A stretch of DNA of 64,000 nucleotides from Nitriliruptoraceae bacterium (lineage in GTDB: Bacteria > Actinomycetota > Nitriliruptoria > Nitriliruptorales > Nitriliruptoraceae), in assembly GCA_003565155.1 (NCBI GenBank), contig PXDB01000049.1, positions 1 through 64,000 of the forward strand. The letters are read 5' to 3'. The notes beneath the pieces are model-generated. The model saw only the letters and a program-made list of their open reading frames with translations, was not told where the DNA came from and ran no database searches. Position numbers and translations under genes: made by a program. Positions 1 through 64,000 of the stretch are shown here, in pieces. Each line of letters starts with the position of its first letter. Positions within the stretch are counted from its first letter, which is position 1.

Positions 1-32
1 GGCCGCCGACCACGAAGGCCGGGACGCGCGCC

Positions 33-665
33 TCAGGCGTCCTCCTCGCCCGCCTCGTCGACGTCCTCGGGGTCGGGGGCGTCGACCAGTTCACCCGTGG
101 CGCTGACCACGAACCAGCGATCGGCGCTGGCCTGCCCGCGCACGTCACCGGCCTCCGCGTCGACGACGAAGGTGTGCAACGGGGAGCCGTTGACGACGAT
201 CTGTAGGCCGCCGTCCTCACGCTCGACGGTGGTCACCTCGGCGTCGACACCGTCACCCACCTCCGGTTCACCGTCGACCAGGACCGGCTGCCACACCTGT
301 GCGCAGTCGCCGACGCAGACGAGGTCGGCGTCCAGCTGGTCGATGGCGCCGTAGGTGGTCATCCCCTCGGCGGTGACGATGTGGGCCCCGAGGTCGGCGT
401 CCGCCACCTCGATGCCGGTGGTGGTCACGCCGATGGGTGCGTCGGCCCCGGCCGCGTCCTCCGCTGGATCGTCGTCGGCCTCCTCGTCCTCGGTGGCCTC
501 ATCCTCGACCACGTCGTCATCGATCTCTTCCTCGGCGTCGACGTCCTCGTCGACCTCAGCGACACCTTCGTCGGGGTCGCCGGTCAGCGCCTCGTCATCG
601 GCGCAGGCGGCAGCGACGAGCGCGCCGGCCGCCAGCAGCGGCAGCAGTCGGGAGCGGAGCTTCAC
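33..665 (-). CDS. Secreted lipoprotein of the COG4315 'Yx(FWY)xxD' repeat type, with an acidic linker
   Basis: N-terminal lipobox (LVAAAC), Asp/Glu-rich linker, then a CxGxCAxxWxPVL-type domain (VCVGDCAQVWQPVL). Confidence 0.65.
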   Translation of the reverse strand: MKLRSRLLPLLAAGALVAAACADDEALTGDPDEGVAEVDEDVDAEEEIDDDVVEDEATEDEEADDDPAEDAAGADAPIGVTTTGIEVADADLGAHIVTAEGMTTYGAIDQLDADLVCVGDCAQVWQPVLVDGEPEVGDGVDAEVTTVEREDGGLQIVVNGSPLHTFVVDAEAGDVRGQASADRWFVVSATGELVDAPDPEDVDEAGEEDA

Positions 666-819
666 GGTGGTCCTCCTGGGAGCATCGGCGGCGCGGACGT
701 CGCGCAGCGCACGTTCTCACGGTCCCACAGGAGCGACAGCGGCGCCCTGTCCGGCTCCGGTCGAACGTCAGCGGCCGAACGGCCGCGGCTGACCGGACGG
801 TGCCCCGGCGTGCGCGACG

Positions 820-1782
820 TCAGTACCCGAGGCGGCCCAACTGCTTCGGGTCGCGCTGCCACTCCTTGGCGACACGGACGTGGGTGGAGAGGAACACCTT
901 CGCGCCGAAGAGGATCTCGAGCTCGCGACGTGCCGCGGTGGCCGCCGCCTTCAGGTGTGCGCCACCCCGGCCGATGACGATCGGCTTCTGGGACTCCCGC
1001 TCGACGTGGATCACGGCGTCCACCCGAAGGAGGTCGTCACGTTCGGGGTCGGGTGCCACCTCGTCGACGGTGACGGCGATGGAGTGCGGGAGCTCCTCGG
1101 TCACCACCCCGATCAGCTTCTCCCGCACGATCTCCGCGGCCAGCTGGCGCTCCGGCTGGTCGGAGACCTTGCCGGCAGCGAACAGCCTCGGCCCCTCCGG
1201 GAGATGGGACACGAGCACCTCGACCAGCCGGTCGAGGTTGTCGCCGGTGGCAGCCGACACCGGCACGATGTCCGCGAAGCCGCCCAGCGGCGCCCCGAGC
1301 TCCTCCAGGCGGACCAGCTCGGGCAGCATCCGCTCCTTGGGCCGTACGCGGTCGGTCTTGTTCGCCACGGCCACCACGGGTGTGGAGGTGTCGGCGAGCT
1401 CGCGGGCGAGGAACGCGTCACCCTCGCCGATCCCCGCGGCGACGTCCGCGACGAAGCACAACAGGTCCACCCCGGCCCAGGTGTCCCGCACCAGCTCGTT
1501 CAGCCGCCGGGTCAGCAGGGTGCGGGGCTTGGCCAGGCCGGGGGTGTCGAGGAACACCAGCTGCGCCTCCTCCCGCGTCAGCACCCCGCGGATGGCGTTA
1601 CGGGTGGTCCCCGGCACGGGTGTGACGATGGCGACCTTGCTCCCGACGAGGTGGTTCAGCAGGGTCGACTTGCCCGTGTTCGGCCGGCCGACCAGCGCGA
1701 TCAGCCCGCTGCGGTGGCCCTCGGGCACGGGGTCGTCGAGCCCGGCCAGGATCGACGCGACGTCCAGCTCACGCTCCTCCAC
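820..1782 (-). CDS. era: GTPase Era
   Basis: GRPNTGKST, DTPG, NKTD and C-terminal KH domain (VIGRGGAHLKAAATAARRELE). GTG start chosen at 1782; the longer ORF is read-through of the cdd region in another frame. Confidence 0.95.
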   Translation of the reverse strand: MEERELDVASILAGLDDPVPEGHRSGLIALVGRPNTGKSTLLNHLVGSKVAIVTPVPGTTRNAIRGVLTREEAQLVFLDTPGLAKPRTLLTRRLNELVRDTWAGVDLLCFVADVAAGIGEGDAFLARELADTSTPVVAVANKTDRVRPKERMLPELVRLEELGAPLGGFADIVPVSAATGDNLDRLVEVLVSHLPEGPRLFAAGKVSDQPERQLAAEIVREKLIGVVTEELPHSIAVTVDEVAPDPERDDLLRVDAVIHVERESQKPIVIGRGGAHLKAAATAARRELEILFGAKVFLSTHVRVAKEWQRDPKQLGRLGY

Positions 1783-2296
1783 GGGGCACCTCCTCCGTGC
1801 CCGCAGCGGCGGGTGGGTCGTCCAGGCTGGCAGCGGCGGTCGGTGCGGGTGCGGCCTGCGCGCCCGCCGCGAGCCGCGCCGGGGTGAAGGCGTCCGGCAG
1901 CAGGACGTCGATGCGATGGGAGTGCACGGGGCCCCGGGCACCCGTGGCGTGGACCACGGCGCGTGGGCCGAACTCCGCGATGGTCTGCCGGCAGGCACCA
2001 CAGGGGGTGCAGGGGGCGTCACCGTCCCCGGCGACAGCGACGGCCACGACCTCCTCACGCGCACCCGCGGCGCACATCGCCGCCAGAGCGGTCTGCTCCG
2101 CACAGGTCGTCAGCCGGTAGGAGACGTTCTCCACGTTCACACCCTCGAAGGTGGCACCCGACACCGTCAGCACCACCGCGCCGACGTGGAACCCGGAGTA
2201 GGGCGCGTAGGCGCGGGCTCGGACCGTGCGTGCACGCCGCACCAGCCCCTCAGGAGAGGCGTCCTGCTCCCGGGGTTCGTCCGCGGTGTCGGTCAA
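1769..2296 (-). CDS. cdd: Cytidine deaminase
   Basis: Zinc site: TCAEQTAL and PCGACRQ; slightly overlaps era as in other actinobacteria. Confidence 0.9.
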   Translation of the reverse strand: MTDTADEPREQDASPEGLVRRARTVRARAYAPYSGFHVGAVVLTVSGATFEGVNVENVSYRLTTCAEQTALAAMCAAGAREEVVAVAVAGDGDAPCTPCGACRQTIAEFGPRAVVHATGARGPVHSHRIDVLLPDAFTPARLAAGAQAAPAPTAAASLDDPPAAAGTEEVPRGGA

Positions 2297-2364
2297 CTGC
2301 CAGCTCCATGGCGATGGGGCGGCAGCCTAACCTCGTCCCCGAACGTCGCGGCCGCGGCACCGGG

Positions 2365-3222
2365 TCACGATCGCAGGAAGCGCAGCACCTGCTCGTTGAA
2401 GACCCGCTCCTGGAAGGCTGCGTGCCCGAGACCTGTGGTGAGGTACAGGCTGCTGCCCGGGATCAGTTCCGCGAGCTCCTCGCTGGTGCCCCTACCGACG
2501 ACCCGGTCGTCGTCATCGCCGATCACCAGCGTGCGCGTGCTGATGCTCGACAGCTCATCGGCAGCATCGTGTGCGACGCAGGAACGTGCCTGGATCGTGA
2601 ATCGCCGCAGGCTGGCCGGCCTCCCCACCCGTGTCAGGAGCGGGTACAGGGGGCGGTAGCGCTTGACCTTGCGCTCCGGGTAGGTCTTCTCCATCGAGTC
2701 GATGGTCAGCCCCCGGTAGTCGCCCCGCTCCGCCATGGTGATCCATCCACCGATCACCTCCTGCACCGTGGCGTTGGGCTGCGCGACCGAGACGCCGATG
2801 ACCAACCGGTCCACGACCTCCGGGTGGTCGATCGCCAGGAACTGCGCGATCATGCCGCCCTGGGACACACCCAGCACGTGCGCCCGCGTGATCCCGATCG
2901 TGTCCATGCCCACGCGCAGGTCGGCGGCCATCTGCCGGGTGGAGTAGCCGTCCTCCAGACGGTTCTTCCGGCTGAAGACGGAGATCCGGTGGTCCTTGGC
3001 GTAGGCGCGGTACAGCACCGCCAGGGTCGCTGCCATCCGTTTGACGGTCTTCAACCCGTCGCCGAGACCGGGGATGATGACCAGGTGCTGTGTCCCCCGA
3101 CCGAGGGTCACGAGGTCCATCTCCGTGCCCGCCATCGGGACGCTGCTGCTGCGCGCGCCGTACAACATCGACACCACCTCCATCCTGGTCGGGCCACTGG
3201 CTCCTGTCGCGGTCGGTCTCAT
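2365..3222 (-). CDS. Alpha/beta hydrolase
   Basis: GVSQGG nucleophile elbow, oxyanion region PGLGDG, C-terminal GLGHA. Confidence 0.8.
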   Translation of the reverse strand: MRPTATGASGPTRMEVVSMLYGARSSSVPMAGTEMDLVTLGRGTQHLVIIPGLGDGLKTVKRMAATLAVLYRAYAKDHRISVFSRKNRLEDGYSTRQMAADLRVGMDTIGITRAHVLGVSQGGMIAQFLAIDHPEVVDRLVIGVSVAQPNATVQEVIGGWITMAERGDYRGLTIDSMEKTYPERKVKRYRPLYPLLTRVGRPASLRRFTIQARSCVAHDAADELSSISTRTLVIGDDDDRVVGRGTSEELAELIPGSSLYLTTGLGHAAFQERVFNEQVLRFLRS

Positions 3223-3382
3223 CGCCGCGCGGCGCTCGGCGCCGCGGACATGATCGACGGCCGGCCCCGCACCGGCCGGCCGTCGATCGGCTCCCCACGC
3301 TCCCGCCCGCTGACGCGGGCGTCCCGCAGGTCGTGCTAGCTCGTGCGCTCCTGACGCTGCTCCCTCGGGTGCGTGGCCCTGC

Positions 3383-4467
3383 TCACTGGAGGAAGGTCCC
3401 GGCGTAGCGGGTCAAGGTGTCGAGGTAGTTGGCCCGCTCGAACTGCGAGGGGTCACGTACGGTGCGTTGCGACACCGCGCCGGTCATCTCCATCACCGAG
3501 CCGTAGCCGGTCTCCTGCATCCACGACTCGAGCTCCCCGAGGATCGTGGCCGCGTGATCGGGGCCCTCGCGCAGCAGCGCCGAGGGGGTCATGCCGACGT
3601 TCGCGCCGGCCAGCAGGACCTTGGCGAGGTCCGCACCGGTGTGGATGCCGGTGGTGGCGGCCAGCGACGCATCGATCCGCCCGTGCAGGATCGCGCACCA
3701 GCGCAGCGGCAGGCGGAGCTCGTCGGAGGTGGACAGCACCAGGTGCGGCCCCACCGCCAGCGTCTCCAGGTTGATGTCCGGTTGGTAGAAGCGGTTGAAC
3801 AGCACCAGCCCTGCCGCTCCGGCGTCAGCGAGCTGCCGCGCCAGGTTGCCGAAGGCCGAGTAGGAGGGCCCGAGCTTGACCGAGACCGGCACGCTCGCCG
3901 CCCCCGCCACGGCCTCCACCAGCGCGAGGGTCTCCAGCTCGATCTGGCGACCCGACACCTCGATGTCCGCAGCGACGCGGTAGACGTTCAGCTCGATCGC
4001 GTCCGCACCGGCCTCGCTGAGCAGGCGGGCGTACCGCGTCCACCCGCCAGTGGTCACCCCGTTGAGGCTCGCGATGATGGGCACCGAGGTGACCTTCTTC
4101 GCGTCACGCACCAGGTTCAGGTAGCGCGCCACACCGGTGTTGTAGTCATCGAGGTTGGGGACGTAGCCGGCGGGTGCCTCGGGGTTGGCGTCGCTGCCGT
4201 ACTGCGACAGCGCCTCGAACTGCCCCGACTCGTGCTCGAGCTGCTCCTCGAACAGGCTGGGGAGCACCACGGCGCCGATGCCGGCGGCATCCAGGGCCTT
4301 CAGGGACGGCAGATCCCCGGTGAAGGGGCCGGCCGAGGCCACCAGGGGGCTGCGCAGGCGCATCCCGAGGTAGTCGACCGACAGGTCCACCTCGCCCTCG
4401 AACTCGGGCCCGCTCGGGACCACGTGGCCCGGTCCCGGAGGTGCGTCGTCGTCGGTCCAGCTGGTCA

Positions 4468-4468
<1 letters not shown>
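3383..4468 (-). CDS. Dihydroorotate dehydrogenase-like flavoprotein
   Basis: TIM-barrel DHOD-like protein (VDYLGMRLRSPLVASAGPFTG; SVKLGPSYSAFGNLARQLADAGAAGLVLFNRF). Start ATG at 4468 overlaps the nifJ stop (ATGA). Confidence 0.88.
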
Positions 4469-8223
<3,755 letters not shown>

Positions 8224-8308
8224 CGGACACCTCTCAGGTAGCGCGCGGTACGGGCACGCTCGGACATCAGCCGAGACGTTAAGAGCAGCGCCGCAGGCTT
8301 CGTGCGGC

Positions 8309-9718
8309 TCAAGGTCCCCGATCCGCGGGACCTCGTGCCCCATCGCCGCCGGCGACCTCGGCGTCCATCGACGTGACCGTGGACGGGTCGCCGTCCTGAC
8401 CGACCGCTGCCGATGGGTCCGTGCCGTCCGCAACCGCGGCCGTCCGCCGAGCGGTGGCGGCCGGCGTGATGCGCACCTTGGCGACCCGGCGGCCCTGGAG
8501 CTGGAGCACCTCGATCGCGGTGCCCTCCAGCTCGATGCGCTCATCGGTGACCGGGACCCGACCGAGCGTGCCGAACACCAGCCCACCCACGGTGTCCCAG
8601 CCCTCCTCGGGCAGGGAGAGGTCGAGCAGCTCGTTGAGGTCGTCCACCCCGAGACGTGCATCGATCAGATACCGCCCGTCCTGCAACGGCTCGACGAGCG
8701 GTTCCTCCTGATCATGCTCGTCGACGATCTCGCCGACGATCTCCTCGAGCACGTCCTCGATGGTGACCAGCCCCACGAACTCCCCGTACTCGTCCACGAC
8801 CAGCGCCAGATGGACCGCGTCCGCCTGCAGCTCCCGCAGCAGCTCGTCGCACCCCTTGGTCTCGGGGACGAAGGTGGGTGGTCGGGTCAGGTCCGCCCAG
8901 CCGTCCCGCGTCGGCTCGGTCGCCAGACGGCGGAGCAGGTCCTTGGCGTACACCACGCCGACGATCCGTCCGGTGTCGGGCGGCGCGTGCACCGGAAGGC
9001 GGGAGTAGCCGCCGTCCACCGCCACGCCGACCACCTCGGCGAGCGGCGCACCGTCGGGCACGCTCACCACGTCGGGCCGGGGCACCATCACCTCGCGGAC
9101 CAGGGTGTCCCCGAGCTCGAAGATCGAGCGGATCATCGCCCGCTCCTCGGGCTCGAGCTCGTCGTCCTCCTCCTGCTCGTCCTCGGTGAGCTCGCGCAGC
9201 TCGTCATCGCCGGCGTGCGGCCCCGAGACCTCATGACGCCGCGGGACCAGCGCCCGGCCCACCCCGACCACCACCGAGGTGGCCGGCCCCAGCAGCCGCA
9301 CCACGGTCCGGCCGCCGCGCGCCAGCACCAGCCCGGCGGTGTCGAGGTGACGGAGCACCAGGGTGCGGGGCACGGCCTCGCCGAGCACCAGGCTGACCAC
9401 GACCACCACCACCATCGCGCCCACGACCGCGAACCCGCCCCCGCCGAGGTCCAGGACCAACCAGGTCGCCAGCGCCGCCGTGGTCACCCGGGCACCCACC
9501 GTCGCGAGCAGGATGGCGTCGAGGGTGCGGGCCCGGTGCTCGGTCAGCCACAGCAACGCCGCGGTGCGGGCGGGCACGTCCTCGCGTTCCTCCACCAGCC
9601 GCAGCGCCCGCACCACGTTCATGCGCGTCGCCACGGTCTCAACGGCCGCGAGCCAGGCGGTGATGACCACGAGGAGAACGAGCGCGAGCAGGACCAGGGG
9701 CACGGGGTCGGCGTTCAC
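8309..9718 (-). CDS. CNNM/CorC-family transporter (DUF21 + CBS pair + CorC_HlyC domain)
   Basis: Membrane DUF21 domain followed by CBS domains (TLVREVMVPRPDVVSV; VVDEYGEFVGLVTIEDVLEEIVGEI). Confidence 0.88.
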   Translation of the reverse strand: MNADPVPLVLLALVLLVVITAWLAAVETVATRMNVVRALRLVEEREDVPARTAALLWLTEHRARTLDAILLATVGARVTTAALATWLVLDLGGGGFAVVGAMVVVVVVSLVLGEAVPRTLVLRHLDTAGLVLARGGRTVVRLLGPATSVVVGVGRALVPRRHEVSGPHAGDDELRELTEDEQEEDDELEPEERAMIRSIFELGDTLVREVMVPRPDVVSVPDGAPLAEVVGVAVDGGYSRLPVHAPPDTGRIVGVVYAKDLLRRLATEPTRDGWADLTRPPTFVPETKGCDELLRELQADAVHLALVVDEYGEFVGLVTIEDVLEEIVGEIVDEHDQEEPLVEPLQDGRYLIDARLGVDDLNELLDLSLPEEGWDTVGGLVFGTLGRVPVTDERIELEGTAIEVLQLQGRRVAKVRITPAATARRTAAVADGTDPSAAVGQDGDPSTVTSMDAEVAGGDGARGPADRGP

Positions 9719-10173
9719 CGCGGTGCGGTTCCCCGCCGGTGGCTGACCAACAGCTGCTCGGTGAGCGCGAACATCTCGCGCTCCTCCGCCTCCTCCGCGT
9801 GGTCCATGCCGAGCAGGTGCAGGAGCCCGTGCACGGTCAACAGGCGCAGTTCGTCGTGGGCGGAGCGGTCGAACCGCGGCGCCTGTTCCGCGGCCACCTC
9901 GGGGCAGAGGACGACATCGCCGAGCACCGCGGGCACGCCCGAGGGCGACTCCCCGACAGCGTCGATCGGGAACGCCAGCACATCCGTCGCTCCGCGCTCG
10001 CCGAGGTGGTCGGCGTTGAGCTGGGTCATGGTCTCCCGGTCCACCAGCAGCAGGGTCCCCGCCATGTCGTCCGGCACGTGGCGTTCGGCGAGCACGTGAC
10101 GGGCGAGGGAGACGAGATCCTCGGCATCGACGGCGCGCTGCTGCTCGTCAGCCAGCTCGACCGACACGCTCAC
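9715..10173 (-). CDS. ybeY: Endoribonuclease YbeY
   Basis: HGLLHLLGMDH metal site; overlaps the CNNM gene and phoH. Confidence 0.93.
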   Translation of the reverse strand: MSVSVELADEQQRAVDAEDLVSLARHVLAERHVPDDMAGTLLLVDRETMTQLNADHLGERGATDVLAFPIDAVGESPSGVPAVLGDVVLCPEVAAEQAPRFDRSAHDELRLLTVHGLLHLLGMDHAEEAEEREMFALTEQLLVSHRRGTAPR

Positions 10174-11306
10174 CCACCCCCGTCGGTGGCGTCGTCGCTG
10201 GTGGCGGCGTCGCTGGTGGCGGCGCGGCTGTCGGCAGCTGCGGCGCCCGTGCGCAGCGACGCTTCGTCGTAGGCCTCGTACGCCTCGACGATGCGCTGCA
10301 CGATGTGGTGGCGCACCACGTCCCCGGACCGCAGCCGCGCGAAGGCCACCCCGTCGATGCCGTCGAGGATCTCGCCGACGATCCTGAGCCCGGATCTGGT
10401 CCCGGTCGGCAGATCCACCTGGCTGACGTCACCCGTGACCACGGCCTTGGAGTTGAAGCCGATGCGGGTGAGGAACATCTTCATCTGCTCGGGTGAGGTG
10501 TTCTGCGCCTCGTCGAGGACGATGAACGCGTCGTTGAGCGTGCGTCCCCGCATGTAGGCCAGGGGTGCGATCTCGATGGTGCCGCGGTCGACGTGGTTGA
10601 CGAGCTCCTCCGCCTCCATCATCTCGTGGAGGGCGTCCCACAGCGGCTTGAGGTACGGGTCGATCTTCTCGTGCAGGGTCCCTGGCAGGAAGCCCAGCCG
10701 CTCGCCGGCCTCCACCGCCGGTCGGGTCAGGATCAGGCGGTTGACCTGCTTGGCGCGCAGCGCCTGCACCGCGGCCCCCATCGCCAGGTAGGTCTTGCCG
10801 GTACCGGCCGGTCCGATCCCGAAGGTGACCGTGTTCTCCCGGATGGCGTCGAGGTAGCGTTTCTGACCCAGGGTCTTGGCCCGGATCGTGCGTCCGCGAT
10901 GGGTGATGAGCGCCTCGGACAGCACCTCCGAGGGGCGCTCGTCGGCGTCGTCACGGATCATGCGCACCGTCTGGCGCACCGTCCCACGGTCGATCGCGTG
11001 GCCGCGATCGAGCAGCAGGACGAGCTCCTCGAACAGCCGGGCGACCCGGCCGGTCTCGGCGGGGTCCTCGGAGCGGATGGCGATCTCGTTGCCACGGACG
11101 TGGATCGAGGCGTGGAAGGCGTCCTCGATGGTCCGTAGGAGCTCATCACGCGTCCCCAGCAGCGACACCATGGCGTGCTCGCCGGGGACGAGGACCTTGA
11201 TGGCGCCGACCCCGTCGCCGGTGCTGGCGCGCTCGCCGCCAACGGTGTGGGCGGCGGGGGCGTCCTCGGGTGCGGTGCGGGCGGTACTCGCAGGCAGACT
11301 CGCCAC
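10170..11306 (-). CDS. phoH: PhoH-like ATPase
   Basis: GPAGTGKTYLAMGAAVQAL Walker A, LDEAQNTSPEQMKMFLTRIG. Confidence 0.92.
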   Translation of the reverse strand: MASLPASTARTAPEDAPAAHTVGGERASTGDGVGAIKVLVPGEHAMVSLLGTRDELLRTIEDAFHASIHVRGNEIAIRSEDPAETGRVARLFEELVLLLDRGHAIDRGTVRQTVRMIRDDADERPSEVLSEALITHRGRTIRAKTLGQKRYLDAIRENTVTFGIGPAGTGKTYLAMGAAVQALRAKQVNRLILTRPAVEAGERLGFLPGTLHEKIDPYLKPLWDALHEMMEAEELVNHVDRGTIEIAPLAYMRGRTLNDAFIVLDEAQNTSPEQMKMFLTRIGFNSKAVVTGDVSQVDLPTGTRSGLRIVGEILDGIDGVAFARLRSGDVVRHHIVQRIVEAYEAYDEASLRTGAAAADSRAATSDAATSDDATDGGG

Positions 11307-11420
11307 GGGTGCGGGTGACTCCTCGACGGGGACCGGGGTGGGGCAGGGTGCGCCGGCGAGGCGTCGGCGGCGCCGGGCGCGGATCTCGGCCAGGGTAGCT
11401 CCCGTGGCCCGGTCGCGACC

Positions 11421-11897
11421 TCAGCGCACCACGCCGACCGCAGCCAACCGCTCGCGTAGCTCCTCCGGCGCGGCGTCGAGCACGGCAGCGAGGAGCTCCA
11501 GGTCACCGCTGCGGATCGTCAGCACCCGACCGTTGTAGTCACCGCGGCGCGCCTGGATCGCGGCGGCGTAGCGGCGCACCGCCGGCTCGATCTCCGTCTC
11601 TCGCTCGAGCGCCGTCAGGTCGATGACCAGCTCCGGTCCCCGGTCGGTCAGCACCGGGAGGCCCGATACCTCCGGCGGCAGCAGCTCGGACACCGGCACC
11701 CGGTAGAAGATGGCCAGCCGCTGCAGGCGGGAGATGGACACCGCCCGCTCACCGCGCTCGTAGGCCCCCACGACGGACGCTTTCAGGACGCCTTCGCTGC
11801 GGTGCTCGACCTCGTGCAGCGACAGTCCCTGCTGCTGACGAACCCGCCGGAGCCGCTCACCTAGCAGCGCGGCGTACCGTCCCTCATCAGCAGACAT
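11421..11897 (-). CDS. BldD-like helix-turn-helix transcriptional regulator
   Basis: N-terminal XRE-type HTH (LGERLRRVRQQQGLSLHEVEHRSEGVLKASVVGAYERGERAVSISRLQRLA) plus C-terminal domain. Confidence 0.75.
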   Translation of the reverse strand: MSADEGRYAALLGERLRRVRQQQGLSLHEVEHRSEGVLKASVVGAYERGERAVSISRLQRLAIFYRVPVSELLPPEVSGLPVLTDRGPELVIDLTALERETEIEPAVRRYAAAIQARRGDYNGRVLTIRSGDLELLAAVLDAAPEELRERLAAVGVVR

Positions 11898-12109
11898 GGC
11901 GTTCTCGATGGATCTCGGTCGCACCCGGCGCGGGGAGGGTGCGAGGTTGGTGGTGTGCGACCGGGGCCTGACCGGCCGTCATCGACGCTCCGGACCCGGG
12001 CTCCCAGCCACTTCACCCTCCACGATACATCGACCACGCTCCGTCAGGAAGCATCGTGACCCAGCGTAAAGCGGGATGAGCGCGTCGCGACCGCGCAGCC
12101 GGGCGGGGC

Positions 12110-12838
12110 TCACCCCCAGCGGCCGAGCGCTGCCGAGAGCACCGCGATGCCGGCCGGACCCGCGTGTTCGGTCCTGAGCACCGTCGTACCGAGCCCGACC
12201 GCCAGCGCGCCAGCGGTGACCGCGTCGGCCACCTCGTCGTCGGTGAAGCCGCCTTCCGGTCCCACGGCCAGCACCACGGCAGGGACACCGACCAGGGACT
12301 CGGCGATCCGCGGGAGACCGGGTGTAGCGGGGTGTGCCACCAGGACGAGTTCCTCCTCGGCGATGGAGCGGTCCAGTCGCGCCGGTCCACTGACCAGCGG
12401 TCGCCTCGGGCGGCGCGCCTGCTCGCTCGCAGCCCGCACGACCGCTTCCCAGCGCGCACGCGCCTTGGACGCGCGTGGACCGGTCAGCCGCGGGACCGAC
12501 CTTGCCGTGGTCAGCACCCGGATCTCGTCCACCCCGAGCTCGGTCGCCTGACGCAGCACCTCGTCGAGCTTCCGTCCCTTGGGCAGGGCCTGGGCGAGGA
12601 TCAGCCGGGGGTGGCGGGGTGGGACCAGCCGTGCGTCAGCGGTCAGCTGGACACCAGCCTCGCCGAGCGAACCGGTGGCGGTCCAGCCGTCGCCGTCCGC
12701 CACCTCGATCGGCGCACCGACGCGCAGCCGGAGCACCCGCTCTAGGTGGGAACGTTCCGCGGCGGACAGCGGGAACCAGGCCCCCGCCGCTCCGGCGTCG
12801 AGGGAGGTGTCGAGGTGGACGAAGGGCGTACGGCTCAC
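12110..12838 (-). CDS. rsmE: 16S rRNA (uracil(1498)-N(3))-methyltransferase
   Basis: AVGPEGGFTDDEV and LGTTVLRTEHAGPAGIAVLSA motifs; next to dnaJ. Confidence 0.92.
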   Translation of the reverse strand: MSRTPFVHLDTSLDAGAAGAWFPLSAAERSHLERVLRLRVGAPIEVADGDGWTATGSLGEAGVQLTADARLVPPRHPRLILAQALPKGRKLDEVLRQATELGVDEIRVLTTARSVPRLTGPRASKARARWEAVVRAASEQARRPRRPLVSGPARLDRSIAEEELVLVAHPATPGLPRIAESLVGVPAVVLAVGPEGGFTDDEVADAVTAGALAVGLGTTVLRTEHAGPAGIAVLSAALGRWG

Positions 12839-12853
12839 GGCGCTGGCACGGCC

Positions 12854-13987
12854 TCAGCGCTGGAAGGCGTCACGCAGCCGGGAGAGCGGACCACGCCCGC
12901 GGGCGTCCAGCTCCTCCCCCCGGGCCTCCGCCAGCTCGGTCAGCAGCGCACGCTGGTGGCCGTCGAGACCGGTGGGCACCTCGACGCGCACCACGAGCGC
13001 CATGTCGCCGCGCCGTCCACCGCCGCGCATCGGCACGCCCGCGCGACGCACCGTCAGCACGTCACCGGGCTGCGTGCCCGCCGGCACCGGGACCTCGACG
13101 TCCTCGCCGTCGACGGTGGGGACGGTCAGGGTGGTGCCGAGTGCGGCCTGGGATACCGAGACGGTGACCTCGGCCGCCAGGGTCCGGCCGTCGCGCTCGA
13201 ACACCTCGTGCTCGGCGACCCGGATCTGGACGTACAGATCGCCGGGCGGCGCGCCCTGCCGGCCGGCCTCGCCCTCCCCGCGCACGGGGATACGGTCGTC
13301 GTCCTCGAGCCCCGCGGGGATGTCCACCCTCAGGGTCCGGCTCGTCTGGCGGCGCCCCTCCCCCGCGCAGTCCGTGCAGGGGTCGCCGACGGTGCGGCCG
13401 GTACCCCGGCAGGCCTCGCACGGCGCCGCCGTTGCGAGCTGTCCGAAGGCCGTGCGCACCACGCGCTGGACCTGGCCCGCACCCCCGCAGGTGGTGCAGC
13501 CGGTGGGGCCGCTGCCGTCGGCGGCGCCGCTGCCGGCGCAGGTCTCGCAGGCCCTCGGGACGTCGACCTCGACGTCGCGGGCGACACCGGTCACCACCTC
13601 CTCGAGGGTGAGCTCCACCACCACGAGGACGTCGCGACCGGGCTGCTGCCGCCGGCCGCGGCCAGCACCGCCGGAGCGGAACCCGGCGGACTGGCCGAAG
13701 AAGGCGTCGATGACGTCGTCGATGCCGCCGAAGCCCCCCGCCCCGAAGCCGAAGGGGTCACCCGCGCTCGCACGCCCGTTGCTGGTGCCGTCATCGCCGA
13801 ACCGGTCGTAACGGGATCGGCGCTGCGGGTCGGAGAGCACCTGGTAGGCGTGGGTCACCGCCTTGAAGGTGTCCGCATCACCACCGGCGTCCGGGTGGTG
13901 TTCGCGGGCCTTGCGTCGGTAGGCACGCTTCAGGTCGTCCTCGCTGGCGGAGCGGGGGACGTCGAGGAGCTCGTAGAGGTCAGACAC
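12854..13987 (-). CDS. dnaJ: Chaperone DnaJ
   Basis: J domain with HPD, G/F region, four CxxCxGxG-type zinc repeats. Confidence 0.95.
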   Translation of the reverse strand: MSDLYELLDVPRSASEDDLKRAYRRKAREHHPDAGGDADTFKAVTHAYQVLSDPQRRSRYDRFGDDGTSNGRASAGDPFGFGAGGFGGIDDVIDAFFGQSAGFRSGGAGRGRRQQPGRDVLVVVELTLEEVVTGVARDVEVDVPRACETCAGSGAADGSGPTGCTTCGGAGQVQRVVRTAFGQLATAAPCEACRGTGRTVGDPCTDCAGEGRRQTSRTLRVDIPAGLEDDDRIPVRGEGEAGRQGAPPGDLYVQIRVAEHEVFERDGRTLAAEVTVSVSQAALGTTLTVPTVDGEDVEVPVPAGTQPGDVLTVRRAGVPMRGGGRRGDMALVVRVEVPTGLDGHQRALLTELAEARGEELDARGRGPLSRLRDAFQR

Positions 13988-14032
13988 GGTGCCTCACAGG
14001 TCGTCACAGGGGTGGTGTCGGTGTCCTGCGCC

Positions 14033-15205
14033 TCAGCGGGACAGGTCGGTCAGGGTCGCCTGGAGCTGGTCGGCCACGGCGCGGACCGTGGCCAGCACCG
14101 TCGCGTAGTCCATCCGCGTGGGACCGAGGACCCCGAGGGAACCGGCGGTCACCAGTTGGTAGCGCTGGGCGACCAGGGAGGCGGACCGCAGGTCCTCGAC
14201 CTCGTTCTCCTCCCCGATGCGCACCGTCGGGTGCTCGTCCGCGGTGGCGTCGGCCAGCAGCCGTGCCAGTGTGACGCGTTCCTCGAGCAGCTGCAGGACC
14301 CGGGAGAGGTGGTGTCGCTCGAAGGTCTCGTCGCCGGCGAGCGAGGCCTGCCCACCCACGAACACGTGGTGCACGGTGTCCTCCGCGAGGCTGGGCGCAG
14401 CGGCGTCGGCGACGGCCTGGAGGATCTCCCGCAGCTCCGACGGCGCATCCTCCACCAGCCGTGTGAGGGTGGCGTGGACCTCGCCAAGACGTCGACCGCG
14501 GAGCTGCTCCGCCAGCACCGTGCGGACCCGGTCGAGGTCCCCCTCGGTGGCATCGGCGGGCAGCTCCACGGAGCGCTTCTCCACCCGGCCGGTGTCGGCG
14601 ACGAGCAGCAGCAGCCCCGCGCCGGGGCCGAGCCCGACGAGTTCGCACAGCTTCAGCCGTGCCGCGTCCACGGCGGGCGCGATGACCAGGGACACCAGGC
14701 GGGTCAGCTGGCTGAGCACCGAGGAGGTGCGTGCCAGCAGGTCCTCGACGTCCGCGGCGTTGCCGAGCAGCTCCTGCACGAGCTCGCGTCGGGACCCGTC
14801 CAACGCCGGGTCGGTGCGCAGGTCGTCCACGAAGCGGCGGTAGCCCTTGTCGGTGGGCACACGGCCGGCGGAGGTGTGGGGTTGGGCGATGTAGCCGCGC
14901 GCCTCCAGCGCCGACATCTCGTTGCGCACCGTGGCCGCGGACACGGCCAGGCGCGCCACGTCAACGACCCGCTTGGAGCCCACCGGCTCACCGCGCGCGA
15001 TGTACTCGGTCACGATGGCCCGGAGCACCGCGCGCTTGCGGTCATCCAGGTCGGCATCGTCGGCCTCAAGCTCTCCGCCGAGATGTGGCACCCCGGCGAC
15101 CTCGGCCGGCAGGGACACCTCGACCTGGACGGGGTCACCGCCATCGACGGCGGCTGCCGCGGCGTCGATCGCCGCTCGTGCGATCCGTTCCCCCGCCTCG
15201 GCCAT
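14033..15205 (-). CDS. hrcA: Heat-inducible transcriptional repressor HrcA
   Basis: DDRKRAVLRAIVTEYIARGEPVGSKRV winged helix, GYIAQPHTSAGRVPTDKGYRRFVD; adjacent to dnaJ. Start uncertain (N-terminal extension). Confidence 0.93.
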   Translation of the reverse strand: MAEAGERIARAAIDAAAAAVDGGDPVQVEVSLPAEVAGVPHLGGELEADDADLDDRKRAVLRAIVTEYIARGEPVGSKRVVDVARLAVSAATVRNEMSALEARGYIAQPHTSAGRVPTDKGYRRFVDDLRTDPALDGSRRELVQELLGNAADVEDLLARTSSVLSQLTRLVSLVIAPAVDAARLKLCELVGLGPGAGLLLLVADTGRVEKRSVELPADATEGDLDRVRTVLAEQLRGRRLGEVHATLTRLVEDAPSELREILQAVADAAAPSLAEDTVHHVFVGGQASLAGDETFERHHLSRVLQLLEERVTLARLLADATADEHPTVRIGEENEVEDLRSASLVAQRYQLVTAGSLGVLGPTRMDYATVLATVRAVADQLQATLTDLSR

Positions 15206-15247
15206 CCGACACCTCCTCCAGGTCGCGGACGTGCCGAGGGTACCGAC

Positions 15248-15274
15248 CTGGCACTCGCCGGCCAGGTCTGCTAC
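15248..15274 (-). promoter_or_regulatory. Candidate degenerate CIRCE element (HrcA operator)
   Basis: CTGGCACTC-N9-GTCTGCTAC against consensus TTAGCACTC-N9-GAGTGCTAA: 13/18 matches with exact 9-9-9 spacing, ~43 bp upstream of hrcA. Confidence 0.55.
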
Positions 15275-15279
15275 CGGCG

Positions 15280-15891
15280 CTACACCTCGATGGTGCCACC
15301 GAGCAGGGTGCCGATGAGGTAGCCGATCAGGCCTGCACCGCCCCCGATGACCAGCAGCCGCAGACCGGACACCACGGCCGGTCGACGGGTCAGGCGCGTC
15401 AGCACGGCCCCCGCACCGAACAGCACGACGCAGCACAACACGATGCTGATCAGCACCGCGTCGATCCCGGTGGTGAAGATGAAGGGCACCAGGGGGAACA
15501 GACCGCCGGTCCCGAACAACGCGGCGTTGGCCGCCGCCGCCCGGTACGGGCTGACGTTGTCCTGCGCCTCGACCACCCGGTGCGCCGCGAGCATCTCCGC
15601 CTGGGTCTTCACGCTGACGTACTCGCCGGCGCCCATCGACACGGCCCCGGAGACCACACCGGCGATGCCGGCGACCACGACGGCACCCGGGCTGATGTTC
15701 GCCCCGGCCACGCCCATGATGAGGCCGAAGTTGCTGACCACCCCGTCCTGGATGCCGAACACACCGGCCCGGATGGTGTTGGAGCGATCCAGGCCGTTGC
15801 CGGTCTCGTCCGCCGGGTGCACGGCGGCCTTCCCATCCACCTCGGCGTCACCTGGGTCACGCTCGGCCGGCTCGGGGCGCTGCTGTGCCAT
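15280..15891 (-). CDS. VIT1/CCC1-family transporter, short form
   Basis: GVFGIQDGVVSNFGLIMGVAGA and GAVSMGAGEYVSVKTQAEM; the stretch between TM2 and TM3 is unusually short. Confidence 0.75.
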   Translation of the reverse strand: MAQQRPEPAERDPGDAEVDGKAAVHPADETGNGLDRSNTIRAGVFGIQDGVVSNFGLIMGVAGANISPGAVVVAGIAGVVSGAVSMGAGEYVSVKTQAEMLAAHRVVEAQDNVSPYRAAAANAALFGTGGLFPLVPFIFTTGIDAVLISIVLCCVVLFGAGAVLTRLTRRPAVVSGLRLLVIGGGAGLIGYLIGTLLGGTIEV

Positions 15892-16152
15892 GCTGCCTGC
15901 CCCTTGTCGGGCGTGGGTGCCGGCATCCGCGGGATCGCGGGTCGACCGACATCGTCGGCCGGCAACCTACAGACGCCTCTGCGCTCCGTCACCGCAGGTG
16001 AGGCGTCCCTGCACGTGCCCGCCCGAGCGTCCCGGTTGCCCTCGGGCCGCCGGCGGTCGACCTGCCGCTGCCCGCGACGTGGCCTAGGGTGGGGGCGACC
16101 GCCACCACACAACCGCGATCGCGGCAGCAGCCGATCCGTCAGGAGCGCGACC

Positions 16153-16578
16153 GTGTCCACCACCCCGCCCAGTGAGGGGGCTCCCGCCACCGGGACCAGC
16201 GACGAACGCGACACCTCCGAGGTGATCGCGTCGCTGCTCGTCCACGGCCAGGGCCTGCTCAAGACCGAGCTCGAGCTCGCGAAGCTCGAGATCAAGCGCA
16301 TCGTCACCGAGAAGGCCATCGCCGTCGGGCTGGTGGTGTTCGGCGCGGTGCTCGGGCTGTTCATCCTCGCGTTCGTCGGCGTGACCGGTGCCAATGCCCT
16401 GATGCTGGTGGTCGAGCCCTGGCTGGCGTGGCTGATCGTGACGGGCATCTACACCCTGGTGGCGGTCATCCTGCTGCTGGTGGCCATCCGCCTGTTCAAG
16501 CGACCGGTGGTGCCGGAGCACACCAAGGCGGAAGTGGAGACGACCAAGGCGTGGGCGAGCGAGCAGGTGGGCCGATGA
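16153..16578 (+). CDS. Phage-holin-family (PF07332-like) small membrane protein
   Basis: Amphipathic LLKTELELAKLEIKR segment followed by two TM helices; GTG start. Confidence 0.68.
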   Translation: MSTTPPSEGAPATGTSDERDTSEVIASLLVHGQGLLKTELELAKLEIKRIVTEKAIAVGLVVFGAVLGLFILAFVGVTGANALMLVVEPWLAWLIVTGIYTLVAVILLLVAIRLFKRPVVPEHTKAEVETTKAWASEQVGR

Positions 16579-17195
16579 GCACGGCAGGTGAGGACACGAC
16601 CGGCGACGGTGGCGGCAGCACACAGGAACGCGTGACCGCTGCCGTCGAGCAGGCGAAGGCGCGGGCCGAGGAGCGCGTCGAGCGCTACAAGGCCGAGGCG
16701 GAACGCGCGAAGAACACCGTCACGGAGATGAAGGAGGAGGTCTCCACCGCCGTGGACGACCGCCGCGGCGGACCCGCGACGTCGGTGGAGGACGCGGAGG
16801 CCAAGGCCGCGCAGCTGCGCGCCGGGATCGAGCGGGACCTGGCGACGCTGCAGGCCCGGCTGCCCGATGCCGAGGACGTCTCCGAGCGTGCCCGGTCGCT
16901 GGCCATCAGCGTCGGCGGTGGCCTGGCCGCTGTGACCGGCGTGGTGGTGCTCCTCGGACGACGGCGCGCCGCCAAGGCCGAGGAGCGCGACCTCGAGGCA
17001 CAGGCCGAGGCCCTCGCGAAGGTCCTGGCGCGGGCGGAGCGGATCGAGGTGGCCGAGGAGGAGGACGGCGGTGGTCTGGGCCGCTGGCTGCTCCTGGTCA
17101 CGGGTATCGCCGGTGCCGGCGCGGGTGTGTGGTGGTGGCAGCAGCGCGAGGCGGATCTCGACGTCGACGATCTGTGGGGGCCGACGCCCGAGTGA
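16575..17195 (+). CDS. Membrane protein with coiled coil (DUF3618-like)
   Basis: AQLRAGIERDLATLQARLPD motif, helical N-terminus, TM segments; ATGA overlap with the upstream gene. Confidence 0.6.
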   Translation: MSTAGEDTTGDGGGSTQERVTAAVEQAKARAEERVERYKAEAERAKNTVTEMKEEVSTAVDDRRGGPATSVEDAEAKAAQLRAGIERDLATLQARLPDAEDVSERARSLAISVGGGLAAVTGVVVLLGRRRAAKAEERDLEAQAEALAKVLARAERIEVAEEEDGGGLGRWLLLVTGIAGAGAGVWWWQQREADLDVDDLWGPTPE

Positions 17196-17213
17196 CGGCG
17201 GCCGCGTGGGCGG

Positions 17214-18446
17214 CTACCGGAGCGCGGTCGCCTCGCCGCCGAGTCCCTCGACGATGGCGACGGCGTTGCGTCGCATGAGCTCGAGGTAGGAGTGCTCCGG
17301 GTCGCCCGGCGCGCCCGGCAGGACGTCGTCGGCGAGCCCGTCGACGTAGCGCGCCCCGGTCTCCTCCGCGATGGCTTCGAGGACCGGGGTCGGGAACTCC
17401 TCGCTGCCGAACACCGCCGGCACGTCACGGTCGTTGATCAGGTCGATCACGTCGCGCACCTCGGAGGCCGAGGGGTCGGTGAAATCCGTGGGCTGCACCG
17501 CCGTCTCGTACTCGAGGCCGTAGTCCCGCGCGAAGTAGGTCCAGGCGTCGTGGTAGGTCACCAGGCTGCGGGCCGACTCGGGGATCGTGTCCACGGCCGC
17601 CTGGACCTGCGCGTGGAGCGTGTCCAACGCATCTAGGTAGGCGTCCCGGTTGGCCGTGTAGGTCGTCGCCCCCTCCGGGTCCTCCTCGCTGAGCTCCGCG
17701 GCGATGCCCTCCACCAGCGCGCGGGTGTTCACCAGCGAGGTCCACACGTGGGGGTTGGGACCGAGCTCGCCCTCGCCGTCGTCGTGGCTGTGCCCGTGGT
17801 CGTCGTCGTGGCTGTGCCCGTGGTCGTTATCGTCGTGACTGTGCCCGTGGTCATCGTCGTCGTGGGAGTGCCCGTGGTCATCGTCACCGTGGGAGTGCCC
17901 GTGGTCGTGGCTGTGGTCGAAGACCAGGTCGGCGTCCTCCAGCGCGTCCTCACCCAGCAGGACCATCCGCGAGTCGGAGGGCAGGTGCTCCTCCGCCATG
18001 CGCAGCGCACCGTCGTTCAGCGCCAGACCGATACCGAGGTAGAGATCCGCACCCGCCAGGGTGATGACGTCGCTCGGCCGCGGCTCGTAGGTGTGGGCGT
18101 CGGCTCCTGCGGGCACCAGCGGTTCCACCGACACCCGCTCGCCGCCCACCTGGGCCACCAGATCCGCGACCGGTGCGACCGTCGCGACCACGTGGAGCGC
18201 CGGCTCCACGTCCGCGTCGTCGGCAGCATCTGCCGCGGTGTCAGCATCGTCCTCGGGGCTCCCCTCCTCTGCCACGACGTCGTCGTCGGCCTCCGCGGCG
18301 TCGACGGCGGTGTCGTCCTCGACCTGGCCGCAGGCGGCGAGCAGCACGGCGAGCCCGACCAGGAAGGCGGGCATGAGGCGACGGCGGGCGCGGGCGGAGG
18401 ACATCGGTTGCTCCGTGTCGGGCATCACGGTGCGGCGGACCGGCAC
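17214..18446 (-). CDS. Zinc/manganese ABC transporter substrate-binding lipoprotein (ZnuA-like)
   Basis: Lipobox LLAACG, His-rich loop, VTYHDAWTYFARDYGLE, DVLPG; adjacent to permease and ATPase genes. Start may be internal (ATG MPDTEQ or MSSAR). Confidence 0.9.
   Translation of the reverse strand: MPVRRTVMPDTEQPMSSARARRRLMPAFLVGLAVLLAACGQVEDDTAVDAAEADDDVVAEEGSPEDDADTAADAADDADVEPALHVVATVAPVADLVAQVGGERVSVEPLVPAGADAHTYEPRPSDVITLAGADLYLGIGLALNDGALRMAEEHLPSDSRMVLLGEDALEDADLVFDHSHDHGHSHGDDDHGHSHDDDDHGHSHDDNDHGHSHDDDHGHSHDDGEGELGPNPHVWTSLVNTRALVEGIAAELSEEDPEGATTYTANRDAYLDALDTLHAQVQAAVDTIPESARSLVTYHDAWTYFARDYGLEYETAVQPTDFTDPSASEVRDVIDLINDRDVPAVFGSEEFPTPVLEAIAEETGARYVDGLADDVLPGAPGDPEHSYLELMRRNAVAIVEGLGGEATALR
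17764..17925 (-). repeat. In-frame tandem repeat encoding the HGHSHDDD-type His/Asp tract of the binding protein
   Basis: Repeated (D)HGHSHDDD units in the translation; repeated cccgtggtc(a/g)tcgtcgtg(g/a)ctgtg-like DNA. Confidence 0.9.
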
Positions 18447-18450
18447 CTAC

Positions 18451-18465
18451 TGCGAACGACTCGCA
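18451..18465. promoter_or_regulatory. Palindromic operator candidate upstream of the metal-binding-protein gene
   Basis: tgcgaacgactcgca (TGCGA-N5-TCGCA), matching the site at 20348. Confidence 0.6.
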
Positions 18466-18467
18466 GC

Positions 18468-19424
18468 TTACCGACGTGGAGAGGGCGGCGCGCCGTCTGC
18501 GGCGTCCATCGCCGCCGTCGCGGTGCGCCCGGCCTGGTCGCCGTCCTGCGTGGTGGCCCGGGCCTGGAGCTCGGACGGGGAGGGGCGTCGACGCGCCGCA
18601 CGCAGTCCCAGTCGGGTGGTGATGCCGCTGACCAGCGCCACCACGGTGAAGGCCAGCGCACCCGTCAGCACGATGGACGGTCCGCTGGGGACGTCGAGGT
18701 GGAAGGAGAGGTACAGCCCGAGGACGGCCGCAGCGACCCCGAGCAGGGTGCTGACCACCAGCATCCGCCCCACCGATCGCGTCAGCAGCCGGGCCGTGGC
18801 GCCGGGGATCACCACCGCCGCGGCGATCAGCAGCACCCCGAGCACCCGGACGGAGGCCACCACCACGGCTGCGGTGATCAGGCTGAAGGTCAGCTCCATC
18901 GCCCCGGTCCGCACCCCGTGGACCCGTGCCACCTCGGTGTCGAAGGTGGTGAACACCAGGGACTTGAACAGCAGGAGGAGCAGCGCGGCGAAGGCGAGGC
19001 CGACGGCGCCCGCCACCGCGACATCGGTCCGGTTGACGCCGAGCAGGTTGCCGAACAGGACCGCCTCGACGTTCAGCCGCGTCGGCACGAGCGCCAGCAC
19101 CGCCACGCCGATGGCGAAGATCGAGGTGGTGACGATGCCGATGGCCGCGTCGGCGTGCAGCCCGCGTTGCCGGGCGACCGCGTCGATCAACAGCGCGGAC
19201 AGGACGGTCGCTGCGATCGCACCGACGTACAGGTCCAACCCCAGGGCCAACCCGACGGCGACCCCGCCCAGCACGCTGTGCGCCAGCCCGTGCCCGATGT
19301 AGCTCATCCGGCGCAGGACGACGAAGGTCGACAGGGCGCCGCTCATGGCGCCGACGAGGACCCCCGCCAGCAGGGCCCGGGTGAAGAACGCGTAGTCCAG
19401 GGGCAGCAGCACCCACTCGGTCAC
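18468..19424 (-). CDS. Metal ABC transporter permease (ZnuB/MntB family)
   Basis: ABC-3 type permease (AVLVGAMSGALSTFVVLRRMSYIGHGLAHSVLGGVA). Confidence 0.92.
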   Translation of the reverse strand: MTEWVLLPLDYAFFTRALLAGVLVGAMSGALSTFVVLRRMSYIGHGLAHSVLGGVAVGLALGLDLYVGAIAATVLSALLIDAVARQRGLHADAAIGIVTTSIFAIGVAVLALVPTRLNVEAVLFGNLLGVNRTDVAVAGAVGLAFAALLLLLFKSLVFTTFDTEVARVHGVRTGAMELTFSLITAAVVVASVRVLGVLLIAAAVVIPGATARLLTRSVGRMLVVSTLLGVAAAVLGLYLSFHLDVPSGPSIVLTGALAFTVVALVSGITTRLGLRAARRRPSPSELQARATTQDGDQAGRTATAAMDAADGAPPSPRR

Positions 19425-20311
19425 GACGCGAGCCCGTCCTCACGCCACGGGTCCGGCTGCCGCCCAGGCCCGCCGAGGCCGACCGGCGCGGCGTCCACCA
19501 CCACGACCCGTCCGCCGTCGTGCAGGACCTGCATACGGCCGCCGTAGGTCGCCTCGAGCACCTCCGGGGTGAGCACCCGTTCCGGTCGCCCGTCCGCCGT
19601 GATCCGGCCGTGGAGGCACACCACCCGGGGCAGGTGCGCGGCCACGGCGTTCAGATCGTGGGTCGTCAGCAGGACCGTGAGACCGGCCCGGTGCAGTTCG
19701 GCGAGGACCTCGAGCACGTCGAGTCGGGTCGTGGGGTCGACCCCGCTCGTGGGTTCGTCCAGCAGCAGCAGCTCGCTGCGGCGGTACAGCGCCCGCGCCA
19801 CGAAGGCGCGCTGCTGCTGGCCCCCGGAGAGGTCGGCGAGCCGCCGTCGATGCAGGCCGACGAGCCCGAGGCGGTCGAGCAGCTCACCGGCACGTGCCCG
19901 CTCGGCGCGCGTGAACCAGGGCAGGCGTCGGCTGCTGGCGGCGTCACCGAGCAGCACGACCTCGAGCACGTCGATCGGGAACTCGCGCTCCACGTTGTCC
20001 AGCTGTGGCACGTAGCCCACCCGGGCCGGCGGGCGACGGCGGACCGACGCGCCCAGGACCTCGACACGGCCGCGGTGGAGGTCCGCGCCGGCGGTCAGCA
20101 GCCGCAGCAGGGTGCTCTTGCCGGAACCCGACGGACCGACGATGCCCACCAGTTCGCCCCGCTCCACGGTGAGCGACAGCCCGCTCAGGACCCGGCGCCG
20201 CCCGTACCCCGCGGCGACATCCTCCAGCGCGATCGCGGGCGTGGAGGCCGCCGACTCCAGCCCCAGCTCGAGGGAACCGAGGTCGATGGGCGGTGCGGTC
20301 GTGGCTGACAT
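19421..20311 (-). CDS. Metal ABC transporter ATP-binding protein (ZnuC/MntA family)
   Basis: Walker A GPSGSGKSTLLR, signature LSGGQQQR, Walker B LLLLDEPTSGVD; 4-bp overlap with permease. Confidence 0.93.
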   Translation of the reverse strand: MSATTAPPIDLGSLELGLESAASTPAIALEDVAAGYGRRRVLSGLSLTVERGELVGIVGPSGSGKSTLLRLLTAGADLHRGRVEVLGASVRRRPPARVGYVPQLDNVEREFPIDVLEVVLLGDAASSRRLPWFTRAERARAGELLDRLGLVGLHRRRLADLSGGQQQRAFVARALYRRSELLLLDEPTSGVDPTTRLDVLEVLAELHRAGLTVLLTTHDLNAVAAHLPRVVCLHGRITADGRPERVLTPEVLEATYGGRMQVLHDGGRVVVVDAAPVGLGGPGRQPDPWREDGLAS

Positions 20312-20347
20312 GGGGTCCACGGGTCGTGACGGAGGGGAAGCAGCTGG

Positions 20348-20362
20348 TGCGAACGTTTCGCA
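20348..20362. promoter_or_regulatory. Palindromic operator candidate upstream of the metal ABC operon
   Basis: tgcgaacgtttcgca (TGCGAA-N3-TTCGCA), 37 bp upstream of the ATPase start. Confidence 0.6.
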
Positions 20363-20451
20363 GTCTACGCCCCACCGGACGGCCGCGCAGCCGTGCACCG
20401 GCCCGACGGCCTACCGTCACCGACCACCTCGACACAGGAGCGGGATCCGTC

Positions 20452-21489
20452 GTGCTGCCCGTGCTCGTCGACGACACCCACCGCGGGCACGACCCCGCCT
20501 ACGAGCTGAACGCCGGCCGCACGGTGGCGCCGGTCCCCGAACGGCCCGCCCGCGTCGAGGTGATCCACGCCGCGCTGGTGGCGGCGGGCTTCGCCACGCA
20601 GCTGTCGCGCCGGCACGACGACGAGGTACTCGACGGCGTCCACGACCCGGAGATGGTGGCCTACCTCCGCGGTGCCTACACGGCCTGGCGGGAGGCCGGC
20701 GGTCCGGAGGTGATGATCGCCGACACCTTCCGGTCACCGGCCTGGGCCGGCGGTGGCCGCCGCCCGCGGTCCCCGCTGGGCGCCCTGGGCTGGTACTGCA
20801 CCGACACGGCGACCCCGCTGGTCGCCGGGTCCTACGCCGCAGCGCGGGCGGCCGTGGACCTGGCCTGCACCGCCGCGGACCTCGTGCTCGCCGGTGCGTC
20901 CGCCGCGTACGCCCTGACCCGGCCGCCAGGGCACCACGCCGGCCCCAGCTACTTCGGTGGCTTCTGCCTGCTCAACCACGCGGCCGCAGCAGCACAGCGG
21001 CTGCGGGGCTCGGGGACGGTCGCCATCATCGACGTGGACGTCCACCACGGCAACGGCACCCAGGACGTGTTCTGGACCGCCGGCGACGTCCTCTACCTGT
21101 CGATGCACACCGATCCCGACCACCAGTACCCCTTCTTCTCCGGCGCCACCGACGAGCTGGGTGCGGGACCGGGACAGGGAACGACCCGCAACCTGCCGCT
21201 GGCGCCGGGGACCGGCGACGCCGGCTTCCTCCGCGCGGTGGAGGTCGCGTGCGAGCTCGTCACCGCCTTCGATCCCGCGTCGGTGGTGGTGTCGCTGGGC
21301 CTGGACGTCGCCGCCGAGGACCCGCTGGGGCAGCTCGAGGTGACCGACGACGGACTCGCCCGGGCTGGCGCCCTGCTCGGTCGGCTCCAGCGGCCCACGG
21401 TCCTGGTACAGGAGGGCGGCTACGCCCTGCCGGAGCTCGGCCAGCTCGCCGTCACCACCCTCAGCGCCTTCACCCGGGTACGGGGCTGA
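20452..21489 (+). CDS. Histone deacetylase / acetylpolyamine amidohydrolase family protein
   Basis: RPPGHHAGP, DVDVHHGNGTQ, SLGLD...DPLG, EGGY motifs. Confidence 0.92.
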   Translation: MLPVLVDDTHRGHDPAYELNAGRTVAPVPERPARVEVIHAALVAAGFATQLSRRHDDEVLDGVHDPEMVAYLRGAYTAWREAGGPEVMIADTFRSPAWAGGGRRPRSPLGALGWYCTDTATPLVAGSYAAARAAVDLACTAADLVLAGASAAYALTRPPGHHAGPSYFGGFCLLNHAAAAAQRLRGSGTVAIIDVDVHHGNGTQDVFWTAGDVLYLSMHTDPDHQYPFFSGATDELGAGPGQGTTRNLPLAPGTGDAGFLRAVEVACELVTAFDPASVVVSLGLDVAAEDPLGQLEVTDDGLARAGALLGRLQRPTVLVQEGGYALPELGQLAVTTLSAFTRVRG

Positions 21490-21514
21490 CCGCGACGCCC
21501 CGCCGGAGCCCGGC

Positions 21515-22396
21515 CTACCCCCCGTCCACCGCGTTGCGGGCCACCACGCCGGGCAGGATGTCGGCGTCGAGGATGCGGGCGACGAGCGGATCCAGGGCCG
21601 CGAGCAGCGCTGCGCAGGATGCCGAACCGAGCGCGGACCATGGAGGTGCGGCGAGCTCGTCGGTGCGGCGCTCGAGCCGGTCCCGCAGCGCCCGACCGTG
21701 CGCGGTCAACGCCCCCTCGCCATCGAGCACGCCACGGGCACGGAGCCGGTCCGCGGCCGCGTCCCACATCGGCTCGGGGATCCCGCGGGTGGCGCCGAGG
21801 ATCTTCCGCAGCTTCGGGGTGTCGCCGCGGGTGGTGAGGTGGGCCTCGACGCCGTCGAGCTCCGCCTCCACCAGCAGCGCGACGTGGCCGTCACCGCGCG
21901 ACTCCCGGATCCGGGTCGCGGCCTGCCACAGCACCAACGCCGGCGTGCTCGCCCAGGGCAGCGAGGACCAGGCCGCGGCCAGCGGCCGTCCCAGGGTCGG
22001 GTGCAGCAGTGCGGCTTCCCGTGCCAGCTCCGCCGCGCGGGAGAGCTCCGGGGCGTCCCCGAGCACGGTGTGCAGCACCGTAAGGAGCGCACCGTCCGTG
22101 GCCGCCAGGATCTCCTGTGGCGCAGCGATCTGCCACGCACCGGGAAGGGCGTGGGCGATGACCGCGGGTTGGAAGCCGTGGAAGGCCGCGGTCACCACCT
22201 CGGGTCCGACCGGTCCGAAGGGGGCGCTGCGCCCGGCCACGTACCCCACCACACGGTCGGGCAGGCCGAGGTCGGCGTGCGCGCGGTGCACTTCCGGGGC
22301 GAAGTAGGCGAGGGTGTGGACGGCCTCGAGGCGTCCCCACAGCCGTCGTGCCAGGGCCGCGTGCTCGGCCGTCGTCGCCCCGCTGTCGCCCACCAC
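21515..22396 (-). CDS. SalK/SCO6745-family HTH-like protein
   Basis: LARRLWGRLEAVHTLAYFAPEVHRAHADLGL...YVAGRSAPFGPVGPEVVTAAFHGFQP pattern. Confidence 0.75.
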   Translation of the reverse strand: MVGDSGATTAEHAALARRLWGRLEAVHTLAYFAPEVHRAHADLGLPDRVVGYVAGRSAPFGPVGPEVVTAAFHGFQPAVIAHALPGAWQIAAPQEILAATDGALLTVLHTVLGDAPELSRAAELAREAALLHPTLGRPLAAAWSSLPWASTPALVLWQAATRIRESRGDGHVALLVEAELDGVEAHLTTRGDTPKLRKILGATRGIPEPMWDAAADRLRARGVLDGEGALTAHGRALRDRLERRTDELAAPPWSALGSASCAALLAALDPLVARILDADILPGVVARNAVDGG

Positions 22397-22554
22397 GCCG
22401 CTCCCGCTCAGGTCACCGGAACGTTAGCTGCCGTGCTCGGCCGCGGCCCGGATCGCTGAGCCACCGTCCGGACGGCCATCCGGAGTGCTGCACCGCTGAC
22501 GAGGGTGGCCGACCGTGCGCTGTGACGGGGACGGCGAGGAGAACAGGCAGGGAC

Positions 22555-23133
22555 GTGGAGCAGGTGCTCGAGCAGGTCGTGGCAGTGTGGTCGCTGCTGT
22601 GGCCGGCGCTGGCGGTCGCTGCGTTACGGGCGACCGACGTCACGTTGACCACGGTGCGGACCGTGCTGGTGGTCCAGTCGAAGCGCTGGGCGGCCGCCGC
22701 GGTCGCCGGCGCGGAGGCCGGGGTGTGGTTGTCGGCCGCGGGCATCGTCTTCGCTGACACCTCACCCGCACGCGTCGCCGGCTTCGTGGTGGGGGTGGCG
22801 ACCGGCACCGCGATCGGGGTGTCGTTGATCGAACGGCTGAAGGTCGGCTCCACCACCGTCCGGGTGTACGTGCCGGCAACGCAGCTGGACGAGGACGGGG
22901 TCACCGTCGTGGACGGCACCCGGGTGGCTGACGCCATCCGCCGTGCGGGCTTCGCAGCCACGGTGTTCACCGGTCGGGGACGGGACGGACCGGTCGACAT
23001 GGTGCTCTCCACGGTGTCGCGCCGGAACGCCGAACAGGTGCTCGCCGCGGCCCGCACGGTGGACCATGACGCCTTCGCCTCCTTCGACTCCAACCCCCGA
23101 CCGGTCCTCCACTCCACCGCCGGGCGGGTGTGA
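22555..23133 (+). CDS. DUF2179/DUF5698 membrane protein
   Basis: RATDVTLTTVRTVLVVQSKRWAAA plus C-terminal GFAATVFTGRGRDGPVDMVLSTVSRRN. Confidence 0.75.
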   Translation: MEQVLEQVVAVWSLLWPALAVAALRATDVTLTTVRTVLVVQSKRWAAAAVAGAEAGVWLSAAGIVFADTSPARVAGFVVGVATGTAIGVSLIERLKVGSTTVRVYVPATQLDEDGVTVVDGTRVADAIRRAGFAATVFTGRGRDGPVDMVLSTVSRRNAEQVLAAARTVDHDAFASFDSNPRPVLHSTAGRV

Positions 23134-23305
23134 CGCACGCAGCCGGGTGCGACGTGAGCGCACCGGCCAGGACGACGGGGGTGCCGCCGATCCGTCCGTC
23201 ACGCGCGGCCGAACTGCGGGCGAGCGGTGCGCCCTACCCTGACCACCGCACGGCTGCTGCCCGGACGGGGAGCGCGGGACGACGGCGACCACGAGGCCCA
23301 GCACG

Positions 23306-24040
23306 GTGACGGACGAGCTCTCCCGCGAGGAAGCTGCCCGCACGCTGGGGGTCGCCCTGCCCTGCTCCCCCGGGCAGGTCAAGCGCGCCTACCGCCGACA
23401 GGCGCGCCAGCACCATCCCGACCGTGGAGGCGACGCCCGGGTGTTCCACGCCCTGCAGCGGGCGTACGAGCGTCTGGCCGCCGAGGACACCCAGGCGCCA
23501 CCGGTGCTGGGTGGGCGGCCGTCCCGGCCGCCGGCGGCCGGGCCCTTCGCGCCGAGCCAGGCGGAACTCTCCCGGTTGGACAGCGCGCGCACCATCCCGC
23601 ACGGTCGGCTCCGGCTCGACACCGACCTGCTGGCCAGCGCGCTGGCACGCCCACACGCCGGGCCGCTACACCCGGTGCGCGCCTCCAGTCGTGCGCCGGG
23701 CTCGCTCCTGAACGGGGTCGCCAGCGTGCTCGCCACCGACCTCACCGCCACCCTGGCGGTGGCGAACACCACCAGCGATCTTGCGGAGCCCGTCGTCGGC
23801 ATCGAGGTGGTCGGGGGTGCGCGGCGCGCGCGGCGGGCCCTGGAACGCGCGCCGCTGGAAGGGGTGTGGACGCGTCGGCGACGCACCTCGACGACCGCGC
23901 TCACCAGCACGGTCCCACCCGGCCGGGACCGCCACACCACCGCAGCGGCGGTCGCCCTGCGGGTCACCCGGCTGCTCGAGGCACTGTCCTGGCCGCTGCC
24001 CCAGTGGACGCTGACACCGGCGGACGACGTCCGCAGCTGA
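23306..24040 (+). CDS. J-domain protein with uncharacterised C-terminal region
   Basis: VKRAYRRQARQHHPDRGGDARVFHALQRAYERL; the remaining ~170 aa match nothing I recognise. Confidence 0.8.
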   Translation: MTDELSREEAARTLGVALPCSPGQVKRAYRRQARQHHPDRGGDARVFHALQRAYERLAAEDTQAPPVLGGRPSRPPAAGPFAPSQAELSRLDSARTIPHGRLRLDTDLLASALARPHAGPLHPVRASSRAPGSLLNGVASVLATDLTATLAVANTTSDLAEPVVGIEVVGGARRARRALERAPLEGVWTRRRRTSTTALTSTVPPGRDRHTTAAAVALRVTRLLEALSWPLPQWTLTPADDVRS

Positions 24041-24051
24041 CCGCGGTCCGC

Positions 24052-24861
24052 TCAGCAGGGGTCGGGAGGGATGAGCCCGTCGGCGTCCAGCCGCTCCAGG
24101 AGGGTCTCCACCGGGACGGCCAACGCCACACCGGCATCGACCTCGATGGCGAAGACCACCCCGACGACCCGACCGTCGTCGTCGAAGACCGGGCCGCCGG
24201 AGCTGCCCTGGGCGACGTCCACCTCGACGCGCAGCACCTCGGCGGGTTCGCCGAGGACGGTGCCGTCGACGGACCCGAGGATGCGGCCCTCGGCCACCTC
24301 GGCCGGGCCACCCCCCGGGTAGCCGACGACCAGTACCTCCGCACCGGTGGACACCGGGTCGGCCCGCAACTCGGCGACGGGCAGGTCGGCTTCCTGGGCC
24401 AACCGGAGCAGGGCGAGGTCGGAGTCGGCGGCCACGCCCGTCACGCTGACGGGCAGGGAACGGCCGTCCCAGGTGTTGATCGTGACCTCACGCGGCTGCT
24501 CGATGACGTGGCGGTTGGTCACCACCACACCGTCCGGCAGCACGAACCCGGAACCGAGCCCGAACTGCTCGCACCCGAGGGAGCGGACCCGCACGGTGAC
24601 CTCCAGGGCCTGACGCCGCAGCGACGTGGCCGCCGGCTCGGGGAGCTCCTGCTCCGCCTGCTGCGTCGCCGACGGCGCGGGCGACGGCTCGGTCAGCGGC
24701 TCCACCGGTGGCTCGACGCACGCGGTCACCAGCAACGCCGCGAGCGCCGCCATCCCCGCCTGGACGATGCGCTGCCGCCGGCGCGACGCCGCCGGCGGCA
24801 ACGCGCGCATCGACCGCAGCGGTTCCCGCTGCACCGATCCCTGTCGCGGCGAACCGGTCAC
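24052..24861 (-). CDS. Secreted/lipoprotein trypsin-like serine protease (S1C-like)
   Basis: Triad contexts TNRHV, DSDLALLRL, QGSSGGPV; lipobox VTACVEPP. Confidence 0.85.
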   Translation of the reverse strand: MTGSPRQGSVQREPLRSMRALPPAASRRRQRIVQAGMAALAALLVTACVEPPVEPLTEPSPAPSATQQAEQELPEPAATSLRRQALEVTVRVRSLGCEQFGLGSGFVLPDGVVVTNRHVIEQPREVTINTWDGRSLPVSVTGVAADSDLALLRLAQEADLPVAELRADPVSTGAEVLVVGYPGGGPAEVAEGRILGSVDGTVLGEPAEVLRVEVDVAQGSSGGPVFDDDGRVVGVVFAIEVDAGVALAVPVETLLERLDADGLIPPDPC

Positions 24862-25478
24862 GAGCGTCGGAGCTGATCGGCCGCAGCCTGCGCCTGGGCC
24901 ACAGCACCGCGCGCCTCGGTGCAGAACCCGCGGACCTCGGCCGCCCGGTCGTTCAGGTCGTCCACGTCCACGTCCTGTCCAGCGGCCGCGGCGTTGAAGG
25001 CCGCAACGGAGTCCTCCTGGAGCGCGAACAACCGCGAGACGCAGCTGTCCAGGGCGGCGGTGGCCTCCGACACCCGCTCGGACAGCTCGATGAACACGTC
25101 CCGTTCCACCGAGACGGTGGTGGCGGTGTCCTCCGCCCTGGCCTTCTCCTCGGCCAGGCTGCGCACCCGGTCCTCCAGGCGGACGACATCCGACTCCGAG
25201 GTGGTGAGTGCGTCGACGGCGTCATCGAGTTGCGCCGCCACCGCCGCACGCTCCTCGGCTACCTCATCACGCTGCTGCTCCACAGCCTCGGCACGCTCCT
25301 GCCAGGCCGCCGCCGACTCGCGCTGATCCACGGCGATCAGCGCCGCGGTGACACCGGCGCCGACGGCCAGGACCAACAGCACGGCCAGCACGACCACCGG
25401 CCATCGCCGGCGGGACGGGACGGACGCGTGGGCCGGGACGGTCGCTGCGGCGGTGGGGTCTTCGGAGTGGCTCGGCAC
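24858..25478 (-). CDS. Single-TM coiled-coil protein, hypothetical
   Basis: One TM helix (VVVLAVLLVLAVGAGVTAALIAV) followed by a long coiled coil; ATGA overlap with the protease gene. Confidence 0.6.
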   Translation of the reverse strand: MPSHSEDPTAAATVPAHASVPSRRRWPVVVLAVLLVLAVGAGVTAALIAVDQRESAAAWQERAEAVEQQRDEVAEERAAVAAQLDDAVDALTTSESDVVRLEDRVRSLAEEKARAEDTATTVSVERDVFIELSERVSEATAALDSCVSRLFALQEDSVAAFNAAAAGQDVDVDDLNDRAAEVRGFCTEARGAVAQAQAAADQLRRS

Positions 25479-25744
25479 CGGTCAGGGTCCTCGCTGGCGT
25501 CGGAGGCGGCCGCGCGGGGCACGTCCGACGGGGCTCGGTGGCGCGCCACCGGACGGTGACGCCGCACCGCGATGATGCCATCGGCACGCGGCGCTGGTGA
25601 CCATCGCGGACACCACCGGGTGACCGGCCCTTCGACCCGGACCTGCGGCCCGGGATCGAGCGACACGCACCGCACCCGCGCGACCTCCCACGACCTGTCG
25701 CAGCGGTCGGGCAGGATGCCGGGGTCCGCGACCCAGGAGCTCCC

Positions 25745-26326
25745 GTGTCCCACGACGATGCACCCACCACCGTCGACGCGCTCCTGCGCTCCGCAGCTGC
25801 CGCGGACGCCCGGGCGGCACGGGCCGTGCTCGCCGACATCGACGGTGTGCGGCTGCTGGAGCTCGTGGCAACGCAGGCCGAGCTCGCCGTGGACGAGGAA
25901 CGCACGCGTCGGGCGGGTATCGACGCCATCGGCGACCTGGAGCGCGCCGCGATCGAGGTGATGGGTCTGCCCCAGGGCAGCGCCCCGGAGGAGGACCGAG
26001 CGGGTCCGCCAACGGTCACCGGCTGGGAGCTGGTGACCCTGGAACCGATCGAGCTCGCCGCGGCCACCCTCACCGTCCCGGTGCCCTCCTGGGTGCTCGC
26101 GCTGGTCGCCTTCCACGACCGTGACGACGCGGCGGGAGCGCTGTGCCGTCACGCGGTGGCGGCGGCTGCCGACGGCCGGGTCGTGGCCCTGGAACTGCAC
26201 CTGACGGCGCCGCCCGGGGATGCGACCATCCGCTGGGCCCGGCTCTGCCAGCTGCCCGACGAACTCGGCGCGGACGCGGACCTCGCCGCAGCGCTCCTCG
26301 CTGCTCTGCAGCGTCCCGCGTGCTGA
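25745..26326 (+). CDS. Hypothetical protein
   Basis: Coding-like composition, ORF after ccaggagctcccgtg; no recognised domain. Confidence 0.55.
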   Translation: MSHDDAPTTVDALLRSAAAADARAARAVLADIDGVRLLELVATQAELAVDEERTRRAGIDAIGDLERAAIEVMGLPQGSAPEEDRAGPPTVTGWELVTLEPIELAAATLTVPVPSWVLALVAFHDRDDAAGALCRHAVAAAADGRVVALELHLTAPPGDATIRWARLCQLPDELGADADLAAALLAALQRPAC

Positions 26327-26481
26327 CGCGCCCGCCTGGCCAGGGCGCCCGATGAACGCCGCGCGCGCGGCGAGCGCGCATCCGCGGCCGAGCCGCTGCG
26401 GAGCTTCGCCCCGGTTGGGCGGCACCCAGGGTGTGGTGACAGACTGCGCCGCCCTCCCGATCCACGAGACGAGCGTCCCGG

Positions 26482-28599
<2,118 letters not shown>

Positions 28600-28737
28600 C
28601 CGGCCGGGGGCCGGCCTGCACGCAGGGATCCCGCTGCCGGTGTCCCGCGAACAGGCCAGCCCTCCGGCCGTGGACGGACCAGCCCGGGGCTCGGCAGGGA
28701 CCCGTGAGCGGACCAGCCCCGGGCGATGCGAGGACCG

Positions 28738-31428
28738 TCACCGCAGCGAGATGACCCGCGCACCCCTGATCGCCTCGAACCTGCTGGCGACGCAGGTCAG
28801 GACCACCACCTGCGGGCCGCTGATCCGGCCGAGGACGCCGCCGAGGCGTTCCAGCCGGTCCGGGTCGGTGTAGCCGAGCGTGTCGTCGAGCACCAGGGGC
28901 ACGCCGTCCTCCCCTGCGAGGTCCGCGGCCGCCAGCGCGCTCAGGATCGCGAGCTGCTCCCGGGCGCCCGCGGACAGCTGCGCGAACTCCAGCGTGGTGC
29001 CACCGAGGGTGCGTGACACGACCCGCAGATCCTCGTCGAGCTCCACGTCGAGGTCAGGACCGAAGACCAGCCGGCCCGCGGCGACGATCCGGTCCGCCAG
29101 AGGTGCCCGGTACGCGGCGTAGGCCGCCTCACGCGCCTGCTCGAGGGTCTCCTTCAGCGCGGACGCTGCCCGGGCGCGGCGCCACAGGCCGTCGCGGTCA
29201 CGGCTGCGCCGGGTCAGTTCCGCTTCGGCCTCCTGGATGGCCTCCCCGACACCGAGACCACCGTGGGCCTCCATGGTGGCCGTGACCGCCGCCGCCTCCT
29301 CCTGGCAGCGAACGAGGTGGTCGCGAACGGTGTCGAGCTGCGTCTGCGCGTTGTCAACGGCCCGGTCGACGCCGTCGGCGTCCAGCGCCTCGAGTGCCGC
29401 GCGATGCTGCTCCACGGCCGCAGCCGCCTCCCGGGTCGCGGCGGTGGCCGCGGCACGCGCCGTCTGGAGCTGCTCGTCCCCGGCGACCGCTCGGGCGGAT
29501 GCCAGCCGCGCGGCGGCCCGCTCGGCGGTGTCTGTCGCAGCCGTCTGCGTGGCGCGTGCCGCGGCAGCGGTCTCGCGCGCCGTCTCCAGCGCCTGCTGCC
29601 GTGCCTGGTGCTCCACACGGCGCGTGGCGAGCGCCTCCTCCGCGTCGCGTTCCTGCGCCGCCAGCCGGTCGAGCTGTTCCACGCCACCAGCAGCGTCGAG
29701 CTCCAGCCGTGGCAACTCCTCCTCCGCCGCCGCGCTGACCGAGAGCCGGTCCGTCAACGCGCTCACCCGGTCCTCGAGGGCCCGGATGCGTGCGGCCAGA
29801 CCGTCCCGTCCCCCCTCGTCGAGCTCGCGTTGCAGCACGGCATCGCGTGCCGCGATCGCCCGCTCATGCTCCGCCACCGCATCGGCGAGCGCGTCGGCGG
29901 CGGCCGGGTCGTCCACGCCCAACCGGTCGCACGCACCCGCGAGCTCCTCCTGCGCCGCCGCCAGCTCCGTCCGACGGTCCTCCAAGGAGCTCCCCGCCAC
30001 CACCTCGATGGTGGCGACATCGTCGATCCGCAGGACGAGACGGTCGGGGACGCGGTGTTCGCTGCGGCCGCCCGCGGCGAGGGTCGTGTGGTCGTCCGGG
30101 CGGGTGCCGTCCTCGGGCGCCGCGGCCGTACCGACCACCTCGGTGCGCAGACGCAGGTCGCGGTGCGCGGACACCGTCACCGCCGGCGCCGCGGCCCCGA
30201 GCTGGGCCGTCGCCAACCGGACGCGGTCGGCCGCGTTGCGGACCGCAGCGTGGCGCGTCTGGCTGTAGGTCGTCGCCGCGAGGGCCGCCTCTGCCTGCCG
30301 TGCGGCGGCGATGGCCGCGTCGACCCGCGCAGCGCGGTCCCGGGCATCCCGCAGCTGCTCGCGTGCCGTCTCCAGGTCCGCGCCGGTGCGGGCGTGGGTG
30401 TGGTGGACGCGCGCGACCCGCAGCGCCTCCTCCGCGGCGGCGACCTCCGCCGCGAGCTGCCCCGCCCGCTCCTCGAGGGTCGCGACCTGCGCGTCCGCTG
30501 CCGCGGCGTCGGCCGCTGCCTTCTCCGCGTCGCGCGCGGCGGTGGCGGCGGCTTCGGCGAGGTCGTCACGGGCCTCGACCTCGTCCCTGGCCTGCTGCTC
30601 CTGCAGCCGGGCCGTCCGCAGCTCCGCTTCGGCAGCGACCAGCCGGGTCCTGAGGGCGGTGACCTCCCGGGCCGCATGCTGCCGCCGAGCGAGCTCGGGC
30701 TCCAGCTCCGCCCGCCGCCGCTCCAGCCGGCGACGGTCCGCGGCGAGCTGGGTGCTGCGCTCGCTCGCAGCATCGAGGCGCTGCTGGATCCCACGTAGTC
30801 GGGCCAGCTCCTCCTCCACCTCGGCGACCGCGTCGTCGGCGTCGGTCAGCAGGCGCGTCGGCTTGGCGGCCCGGGCGGTGAAGTAGCGGCCCGCCTCCGC
30901 CAGCACACGGTCGTAGAGCGCGTCATCCCCCGCCCCGTCACCGGCGCCCGCACTGGCGTCCAACCGCCGGGTCAACGCACCTGTGCCCGACAGCGTCACC
31001 GGGTCGAGACTGCGCCCCTGCCGGAAGCGCAGCGCATCCCACAGCTGCAGATCGGTGTGCTCCTCGAGGAGGCGTCTGAGCTGGTCGTGCGCCTCATCGC
31101 CGGTGAGCTGCCGGCGGTCCGGGGCGTGGATCGTCAGCTGCGTGGCGCGGTCACGGTTGTACTGCTTGGTGACCGTGAGATGGTGGGGCCCCAGCGTCAA
31201 CTCCGCGGTGATGCGGCTGGCCACGTCCTCACCACGGGGCTGGAGGTCGCGGACACGCTGGCGCCGCGTGCCCTGCTTCTCCGTCAACAGCACGTCGAGG
31301 GCGTCGAACAGGGTGGTCTTGCCGGTCTCGTTGGGCGCTTCGATCACCGTCACGCCGGTCGTCGCGAAGGCCACCTCCGCGTGCGCGAGCCCGCGGACCT
31401 GCTCGACCTCCAGGCGGTGCAGCCTCAC
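28738..31428 (-). CDS. SbcC/YhaN-like AAA ATPase with long coiled coil
   Basis: Walker A APNETGKTTLFDAL, long coiled coil, LSAGAREQLAILSALAAADLAGEDGVPLVLDDTLGYTD; overlaps the downstream phosphoesterase. Confidence 0.87.
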   Translation of the reverse strand: MRLHRLEVEQVRGLAHAEVAFATTGVTVIEAPNETGKTTLFDALDVLLTEKQGTRRQRVRDLQPRGEDVASRITAELTLGPHHLTVTKQYNRDRATQLTIHAPDRRQLTGDEAHDQLRRLLEEHTDLQLWDALRFRQGRSLDPVTLSGTGALTRRLDASAGAGDGAGDDALYDRVLAEAGRYFTARAAKPTRLLTDADDAVAEVEEELARLRGIQQRLDAASERSTQLAADRRRLERRRAELEPELARRQHAAREVTALRTRLVAAEAELRTARLQEQQARDEVEARDDLAEAAATAARDAEKAAADAAAADAQVATLEERAGQLAAEVAAAEEALRVARVHHTHARTGADLETAREQLRDARDRAARVDAAIAAARQAEAALAATTYSQTRHAAVRNAADRVRLATAQLGAAAPAVTVSAHRDLRLRTEVVGTAAAPEDGTRPDDHTTLAAGGRSEHRVPDRLVLRIDDVATIEVVAGSSLEDRRTELAAAQEELAGACDRLGVDDPAAADALADAVAEHERAIAARDAVLQRELDEGGRDGLAARIRALEDRVSALTDRLSVSAAAEEELPRLELDAAGGVEQLDRLAAQERDAEEALATRRVEHQARQQALETARETAAAARATQTAATDTAERAAARLASARAVAGDEQLQTARAAATAATREAAAAVEQHRAALEALDADGVDRAVDNAQTQLDTVRDHLVRCQEEAAAVTATMEAHGGLGVGEAIQEAEAELTRRSRDRDGLWRRARAASALKETLEQAREAAYAAYRAPLADRIVAAGRLVFGPDLDVELDEDLRVVSRTLGGTTLEFAQLSAGAREQLAILSALAAADLAGEDGVPLVLDDTLGYTDPDRLERLGGVLGRISGPQVVVLTCVASRFEAIRGARVISLR

Positions 31429-32561
31429 GGTCGCTCCCCCGCGCCGGACAGGCGGAGCAGCAGCGACAGCGCGTCGGTGGCGGTCTGCGCCTCCTCGTCA
31501 CCCGCGCTGCGCGCACGTGCACGCAGCGCGTCCCGGGCGGTGGCGGCGTAGCCGGACAGCTCGAGGGCGTCCAGGTCGTCGTCGCTCATGCGCACCGCGA
31601 TGTCGCGGTTCCGCTCGGGATGCTCCAGGGCCGCGAATCGCAGCGCCCGGTCGGCCAGCAGCGTGTCGAGCCGCGCCACCTGCTGCAGGTCGAGGGTGCC
31701 GGTCAGCGCCAACTTGAGCACGGCGCGCGACGGCTCGGCGATCGCGTCGAGCTGCTCAGCCAGGGCGTCGAGGTCGGCGTCGGTGTCGACGGCCCGGGTG
31801 AGCCGGTGGAAGGTCCAGCTGCCGACCTCGTGACGGGTCACCTGCGGTTGCGGCTGCGACAGGTCCACGACCAGGGCCGTCCCCGGGTCGAGCTCGTCAT
31901 GGTCCGTGGGCTCCGGTGCACCGCAGAACCAGACGTGGCCCTCCGGATCGACCCGGGTGGCGGAGTGGCGGTCGCCCAGGGCCACGTAGCGGACGCGTCC
32001 CTCGGCGACCGCAGCGCGGACCCGGCCCAGATCGATGGTGCCGGGCGCATCGAAGCCGCCGCTGACCTCCGCCACACCGCCGTGCCCGACCACGACCCGC
32101 GCGCGGTGATCAGCGGGTGCGCTCTCGCACACCTCCGCGGTCAGGTCACCGACGGGGTGCTTGTTGGGCCACGGCGCGCCCACGATCTCCAGACCCTCCA
32201 CCGGCGACCGGGGCGTACGATCGTCCAGCACCTCGACGTGCGGAGGGCAGGCCCGCGTGAAGGGGTCGATGTGCCACACCGCACCGGGATCGATCGGGTC
32301 GTGGTTGCCCGGCAGCAGGTAGACCGGCACGGGGAACCGGGCGAGACGCTCCAGGACGCGGGCGACGGTGCGGGCGTCGGGGTGACGGGTCTCGAACACG
32401 TCACCAGCGACGACCACGCAGACGCAGTCCTGCTCCTGCGCGAGGGCACCGAGCCGCGACACCGCCTCCAGGCGCGCCTCGGAGAAGCGCGCCTGGGCCT
32501 CCCCTGCCAGGAAGTGGCGGGTCATGCCGAGCTGCCAGTCACTGGTGTGCAACACGCGCAC
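31425..32561 (-). CDS. SbcD/YhaO-like metallophosphoesterase
   Basis: HTSDWQLG, AGDVFE, LPGNHDP, VVGHGG, ALGDRHS; 4-bp overlap with the ATPase gene. Confidence 0.9.
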   Translation of the reverse strand: MRVLHTSDWQLGMTRHFLAGEAQARFSEARLEAVSRLGALAQEQDCVCVVVAGDVFETRHPDARTVARVLERLARFPVPVYLLPGNHDPIDPGAVWHIDPFTRACPPHVEVLDDRTPRSPVEGLEIVGAPWPNKHPVGDLTAEVCESAPADHRARVVVGHGGVAEVSGGFDAPGTIDLGRVRAAVAEGRVRYVALGDRHSATRVDPEGHVWFCGAPEPTDHDELDPGTALVVDLSQPQPQVTRHEVGSWTFHRLTRAVDTDADLDALAEQLDAIAEPSRAVLKLALTGTLDLQQVARLDTLLADRALRFAALEHPERNRDIAVRMSDDDLDALELSGYAATARDALRARARSAGDEEAQTATDALSLLLRLSGAGERP

Positions 32562-32871
32562 CGGGGACCTCCAGGACCTGTCGACGTCACCGCGCAGGGC
32601 GCGCGAGGGACGCCACCCTAACGGTGGCCGGAGACGCGGCGTGACGGGGTCCACAGGGCGCGACGCGCGCTGGTGGTGGCGCTGGCCTGGTCGGGACCGG
32701 CCCCCGCAGGCGTGGCCCGGCCGGGGGCCGGGTCCAGCCGGCGCGTGCCGGCGCGTGCCGGCGCCGGGTCCGGCCGGCCCCGGGGCCAGCCGGCCCCGGC
32801 CAGGACGAAGGTGTGCAGCGAAGTGCCCCTCCTGCGGTCGCATCGCTGCAAACCCCCGCCCAGAAGCCTGC

Positions 32872-32947
32872 GCGCGGGCACGCGCGGGCACGCGGGCGCA
32901 CGACCGGCGCGGGCACGCGCGGGCACGCGGGCGCACGACCGGCGCGG
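32872..32947. repeat. Tandem repeat, 35-bp unit, ~2.2 copies
   Basis: gcgcgggcacgcgcgggcacgcgggcgcacgaccg at 32872-32906 and 32907-32941, then partial gcgcgg. Confidence 0.9.
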
Positions 32948-32988
32948 ACACCTCGTACCGCGACCGTCACCGGTCGCGCCGGGCCGGC

Positions 32989-34245
32989 TCAGCCGCGGCC
33001 GACCAGCCGTGCCAACGCCCGCTCGAGCTGACCGATGCCGTCACGTACCCACGGCAACCTCAGGGGTGCGTCGTCCATCAGCGTCGTCTGCCGACGCAGA
33101 TCGTCGGGTCCGTAGAGCAGGCTGGTGGCCACACGCAGGCGCAGCGCACCGGCGTGGTCCCCGAAGGCCGCGCCCGGCAGGGTGGCCACGTCCAGCTCCT
33201 CGAGCAGTACCCGGGCCAACCCGTGCCCGTCGGTCACCCCCCACCGGGCCGCCAGGACGTCACGGTGGGCCTCCAGATCGGGGTAGAGGTAGAACCCCCC
33301 GGCGGGCCCTGCCACCTCGGCGCCTGCATCGGCGAACACCTCGGCGACGGCCCGGGCCACCGTGCCGTGGAGGCGTCGGCTGGCGTCGAGGTGGTCGCGC
33401 AGCACCTCAGGCTCGGTGAAGGCCCAGGCCGCGACCGCCTGGACCGGGTGGGGCGGGGAGGACCAGACCTCGCTGGCGATGTCCAGCAGGTGACCGCGGA
33501 GCTGCTCGCCGATCACGCTGCCGGGTAGGCGTGTGACACCCAGCCGCCAGCCGCCGAGCGCCAGGTTCTTCGACAGCCCCGTGGTGATGACCGTGCGCTC
33601 CGGCGCGAGCTCCGCGGGCGAGACGTAGGGGGCCGCCGGGTCGTGCACCAGGTCCCGGTAGATCTCGTCGGAGATGATGACGAGGTCGTGCTCGCGCGCG
33701 ACGGCGCACACGCCGGCTACCCGGTCGCGGTCGGCCAGGGTGCCGGTCGGGTTGTCGGGCAGGGTGAGCACGACGCTGCGCAGGGGACGCCCCTCGCGCC
33801 GGGCAGCCCCGGCCAGCGCAGCCAGCGCGAAGGGATCGGGCACACCACCCTGCCCGGGTGTGGTGTCCACGAACCGCGGGCGGTGGTGCAGCATGGTGGC
33901 CTGCGCGGCGTAGCTGACCCAGCTCGGGCGCGGCAGCGCCACGTCACCGTCCAGCGCCCCGAGGAGCCCGTACAGCAGCGGCTTGCTCCCTGGACCGGCG
34001 ACGACCTGCTCGGCGCCCGTCGGCAGCCCCCGACGCTGCCAGTACCCGGCCGCGGCCTCCCGGAGCGCCTCGATCCCGGCGACGGGGCCGTAGCTGTTCG
34101 CGCCAGCAGCCCCGGCCAGGCGCTCACGCAGGGCGGGGTGGACGGGGAGGCCGGCCTCGCCGAAGCCCAGCGGCAGGACCGACCGACCGGCGCGACGCGC
34201 GCGATCGACGGCTTCGTTGACGGCCAGGGTGGCGGACACGGCCAC
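32989..34245 (-). CDS. PLP-dependent aminotransferase (class I/II)
   Basis: NSYGPVAGIEALREAAAGYWQRRG, LTLPDNPTGT, ISDEIYRDLV, GLSKNLALGGWRLG; GTG start with ggagctacaacc. Confidence 0.92.
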   Translation of the reverse strand: MAVSATLAVNEAVDRARRAGRSVLPLGFGEAGLPVHPALRERLAGAAGANSYGPVAGIEALREAAAGYWQRRGLPTGAEQVVAGPGSKPLLYGLLGALDGDVALPRPSWVSYAAQATMLHHRPRFVDTTPGQGGVPDPFALAALAGAARREGRPLRSVVLTLPDNPTGTLADRDRVAGVCAVAREHDLVIISDEIYRDLVHDPAAPYVSPAELAPERTVITTGLSKNLALGGWRLGVTRLPGSVIGEQLRGHLLDIASEVWSSPPHPVQAVAAWAFTEPEVLRDHLDASRRLHGTVARAVAEVFADAGAEVAGPAGGFYLYPDLEAHRDVLAARWGVTDGHGLARVLLEELDVATLPGAAFGDHAGALRLRVATSLLYGPDDLRRQTTLMDDAPLRLPWVRDGIGQLERALARLVGRG

Positions 34246-34353
34246 GGTTGTAGCTCCTCGGTGGCGGATCGGTGGGTGGCACGTTGCGCACCGTGCGCCC
34301 CCACGAGCATCAGCGCAAGCGCGATATGATGAACGTGAGCATAAGGAGAACCG

Positions 34354-35268
34354 ATGCTTGATCTCCACCGCCTGCAGTTGCTCCACCACTTCGCGCAGCA
34401 GGGCAGCATCGCCGCGACGGCCGAGGCCCTGGGGTACTCGCCCTCGGCGGTGTCCCAGCAGCTGTCCACCCTCGAGCGTGAGACCGGTGTCGCCCTCCTC
34501 GACCGGACGGCGCGGAGCGCCGAACTCACGGTCCTCGGCGGCCGACTGGCCGCACACGCGGCGCGCATCCTCGAGGCCGTGGAGCAGGCCGAGGTCGACC
34601 TCGCTGCGCACACCGGCGTCCCCACCGGTCCGGTCCGTATCGCGGCCGTGCCATCGGCGGCGGTCGCCTTCGCGCCGAGCTTGGCCGCGCTGCGGGCCAC
34701 CCACCCCGGCCTCGAGGTGGTCGTCCGCCAGGCGCCCCCGCAGGACGCGCTGGCCCGGCTCCGCGCCCGCGACGCCGATGTGGCGGTGATCGACGACCAC
34801 GGCACCACATCCGCACGCACCGTCGCACGCCTGCACCGCGAGACCCTGCTCGAGGACCCGCTGGCGCTGGTGACCGACAGCCGACACCCCCTCACGGAGG
34901 AGGTGGGACCGGTCAACCTGGCCGAGGCGGCTCCCGGGCCCTGGATCTGCGCCCCCGTCGGGGAGCCGTCACGGTCGGCCTTCGATGCCGTCATGGACGC
35001 GGCCGGCGTGCGACCCGGCACGGTCTGGGAGTTCGAGGGACTCGCCACCATCGCGACCCTGGTGGGCGACGGCGTGGGCATCGCGATCCTGCCGGAACTG
35101 GCGCTCAGCGCACCACACCGTGAGCGCGTGGCGATCCACGCCCTCCCGCGACGCGCCAGCCGCTCCATCGTGGTGCTGACCCGCACCAGCTCCCGGATGC
35201 GGCCCTCCATCGAGGTGACGCTGGCGGCACTGCGGACCGCCGCCCGCCAGCTGCGGACGGCAGCCTGA
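34354..35268 (+). CDS. LysR-family transcriptional regulator
   Basis: N-terminal HTH (LHRLQLLHHFAQQGSIAATAEALGYSPSAVSQQLSTLERETGVALLDR); divergent from the aminotransferase. Confidence 0.92.
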   Translation: MLDLHRLQLLHHFAQQGSIAATAEALGYSPSAVSQQLSTLERETGVALLDRTARSAELTVLGGRLAAHAARILEAVEQAEVDLAAHTGVPTGPVRIAAVPSAAVAFAPSLAALRATHPGLEVVVRQAPPQDALARLRARDADVAVIDDHGTTSARTVARLHRETLLEDPLALVTDSRHPLTEEVGPVNLAEAAPGPWICAPVGEPSRSAFDAVMDAAGVRPGTVWEFEGLATIATLVGDGVGIAILPELALSAPHRERVAIHALPRRASRSIVVLTRTSSRMRPSIEVTLAALRTAARQLRTAA

Positions 35269-35287
35269 GCCGGACGATGGGTGCCGC

Positions 35288-36127
35288 TCAGTCGCCCCGG
35301 AACCGCTGCTCCCGCCACGGGTCACCCAGGTCGTGGTACCCGCGCTCCTCCCAGTAGCCGCGCACGTCGCGGTCGGTCAGACGGATCTCGGTGACCCACT
35401 TGACCGACTTCCACCCGTAGAGGTGGGGCACGACGAGCCGCAGCGGCCCGCCGTGCTCGACGGGCAGCGGTTCGCGGTCGTGCATCCACGCGAGCAGGAC
35501 GTCATCGCCGGTGAGGTCCTCCAGCGACAGGTTCGTGCTGTAGGCCGGGTACCCCGAGACCACGGCGTGGGTCGCCGCCGGCTTCGGGACGGCCCGCGCG
35601 AGCACGTCGGCCACGCGCACCCCGGTCCAGGTGTTGTCCAGCCGCGACCACGTCGTCACGCAGTGGAAGTCGGTGGTGCGCTCGACGCTGCCGAAGGCCC
35701 GCACCTCATCGAGGTCGAGGACCAGTCGCTCCGTCACCAGACCGGTCACCGTCAGGCGCACGTCCTCCTCCCCCCAGGCCGGTGCGCGGCCGACGTGCAG
35801 CACGGGGAAACCCGCCGTCAGGTGCTGGCCCGGCGGGACCCGGCCCGGATCGTCGGTGGTGGTCGGCGCCACCGCCACCTCAGGGCTCGGCCCGAGCAGG
35901 GTGGCCACCTCCTCGTGGTCGAGGTCGGCGACCCGCCGGGCGATGGCGCCCGCCAGCTCCAGGCGTAGATCCGCGTCGTCGACCTCGTCCAGATGGCCGC
36001 GCGCCTCGCTGAGCAACCGGGCCAACTGCGCGCGCGCCGGCGCCGGGTCCCGTCGCGCGGGCGCGGCCTTGCGGACCTCATCGGCGCGGCGCAGCAGGGT
36101 CGCGATCCGACTGGCCGGCTCGCTCAT
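35288..36127 (-). CDS. Molybdopterin-dependent oxidoreductase (sulfite oxidase/YedY-like) with N-terminal helical extension
   Basis: TTDFHCVTTWSRLDNTWTGV (Cys ligand), GYSTNLSLEDL-like segment, HGGPLRLVVPHLYGWKSVKWV. Confidence 0.9.
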   Translation of the reverse strand: MSEPASRIATLLRRADEVRKAAPARRDPAPARAQLARLLSEARGHLDEVDDADLRLELAGAIARRVADLDHEEVATLLGPSPEVAVAPTTTDDPGRVPPGQHLTAGFPVLHVGRAPAWGEEDVRLTVTGLVTERLVLDLDEVRAFGSVERTTDFHCVTTWSRLDNTWTGVRVADVLARAVPKPAATHAVVSGYPAYSTNLSLEDLTGDDVLLAWMHDREPLPVEHGGPLRLVVPHLYGWKSVKWVTEIRLTDRDVRGYWEERGYHDLGDPWREQRFRGD

Positions 36128-36259
36128 CGGACCTCCGCAACCCTCGTCGGCGACCGTGCGTAGCGTGGCATACGTAGCCACCCCACGCGACCCCGCGCGC
36201 CCGGCGCCGGCGGGAGGTGGCAGACTCCACCGCCGTTGCCACGAGCAGGAGCCAACGCG

Positions 36260-36832
36260 TTGCCACGCATCCTCACCGTCGACGGACACACCCCCGACAT
36301 CGACCCCGCCGCGTTCGTCGCCCCGGGGGCGACCGTCGCCGGCCAGGTCCAGCTGGCTGCGGGGGTGTCCGTCTGGTTCGGCTGCGTGCTGCGCTCGGAG
36401 CGCGCCCGGATCACCGTGGGACGGGACACCAACCTGCAGGACATGACCGTCATGCACACCGACGAGGGCGTCCCCGCCACCATCGGTGACCGGGTGACCG
36501 TCGGGCACCGTGTGGTCCTGCACGGCTGCACGGTGGAGGACGACGCCCTGATCGGGATGGGGGCGATCGTGCTCAACGGCGCCCGGATCGGCGCGGGTGC
36601 GGTGGTCGGCGCGGGCGCCGTCGTCCGTGAGGGTCAGGAGGTGCCGCCGGGCACGCTGGCGCTCGGGATCCCGGCCAAGGTGCGGGAGGCGGAGCTGCCA
36701 CCCGTCCCGCGCCGCAACGTGGCCGGCTACCTCGCCCTCGCGGAGCTGTACCGCCACGCCGAACACGTGCCCTCGACGACCGCGGCCCCTCCGGACCGGC
36801 GGTCGGGCCGGCCGCGGGGAGCGCAGCCGTGA
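36260..36832 (+). CDS. Gamma-carbonic-anhydrase-like hexapeptide-repeat protein
   Basis: Left-handed beta helix repeats; NLQDMTVMHTDEG, VGHRVVLHGCTVEDDALIGMGA. Confidence 0.88.
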   Translation: MPRILTVDGHTPDIDPAAFVAPGATVAGQVQLAAGVSVWFGCVLRSERARITVGRDTNLQDMTVMHTDEGVPATIGDRVTVGHRVVLHGCTVEDDALIGMGAIVLNGARIGAGAVVGAGAVVREGQEVPPGTLALGIPAKVREAELPPVPRRNVAGYLALAELYRHAEHVPSTTAAPPDRRSGRPRGAQP

Positions 36833-37980
36833 GCGACACCCTCCGTCACCTCGCGGAACTCGTCGGCTTCGACACCACCAGCGGAGGTTCGAACCTGGCG
36901 CTGCTCGCCCACGTCGAGGCGCTCCTCGACCAGCATGGGGTGCCGCACGCGCGCCAGCTCGATCCGACCGGGACCCGCGGCAACCTCGTCGCCCGCATCG
37001 GACCGGCCGTGGAGGGCGGGGGGGTGCTCGCCGCCCACACCGACTGCGTACCGGTCCAGGGCCAACCCTGGACCAGCGACCCCTTCACGGTCACCGCGCG
37101 CGACGAACGGCTCATCGGTCGCGGTGTGACGGACATGAAGGGGTTCCTGGCCAGCGCGCTGGCACAGCTGCCGGCGATGGTCGCGGCGCCGCTGCACCGC
37201 CCGATCCTGCTGCTGCTGACCTACGACGAGGAACTCGGCACCGTCGGCGCCCCGGCGGCGGTGGAGCTGCTGCTCAGCACCCAGCCACGCCCAGCGGCGG
37301 CGATCGTCGGCGAACCGAGCCTGCTGCAGCCGGTCACGGCGCACAAGGGCGTGCGCGCCTTCACCACCATCGTCGAGGGCGTGGACGGCCACTCCAGCCA
37401 GCCACAGCACGCCAGCAACGCGCTGGTGGCCGCCGCGCGGATCGCGACCCACATCGACGCGCTGGCCCGCCGTCACCGTGAGGCCGCCGCCGATCCGAGC
37501 TTCGACCCGCCCTACACCACCTTCAACGTCGCGACCCTGCACGCCGGTCAGGCGATCAACATCGTGCCGCGTCGCGCCGAGCTGACCTGGGAGTACCGCC
37601 CTGTCCCCGCCGACGACAGCGACGACCTGGTCGCCGAGGTGGAGCGCTACGCCACCGAGGTGGTGCTCGAGGACCTGCGTGCCACCACGGGACAGGGCAC
37701 GGTCACCTTCCGGGCCGACGCGGCCGCCCGCGCCCTGGCACCTGAGACGGACGGGCCCGCCGAGGCGCTGGTCCGCCGTCTGACCGGCAGCACCACGCCC
37801 GCGAGCTCCGTGCCCTTCGCCACCGACGGGGGCCACCTCCAGGCCGCGGGGATCTCCACGGTGGTGTGCGGACCGGGGTCCATCGAGCAGGCACACCGTC
37901 CCGACGAGTGGATCGCCACGGCTCAGCTGGCGGCGTGCGATGCGATGCTGGCCAACCTCGTCGGCGAGCTGTCGGGCTGA
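36829..37980 (+). CDS. M20-family acetylornithine deacetylase
   Basis: VLAAHTDCVPVQGQPWTSDPF, GRGVTDMKGFLA, YDEELGTVGA. Confidence 0.87.
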   Translation: MSDTLRHLAELVGFDTTSGGSNLALLAHVEALLDQHGVPHARQLDPTGTRGNLVARIGPAVEGGGVLAAHTDCVPVQGQPWTSDPFTVTARDERLIGRGVTDMKGFLASALAQLPAMVAAPLHRPILLLLTYDEELGTVGAPAAVELLLSTQPRPAAAIVGEPSLLQPVTAHKGVRAFTTIVEGVDGHSSQPQHASNALVAAARIATHIDALARRHREAAADPSFDPPYTTFNVATLHAGQAINIVPRRAELTWEYRPVPADDSDDLVAEVERYATEVVLEDLRATTGQGTVTFRADAAARALAPETDGPAEALVRRLTGSTTPASSVPFATDGGHLQAAGISTVVCGPGSIEQAHRPDEWIATAQLAACDAMLANLVGELSG

Positions 37981-37990
37981 CCCGCGGGGA

Positions 37991-38263
37991 TCACTGGCCG
38001 CGGGCGAAGCGGAAGTACACGAAGATCCGCCCGTGGTTGCCGGGGTCCTTGTCGATCCGGTGGTAGCGGTCACGCATGTCCTTGCGGTCCAGGAACCGCA
38101 GCACGCGCTTGCGCAGGGCGCCGCTGCCCTTGCCGGTGATGATCTCCAGCTCCTTGAGCTTGCGGGCCTCGGCCTCGTCCATCGCCTCCCGCAGCGCCTG
38201 GTCGATGGCGCGCCCCTGGTTGAACACCGGGTGCAGATCGAGGGTCATCTTCCGTGAGGACAT
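37991..38263 (-). CDS. Smr-domain protein
   Basis: LDLHP, LEIITGKGSGALRKRVLRFL, GRIFVYFRF. Confidence 0.82.
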   Translation of the reverse strand: MSSRKMTLDLHPVFNQGRAIDQALREAMDEAEARKLKELEIITGKGSGALRKRVLRFLDRKDMRDRYHRIDKDPGNHGRIFVYFRFARGQ

Positions 38264-38303
38264 CCGGCTGCCTTCCCGCGCGGTCCGGTCACCCGCAGCA
38301 GCC

Positions 38304-38849
38304 TCAGCCGTCCGGCAACGTGGCCAGGGCCCGTGCGTGGACGTCGAGATCGTCTGCCGAGAACAGGACGAACCGTACGAGACGCACGCCCACACCGCCG
38401 ACCAGCGCCTGGTGGACGGTGGTCAGGGCGACCTCGGCAGCTGCCGTGGCGGGGTAGCCGAACACCCCGGTGGAGATGGCCGGGAAGCCGACGCTGTCCA
38501 GCCCCTCCCGGGCAGCGAGGTCGAGGGCACCGCGGTAGCAGGCGGCGAGCAGCTCAGCCGCCGGCTCGTCGCGGCCGTACACGGGGCCGAGGGCGTGGAG
38601 GACCCGCCGGTTCGGGAGGCGGAAGGCGTCGGTGGCCACCACCTCACCCGGAGCGATGGGTGCCAGGGGACGGCACGCCGCGGCCAGCCGGCGTCCCGCG
38701 GCCCGGTGGATGGCACCCGCGACGCCGCCTCCGGGCTGGAGCTCGGCGTTCGCGGCGTTGACCACCGCGTCGAGGTCAGGTTGCGCGGTGATGTCGCCCT
38801 GGACCAGCTCGATCCTGGACCCGGCCACCCGTAGCTCGGTGCGGTGCAT
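38304..38849 (-). CDS. Macro-domain (ADP-ribose binding/hydrolase) protein
   Basis: VQGDITAQPDLDAVVNAANAELQPGGGVAGAIHRAAG; FPAISTGVFGYP. Confidence 0.92.
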   Translation of the reverse strand: MHRTELRVAGSRIELVQGDITAQPDLDAVVNAANAELQPGGGVAGAIHRAAGRRLAAACRPLAPIAPGEVVATDAFRLPNRRVLHALGPVYGRDEPAAELLAACYRGALDLAAREGLDSVGFPAISTGVFGYPATAAAEVALTTVHQALVGGVGVRLVRFVLFSADDLDVHARALATLPDG

Positions 38850-38922
38850 GGTGTTGGCCTCCCCTGCGGCGGGCGGCTGCTCCCGTGCACCACCGCCCGT
38901 GCCACCTCGGCGTCGGCACTCC

Positions 38923-39654
38923 TCAGCAGCTCTCGAAGGGCCCGCAGGCCGCGTTGGCGTGGAGTCCGTTGCCCAGAGACGGGAACTCGGTGAGCGCCTC
39001 GACGAAGGCCTCGAAACGTTCGTCCTCACCCTTCTCGCTGCCGGCGAGGCCGTCCTCGATGGCGGTGCACACGTCGTCGAAGCTGGCCATCGCCCGCTCG
39101 TGCCACTCCTCGGCGCCGTCGGGAGGTGCCACGTCACGCAGCGGCTCGACAGCGGCCGCGTACGCCTCGCGGTGCTCGTCGAGCTGGCCCTCCAGGGTCG
39201 GGCCGTCGCTCACCCCCGACAGCAGCTCATCGAGGTCGGCCGCCATGTCGGCGACCAGCAGCTCGAGCTCGAAGTTGGCCTCCAGGGTCAGTCGCTCGTA
39301 CTCGTCGGCGTCCACGGGTGTGCCACCCTGGGTCGTGGCGAGATCGCAGGCACCGAGCGCCGCGGGCTCCTCCTCCACAGCGTCATCCGACTCCCCGTCG
39401 CCCTCGGCCGACTCCTGGGTCGCGTCGTCGCCGTCCTCGGACGCCACGTCCGTGTCCTCGTCGTGCTCCTCCGGCTCCTCCGGCTCCTCCTCCGGCTCCT
39501 CCTCCGCGACCTCCTCCGGCTCCGAGGTCGCGACGGCCACCCCCTCGGGGTCCTCGGTCCCGCAGGCGGCGAGCAGCAGCGCGGCCACGACCACGAGCAC
39601 CGCGCGTCGGTCCGTACGACCACGACGTCGATCACGCACGTGGAACCTCCTCAT
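38923..39654 (-). CDS. Lipoprotein with Glu/Asp-rich low-complexity linker
   Basis: Lipobox LLLAACG, acidic tract, C-terminal helical domain. Confidence 0.7.
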   Translation of the reverse strand: MRRFHVRDRRRGRTDRRAVLVVVAALLLAACGTEDPEGVAVATSEPEEVAEEEPEEEPEEPEEHDEDTDVASEDGDDATQESAEGDGESDDAVEEEPAALGACDLATTQGGTPVDADEYERLTLEANFELELLVADMAADLDELLSGVSDGPTLEGQLDEHREAYAAAVEPLRDVAPPDGAEEWHERAMASFDDVCTAIEDGLAGSEKGEDERFEAFVEALTEFPSLGNGLHANAACGPFESC

Positions 39655-39828
39655 CGCTGCGTCCTTGACCTCGACACCCCGACACCGCGGGACCGTCACC
39701 ACGCTAGGTGATGGCCGGTGCCCACGGCGAGCCGGCGGCGCTGCGCAGCGATGGGCCCACCACGCGCAGTGATGGCGGACCGACACCGCGCACCGCGGAG
39801 ATCGACCCCGGACGGGTCCTCGCGGGGT

Positions 39829-42105
39829 TCACAGCTGCCCTCGGTCCAGGCCCGACATGGTCGTGGCGATGGGGCGCAGGTGGTCGTACCACGCCTGCTC
39901 CGCGGGGCGTCGCCCACCGTCGGGGTCCAGCATCTCCCGGAACCGCGACAGGGGCGTGAAGGTGATCCTGCCCTGGACCAGCCCGCACATCGCGCTCTCC
40001 GGCGCCTCGCTCTCCAGGGTCGACAGCATGTGGTCCACGCACCGCACCGCGAAACGGGTGGCCTGGATGCGGTCGAAGGGGCTCGGGTCCCCACCCTGCT
40101 GGACGTGGCCGAGGATCGACTGGCGGACGTCGAACAGCCCGCCGCCCTCCTTCTCGAACAGCGCCCACAGGAAGGGCGTGGTGTACACATCGTCGGCACC
40201 CTCTCCGCGGATGATCACCCCCAGCCGCTGACCGCCACGGAACCGCTCGGTGAGGCGTTCCACGTCGTCCTTGAGCAGGTCGAGGGTGATCCCCTCCTCC
40301 GGGGTGTAGACGAACTCCGCCCCTGTGGCCAGGCCACCGGCCAGGGCGAGGTAGCCCGACTCCTTGCCCATGACCTCCACCACGAACACCCGGGTGGAAG
40401 CCACGGCCGACTGCTTGATCTTGTCCACGTCCTCCACGATGGCGTTCAGGGCCGTGTCGGCGCCGATGGTGAACTCCGTGGCGGGGATGTCGTTGGAGAT
40501 GGTCATCGGCAGGCACACGATGGGCAGGTCGAGCTCCGGGTGGCGCTTGCGCGCCTGGTGGAGTGCCTCGGCCGTGACGTAGCCGTCGAAGGTGCCGAGC
40601 ATCAGCAGCCCGTCGATGCGGTGCTCGGTGATGGCCCGTGCGATGCCCTCGAGGTCGGTCCGGCCGGGGGTGCACCGCTTGGTGCCGAGATCCGCCCCGC
40701 CGTGGGAGACCCAGCCGTGCACCGACATCCAGTCGAGCTCCTCCACGTGACCGTCACGCAGTCCCGGGAAGCCGCCCTTGACCCCCAGCGCGACGTGACC
40801 ACGGTCGAGGATGTAGCGCACCGCGGCACGCACCCCGGTGTTCATCCCTGGTGCCAGACCCCCGCCGTGGACGATGGCGATCCGCCTGGACTCCCCGCCC
40901 TCCTCGTGGGTGCGTGGGCGCCCGCGCACCAGGGTGCGCATCGTCTCGTAGGCCTCGACGAACCCCGGGCCACGCAGCTGCATCGCCTCGTCGTAGCGCT
41001 TCTCCTTCAGCAGCCCCGCGACGGACCGGGTGCGCTCCACCGCGTCCATCAGCGGCGAGGTCACGATCCGGTTCTCGCGGATGCCGACCAGCTGCGCCTC
41101 CTGCGCCGCGCTGCCGGCGGCGAGCTCCTGGACGGCGTGGTAGCCGCAGCGGGAGGCCAGGACCCGGTCGAAGGCACTCGGCGACCCGCCGCGCTGCACG
41201 TGGCCGAGGATCGTGACGCGGGTGTCCTCACCGAGCCCCTCGGCCAGGATGTCGCGGACCCGCTCGGAGGTGATCGAGACCCCGTAGCGGTCACGGGCCC
41301 CCTCGGCCACCACGACGATGTTCTGGCGCCGGCCGTACTGACGCCCCGTGGCCACGGTGCGCCGCAGTGCCTCCTCCCAGCTGGCGGTCTGCGGGGGGCG
41401 CTCAGGGATGAAAACCCACTGGGCGCCGGTGGCCAGGGCCGACATCAGGGCGAGGTAGCCGCAGTTGCGCCCCATCACCTCGATGACGAAGGAACGCTGG
41501 TGGCTCGAGGCGGTGGAGTGCAGCGCGTCCAGGGCCTCGGTGATGCGGTGCAGGGCGGAGTCGGTCCCGACGGTCATGTCGGTGCCGAACATGTCGTTGT
41601 CGATGGAGCCCACGATGCCAACCAGCTGGAGCACCGGATGGCTGTCCGCGGTCTCCTGCTCGAGCTGGCCGGCTTCCACGAGCTCCCCCAGCAGCTCCGG
41701 CCACTCGCTGGACAGCAGGTTGGCACCGGTGAGCGAGCCGTCCCCGCCGATCACCACCAGCGCGGTGATGCCGCGCGTGACGAGGTTGAGCGCGGCCTTG
41801 CGGCGGCCGTCGCGGGTGCGGAACTCCTCGCTGCGGGCGGTCCCGATGGCGGTGCCACCGCGGTGCAGGATCCCACCGACGTCCGAGGAACCGGCCTTGA
41901 GGATCGCGTCGCCACCCTCGACCATGCCGACGTAGCCCTCGTGGATGAGGTAGGGCTGGATGTCCAGGGCGAGCGCCGTGCGGACGACGGCACGCACGGC
42001 GGCGTTCATGCCGGCGGCATCGCCGCCGCTGGTCAGGACACCGAGGCAGTGCGGCTTCGTGGGGGCGTTGGCGGGCGCGTCGGTCACCGGGGTCCTCCGG
42101 GTCAT
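39829..42105 (-). CDS. Fused two-domain (eukaryotic-type) ATP-dependent 6-phosphofructokinase
   Basis: Two PFK domains in one ORF. N-half: IGGDGSLTGA, GIVGSIDNDMFGTDMTVGTDSALHRI, SSHQRSFVIEVMGRNCGYLAL. C-half: LGTFDGY, LPMTISNDIPATEFTIGADTALNAI. Confidence 0.94.
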   Translation of the reverse strand: MTRRTPVTDAPANAPTKPHCLGVLTSGGDAAGMNAAVRAVVRTALALDIQPYLIHEGYVGMVEGGDAILKAGSSDVGGILHRGGTAIGTARSEEFRTRDGRRKAALNLVTRGITALVVIGGDGSLTGANLLSSEWPELLGELVEAGQLEQETADSHPVLQLVGIVGSIDNDMFGTDMTVGTDSALHRITEALDALHSTASSHQRSFVIEVMGRNCGYLALMSALATGAQWVFIPERPPQTASWEEALRRTVATGRQYGRRQNIVVVAEGARDRYGVSITSERVRDILAEGLGEDTRVTILGHVQRGGSPSAFDRVLASRCGYHAVQELAAGSAAQEAQLVGIRENRIVTSPLMDAVERTRSVAGLLKEKRYDEAMQLRGPGFVEAYETMRTLVRGRPRTHEEGGESRRIAIVHGGGLAPGMNTGVRAAVRYILDRGHVALGVKGGFPGLRDGHVEELDWMSVHGWVSHGGADLGTKRCTPGRTDLEGIARAITEHRIDGLLMLGTFDGYVTAEALHQARKRHPELDLPIVCLPMTISNDIPATEFTIGADTALNAIVEDVDKIKQSAVASTRVFVVEVMGKESGYLALAGGLATGAEFVYTPEEGITLDLLKDDVERLTERFRGGQRLGVIIRGEGADDVYTTPFLWALFEKEGGGLFDVRQSILGHVQQGGDPSPFDRIQATRFAVRCVDHMLSTLESEAPESAMCGLVQGRITFTPLSRFREMLDPDGGRRPAEQAWYDHLRPIATTMSGLDRGQL

Positions 42106-42161
42106 GGGGTGCGTGGTCTCGAGGGGGACGTGTGTGGTGGGCCGTGGGGGTGGCCGTGGTA

Positions 42162-42506
42162 TCAGGCCCAGCCGAGCTCGTGCAGTCGATCGTCATCGAT
42201 GCCGAGGTGATGGGCGAACTCGTGGACCACGGTGACGTAGACCTCTTCGATGAGGTCCGCATCGTCCTCGGCGACCGCGCAGAGCGGTAGCCGGAAGATC
42301 CGGATCACGTCCGGGGTGGCGCCGCTGTACTCCTCGCGCTCGGTGAGCGGGACGCCCTCGTAGATCCCGAGGAGGTCGGGTTCCTCCTCGTGGGCGTCCT
42401 CCACCAGCACCACCACGTTGTCGAAGCGGGACCACAGCTGCTCCGGCACGGCGTCCAACGCCGCACCCACCAGGTGTTCGAAGCGGGGCTGAGGGATCGG
42501 GTCCAT
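42162..42506 (-). CDS. Zincin-like metallopeptidase family protein
   Basis: HEFAHHLGID (HExxH), LVEDAHEEEPDLLGIYEGVPLTERE. Confidence 0.87.
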   Translation of the reverse strand: MDPIPQPRFEHLVGAALDAVPEQLWSRFDNVVVLVEDAHEEEPDLLGIYEGVPLTEREEYSGATPDVIRIFRLPLCAVAEDDADLIEEVYVTVVHEFAHHLGIDDDRLHELGWA

Positions 42507-42576
42507 CGACCGCAGGCTAGTGCTGCGCGGGCAGGGTGCGGGAGGCCGGCAGCGGCACCCACGGCACCACCCGGTG

Positions 42577-43743
42577 TCACGCGTCGATGGGCTGCGTGGA
42601 CAGCACCCACCGCTCGAAGCCCGGCACGCTGAAGGCCAGGCGCCCACGGCCGGGTGCCCAGCAGATGCCGAGGTCGAGGAGGGCACGCCGTGCCGGGGAG
42701 GCCGCCTGGTGGGTGATGTCCACCACCTCGAGGAGGTCTCCCATCGCGGCCTGTCCACCCTGCTCGGCCAAGGCCTGTACCAACTGCCGCGCCCGCCCCG
42801 AAGGCACCCGCCGCCACCGCGTGGCGTAGAAGTCATCCACCCGCACCCGCACCCGGGCGCCGGCGGCCCGGGCGACGGGCAGCTCGATCCGACCCGGGTC
42901 CGTCGCGAGATCCCACAGAGCCTCGCCCCACAGCTGCACGAACCAGGGGTAGCCGCCGGAGGCCGCGTGGACCTCGTGGACGACCGCGTCATCCACGCTC
43001 GCGTCGGCGACGCGGGCGAAGGGGCGGCGGATCGCCTCCGCGGTGCCCGCGGCGTCCAGCAGCCCGAGATCGACACGGGCCAGCCGCTCGGTGTAGGTCT
43101 GGCCCTCGTCGAAGAGGTTCTCCGCCGCGGTGGGCAGCCCCGACAGCAGGACGCCCAGCGGACGGTCATCCTGCGCTGCGCGGTGCGCGGCCCGCAGCAA
43201 CGGGCCGAGCAGGACGTCCCCGGCCTCGTGGACCTCATCGATCGTCAGCAGGACGCCGCGCTGCGTCCGGGCGGCCAGCACGGCGAGGTCCTCCACCAGG
43301 GTCTCGAACGCCCCGGGATCGGCCGCGCTGCGCAGCCGGGGTCCGTCCGCACCTGCGCGCACCACCGCCAGTCCCTCGAGGCCCGGTGGTCCGGAACCCG
43401 GGGCCAGCTCGCCGACCCCCCGCAGCAGGACGTCGGTGGCCCGCGCCAACTCGGTGTCATCGCGGTCGGCTTCGACGTGGATGGTCGCGAGCCCGAGCTG
43501 GCGGGCACGCTGCCGGACGAAGGCCAGCAGCGCGGTCTTGCCCACCCCCCGGACACCGCGGTAGAGCACGAACTCCGGGGCCACCCCGGCGGACAGCTGC
43601 TCCACCACGATGCGCGCCCGCAGCAACGCGTCCTCCCGGCCACCGAAGTCGGGCGGGATCCGGCCCATCCCCGGCCGGAAGGGATTGGCGCTCGCGGACA
43701 GCGCGTGGGAGCCGACGGAGAGGTCATCGAAGGGGTTCGGCAC
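42577..43743 (-). CDS. AAA ATPase (Orc1/Cdc6-STAND-like)
   Basis: RGVRGVGKTALL Walker A, LLTIDEVHEA Walker B, LLSGLPTAAENL sensor-like, C-terminal winged-helix-like region. Confidence 0.82.
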   Translation of the reverse strand: MPNPFDDLSVGSHALSASANPFRPGMGRIPPDFGGREDALLRARIVVEQLSAGVAPEFVLYRGVRGVGKTALLAFVRQRARQLGLATIHVEADRDDTELARATDVLLRGVGELAPGSGPPGLEGLAVVRAGADGPRLRSAADPGAFETLVEDLAVLAARTQRGVLLTIDEVHEAGDVLLGPLLRAAHRAAQDDRPLGVLLSGLPTAAENLFDEGQTYTERLARVDLGLLDAAGTAEAIRRPFARVADASVDDAVVHEVHAASGGYPWFVQLWGEALWDLATDPGRIELPVARAAGARVRVRVDDFYATRWRRVPSGRARQLVQALAEQGGQAAMGDLLEVVDITHQAASPARRALLDLGICWAPGRGRLAFSVPGFERWVLSTQPIDA

Positions 43744-43916
43744 CCGGTTCCTCACCGCTCGCGGGACCGGGATGCTACTGCTCGCCACCACGACGAGCGC
43801 GCATCCACAGCGCGCCGTGACCAGCCCCGTGTGCGCGCAACGACGCAGGATCTGGGGACGGACTGGGGACGAGCGGTGGACATCCTGTGCCCATCCTGTG
43901 AACTGGACACCACCCC

Positions 43917-43946
43917 TGGACAGCACCGTCGTCGTCGGCGTAGTGT
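43917..43946 (+). promoter_or_regulatory. Candidate sigma-A promoter upstream of the structured region
   Basis: TGGACA (43917-43922) - 18 bp - TAGTGT (43941-43946). Confidence 0.45.
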
Positions 43947-43952
43947 GCTGCT

Positions 43953-44600
43953 CGCCGGCCGGGAACGGACTGCGGATCCCCGGTCAGCCACCCGGGAGTC
44001 GCGTGCAGCGACGACCAGGTGCAGGTGGCGGGCTCCGGCCCACCAGCGCGACGATCGGGCACGTGCCGAGGTCGCGGTGGGACGACCCCGCGAGGGGGAG
44101 GCCACCGGGCGGCCGATCGCGAGATCGACCGTCATCCGATCCGGGCGCTGCACCGCCCGGATGGGACGGGACGCACCGACGCAGCGGGACGTCCCAGCGG
44201 AACGACGCTCCGCGAGGAGCGTCGGGTCGTGGTACCGATCGATCCGGCCGCTGCGAAGCGGTCGGGGAGCGTGGTACGGCGGCGAACGGAGGGGCCCCCG
44301 CGGTCCCGAGGTCCGCGACGGTGTCACCGTACGGTTCGCCACCGCGAGGTGGCGGCACGTCGGACGCCGAGGTGGAGGAGATCGCCGTGCTCGGACACGG
44401 CGGACCAGCCACCGACGGCCGGGTCTGGCCGCACGGCCGGACCTGCCGCCCGGGCTCGCCCGGGTGGTCGCCGCCCCGCCGTCCTGGCCTCGCGGTCCGG
44501 ACGTCCGGGACGGGGAGCCGGGTCCCGCACCGAGAGGAACGTGGGACGCGACGCGACGCCCCGGGAGTCCTGCAACGGACACCGGGGCGTCCTCGTGTCG
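43953..44600 (+). ncRNA. Candidate large structured noncoding RNA with repeated GCGA (GNRA) tetraloop hairpins
   Basis: No convincing CDS in 43744-44652. GCGA-capped stems at 44086-44097, 44114-44127, 44203-44224, 44244-44265, 44337-44354; other helices at 43998-44012, 44129-44169, 44506-44527, 44555-44591. Confidence 0.5.
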
Positions 44601-44652
44601 TCCGCGCTCCGCACGGTGTCCGGCAAGGACGCGCACCATCGCGGGTCCACGC

Positions 44653-45405
44653 TCAACCAGCGATCGCCCGGACGAGCGCTGCTGTCCCGCCGACCGCGGC
44701 CCAGCCCAGGATCGCCGTGCTGATCCGCTCCGCCGGCACCCGGCGGACGACCGCCCGCCCTGCCACCAGGCCGAACAGCAGCAGCACGGCCAACCCCGCA
44801 CCGGCCGTCGCCTGGGCGCCGGTGAAGCTGCCCGCGACGGCCAGCCCCGACAGGGTCAGCACGATCCCCACGGCCCACACCGCTGACAGCGTGGGTCGCA
44901 GCACCCCCGGGTCGTGGTGGCGGTAGAGGATGGCCAGCGGTGGTCCACCGAGCGCCGTGGCCGCACCGGTGAAGCCTGACGCCACGCCTGCCGCCAGCTC
45001 ACGCCGCGGGGTCACCGCCACGTGCCAGCCCACGGCCGATGCGGCCACCGCAGCCAGCAGGATGGCAGCCACGATCGCGGTCAGCCACCGTACGTCCACG
45101 ATCACGACCACCGCGGTGCCCAGAGCGAGCCCGGGGAGCCGGCCGATGATCAGCCGGCGGGCCATGCCCGTGTCGAGGTGTCGTCGCTCCAGCCACGCCA
45201 TCAGCAACGACAGCGGCAGCGCGGCAACCAGCATCGCACCGGGAAGCAGTTCCGGCACGGTCAGCGCCAGCGCCGGCACCGTCGCGAAGGCCGCCCCGAA
45301 CCCGACCGTGCCCTGAGCGATGCCCCCGGCGAAGGCCGCCAGCAGCACACCCACGACCCCGACGATGCCGGCGGCTGCCAGCACCGTGCCCATCGCGCCT
45401 GACAC
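44653..45405 (-). CDS. TauE/SafE-family sulfite exporter-like membrane protein
   Basis: AFAGGIAQGTVGFGAAFATVPAL and GVASGFTGAATALGGPPLAI repeats; polytopic. Confidence 0.85.
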   Translation of the reverse strand: MSGAMGTVLAAAGIVGVVGVLLAAFAGGIAQGTVGFGAAFATVPALALTVPELLPGAMLVAALPLSLLMAWLERRHLDTGMARRLIIGRLPGLALGTAVVVIVDVRWLTAIVAAILLAAVAASAVGWHVAVTPRRELAAGVASGFTGAATALGGPPLAILYRHHDPGVLRPTLSAVWAVGIVLTLSGLAVAGSFTGAQATAGAGLAVLLLFGLVAGRAVVRRVPAERISTAILGWAAVGGTAALVRAIAG

Positions 45406-45572
45406 GTCACCCCTCGCTGTCGGTCTGCCCTCGGCGTCCGCACCGGCAGCGGCGTCCGCGGGCGGGCGACAGGGGCCAGGGACCGCCAGCCTACGGACGG
45501 TGCACTCCACCTCCGCACGGTGGCCGGGCGCGCTAGCGTCGTGGAGCGAACGTCCACCCTGGAGGAACCCTC

Positions 45573-46724
45573 GTGAGGATCGGCATCCTGACCGGCGGCG
45601 GCGACGTCCCCGGCCTCAACCCCTGCATCAAGGCGGTCGTCGACCGCGTCATCTACGACGGCCACGAGGTCGTCGGCTTCCGGCGTGGCTGGGCCGGGCT
45701 CCTCGAGTACGACATCGACGACCCCGAGGGCTCCAACGAGCGGTGCGTCATCGACCTCGACAGGAACCGGGTCCGCGTCATCGACCGTACCGGCGGGACC
45801 TTCCTCCACACCTCGCGGACCAACCCCCAGCGGGTGCGCGACGGTGAGGTGCCGCACTTCCTGAAGGAGCAGGCGCTCGGTGACGGCCCCCACGACTTCA
45901 CCGACCACACGATCCGGGTCCTCGAGCACCTCAACATCGACGCGATGATCCCGATCGGCGGTGACGACACCCTCTCCTACGCGCTACGGCTGCACGAGGA
46001 GGGCTTCCCGGTCATCGCGATCCCGAAGACCATGGACAACGACGTCCACGGCACCGACTACTGCATCGGTTTCTCGACCGCGGTCACCCGCTCGGTGGAG
46101 TTCATCCACCAGCTGCGGACCTCCACCGGCTCCCACGAGCGCATCGCCGTGGTGGAACTGTTCGGCCGGTACTCCGGTGAGACCTCCCTGATCGCGGCCT
46201 ACCTCGCCTCCGTGGACCGCGCCGTGATCTCCGAGGTGCCCTTCGACCCCGAGCGCCTGTCCGCGCTGCTGATGGAGGACAAGCGGCAGAGTCCCTCCAA
46301 CTACGCGATGGTCACCGTCTCCGAGGGAGCGACCTACACCGGCGGGGACATCTACCTCTCCGGCGAGGAGGACGCCTTCGGCCACCGCAAGCTCGGCGGC
46401 ATCGGCCAGCGCACCGGCGAGATGATCAAGGAGCTGACCGGCGAGGACATCATCGTCCAGCAGCTCGGCTACCTGATGCGGTCGGGGCGGCCTGACTCCC
46501 TGGACCTGATGGTGGCCACCAACTACGCGGTCATGGCGGCAGACCTCGCGGTCGAGGGCCAGAAGGGCCGTATGGTCGCCCTGCGCAGCGGCACCTACAC
46601 CAACGTGCCGATCACCGCCACGGGGGACGGTGCCCGCCGGGTGGACGTGGACGCCCTCTACGACAGCGAGGCCTTCAAGCCGAAGCTGCGCCAGGTCGCG
46701 GGGAAGCCGATGTTCCTCTACTAG
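45573..46724 (+). CDS. Phosphofructokinase with PPi-dependent-type motifs
   Basis: [20 protein letters not shown] and [21 protein letters not shown]; Asp in GGDD and Lys in PKTxDND are typical of PPi-PFKs. Confidence 0.88.
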
Positions 46725-46746
46725 CCGCCCGCTCGGTGGTGCAGCG

Positions 46747-48021
46747 TCACTGCGTCCTCACCCTCCGCAGCGCGTCGAGGGTGAGGGCGACCGGGGCCAC
46801 CGCCACCAACACCGCAGCCGCCAGGGTGAGCGCGCCCTGCCGTCCGAACCGGGACACGGCGGGGCTCCACAGCAGCGGTGAGAGGAACTGCCCGAGGAAC
46901 AGCGCGCTGGTCATCACGCCGACCAGCCGGCCACGCAGGTGCGGTGGCGCGTCCTGCGCCACCCAGGCCACCAGGTTCGGCACGATCAGCCCCAGGCCGG
47001 CCCCGCCGACCACCAGGCCCATCGCCACGACCCACAGCGTCGTCGCGGTGCCGATGGCGAGGTAGCCGGTGCCGGTCACGGCGGCAGCCGCCGCCACCAC
47101 GGAGGCGCGGCGCCGGTCCGTGGCCAACCGCGTGGCCAACAGGGACGCACCGGCGTAGGCCAGTGGCGGGATCGCGACCAACAGCCCGGTCCGGGCGGGC
47201 CCGAGCCCGAACACCTCCTCCAGCACGAAGGGCAACTGCACGGGCAGCAGGTAGAAGAGCACCTGGACCCCGAGCAGCAGCGTGATGCTCACGGCGACCA
47301 CCACCACGGCCGCACGTGCGCCGCGGTGCTCGACCCCGCGGGGGCCGGCACCGCCGGCCTCCCAGCCCGGGGTCGTCACGGTGCCCGGCCCCGACACCAC
47401 CGGTGCTGGTCGCGCACTCGGCGCACCGATCGGACCCGTGGGGCGCGGCGGTGTCGGTACCGCCCGCAGGACCAGGGGCAGCAGCAGCCATGCCAGAGGG
47501 TAGAGCAGGAAGGACAGCCGCCAGGAGGACGCGGCCAGCACACCGCTGGTGGCGGTGAACACCGTCCCCGACACCCCCATGGCCGCGGCCTGTCGCGCGA
47601 GCATCCGGGCCCGGGCGACGCCGTCGTACAGGTCGGCGATCAGGGTGGTGACGGCGGTGAGCACCATCGCCACCGCCACGCCCAGCCCGACCCTGCCGGC
47701 CAGCAGCAGCGGCAAGGTGCCCACGACCAGCCCCGTGCCGCCCATCGCCCCGTAGAGCAGGATGCCGGCCAGCAGCACCGGACGACGACCCCGGCGATCC
47801 ACCACCACACCGACCGCCCCGGCGGTGACCGCGATGACCAGGGCGGGCAGGGTCAGCACCAGCGGCACCGCCACGTCGACCGCGGGCGCATCCGCGAAGG
47901 CCCTGGCGATCGACGGCAGCGCCGGAGCGACGATCGTCGGTGCCATGATGGTCAGGGTGCTCGCCGCCAACAGCGTCGCCGCGGTCGACGCACGAGGGGG
48001 CCCTCGATGCTGTCCCTGCAC
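46747..48021 (-). CDS. MFS transporter
   Basis: ~12 TM helices; GVVVDRRGRRPVLLAG loop 2-3 motif. Confidence 0.88.
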   Translation of the reverse strand: MQGQHRGPPRASTAATLLAASTLTIMAPTIVAPALPSIARAFADAPAVDVAVPLVLTLPALVIAVTAGAVGVVVDRRGRRPVLLAGILLYGAMGGTGLVVGTLPLLLAGRVGLGVAVAMVLTAVTTLIADLYDGVARARMLARQAAAMGVSGTVFTATSGVLAASSWRLSFLLYPLAWLLLPLVLRAVPTPPRPTGPIGAPSARPAPVVSGPGTVTTPGWEAGGAGPRGVEHRGARAAVVVVAVSITLLLGVQVLFYLLPVQLPFVLEEVFGLGPARTGLLVAIPPLAYAGASLLATRLATDRRRASVVAAAAAVTGTGYLAIGTATTLWVVAMGLVVGGAGLGLIVPNLVAWVAQDAPPHLRGRLVGVMTSALFLGQFLSPLLWSPAVSRFGRQGALTLAAAVLVAVAPVALTLDALRRVRTQ

Positions 48022-48201
48022 GTGCGGCTCCTCCGGTTCGCGGGCGCAGCGGGGCCGCGACGCACCCGCGCAGTCAAGCGCTCGGTCCGGGCCGCTGACC
48101 ACCCGGCCTCGGCCCTTCGACCGGGCACGGTGACGGTGGCTCGCCTAGGTTCGACGGCGTCACCGACTTTGCCCGCATACCGCATCGGGAGGAGACCCAC
48201 C

Positions 48202-48660
48202 GTGGGACTGAACATCCAGGACCTGGCCATCTCGAGCCGTGAGTTCACGCCCGGCGGCCCCCTCGAGGACCGGCACGCCAACGACCGTGAGAACGAGGCG
48301 CCCTCCTTCCTCATCGACGGCGTGCCTGACGAGGCCGTGGAGCTCGCGCTCGTCTGTCACGACCCCGACGCGCCGCTACCGGACGGCTTCACGCACTGGA
48401 CGCTGTACGGCATCCCCGCCGACGTCACCGAACTGCCCGCGGATGCGGACCGGCTGTACCGACCGGGGCCGAACGACTTCGGAGCGACGGGCTACGGCGG
48501 GCCGCAGCCACCCGACGGCCACGGGGTGCACCACTACTACTTCTGGATCTACGCGCTCGCCCGCACGGTCGAGGGCGCGCCGTCGCGCCGGGAGTTCCTC
48601 GACGCGTACGGTGAGGACATCATCGAGCAGAACCGGGTGATCGGCACCTACGAGCGCTGA
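48202..48660 (+). CDS. YbhB/YbcL (PEBP/Raf kinase inhibitor-like) protein
   Basis: LALVCHDPDAPLPDGFTHWTLYGIP; GYGGPQPPDGHGVHHYYFWIYAL. Confidence 0.92.
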   Translation: MGLNIQDLAISSREFTPGGPLEDRHANDRENEAPSFLIDGVPDEAVELALVCHDPDAPLPDGFTHWTLYGIPADVTELPADADRLYRPGPNDFGATGYGGPQPPDGHGVHHYYFWIYALARTVEGAPSRREFLDAYGEDIIEQNRVIGTYER

Positions 48661-48839
48661 TCCCCACGGCACCACGGCCGCGCGCCTGGACCGCCGACAC
48701 GCCCTTCGCCGACGCCGCGGCCGAGCGCCGCGGCGTTGGTCGTGGCAGCCCACCGACCGGACCGGCGCGCGGTGGGCGTCGCGCCGTGGCACCCTCCCGC
48801 CGCCGCACACCGCCCGACGATCGCCAGGAGCCCACCACG

Positions 48840-49382
48840 ATGGCCAGCAACGACACCGTGGCGTCCGATCCCCGCTGGCTGTCCGAGGAACGCCTGGAGG
48901 CCGTCCGTGGCGAGGTACCCATCGTCTACGTCGAGGCGGTGCCGGTCCGTGTCGACCACCTCGGTGCCATCACCAAGGTCGGCCTGCTGCTGCGCGCCCA
49001 GGCCGACGGCGCGATCTCGCGCGCGGTGGTGTCCGGCCGGGTGCTGTTCGGGGAGTCGTTGCGTGACGCGCTCTGGCGCCACCTGAGCAAGGACCTCGGC
49101 CCGGACGCCGGACCGCGGCTGCCCACGGGGGTCGCTCCCTTCACCGTCGCGGAGTACTTCCCGGAGCCGGGACGCTCCGCCTTCCACGACCCGCGCCAGC
49201 ACGCCGTCGCCCTCGGCTACCTCGTGCCCTGTGACGGCGAGTGTGCGCCCGCACAGGACGCCCTCGACCTGGCGTGGGTCTCCCCTGCCGAGGCCGTTGA
49301 CCCCTCGATCGCCGGTGAGATGTCCTCCGGGCACGGCCGTCTGGTCCGCCGCGCGCTGGCCTTCGCCGGGCAGCTGCCCTGA
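48840..49382 (+). CDS. DUF4916 / NUDIX-like protein
   Basis: WLSEERLEAVRGEVPIVYVEAVPVRVD...VLFGESLRDALWRHLSKDLG. Confidence 0.7.
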   Translation: MASNDTVASDPRWLSEERLEAVRGEVPIVYVEAVPVRVDHLGAITKVGLLLRAQADGAISRAVVSGRVLFGESLRDALWRHLSKDLGPDAGPRLPTGVAPFTVAEYFPEPGRSAFHDPRQHAVALGYLVPCDGECAPAQDALDLAWVSPAEAVDPSIAGEMSSGHGRLVRRALAFAGQLP

Positions 49383-49454
49383 GGCTGCCGCCGCGGCGGC
49401 GTGACGCGCCGCCGCGGGCCGTGCGCAGCGGTGCCGCACGCCCTGATGGGGGGC

Positions 49455-50906
49455 TCAGTCCGGTTGCCGTGCCGCGGCGCGGATCAGCTCGACGGCGTGT
49501 GCCACAGTGTCGGCGGTCGTGCGGTGGGAGAGCACCGCCAGGCGCAGCACCACCCGGCCATCGATGACCGTGCTGGACAGCCGCACGTGGCCGTCGGCGT
49601 GGATGCGCGAGAGCGCCCGGTCCTGGCGCTGATCGTCGCCCGCCAGCCGGAAGGTGAGGATCGACAGCTCCGGGGAGGACACCACCTCGACGCCGGGTGT
49701 GCTCGCCAGCTGCGCAGCAGCCCATTCCGCCAGGTCCAGGGCACGGTCCAGGGCGGCGGTGAAGGCGTCGGTGCCGTGGAGGGCGAGGGGGAGCCACAGC
49801 CGCAGCCCACGCCACTCCCGGGTCAGCTCCGGGCTGATGGCGCTGAAATCCGGCAGGGCGTCCGGGTCCTCGTCGTGATCACGCAGGTAGTCCGCATCCT
49901 CGGCGAAGGTGGCGGCGAGGTGGTCCCGGTCGCGTACGAGCAGCGCACCGGTCCCGAAGGGCAGGAACAGCGACTTGTGCGGATCGAGGGTGATGGAGTC
50001 CGCGGCCTCGATGCCCGCCAGTCGTCCCCGGCCCCGCACGGTCAGCTGGAAGAAGCCGCCGTAGGCCGCGTCGACGTGGAACCACACCCCCTGTTCCGCT
50101 GCCACGGCGGCCAACTCGGCCAACGGGTCGACCGCCCCGGTGTTGGTGGTGCCGGCAGCGCCGACCACGGCGGTCGGGACCAGACCGTCGGCCACGTCCT
50201 GCTTGATGGCGATGCGCACCGCCTCGGGGTCGAGCCGCAACCCGTCCTGGGAGGTGCACACACGGACGTGCTCGGGACGCAGGCCGGCGATCCTGGCGGC
50301 CTTGCGGACCGAGGCGTGGGCGTGCTGGCCCACGTACACGCAGGCGGCCTCGGGCCGTCCCGGCGCGTGCGCGTCCCGCGCGGTCACCAGGGCGGTCAGG
50401 TTCGCGGCGGACCCGCCCGAGAGCAGCAGCCCCTGGGAGGTTGCCGGCAACCCGAACAGCTCCGTGAGCCAGCGGAGCAGCCCCTGCTCGAGGGCCACCG
50501 CGGCAGGGGTGAACCCGGCCAACCCCGTGTAGCGGTTGGCGACCCCGGCGATCAGGTCCCCCACCGCCGCGGCGAGCAGGCCGGAGCCGGGGATGTAGGC
50601 GAGCTCGCCGGGTGCGGCGTTGTCCACGCCGGTGGCGAGGATCTCGCCGATGGTGGCGAGGGCGTCGTCCATCGGCGCCGGCGCTGCGGCGGGTCGTTGG
50701 GCCAGCAGCGTGGCAGCGAGTTCCCCACCACGCGGGTGACCGAGCACGTCACGACCCGGGTCACCCGACGCGAGCGCAGAGATCAGCTGCCAGGCGGCAG
50801 ACAGCAACGCCTGCGACTGCTCGGGGGACGGATCGAAACCACCGAGCAGGCGGCTGTCCGAGGCCTCCCACCCGCCCGGCGGCACGCCGGCACCCTGCTC
50901 CGTCAC
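49455..50906 (-). CDS. PLP-dependent group II decarboxylase
   Basis: VDAAYGGFFQL, DSITLDPHKSLFLPFGTGALLVRD (PLP Lys), LLLSGGSAANLTAL. Confidence 0.92.
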   Translation of the reverse strand: MTEQGAGVPPGGWEASDSRLLGGFDPSPEQSQALLSAAWQLISALASGDPGRDVLGHPRGGELAATLLAQRPAAAPAPMDDALATIGEILATGVDNAAPGELAYIPGSGLLAAAVGDLIAGVANRYTGLAGFTPAAVALEQGLLRWLTELFGLPATSQGLLLSGGSAANLTALVTARDAHAPGRPEAACVYVGQHAHASVRKAARIAGLRPEHVRVCTSQDGLRLDPEAVRIAIKQDVADGLVPTAVVGAAGTTNTGAVDPLAELAAVAAEQGVWFHVDAAYGGFFQLTVRGRGRLAGIEAADSITLDPHKSLFLPFGTGALLVRDRDHLAATFAEDADYLRDHDEDPDALPDFSAISPELTREWRGLRLWLPLALHGTDAFTAALDRALDLAEWAAAQLASTPGVEVVSSPELSILTFRLAGDDQRQDRALSRIHADGHVRLSSTVIDGRVVLRLAVLSHRTTADTVAHAVELIRAAARQPD

Positions 50907-51025
50907 CGTACTGACCTCCGATCGCGCAGCTGCTGGGGGACGTCCCCCGGCGCGTAGCGGCGCGGTCCCCCGGCCCACGACGCCGCTCCCGGGCGACGAA
51001 CAGGACGGCACCGTAGGTCCCGAAA

Positions 51026-51096
51026 CAACGTGTAGCGTTGGAGACCCACGATCGACGACATATAGTTGATGTACGCCGTCTCAGGACGACATATCG
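51026..51096. promoter_or_regulatory. Candidate operators between the Lrp/AsnC gene and the decarboxylase
   Basis: Palindrome CAACG-TGTAG-CGTTG (51026-51040); direct repeats GACGACATATAG (51054-51065) and GACGACATATCG (51085-51096), 31 bp apart. Confidence 0.5.
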
Positions 51097-51123
51097 CTGT
51101 AGCTTCGGCACCAGGAGGGCAGG

Positions 51124-51594
51124 ATGTCCGGTCCGCTGGATCCCACGGATCACCAGCTGCTGGCGGCGCTGCGCGAGGACGGACGGCGCTCCATCACCGC
51201 GCTGGCCGCGCAGCTGCACCTGTCCCGCAGCGCGGTGCACGCCCGCCTCGACCGTCTCGAGGAGGACGGGGTCCTCACGGGCTTCGCACCGGTGGTGGAC
51301 CCCGCCAGGGTCGGCGGCAGCATCGCGGCGTTCGTGCTGCTGTCCGCAGGGCCGGGCGCCCGCCTGGAGCTGGAACCCCTCCGGGCGCAGCTCGCGGCGC
51401 TCCCCCACGTGGAGTACGCGGCCCTGGTGACCGGCGAGGCCGACGTCCTGCTGCTGGTCCGCGCCCAGGATCTCGATCAGCTGCGCACCTTCCTGCTGGA
51501 GGAGCTGCGCCGGGTCACCGGCCTACGCGGGACCCTGACCCTGCTGGTCCTCGACGAGGTGATCCGCCGACCCTTCCTGCTGCCCGGGGAGTGA
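51124..51594 (+). CDS. Lrp/AsnC-family transcriptional regulator
   Basis: LDPTDHQLLAALREDGRRSITALAAQLHLSRSAVHARLDRLEEDGVLTGF; ligand-binding domain. Confidence 0.92.
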   Translation: MSGPLDPTDHQLLAALREDGRRSITALAAQLHLSRSAVHARLDRLEEDGVLTGFAPVVDPARVGGSIAAFVLLSAGPGARLELEPLRAQLAALPHVEYAALVTGEADVLLLVRAQDLDQLRTFLLEELRRVTGLRGTLTLLVLDEVIRRPFLLPGE

Positions 51595-53106
51595 GCCGGG
51601 CAGCAGCACCCCCGGGTTGAGGATCCCCCGGGGGTCGAAGGCGCGCTTGACGGCGTGCAGCGCGGCCACGTCGCCGGCGGGACGCACCCGCGCGAGCCAG
51701 TCCGGCTTCTGTCGTCCGACCCCGTGCTCACCGCAGGGCGAGCCGCCGGCCGCGACCACGGACCCGAGCACCGCCTGCTCCACCGCCGGCACCTGCGCGG
51801 GGGCGACACCGACCACGTTGCAGTGCAGGTCCCCGACGCCGAGGTGGCCGAAGACCACCACCTCGGCGTCCGCACCGCCGGCGTCACGGACCAGCCCCTC
51901 GAGTCCCTCGATGAACCCGGCCAGCCCCGCGGGGGGCAGCACCACGTCCAGCTTCAGGGCGACGCCACGCGCGGCCAGGCGCTCGGTGTGTGCCTCACGC
52001 AGCTGCCACAGCGCGGCGCGGTCCGCGGCATCGATGCCGACCACCGCGTCCTGGACGCCAGACACGTGCCCGACGACCTCGGCGAGGGTGGCGCTGAGCG
52101 CCTCGCCCACATCCGGTGCCCCGGCAACCTCCACCAGCAGGGCGGCCGGCGGCGGTGGCACGAAGGGGGCGCGCACCCCGGGGGCCTGCGCCACCAGGGA
52201 CAGCCCGGCGCGGGTCATCAGCTCGCTGGCCTCCAGTGGCCCCACCGCCTGTGCGACCTGCCGCTGCACCTCGAGCGCCGCCCGGATCCCGTCGGTCGCC
52301 ACCACGGCGACCGCGAGGTGGCGGGGCGGGCGCACCAGGCGCAGGCGCGCGGCCGTGACGACGGCCAGGGTGCCCTCGCTGCCCACCAGCAACCCGGCGA
52401 GGTCGTAGCCGAGACCCGCCGCCCGGGGTGGATGCAGGCGGTCCAGGAGGGTGCCGTCGACCAGCACCGCTTCGAGGCCCAGCACCTGCGCCCGGGTGGG
52501 GCCGTGCCGGACCACGGCGAGCCCACCGGCATCGGTGGCGATCGTGCCGCCGATGGTGGCGGTGTCGCGGGCGGCGAGATCCACGGGGTACAGCAGGCCC
52601 GCTTCGCGGGCACGCACCTGCACGGCGGCGAGGCTGGCTCCCGCCCCGACCACCACCTCGCCGGCGGTGTCGGCGCCACCCCCTGCACCCGCCGCCCCGC
52701 GCGTCACCACCGCACCGACCTGGTCGAGACGCGTCAGCGACAGCACCAGGGCGCCGTCGCGGGGGACACCACCCCCGACCAGTCCGGTGTTGCCCCCCTG
52801 GGGCACGACGACGACCCCGTGTTCGTCGCACAGGGCGAGTACCCGTGCCACCTCGGCGGTGTCACCGGGCCGGACCACGGCACCGGCCTCGCCGCGCCAT
52901 CGGCCGGTCCAGTCCACCTCGAAGGGTGCCCGCAGATCCGCCGCCCGCAGCAGATGACCGGGGCCGACGATCTCCTCGAGCGTGGACAGCAGGGCAGCGG
53001 GCAGGGCGGTCGCGGGGCCGGCTGCGGCCGCGGTCGATCGCGCCGTGGCAGGGTCGGTGGTGGGGCCGTCCGGCAGGTCCGCAGCCCGGTCGCGCGACGT
53101 CACCAC
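51523..53106 (-). CDS. FAD-linked oxidase (GlcD/D-lactate dehydrogenase family)
   Basis: VVVPQGGNTGLVGGGVP, RDTATIGGTIATDAGGLAVVRHGPTRAQVLGLEAVL; C-terminal GEHGVGRQK. Confidence 0.92.
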   Translation of the reverse strand: MVTSRDRAADLPDGPTTDPATARSTAAAAGPATALPAALLSTLEEIVGPGHLLRAADLRAPFEVDWTGRWRGEAGAVVRPGDTAEVARVLALCDEHGVVVVPQGGNTGLVGGGVPRDGALVLSLTRLDQVGAVVTRGAAGAGGGADTAGEVVVGAGASLAAVQVRAREAGLLYPVDLAARDTATIGGTIATDAGGLAVVRHGPTRAQVLGLEAVLVDGTLLDRLHPPRAAGLGYDLAGLLVGSEGTLAVVTAARLRLVRPPRHLAVAVVATDGIRAALEVQRQVAQAVGPLEASELMTRAGLSLVAQAPGVRAPFVPPPPAALLVEVAGAPDVGEALSATLAEVVGHVSGVQDAVVGIDAADRAALWQLREAHTERLAARGVALKLDVVLPPAGLAGFIEGLEGLVRDAGGADAEVVVFGHLGVGDLHCNVVGVAPAQVPAVEQAVLGSVVAAGGSPCGEHGVGRQKPDWLARVRPAGDVAALHAVKRAFDPRGILNPGVLLPGSLPGQQEGSADHLVEDQQGQGPA

Positions 53107-54515
53107 GCCGTCAGCCGATCCACGGCGTCATCGAGCAGGAACCAACCGCGGTCGGTACAGCGCAGGCGCCCGCAGGCGGTCTCCACCAACCCCGACGTAC
53201 ACGCGTCCTCCAGGGCGAGCGCGCTGATCGGGGGGAGGTCACAGGGGTGGATGCCCTCGCGGACCCGGAGCCCGAGCAGCAGCCGCTCGGCGGCACGCTG
53301 CTCGAGGTTGAGGACCTCCGTGCCGGCGAGGGGGCTCGCACCGACACCCCAGGGGGCGGCGCCCGCCTGCTCGACGGCGTGGATGTAGCGGGGTGTGCTG
53401 CGTTGCGACCACCACCGGCGACCGTCGAGGTGGCCGTGGGCACCGGCGCCCACACCGAGGTAGTGCCCGTGGCGCCAGTACAGCAGGTTGTGCCGGCTGC
53501 GTGCTCCCGGCCCCCGGGCGAGGTTCGACACCTCGTAGTGCTCGAATCCGCCGGCGGTGAGCACCTGGTTGAGGCGCTCGAAACGGGCTGCCTGCCGGTC
53601 CTCGTCCACCCCGGCCAGGAGCCCGCCGTCCACACGACGACCGAAGGGCGTGCCCTCGTGGATGGTCAGCGCGTAGGCCGACACGTGCTGGACGTCGGCG
53701 AGCAGCACCTGCGCCAGGGTGGACTCCCAGTCCGCTGCGGACTCGCCGGGGGTGCCGTACATCAGGTCCAGGCTCACATCGGCGATCCCAGCGGCCCGGG
53801 CCTGCGCGACGGCCGCGAGCGGCGCGTCAGGACCGTGGCCACGCTCCAGGGTGCGCAGCACGTGCGGGGTGAAGGACTGCGCCCCGATGGACAGCCGGTT
53901 GACGCCCACCTCGGCGAGGGCGCCGAAGCGTGCCGACGACGCGGTCTCCGGGTTGGCTTCGACGGTCACCTCGGCGTCGGCGGCGACGTCCAGTTCGCGG
54001 CGCACGGCGGTGACCAGTCGCGCCAGCTGCTCCGGGGCGAGCAGGGTCGGGGTGCCCCCACCGATGTAGATGCTGGTGACCTCCGGCCACGTCTCCGGTG
54101 CCGCGTCAGCGACCCCGTCCCACGTCCCCACGCCGGGTGGGGCGTTGCCCTGCCCGGGCGACCAGCCCACTGCGGCACCCGTCGTGTCGCCGGCCGGAGC
54201 GCCCGCTCCGGATGCGCCCTTCGCTGTGCCGTCGGTCGGAGCGCCCTCGCGGGACACCGCGGCGAGGAGACCCCGGGGCGTCGCCGCGACCTGGCGGGCG
54301 AGATCGGCGGTCACGGCGGCGACGTAGCGGGACTCGAGGTCGCCGCGACGGGCATCGTCCAACCGGCCGACCGCGGCGACCGCGAAGTCGCAGTAGCCGC
54401 ACCGGTGATGGCAGAAGGGCACGTGCAGGTACACCCCGAACCCCGCACGCGCCCCGCTCTCGACGGGGGCGTCGAGCCAGCGGGTGTCGTCACCGTCGTG
54501 CGTGGCGACCGTCAC
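53100..54515 (-). CDS. hemW: Radical SAM family heme chaperone HemW
   Basis: YLHVPFCHHRCGYCDFAV (CxxxCxxC), SIYIGGGTPTLL, NRLSIGAQSF. Confidence 0.93.
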   Translation of the reverse strand: MTVATHDGDDTRWLDAPVESGARAGFGVYLHVPFCHHRCGYCDFAVAAVGRLDDARRGDLESRYVAAVTADLARQVAATPRGLLAAVSREGAPTDGTAKGASGAGAPAGDTTGAAVGWSPGQGNAPPGVGTWDGVADAAPETWPEVTSIYIGGGTPTLLAPEQLARLVTAVRRELDVAADAEVTVEANPETASSARFGALAEVGVNRLSIGAQSFTPHVLRTLERGHGPDAPLAAVAQARAAGIADVSLDLMYGTPGESAADWESTLAQVLLADVQHVSAYALTIHEGTPFGRRVDGGLLAGVDEDRQAARFERLNQVLTAGGFEHYEVSNLARGPGARSRHNLLYWRHGHYLGVGAGAHGHLDGRRWWSQRSTPRYIHAVEQAGAAPWGVGASPLAGTEVLNLEQRAAERLLLGLRVREGIHPCDLPPISALALEDACTSGLVETACGRLRCTDRGWFLLDDAVDRLTAW

Positions 54516-54518
54516 AGG

Positions 54519-55139
54519 TCAGAAGTTGTCCCAGGGGTCCACGGCGAGCCGCGAACGCACCTCCTCGGCCAGCTCCGCCGACGCGGTGGTGGCCAGCAGA
54601 CGGCCCGGGAAGCGCGACACCTCGTGCAGCGCCCGCATCCGGTGGCAGTCCTCCACCAGCAGGAACAGGGCTGCCTCCCCGTCGGCGAGCTCCTCACCCA
54701 TCCGCTTCATCTCGTCATCGTCGATGCCGAAGTCGCGGAGCTTGGCGAACAGGCCACCGGCCGCAGCCCCGAGCGCACCCCCGACCAGCGGCCCCCCGGG
54801 TCCGAGCAGCAGACCCGCGAGGATCCCGATCCAGGCGCCACCGACCGCGCCCTGGGAGGGCGAGACGTCCTTGGTCTGGGTGATCCGGACCCTGCCGCGG
54901 ACCTTGGCCACCACGGCGGCGTCCTCGAGCTTGAGCTGCTCGCGGGCGACGAGCCGCATCGCGGACAGCAGCGCCTCCTGTGCCCGCAGGGAGGAGTCGA
55001 AGGCGAAGGCCCACAGGTCGGCGTCGGAGCCCTCCGGGACCGCCCGCGCGTGGGCGACCACGGCCTCCTCGTCGGCGGTCAGGACCTGCTCAGCGTCGAC
55101 GGTCTCCAGGTCGCTGCTCGGACGATCCTGTTCGCTCAC
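54519..55139 (-). CDS. DUF1269-like membrane protein
   Basis: TQTKDVSPSQGAVGGAWIGILAGLLLGPGGPLVGGALGAAAGGLFAKLRDFGIDDDEMK. Confidence 0.75.
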   Translation of the reverse strand: MSEQDRPSSDLETVDAEQVLTADEEAVVAHARAVPEGSDADLWAFAFDSSLRAQEALLSAMRLVAREQLKLEDAAVVAKVRGRVRITQTKDVSPSQGAVGGAWIGILAGLLLGPGGPLVGGALGAAAGGLFAKLRDFGIDDDEMKRMGEELADGEAALFLLVEDCHRMRALHEVSRFPGRLLATTASAELAEEVRSRLAVDPWDNF

Positions 55140-55213
55140 GGGGAGCTCCTCGGTCACGGCCCTGCGGTCACTGCAGGCTACTGGCCGTCGCACCGCGGCG
55201 GGCGCGTGACCCA

Positions 55214-55403
55214 GCCCGTTGCTGCCCTGCGTTCCCCCGACCTGTGCGGGCCAACGTCGTGGGGCAACGCGGCACAGCCGTCCCTGGCGGCTGACCTGCG
55301 CCCGGGCGCAACCCCGTCTGGTGACCAGATCCCGGGTGACCGCCCGTTGCTGCCCTGCGTTCCCCCGACCTGTGCGGGCCAACGTCGTGGGGCAACGCGG
55401 CAC
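55214..55403. repeat. 62-bp perfect direct repeat (two copies)
   Basis: gcccgttgctgccctgcgttcccccgacctgtgcgggccaacgtcgtggggcaacgcggcac at 55214-55275 and 55342-55403. Confidence 0.92.
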
Positions 55404-55471
55404 GGTCGCTGGCAGACCCCGGACCCCGACCCTGGGCGCGCCCGGCGAGGATGCCGGCCGGGGACCGCCCG

Positions 55472-55555
55472 TGCCCAGCACTCGCCCGGGTGCCCGGGTG
55501 CCCAGCACTCGCCCGGGTGCCCGGCACTCGCCCGGGTGCCCGGCACTCGCCCGGG
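55472..55555. repeat. 19-bp tandem repeats just 3' of lepA
   Basis: tgccc(a/g)gcactcgcccggg at 55472, 55499, 55518, 55537, plus partial units. Confidence 0.92.
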
Positions 55556-55567
55556 TGCCCGCGCGCC

Positions 55568-57421
55568 TCAGTCCCCGGTACCCGCCGCGGTCCTGAGCGC
55601 GGAGACGAAGGCCTCCTGGGGTACGTCCACCGACCCCACGGACTTCATCTTCTTCTTGCCTTCCTTCTGCTTCTCCAGCAGCTTCCGCTTCCGCGAGACG
55701 TCACCGCCGTAGCACTTGGCGAGGACGTCCTTGCGCTTGGCCTTGATCGTCTCCCGGGCGATGATCTTGGCGCCGATCGCGGCCTGGACGGGCACGTCGA
55801 ACAGCTGCCGGGGGATCAGGTCCTTGAGCTTCTCGGTCATGGCCTTACCGAAGGCGTAGGCGTCATCGCGGTGGACGATGGAACTGAAGGCGTCCACGGG
55901 CTCGCCGTTGAGCAGCAGGTCCACGCGGACCAGGTCCGCTTCGAGGTACTCCCCGACCTCGTAGTCGAGTGAGGCGTAGCCACGGGTCCGGGACTTCAGC
56001 TGGTCGAAGAAGTCGGTGATGATGCCCGCCAGCGGCAGGGCGTAACGCAGCTCCACCCGCTCCTCGGTGAGGTAGTCCATCGCGAGCATCGTGCCGCGGC
56101 GTCCCTCGCACAGCTGCATGACCGGACCGACGTACGCGGTCGGCGTGAGGATCATCGCGTTGACCGTGGGCTCGTGGATCGCCGCGGTGCGGTTGGGCTC
56201 GGGGAGGTCCTGGGGGTTGGCGACCTCGATGACCTGCGGCTCGCCCGTCTCCTCGTCGACCACGCCCTCCAGGGTCACGCGGTAACGCACGCTGGGCGCG
56301 GTCGTGACCAGGGGGATGTCGAACTCCCGGTCGAGGCGCTCGGTGACGATCTCGAGGTGGAGCAGGCCCAGGAAGCCGCAGCGGAACCCGAACCCGAGCG
56401 CCGCGGAGGTCTCCGGCTCGTAGCTGAAGGAGGCGTCGTTGAGCCGGAGCTTGTCCAGGGCGTCACGCAGCTGCGGGAAGTCGTCGCTGTCCACGGGATA
56501 GAGCCCGGAGAACACCATCGGCAACGGCTCGCGGTAGCCCGGCAACGGCGGCACGGTGCGCGAGCCCCGACCGGCCAGGGTGATGGTGTCACCGACCTTC
56601 GCCTGGCTGACCTCCTTGATGGCTGCCGACAGCACCCCGACCTCGCCGACACCCAGCGCGTCGATCGGGGTCTCCTCCGGCGCGTGCACCGCGAGGTCGT
56701 CGATCTCGCCCTCGAAGCCGGTGGCCAGCAGGTGGATGCGCTCCCCCGCGCGCAGCTGACCGTCGACCACCCGGAAGTAGACCAGTGTGCCCCGGTAGGG
56801 GTCGTAGTTGGAGTCGAAGATCAGCGCACGGGTCGGCCCGTCCGCCACCCCGGACGGCGGCGGCACACGGTCCACGATGGCGTCCATCACCGCGTCCACG
56901 CCTTCTCCGGTCTTGGCCGAGATGCGCAGCACGTCCTCCGGCTCCCCACCGACGATCGCCGCGATCTCCGCGGCGATCTCATCGGGACGCGCGGCGGGCA
57001 GGTCGATCTTGTTCAGGACCGGGATGATCTCCAGGTCCGCCTCCAGCGCCAGGTAGAGGTTGGCGATGGTCTGGGCCTCCATCCCCTGGGCCGCGTCGAC
57101 GAGCAGCACCGCCCCCTCGCAGGCGTTCAGCGCCCGGGATACCTCGTAGGAGAAGTCGACGTGCCCGGGGGTGTCGATGAGGTTGAGCAGGTACTCGTCC
57201 GCTGCGTCGCCGAGCGGCTTGTACGGCAGGCGGGCGGTCTGGGCCTTGATCGTGATGCCCCGCTCGCGCTCGATGTCCATCTTGTCGAGGTACTGCGAGC
57301 GCATGTTGCGCTCATCGACGAGCTCGGTGAGCTGCAGCATCCGGTCGGCCAGGGTGGACTTGCCGTGGTCGACGTGGGCCACGATGCAGAAGTTGCGGAT
57401 GCGCTCGGTGCGGTAGGTCAC
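55568..57421 (-). CDS. lepA: Elongation factor 4 (LepA)
   Basis: [33 protein letters not shown]-terminal [16 protein letters not shown]. Confidence 0.97.
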
Positions 57422-57713
57422 GGGCGGGGGAACCTCTGTCGTCCGGCTCGGACGCATCGCGGACGTCGGGGTGGCGGGTCAGGGTGGTGGCGCGGTGGCC
57501 GGTGCGGGCGCCGTCGGCGGAGGCCACCGTCGCGGCGGTGATGGCGTGCACGGCGCGACGGCAGCGTACCCAGCACCCCCCGGCGCACCGGGCCGGCACC
57601 CGGGCGTGATCGCTGCGGCGGGCCCGCGCCGGACGGCAGCACACCGGCCACGCACGGGCCACGCACGCTGCGGGCGGCTTGCCAGCCCGCTCGCCGGCGG
57701 CAAGGATGCACCC

Positions 57714-59630
57714 ATGACCGACGGGCGGTGGTCGTACCTCTACCTCGCGGCCGCAGCCGCGGACGCGCTCACCTTCCCCTCCCCGGCGGACGCCCTCTAC
57801 CTCGTCGGCTACGTCGTCCTCATCGGTGCGGTGCTGCTGGCGACGGTCCGCTCCCGCAGCCCCTCCACCGGGACGGACATCCTCGACGCGCTCCTGGTGT
57901 CGCTGGGGATCGGGACGCCGGTGTGGCTGCTGTGGATCGCGCCCGCCTGGGACGACACCAGCGGGGGACGGACGGGACAGCTGGTCGGGGTGAGCTACGG
58001 CCTCGTGGTGCTCGCGCTCGGAACAGCGCTGGCCTGGCGCCTCCTGGCGACACCACCGAGAACGGTCGGGGAGCGTTTCCAGGTGGGCGCCATCGCGATC
58101 CTGGCCGTCACCAACCTGGCCTACGCCATCGCGACCTACCGCGGCGAGTACTTCCCCGGTACGCCGATCGACCTCGGCTGGCTGGCGACGTTCGCGCTGC
58201 TCGGTGCTGGCGCCCTGCACCCGAGCACCGGGACCGAGCGCGCACCGCCGCGTCTCGCCGCTCGGCGGTACGGCCTGCGCGGCCTCCTGGTCTGGGCGCT
58301 GGCCTCGGTGCCACCCGCGACCCTGCTGGTGCACGTCGCCACGGGCGGTCGTGACGGGCGCGTGCTGCTGGTGACGGCGGCGGCGACCTTCTCCGGGCTC
58401 GCGCTGTTCGCGCTGCGGTCACGCACCTCCACCCGCCTTGCCGAACAGCTGGCACGCGCCGAGGAGAACGCCCGCTTCGAGGCACTGGTCGAGCACATCG
58501 ACGACGTCGTCATCGTCCACGCTCCCGACGGCGCCGTCCGCTACCTCTCCACGGCGGCTGGCCGGCGCTGGGGCCTTCCCCCCACCGAGGACGTGATCGG
58601 CGCGGCGGTGCACCCGGATGACCGCACCCGGTACCGGGACGAGCTCGCACACCTCGCGGTCGCCCGCAGCGGCGCAACCCGGCGCTTCCAGGTCCGCATC
58701 CTCCGGGGCGACGGCGAGCAGCGCCACGTCGAGGTGACCGCCGTGCACCAACTCGACCACCCGCAGCTGCGTGGCCTGGTCGCGACCGGGCACGACGTCA
58801 CCGACCGCGAGCGCCACCGGGAGGAGCTTGCGGCACACGCCGAGGCGGAGCAGCGGGTGGCCGACCAGCTCCGGCGCGTCGAACAGATGAAGGACACCTT
58901 CCTCACCGCGGTGTCCCACGACATCCGCACGCCGCTCACCGCGATCCGCGGCATGGCCGAGCTGCTGGAGATGCGGGGTGAGGAGCTGACGACGACCACG
59001 AAGGACGACGTGATCCGTCGGCTCGCGCGCAACGCGGAGGCGCTGGAGACGCTCGTGCTTGACCTGCTCGACCTGGACCGCTTCACGCGTCTGGGTGCGG
59101 AGCCCGAACGCGTCCGCGTGCGGTTGGACCACCACGTCCAGACCCTCCTGACCCGCGAGCCCTACCGACGTGAGGCGATCACGGTGACCGGCGAGCCGGC
59201 CGAGGCGTGGGTCGACGCCGTCATGCTCGAACGCATCGTCGAGAACCTGGTGGGCAACGCGGTGAAGCACACGCCACCCCGGACGCCGGTCTGGGTCCGC
59301 CTGGACGCCGCGGACGACGGCGGGGCGCGGCTGACCGTCGAGGACGCCGGCGACGGGATCCCCGCCGCGCAACGGGAGGAGATGGTTCGACCCTTCGTCC
59401 GCGGTGACCAGAGCCGCTCCACCCCGGGTCACGGCGTCGGCCTCACGCTGTCGGCGACCTTCGCCCGGCTGCACGGCGGGTCGCTGCGGATCGCGGACCG
59501 TCCGGGTGGCGGCGCACGCATCGTGGTGGAGCTCCCCGGCCGGTGCGCGACGCCACCCACCTCCGGCAACGTGGCAGCTGCCCACATCCCGATGGCACAT
59601 GCGCCTGCCGGGCCCCGTGGCCGGGCGTGA
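57714..59630 (+). CDS. Membrane sensor histidine kinase with PAS domain
   Basis: N-terminal TM helices, PAS segment, H-box FLTAVSHDIRTPLTAIRGMAELL, N-box ENLVGNAVKHT, G-boxes; no adjacent response regulator. Confidence 0.92.
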   Translation: MTDGRWSYLYLAAAAADALTFPSPADALYLVGYVVLIGAVLLATVRSRSPSTGTDILDALLVSLGIGTPVWLLWIAPAWDDTSGGRTGQLVGVSYGLVVLALGTALAWRLLATPPRTVGERFQVGAIAILAVTNLAYAIATYRGEYFPGTPIDLGWLATFALLGAGALHPSTGTERAPPRLAARRYGLRGLLVWALASVPPATLLVHVATGGRDGRVLLVTAAATFSGLALFALRSRTSTRLAEQLARAEENARFEALVEHIDDVVIVHAPDGAVRYLSTAAGRRWGLPPTEDVIGAAVHPDDRTRYRDELAHLAVARSGATRRFQVRILRGDGEQRHVEVTAVHQLDHPQLRGLVATGHDVTDRERHREELAAHAEAEQRVADQLRRVEQMKDTFLTAVSHDIRTPLTAIRGMAELLEMRGEELTTTTKDDVIRRLARNAEALETLVLDLLDLDRFTRLGAEPERVRVRLDHHVQTLLTREPYRREAITVTGEPAEAWVDAVMLERIVENLVGNAVKHTPPRTPVWVRLDAADDGGARLTVEDAGDGIPAAQREEMVRPFVRGDQSRSTPGHGVGLTLSATFARLHGGSLRIADRPGGGARIVVELPGRCATPPTSGNVAAAHIPMAHAPAGPRGRA

Positions 59631-59731
59631 GCTGACACCCGCATCGAGGTAGCCGAGCCCGCGCGGTCCTGCGCCCGGGCGCCGCTGCGACCGCGAGTAC
59701 GGTGAGGACGACACCGAGGTGGGAGCGGGCC

Positions 59732-60772
59732 GTGCGCGGGCTGGTGTTCGACGGACCCGGCGAGGTGCGGCTCGCCGACGGCCTCCCCGAACCACGCATC
59801 GAGGCGCCGGGGGACGCGCTCATCGCCGTGGAAGCGGCGGGACTGTGCGGGTCGGACCTCCACCCCTACCTCGGTTCGGAACCCGCCGGCGTCGGCGTGG
59901 TCACGGGCCACGAGGCGGTGGGGCACGTGCTCGCCGTCGGCGCCGAGGTGGTCGACCACCGGCCGGGTGACCGGGTCCTGGTGCCCTTCTCCACCAGCTG
60001 CGGACGGTGCACCAACTGCCGACGGGGGATCACCGCCCGGTGTGCCGACGGCCAGCTGTTCGGATGGGGCCCGCCCGCTGCCCCCGCCACCGGCCTCGAC
60101 GGCGGCCAGGCGGAGCGGCTCCGCGTGCCGCTGGCCGACACCACCCTGGTCGCGGCACCCGACCACCTCGATGTCGCCACCGCGGTGCTGTGCACGGACA
60201 ACCTGCCGACGGCCTGGGAGGCCGTGGCACGGACCGGGCTGGTACCGGGTGGGGCGGTGATCGTGGTGGGGCTCGGCGCCGTCGGCCTGTGCGCGGTGGC
60301 CACCGCCCGAGCCCAGGGCGCCGACCGGGTGCTGGCCATCGATCCCGTGGCTGACCGTCGGGCGCGGGCGCGGACGCTCGGTGCGGACGCCGCGCTGCCG
60401 CCCGAGCTGGCGGCGGACGCGGAGCCGGTGGACTGCGTGGTCGAGGCGGCGGGCACGACCTCGGCACAGGGCCTGGCGGTGCGCCTGACCGCGCCGGGTG
60501 GACGCTGCTCGGTGATCGCCGTCCAGACCGCTGCGGCCTTCGCCTGCAGCCCGGTCGAGGCCTACGACCGCAACCTGACCCTGGTCTTCGGCCGCGCCAG
60601 CGTGCGGACCACCCTGCCCCGGGTGCTCGCGGCGCTCGCAGCCGGGCAGCTCCCGTCCCCGGCCCCCTCCTGCGTGACCCACCCCGACGTGCCCCTGATC
60701 GAGGGCCCCGAGGCCTACCGGCGTTTCGCCGCACGCCACGCTGGTGTGGTGAAGATGCTGCTGCGGCCGTGA
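59732..60772 (+). CDS. Zinc-dependent alcohol dehydrogenase (MDR family)
   Basis: GLCGSDLHPYLG, GHEAVGHV, CGRCTNCRRGITARC, GLGAVGLCAV. Confidence 0.92.
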   Translation: MRGLVFDGPGEVRLADGLPEPRIEAPGDALIAVEAAGLCGSDLHPYLGSEPAGVGVVTGHEAVGHVLAVGAEVVDHRPGDRVLVPFSTSCGRCTNCRRGITARCADGQLFGWGPPAAPATGLDGGQAERLRVPLADTTLVAAPDHLDVATAVLCTDNLPTAWEAVARTGLVPGGAVIVVGLGAVGLCAVATARAQGADRVLAIDPVADRRARARTLGADAALPPELAADAEPVDCVVEAAGTTSAQGLAVRLTAPGGRCSVIAVQTAAAFACSPVEAYDRNLTLVFGRASVRTTLPRVLAALAAGQLPSPAPSCVTHPDVPLIEGPEAYRRFAARHAGVVKMLLRP

Positions 60773-60853
60773 CCGCGGTCACGCCACGGCCGCTGGTCGG
60801 GCGGTGACCACCGCGGGCGGCGGTGCGGCGCCGACGCGGCCCCGCGCGCCGGT

Positions 60854-61243
60854 TCAGACCGCCGCCACCACCGGGCGTGCCAGCACCACGGTGACCTCGG
60901 TGACCGCGTCGGCGTCGATGACCGCATCGAGGTCGCCGAGCAGCTCACCACCATCGACCCGCACACGCAGCACCCCCGCGCCCGCCGCCTCCTCGACCGC
61001 ACGCACGCACCGATCCGCATCCAGGGGTCGCGCCTCGGGCAGTTGGCTCCCGGCCGAGTAGCGAACGGCGTCGAGGGGCTGCACCAGCCCCGTGAACAGG
61101 CGCGCCGGCGCGCGGTTGTGTGCCGCCACCTCGGCGTGGACCCGGTGGGCCAGCAGCGCCCGGAGCGACACCGGCCCCGCGAGATCCTCCACCTCGGCGC
61201 GGGACAACTCGTGCCCCGCCCGGCTCACATCCCGGAACCGCAC
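60854..61243 (-). CDS. Hypothetical protein
   Basis: Coding-like ORF with no recognised domain. Confidence 0.5.
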   Translation of the reverse strand: MRFRDVSRAGHELSRAEVEDLAGPVSLRALLAHRVHAEVAAHNRAPARLFTGLVQPLDAVRYSAGSQLPEARPLDADRCVRAVEEAAGAGVLRVRVDGGELLGDLDAVIDADAVTEVTVVLARPVVAAV

Positions 61244-61356
61244 CCGTGCCCCTCCACGCCTCTCGTGACCACCCGACCGTGCACCCGCGCAGCCCCCGCG
61301 CGGACCCGGAACCGTGCCGATCCGCGCACCGGGTGGGCAGGGCAGCTGCGCACCGG

Positions 61357-61386
61357 TTGCCGGGCGAGCGAGGCAGCCGGTATCGT
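61357..61386 (+). promoter_or_regulatory. Candidate rpsT promoter
   Basis: TTGCCG - 18 bp - TATCGT, ~165 nt upstream of the rpsT start. Confidence 0.45.
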
Positions 61387-61556
61387 ACGGTAACGCCGAC
61401 GGCCTGCGGTGCTCTCCGCCACGGCACCGGACGGGCGACGGGGCCGGGTCGGATCGGATGCACGTCGGGTCGACTCTGGCCGGATCCTCCGTCCCATCAG
61501 CCGCAACGCTCCGCGACGGTCATCCCGCGCGCTCACCCACGAGGAACGAACCCCGC

Positions 61557-61817
61557 ATGGCCAACATCGCCTCCCAGATCAAGCGCAATCGCCAGAACGA
61601 GACGCGCCGTGCGCGCAACCGTCAGGTGCGCTCCAAGCTCAAGACCGACGTCAGGGCCTTCCGCACCGCCGCGGCCAGCGGTGACAAGGAGGCGGCGACC
61701 GCGGCGTACCGTGCGGCGGCACGGGCGCTCGACAAGGCGGCGAGCAAGGGCATCGTGCACCGCAACACCGCTGCCAACCGGAAGTCCGGGATGGCGAAGC
61801 AGCTCGCCGAGCTCTGA
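61557..61817 (+). CDS. rpsT: 30S ribosomal protein S20
   Basis: [30 protein letters not shown]...[20 protein letters not shown]. Confidence 0.97.
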
Positions 61818-61855
61818 GGCTGCACGCCCGGTCCGGCGCGGCGCGCAGCGCTCCC

Positions 61856-61877
61856 ACGGCGCCCTGCGGGGCGCCGT
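61856..61877 (+). terminator. Hairpin downstream of rpsT
   Basis: acggcgcc-ctgcgg-ggcgccgt, 8-bp perfect stem; no clear U tract. Confidence 0.5.
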
Positions 61878-62013
61878 CGCCATGCCACGCGCCGCGGGCC
61901 CCGGCCGGATCGCGTGGGGTCACGCTGCCCCGCCTGCGTGCTGCTGACGGCGGGTTCTCGCCCGGCACATCCGGTCGGCCTAGGGTCGTGGGTTCCCGAC
62001 TCAACGACGAGGC

Positions 62014-64000
62014 GTGGCCGTGGAAGAGAATGACCCTGCCGTCGCACGGATCCTCGCAGCCCTGGCGGGTCGCGACCATCCGCGGTCCACGCTCCTGCGA
62101 CAGATGGGCGCGGCGGCACTGCGTCGGGCGCCAGACCACCTGCTGCACGAGCCGGCGGAGGAGGTCGCGGCACGGCTGACGGGCTTGTTCGACCGCCTCG
62201 ATGTCAGCGACCACGAAGCGCTCCGGATCGCGTTGTGGCGGGACGACGACGTACCGAGCCGTGGCCTGCTCGAGGTGGTGTGGCGCGACCGGCCCTTCCT
62301 CCTTTCCACGATCACCGCCCACCTCCGGTCGTCAGGGATCACCGTCCGCAACACCTTCCACCCGATCTTCGGGGTCGAACGGGACGACGACGGGCGGCTC
62401 AGCGCGATCCGGCCCGCACGCACGGCGACCTCCCGCGTGTCGGCGATCCAACTCGAGGTGGGGGACCTCCCCGCGCGGATCACGGGGCGTTCCGAGGGCG
62501 AGGGCGCGCCGGACCCGCTGCTGGCCCCGCTGCGCGCCGCGCTCGAGGATGTGGCGGTGGTCACCGATGATCACACGGAGATGTGCGCGGCGATCGAGGC
62601 GGGCGCCGCCGCGCTGGCCACCAGGGACGTCCGCGACACCGAGATCGCCGCCTGGTTATCCTGGTTGCTCGACGACAACGTGCTGCTGCTGGGGGTGCAC
62701 TCGGTGCCACCGCCCGCGGTGCACTCCGTGCCACCACCCGGGGTGGACACGGCACGGGATCGAGGGCTGGGGCTGCTCCGGGACCAGGCCCGGCGCAACC
62801 GTCTCCTGGCGCGGGTCCACGCCGCCACGCGGTGCGACGACCTCCCGAGGTTGAAGGTCTCGCGCACCCGTGAGCGCTCGCCGATCCAGCGACCGGTGCC
62901 CATGGAGGTGTTCGACGTCGAGCTGCCCGACCGCAGCGCGCTGCGGGTGCTGGCGCTGCTGACCCGGAAGGGGATCGCGGAACCGGTCCGGACCACGCCG
63001 GTGCTGCGCCGTCGGGTGCGCCGAACGCTGGAACTCGACGACGTCGTCGACGGGTCCCACGACGCCATCACGATCACCACCCTTGCGCACGCGCTCCCGA
63101 AGGACGAGCTCCTCCGCGCCACCCAGGAGCGGACCCGCGAGATGCTGCTGGGGCTGTTGCAGGCGGAACAGCACCGGGAGGTGACCGCCTACGTCAACCC
63201 GCACCGGCCGAGCGGCACGGTCTCGGTGGTACTGGCGCTCCCACGTGACCGGTGGCAACCGGAACTCTCCGCGCGGCTGCGATCCGCGTTGCTGGACCGT
63301 TTCGACGCCGTCCGCGCGGAGGTGGACACCGCCACGGATCTGCAGCGCGATGCCGTGGTGCGCTTCCTTCTGGAGCTGCGCGCCCCCGACGACATCGAGA
63401 CCTTCCGCGACCACATCCCCGCAGCCACCCGGGGCTTGAGCACCGATCTGACGGCGCTGGTGCGTCCGTGGGACGAGTCGCTGCTCCAGCAGCTCGGCCG
63501 CCACACCGACAGCGCGACGCGCACCACGCTGGCGCGCCGCATCGTGGCCCGCCTGCCCGTCAGCTACCGCGACAGTGCCGAGCCGGAGCAGGCCGCGGTC
63601 GACGTCCTGCTGCTCGCCCGCGCGATGGAGACCGACGACGGGCTGCTGGTCACCCTGCGGACGGCCGCACCCGGAGCATCCGCGCCGGTTCGCCTGCTGG
63701 CCGCCAAGAGCGGTGACGCCCTGGAGCTGTCGGCCTTCCTGCCGATCCTCGAGAGCCTCGGGTTGACGATCGTGGACGAGGTCCCCCACGAACTCCAGGG
63801 CGCTGAGGGCCCCGACGCGACCCTGCACGACTTCGGGGTCCGCTCGGCCTCGCTGGATCCCGTGGCGGACGGTGCACGTCTCGCGGATGCGATCCTGGCC
63901 GCCTGGCGCGGCCACCTCGAGGTCGACCCGCTGAACCGGCTGATCGTCGTCGCCGGGCTGGACTGGCAGGACATCGCCATCCTGCGGGCCTTCCGACGGC
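62014..64000 (+). CDS. NAD-glutamate dehydrogenase (large type), 5' part; runs off the window
   Basis: RDRPFLLSTITAHLRSSGITVRNTFHPIFGVERD...VEVFDVELPDRSALRVLALLTRKGI; open to the window end, so missing from the ORF track. Confidence 0.85.
   Translation, partial: MAVEENDPAVARILAALAGRDHPRSTLLRQMGAAALRRAPDHLLHEPAEEVAARLTGLFDRLDVSDHEALRIALWRDDDVPSRGLLEVVWRDRPFLLSTITAHLRSSGITVRNTFHPIFGVERDDDGRLSAIRPARTATSRVSAIQLEVGDLPARITGRSEGEGAPDPLLAPLRAALEDVAVVTDDHTEMCAAIEAGAAALATRDVRDTEIAAWLSWLLDDNVLLLGVHSVPPPAVHSVPPPGVDTARDRGLGLLRDQARRNRLLARVHAATRCDDLPRLKVSRTRERSPIQRPVPMEVFDVELPDRSALRVLALLTRKGIAEPVRTTPVLRRRVRRTLELDDVVDGSHDAITITTLAHALPKDELLRATQERTREMLLGLLQAEQHREVTAYVNPHRPSGTVSVVLALPRDRWQPELSARLRSALLDRFDAVRAEVDTATDLQRDAVVRFLLELRAPDDIETFRDHIPAATRGLSTDLTALVRPWDESLLQQLGRHTDSATRTTLARRIVARLPVSYRDSAEPEQAAVDVLLLARAMETDDGLLVTLRTAAPGASAPVRLLAAKSGDALELSAFLPILESLGLTIVDEVPHELQGAEGPDATLHDFGVRSASLDPVADGARLADAILAAWRGHLEVDPLNRLIVVAGLDWQDIAILRAFRR

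Follow-up and report, generated by a model that had tools for sequence, protein, structure and literature searches.

From 1984 onwards, eukaryotes have been credited with joining two bacterial-like phosphofructokinases (PFKs) into one protein, an innovation said to have enabled complex control of glycolysis. The stretch of DNA analyzed here (64,000 nucleotides from a Nitriliruptoraceae bacterium, hereafter the window) holds a gene predicted to encode just such a fused enzyme, and thus poses the question of where the fusion arose and what its second half does in a bacterium. In the part of a 2025 review of the superfamily that we consider here, duplication and tandem fusion are described as characteristic of eukaryotic PFKs, and bacterial members go unmentioned (PMC12203962); two 2026 preprints likewise present the fusion as eukaryotic, and one of the two describes control of PFK by fructose-2,6-bisphosphate (F2,6BP) as eukaryote-specific (PMC12889660, PMC12873801). 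A literature search, with most subscription journals outside its scope, found no published description of a bacterial double-lobe PFK. The bacterial sequences themselves are already public and are scored by the TIGR02478 model, so they are not new to databases.

The open reading frame and its catalytic lobe

The fused PFK gene lies on the minus strand and spans exactly positions 39829..42105, an open reading frame of 758 codons that begins with ATG, ends with TGA and contains no internal stop. Because a GGAGG stands just upstream of a GTG at position 42087, six codons inside the ATG, this GTG is suggested to be the true start, giving a protein of 752 residues; residue numbers below refer to the 758-residue version from the ATG. 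The original prediction had read two PFK domains in this single frame, and the motifs that it quoted are present as written: the Pfam PFK domain matches the frame twice, and the NCBIfam equivalog TIGR02478 (6PF1K_euk) matches residues 20-752; its score of 930.4 bits exceeds the cut-off (708.4) and also lies well above those of the single-domain PFK models. In the PDB, the top matches are human PFKP, PFKM and PFKL, aligned over the full length with E values of ~1e-209 to 1e-203 and ~46% identity. Chance is ruled out as an explanation.

An AlphaFold model of the protein, built from 22 bacterial members (mean pLDDT 84.3, pTM 0.87), superimposes on human PFKL and PFKP with TM scores of 0.91-0.92 and ~46% identity over ~740 columns, and bacterial single-lobe PFKs match just half of it. 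Pfam and the model together thus place two PFK lobes in one chain, which is predicted to adopt the eukaryotic fold. Based on the frame, the profile and PDB matches and the predicted fold, we propose that the product of the gene is an ATP-dependent 6-phosphofructokinase built, like animal and fungal PFK-1, on a double-lobe plan.

The N-terminal lobe (residues 20-362; 41020..42048, minus strand) carries the motifs GGDGS (120-124), SIDND (167-171, with the catalytic Asp169), MGR (211-213) and HVQR (302-305), together with R204, E268 and R296. When aligned with human PFKP (PDB sequence 4wl0; human PFKM was represented by 4omt), its catalytic and fructose 6-phosphate (F6P)-binding positions are identical to those of the human enzyme, as the predicted likeness of this half to animal and fungal PFKs had implied, and the sole difference in the ATP pocket is a serine in place of Cys98 of PFKP, as in the yeast alpha subunit. 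The human site numbers are those of the UniProt entry for PFKP, and the expected residues are present in the 4wl0 sequence. The catalytic aspartate and the GGDG[ST] motif are kept in all of the 110 bacterial N-lobes compared.

Shared fusion and direction of transfer

A survey of four phyla (Actinomycetota, Chloroflexota, Myxococcota and Fermentibacterota) recovered full-length TIGR02478 matches above the cut-off in 25/397 Actinomycetota genomes, including 14 of the 19 genomes of the window organism's own family, and in 19/201 Chloroflexota genomes; a search of one Chloroflexota order recovered the fused gene in 11/20 genomes. It is also present in 1/146 Myxococcota and 1/3 Fermentibacterota genomes, where the cases are the seeds of their own searches. 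The eukaryotic architecture that the original prediction noted is real, but it is no single anomaly: the fused PFK is a normal gene of its family in a Nitriliruptoria-type actinobacterium and a member of a widespread bacterial family.

To relate this family to the animal and fungal enzymes, we split 28 bacterial and six animal or fungal proteins at the linker and placed the resulting 68 lobes in a tree with 19 single-domain PFKs. The N-lobes all fell into one clade (support 100/99) and the C-lobes all into a second (100/100), both of which mix bacteria and eukaryotes, and a second tree from a different sample recovered the same two clades (100/97 for the N-lobes, 100/100 for the C-lobes). Since N-lobes group with N-lobes and C-lobes with C-lobes across bacteria and eukaryotes, we take these sequence trees to show that a single duplication-fusion took place before the bacterial and eukaryotic members separated, the eukaryotes in question being opisthokonts. 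The fused PFK, shared in this way between the bacterial family and the animal and fungal enzyme, is thus probably no eukaryotic invention.

Next, we consider the direction in which the gene passed between the two groups. One Chloroflexota order holds a deep and distinct branch of fused PFKs (L153, L194-L202), with LPGSIDNDT in the N-lobe and, in most C-lobes, HxQRGG, the single-domain state. In most analyses this order (L153, then L194-L201) splits off before the eukaryotes and the other bacteria separate, with support for eukaryotes plus other bacteria of 100/98 in the N-lobe, 100/97 in the C-lobe and 100/99 in a concatenation of both lobes rooted with single-domain PFKs; in the C-lobe it also comes first when single-domain outgroups are omitted. 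The first rooting hung on one long-branched sequence, L153, and further members of the order were added, which broke the branch. A mirrored tree of N|C and C|N concatenations was rooted at the same place, but since all data enter it twice, we do not rely on it.

With the deep Chloroflexota order branching before the eukaryotes, we favor, without regarding it as proven, an origin of the duplication-fusion in bacteria, perhaps in Chloroflexota, from which the ancestor of the animal and fungal gene would have been acquired. The reverse is unlikely but retains some weight: the fusion would have arisen in an early eukaryote and passed to one or several bacterial lineages, followed by spread among Chloroflexota and Actinomycetota. 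The patchy occurrence of the gene in these two phyla agrees with such a history, and so do those approximately unbiased (AU) tests that do not reject the bacterial proteins as one clade beside the eukaryotes, namely with L153 as the only deep taxon (p 0.185) and with the N-lobe in the absence of single-domain outgroups (p 0.329). The tests are borderline overall (p 0.03-0.33): bacterial monophyly is disfavored for the N-lobe (p 0.042) and the C-lobe (p 0.029) and has p 0.051 for the concatenated lobes, so that the placement of eukaryotes within bacteria is not robust in every analysis.

Besides the early split of the Chloroflexota order in both lobes, a transfer from eukaryotes to bacteria has against it the diversity of the bacterial members (the window protein and the deep clade are 44-47% identical) and the ancestral residues in their C-lobes. 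Residues common to single-domain PFKs are retained in bacterial C-lobes at a mean of 0.72 compared to 0.59-0.67 in eukaryotes, and nine ancestral states occur in several bacteria and in none of the sampled eukaryotes, with no case of the reverse, a count that is weakened by unequal sample sizes. If the C-lobes of eukaryotes change faster, they could look derived for that reason. The direction is not settled, because the eukaryotes in the trees are six animal and fungal proteins, taken from PDB sequences, and a protist lineage outside this sample could branch deeper. The original prediction, which saw a bearing on the history of eukaryotic PFK, had not chosen between the two directions; the present results lean towards bacteria.

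The C-terminal lobe

The C-terminal lobe (residues 407-752; 39850..40887, minus strand) had been described as degenerate and of a regulatory type, and comparison with human PFKP and 110 bacterial members agrees with this description. By alignment, GTFDGY (residues 504-509; 40579..40596, minus strand), a lost Mg-ATP motif, stands where GGDGS is expected, and Ser537 (40495..40497, minus strand) occupies the position of the catalytic aspartate. GGDGS was not found in any of the C-lobes compared (110 bacterial and six eukaryotic proteins), and the Mg-ATP aspartate is replaced by W, F or L in every C-lobe tabulated. At the catalytic position the bacterial members have N (81), D (18), S (9) or T (2), and all six eukaryotic sequences have serine. 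The MGR motif is present in most bacterial C-lobes, compared to MGG or QGG in all six eukaryotic ones.

The sugar-phosphate pocket is kept: R477, R572, MG (579-580), E635, R661, H667 and QQ (669-670) are in place, and equivalents of R481, R576, E639, R665 and H671 occur in at least 105 of the 110 bacterial C-lobes. In a non-redundant set (n=51), the majority residue at six core pocket positions reaches a mean of 98% compared to 69% for the C-lobe taken as a whole (permutation p 0.00025), a difference that argues for selection acting on the ligand pocket. At the citrate site, defined by PFKM positions 557, 591 and 617 (PMC2990764), the lysine at 557 is found in 108/110 bacterial members, the aspartate at 591 is replaced by glutamate in 109/110 and position 617 is variable.

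We picture the enzyme as follows. The N-lobe would move a phosphate from Mg-ATP onto F6P, and the C-lobe would be a former active site that has lost the use of ATP and still binds a sugar phosphate, though as a ligand rather than a substrate. As judged from its residues and from homology, the C-lobe would set the activity of the enzyme and very probably act as an allosteric sensor. The fusion would have happened once, most likely in bacteria, and the ancestor of the animal and fungal gene would then have been taken from bacteria. As a whole, the combination of a double-lobe ATP-PFK, a C-lobe sensor and a single fusion, with a bacterial origin favored, is the best explanation at hand, and we consider it likely.

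The C-lobe could alternatively be a structural scaffold, or could still be partly catalytic in some bacteria, rather than an allosteric sensor. The 18 of 110 bacterial C-lobes that retain the catalytic aspartate speak for this, yet we rate it as quite improbable: the loss of the Mg-ATP aspartate in all tabulated C-lobes goes against catalysis, and a scaffold would have no need of a pocket whose conservation far exceeds that of the remaining lobe. The C-lobes in which the aspartate persists and the Mg-ATP motif is gone (L005, L009, L066, L067, L070, L077, L078, L080, L085, L093, L094, L103, L135-L137, L139, L141, L152) are, by their residues, apparent intermediates between an enzyme and a sensor.

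For a C-lobe acting as a sensor, the nature of the ligand matters. PFK-2 is the enzyme that makes F2,6BP. Its family (PF01591) was not found in 47 genomes, nearly all of them carriers of the fused PFK and the window genome among them (the controls were weak, sub-threshold matches). With PFK-2 in 0/47 genomes, we judge F2,6BP improbable as the ligand in vivo, and the C-lobe pocket therefore probably binds a sugar phosphate other than F2,6BP, most likely fructose-1,6-bisphosphate (F1,6BP), F6P or another bisphosphate, although F2,6BP could come from an enzyme outside PF01591. If the ligand is not F2,6BP, the regulatory half is older than control by F2,6BP. We lean slightly towards a history in which the double-lobe PFK came ready-made from bacteria of the Chloroflexota and Actinomycetota sphere, with duplication, fusion and the conversion of one active site to a sensor all bacterial and control by F2,6BP grafted on later, at a sugar-phosphate site already in use for another ligand. 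The order of events, whether the sensor half preceded F2,6BP and the eukaryotes, becomes testable, and the bacterial proteins are simple enzymes in which to seek the original ligand of the C-lobe.

The decay pattern of the C-lobe, the lobe boundary and the linker length are common to bacterial and eukaryotic fused PFKs. These shared features bear on convergence, the notion of a duplication and fusion of PfkA within bacteria, separate from that in eukaryotes, for which single-domain PFKs, common in fused-PFK genomes, would have been raw material at hand. Convergence is extremely unlikely: the lobe trees refute it under the models used, unless these suffer from a gross artefact. Similarly, a recent and independent duplication of an actinobacterial PfkA, raised at the outset as a challenge to the original prediction, is rejected: the two lobes are neither mutual nearest relatives nor close to the single-domain PFK of the same genome (L002), which falls in a distant PKTIDND group.

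Host genome, neighborhood and known phosphofructokinases

Contamination was the other challenge raised at the outset. That eukaryotic DNA or a wrongly binned contig entered the metagenome-assembled genome has in its favor that the source assembly is a 3.5 Mb draft in 129 contigs (83% complete, 4.9% contaminated), but its probability is negligible, because the gene lacks introns, has native codon usage (r 0.986 with its neighbors; GC3 0.937), recurs in most genomes of the family and, together with its upstream neighbor, in sister genomes, and is present in the RefSeq isolates Geodermatophilus sp. YIM 151500 and Pseudonocardia bannensis DSM 45300 and in several carrier genomes that are 99-100% complete. 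Plasmid-borne spread is rejected as well, with no full-length fused PFK found among 72,556 plasmid records. Matches in a phage collection (H11-H20) are single-domain, pfkA-sized stretches, mostly on short contigs, and the N- and C-terminal halves of the query both match each of them; they are therefore probably host DNA in phage assemblies.

The source genome holds two PFK genes besides the fused one. One of them lies inside the window, 3.5 kb from the fused PFK (45573..46724, plus strand), and encodes a single-lobe protein of 383 residues whose motifs, GGDDT and PKTMDND, are a pyrophosphate (PPi)-donor signature. A PPi-type PFK occurs within 8 kb of the fused gene in 10/80 loci from Actinomycetota and Chloroflexota (L026, L027, L028, L031, L032, L064, L092, L099, L101, L104), directly adjoining it in the Chloroflexota loci L064, L099 and L104. 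With a regulated ATP-dependent enzyme next to one that uses PPi, the PFK step may have two interchangeable routes. As further context, the gene directly upstream of the fused PFK, here (42162..42506, minus strand) and in its four closest relatives (L025, L026, L027, L028), is metallopeptidase-like (Zincin_1, PF06262), and a Macro-domain gene (38307-39137) and an Smr-domain gene (37994-38395), both on the minus strand, lie just downstream with no apparent link to it.

Among known enzymes, the eukaryotic ATP-PFKs (TIGR02478 / IPR009161; human PFKP, PFKM and PFKL, yeast Pfk1/Pfk2) share with the bacterial fused PFK the two fused lobes, the duplication, the fold, a catalytic N-lobe and an ATP-dead C-lobe with a conserved sugar-phosphate pocket. 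The bacterial protein differs from them in its host, in the lack of PFK-2 among the genomes searched, in the retention of the catalytic aspartate and MGR in some C-lobes, in the variability of citrate-site position 617, and in having neither the C-terminal tail of the mammalian enzymes nor the N-terminal glyoxalase-like domain of the yeast ones. Bacterial single-domain PfkA (Escherichia coli, Geobacillus stearothermophilus; TIGR02482) resembles the N-lobe in fold, catalytic residues and ATP as donor, but it has one lobe of ~320 residues, every subunit is catalytic and its effector site takes ADP or PEP only. The mixed-substrate or PPi-type PFKs (TIGR02483-like, as at 45573-46724) belong to the same superfamily and are often found near the fused gene, yet they are single-lobed, carry their own donor signature and are distant in sequence. 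The ATP-PFK of Trypanosoma is eukaryotic and ATP-dependent but matches the fused PFK weakly, and according to the superfamily review it is not a product of the duplication (PMC12203962).

Follow-up and report, generated by a model that had tools for sequence, protein, structure and literature searches.

To our knowledge only a handful of bacterial noncoding RNA (ncRNA) classes are comparably large and complex, and the function of nearly all of them is unsolved. GOLLD, a large and ornate RNA, is borne by phages and prophages, and has a conserved 3′ region. OLE RNA, the product of a single-copy chromosomal gene of ∼600 nt, has hosts that include extremophiles and is found mainly in Bacillota (PMC12054373). 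ROOL RNA, of ∼600–660 nt, is ornate and pseudoknotted with covarying kissing loops; its genes are carried by phages and prophages and often lie close to tRNA islands (PMC12286853). Three large ornate RNA classes form unexpected RNA-only assemblies (PMC12286853).

We have studied a stretch of 64,000 nt from a Nitriliruptoraceae genome (the window), in which an RNA of ∼639 nt is predicted on the + strand (43953–44591). It is several hundred nucleotides long and has an extensive secondary structure that covaries and includes pseudoknots, as expected for a large ornate bacterial ncRNA. It is similar to ROOL in length, in its ornate pseudoknotted fold and in its covarying kissing loops, but differs in lying beside ordinary chromosomal genes, in lacking an Rfam match and in being absent from the phage collections searched. 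No match to the RNA was found in 50,697 phage records or in plasmids, nor in IMG/VR using one loop pattern, and we therefore reject a phage or plasmid origin; the phage or prophage encoding of ROOL and GOLLD is not found here. Like OLE it is encoded by a single-copy chromosomal locus of ∼600 nt and occurs in a host group that includes extremophiles, but there is no match to the OLE model and no conserved partner-protein gene beside it. Like GOLLD it is large and ornate, but there is again no model match, and it is the 5′ part that is best conserved across genera. We consider that the RNA resembles OLE, ROOL and GOLLD in kind without belonging to those families, and by analogy it may work as they do.

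The RNA lies in a 909-bp gap (43744–44652). An AAA-type ATPase gene (− strand, start at ∼43743; PF13191 score just under the cut-off) borders the gap with its start, and the other border is the stop codon of a TauE/SafE gene, also on the − strand, which is followed by a phosphofructokinase (PFK) gene on the + strand. The original prediction drew attention to five hairpins with different stems and the same GCGA loop, and these are found just where it placed them, with loops beginning at 44090, 44119, 44212, 44253 and 44344 and stems of 4, 5, 9, 10 (including a G⋅U) and 7–8 pairs, respectively. Would such a cluster be expected by chance? Five GCGA-capped stems of at least 4 pairs lie within 269 nt (44086–44354), whereas 2000 dinucleotide shuffles of this segment gave a mean of 0.085 and a maximum of 3, with five reached in none. 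No second comparable cluster exists on either strand of the 64 kb window. On the + strand of 43953–44600 there are four GNRA-capped stems of at least 5 pairs, compared with a shuffle mean of 0.24 (four reached in 0 of 1000 shuffles); the − strand of this region has no GNRA stem of at least 5 pairs, in agreement with the claim that only one strand gives such loops. The segment 43930–44620 folds with an energy of −441 kcal mol-1 (z = −3.8) on the + strand, and the − strand fold is likewise strong (z = −3.4). Since both strands fold well, folding energy alone cannot select the strand.

Homologues were sought by DNA search, and each of the five genus genomes proved to contain the region, with 67–80% identity over ∼740–800 nt. 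The search was extended into other genera using a second DNA query and the promoter pattern, and a covariance model (R1) of the promoter plus hairpins P1 and P2 was built from 14 sequences. R1 found eight homologues outside its training set, with E-values, necessarily rough for a custom model, of 3e-13 (G027), 6e-9 (G023), 1e-8 (G024), 1e-6 (G022) and 8e-5 to 1e-3 (four genomes of genus g2). A second custom model (R2) gave similarly rough values of 1e-10 to 1e-11 for three of the four g2 genomes, these three being its training data. The total comes to 22 genomes in 10 genera, all Nitriliruptoraceae, plus one tentative case, with RNA lengths of about 280–663 nt. The matching records are metagenome-assembled genomes of this family (class Nitriliruptoria, Actinomycetota), and we take the CSSed of the isolate names to denote soda-lake sediment. 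In a sample of 399 genomes from the phylum there were 13 RNA-model matches, all 13 within Nitriliruptoraceae and none outside. About a dozen genomes of the family, including a complete one (G013), gave no significant match and nothing credible in a repeat search; the RNA may have been lost or have diverged there, or the assemblies may be incomplete. Two candidates were dropped: G059, a weak R1 match (E = 0.008) that the second model did not recover, and G033, where the sequence reads as a coding region. Exact matches to the promoter motif in Zoogloea, Burkholderia, Ferrovum and Lolliginicoccus are taken to be chance because no RNA-model match accompanies them. The tentative case, G019 (locus L139, 1318–1589, − strand), is a reduced version of ∼270 nt with the promoter and the L1 loop and no clear P2/P5 pair, and may be a degenerate copy.

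The homologues allow the predicted fold to be examined for covariation. In an alignment of the five genus sequences made with MAFFT and fitted to no structure, base pairing is kept, with compensatory changes in 51 of 210 predicted pairs; the four g2 sequences have such changes in 28 of 164. The 3′ domains were aligned within genera only. For P1 and P2 across 22 genomes the covariation score is 0.468, compared with 0.201 ± 0.019 for shuffled and ≤0.162 for slid alignments, a control that remains clear even though the alignment had been made to fit the structure. The fraction of paired cells is 85%, as against 69% (shuffled) and ≤50% (slid), and double changes occur in 16 of the 18 pairs. The loop types are strongly strand-asymmetric. 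Among 23 RNAs, GNRA or UNCG sequences cap 97 of the 200 + strand hairpins with tetraloops (65 GNRA, 32 UNCG), compared with 6 of 211 on the − strand (1 GNRA, 5 UNCG). Loops of the same arm interchange between GCGA, GUGA and GAGA, and also between GNRA and UNCG; one g2 arm reads GAGA, GCGA, UUCG and GAGA in four genomes. The original prediction had ascribed the repeated GNRA caps to selection on an RNA fold, and the covariation together with these loop exchanges shows, at the level of sequence comparison, that selection does act on the fold. The locus is almost certainly an RNA gene, transcribed as a discrete RNA.

The predicted RNA is kept in all five genus genomes, and its fold and covariation define a series of domains on the + strand. 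Hairpin P1 (43956–43986; 93.9% of helix cells paired, double changes in 8 of 9 pairs) presents loop L1 with the core CUGCGG (43970–43975), and P2 (43989–44021; 76% paired, double changes in 8 of 9 pairs) presents L2, GUGCAG (44003–44008). The branched domain P3 (44024–44106), placed by the consensus fold, carries CCCC-GCGA-GGGG (44086–44097), which is invariant in the genus. P4 (44108–44133) carries CGATC-GCGA-GATCG (44114–44127), with compensatory pairs and GCGA, GUGA or GAGA loops in the sisters. P5 (44136–44165) has the loop L5, CUGCAC (44148–44153), and P6 (44168–44195), the stem of which covaries, has L6, ACGCAG (44179–44184). Further 3′, P7 (CGACGCTCC-GCGA-GGAGCGTCG, 44203–44224) has compensatory pairs and a GCGA loop that is constant in the genus. 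Arm P8 (44226–44284), supported by consensus pairs, has the tip CCGGCCGCT-GCGA-AGCGGTCGG (44244–44265), where three sisters have UCCG, a loop of the UNCG type. Arm P9 (44322–44369) ends in CGCCACC-GCGA-GGTGGCG (44337–44354), with compensatory pairs and GCGA or GUGA in the sisters. The tip hairpin of arm P10 (44371–44413; hairpin 44384–44401) has a CUCGGA loop that is also present in several other genera, and a three-way domain P11 (44416–44520) is seen in the genus consensus fold.

Three features go beyond those originally noticed: two kissing-loop pairings, a promoter and a regulatory array. In the pairing K1, L1 of P1 is complementary to L6 of P6 as CUGCG/CGCAG or CUACG/CGUAG, and this is concordant in 10 of 10 groups. 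Genus g3 contains both forms, and g9 and g13 also have the A/U form, indicating several independent double changes. In K2, L2 of P2 is complementary to L5 of P5 as GUGCAG/CUGCAC, GUACAG/CUGUAC, GAUGCAG/CUGCAUC, GGUGCAG/CUGCGCC, GGUACAG/CUGUACC, CGUGCAG/CUGCACG or CGACAG/CUGUCG, with GACAG/CUGUC in three g2 genomes. When 12 sequence groups are compared, 70 of the 72 core positions are paired, and none of 20,000 partner permutations did as well (maximum 69); the CUG/CAG core is shared and swapped partners pair at ∼5/6, so the signal resides in about three variable positions. In 20 of 20 genomes tested L5 forms the apical loop on a stem of 4–9 pairs, the stem sequence varying between genera. We derived the pairings using the first 14 sequences, holding out eight later ones. 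These conform to K1 in 8 of 8 cases, and none has more than one mismatch in K2; G023 and G024 have an A⋅C mismatch there. No clear L5 or L6 was found in G017 and G018 (g5). Comparison between the sequences shows that the L1/L6 and L2/L5 complementarities covary across genera.

The promoter comprises a −35 element TGGACA (43917–43922) and a −10 element TAGTGT (43941–43946) separated by 18 nt, both on the + strand. At −35 the sequence is TGGACA, TGGACG or TAGACA in 13 of the first 14 genomes and TTGCGT in the remaining one, followed after 17–18 nt of unrelated spacer sequence by TAnnnT in 14 of 14. The position of the −10 element predicts a transcription start at ∼43953, which is the coordinate at which the original prediction began the RNA. 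At the 3′ end there is a hairpin of the form CCCCGG...CCGGGG (GACGCCCCGG...CCGGGGCGTC, 44555–44591, + strand) without a strong U-tract, which is probably the terminator; a terminator scan based on U-tracts found none. Where the contig extends to the 3′ end of a homologue, an equivalent hairpin is nearly always present. By the position of this hairpin the RNA probably ends at ∼44591. Judged by these elements, the RNA gene carries its own σ70-type promoter sequence and terminal hairpin.

Upstream of the promoter is an array of five 11-bp direct repeats (43852–43906, + strand; units from 43852, 43863, 43874, 43885 and 43896), a probable activator-binding region. In most genomes the units start at −65, −54, −43, −32 and −21 relative to the −35 element. 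Self-matching of the array at lags of 11, 22 and 33 is 0.48, 0.43 and 0.40, compared with a background of ∼0.25. The sisters G001, G002 and G004 have an array one 11-bp unit shorter, and that of g5 is shifted upstream by ∼10 bp. Allowing one mismatch, the pattern CTGTGAMYT-NN-CTGTGAMYT was found in 10 of 35 family genomes, always at the RNA locus and nowhere else. Most homologues have another conserved block, AGCGCGC ... GTGNGCGC (43804–43838 in the window), on the upstream side of the array.

Direct repeats of 11 bp at a fixed distance upstream of the −35 element are the arrangement of a promoter controlled by an OmpR-family regulator. The optimal PhoR site of C. glutamicum is CCTGTGAAaatCCTGTGAA, and the array units, CCTGTGAC-ttn-CCTGTGAC, differ from this at one position per half-site (PMC3353115). 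The other strand of the array shows GTCAC with an 11-bp period, which fits the MtrA consensus GTnAC (PMC6265350, PMC5650626). PhoR and MtrA sites have two repeats, whereas the array has about five and its two-repeat pattern is confined to the RNA locus. Candidate regulators of the OmpR type encoded in the genome include an MtrA-like protein (292.7 bits; cut-off 300) and a PhoB/RegX3-like protein that falls under its cut-offs. Might the units instead be DnaA boxes? There is a resemblance to TTGTCCACC in one unit, and in G026 dnaN has a similar array beside it, but the strict 11-bp phasing and the CTGTGA half-sites are a better fit to OmpR-type sites. We somewhat favor OmpR-family control of transcription of the RNA gene. 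The G026 array (contig C180, locus L087, ∼1500) consists of CGGTGGACAAC-type repeats that resemble one array unit; it lies upstream of the apparent dnaN and is probably a replication origin.

The genes flanking the RNA gene differ between genera. Using Pfam for gene identities inside the window and translations judged by eye outside it, we find PFK, TauE/SafE, a Gfo/Idh-like oxidoreductase and the AAA ATPase recurring nearby in several genera in no fixed order (window 42577–46724, loci L156–L169), and we read this as an ancestral neighborhood. The window also encodes a protein of 758 aa (39829–42105, − strand) in which two phosphofructokinase domains lie in tandem, separate from the single-domain PFK (45573–46724, + strand); the tandem layout is otherwise known from eukaryotic PFK.

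Could the region be something other than a new RNA? The GC-rich inverted repeats, and the long chance open reading frames that run through the gap on both strands, might suggest a DNA element (palindromes, an origin or a telomere-like structure) or a protein-coding region. The strand asymmetry of the loop chemistry rules out the palindrome or telomere that the GCGA mini-hairpins bring to mind, and the compensatory changes and single copy are further evidence against a DNA element. With respect to coding, the original prediction found no convincing reading frame, and the substitutions support this, being even over the three phases (42/42/40 between G000 and G003). Many indels between the sisters are of 1, 2, 4 or 5 nt rather than multiples of three, and the frames open in G000 are interrupted by stops in sister species, with none stop-free in all five. 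We reject coding on either strand on these grounds, and regard a DNA element or coding region as a whole as exceedingly improbable. The size and ornateness would also suit a divergent member of a known family, such as OLE, ROOL, GOLLD, raiA, RNase P, tmRNA or 6S RNA. However, a scan of the window with 4227 models (Rfam 15) gave no match at gathering thresholds and none credible with lax filters, and the 22 homologous loci gave none either, lax filters included; membership of such a family is very unlikely. The RNase P model exceeds its cut-off in 27 of 35 family genomes and its match here is to contig C21, not to this locus; identity as RNase P RNA is rejected, rnpB being elsewhere in the genome.

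If the RNA is new, how would it act? PFK lies directly downstream on the same strand in G010 and G022, as it might if the RNA were a cis-acting leader of a neighboring gene. But the next gene in the window (TauE) is antisense, the neighbors vary between genera, and the RNA has its own terminal hairpin. The mark of a riboswitch or leader, a downstream gene that is conserved and runs the same way, is not found, the neighbors being different and an antisense gene being present in several genera. We reject the cis-acting role, to which we give very little credence. The multi-hairpin layout and the predicted regulated promoter would also suit a regulator that sequesters protein, like CsrB or 6S/Ms1 RNA, with the capped hairpins titrating a regulatory protein or polymerase. 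Yet what recurs in the RNA is a type of structural loop, with GNRA and UNCG interchanging, and not a conserved protein-recognition sequence, and long-range loop pairing would not be expected of a simple sponge; we consider this role unlikely. The two exact covarying loop–loop pairs might alternatively join separate copies into a homo-oligomer, giving an RNA-only particle like that formed by the quaternary kissing loops of ROOL, and a covarying kissing loop has been shown to be intermolecular (PMC12286853). Loop covariation fits pairing within one copy and between copies alike. However, the loop pairs are nested and near each other in primary sequence, making intramolecular pairing simple. Docking of P1 and P2 on P5 and P6 within one copy is the likely arrangement, and we view the homo-oligomer as doubtful, if less so than the sponge.

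The best explanation of the locus is that it is probably a free-standing gene for a ∼640-nt trans-acting structured ncRNA, the founder of a new family. In this free-standing RNA, K1 and K2 would hold the 5′ half together as a compact core, with the capped arms radiating from it. A response regulator of the OmpR/PhoB family, bound to the five 11-bp repeats as a head-to-tail oligomer, would control transcription, and the finished RNA would act in trans rather than as the leader of a neighboring gene. On balance we favor a trans-acting role as a scaffold, the core of a ribonucleoprotein or an RNA particle. More speculatively, and with the odds against it, it may represent a new class of ornate RNA outside phages and Bacillota, assembled through its kissing loops into an RNA-only or RNA-cored particle, and made on demand under its response-regulator array.

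We have found no earlier description of this RNA family in the open-licence literature, and rate it as a new family of large ornate RNA in a bacterial class other than those of the hosts of OLE, ROOL and GOLLD. An unrelated family with loop pairs that can be mutated and compensated would test whether assembly is general among large RNAs, and the built-in regulatory array hints at the signal that may induce the RNA.
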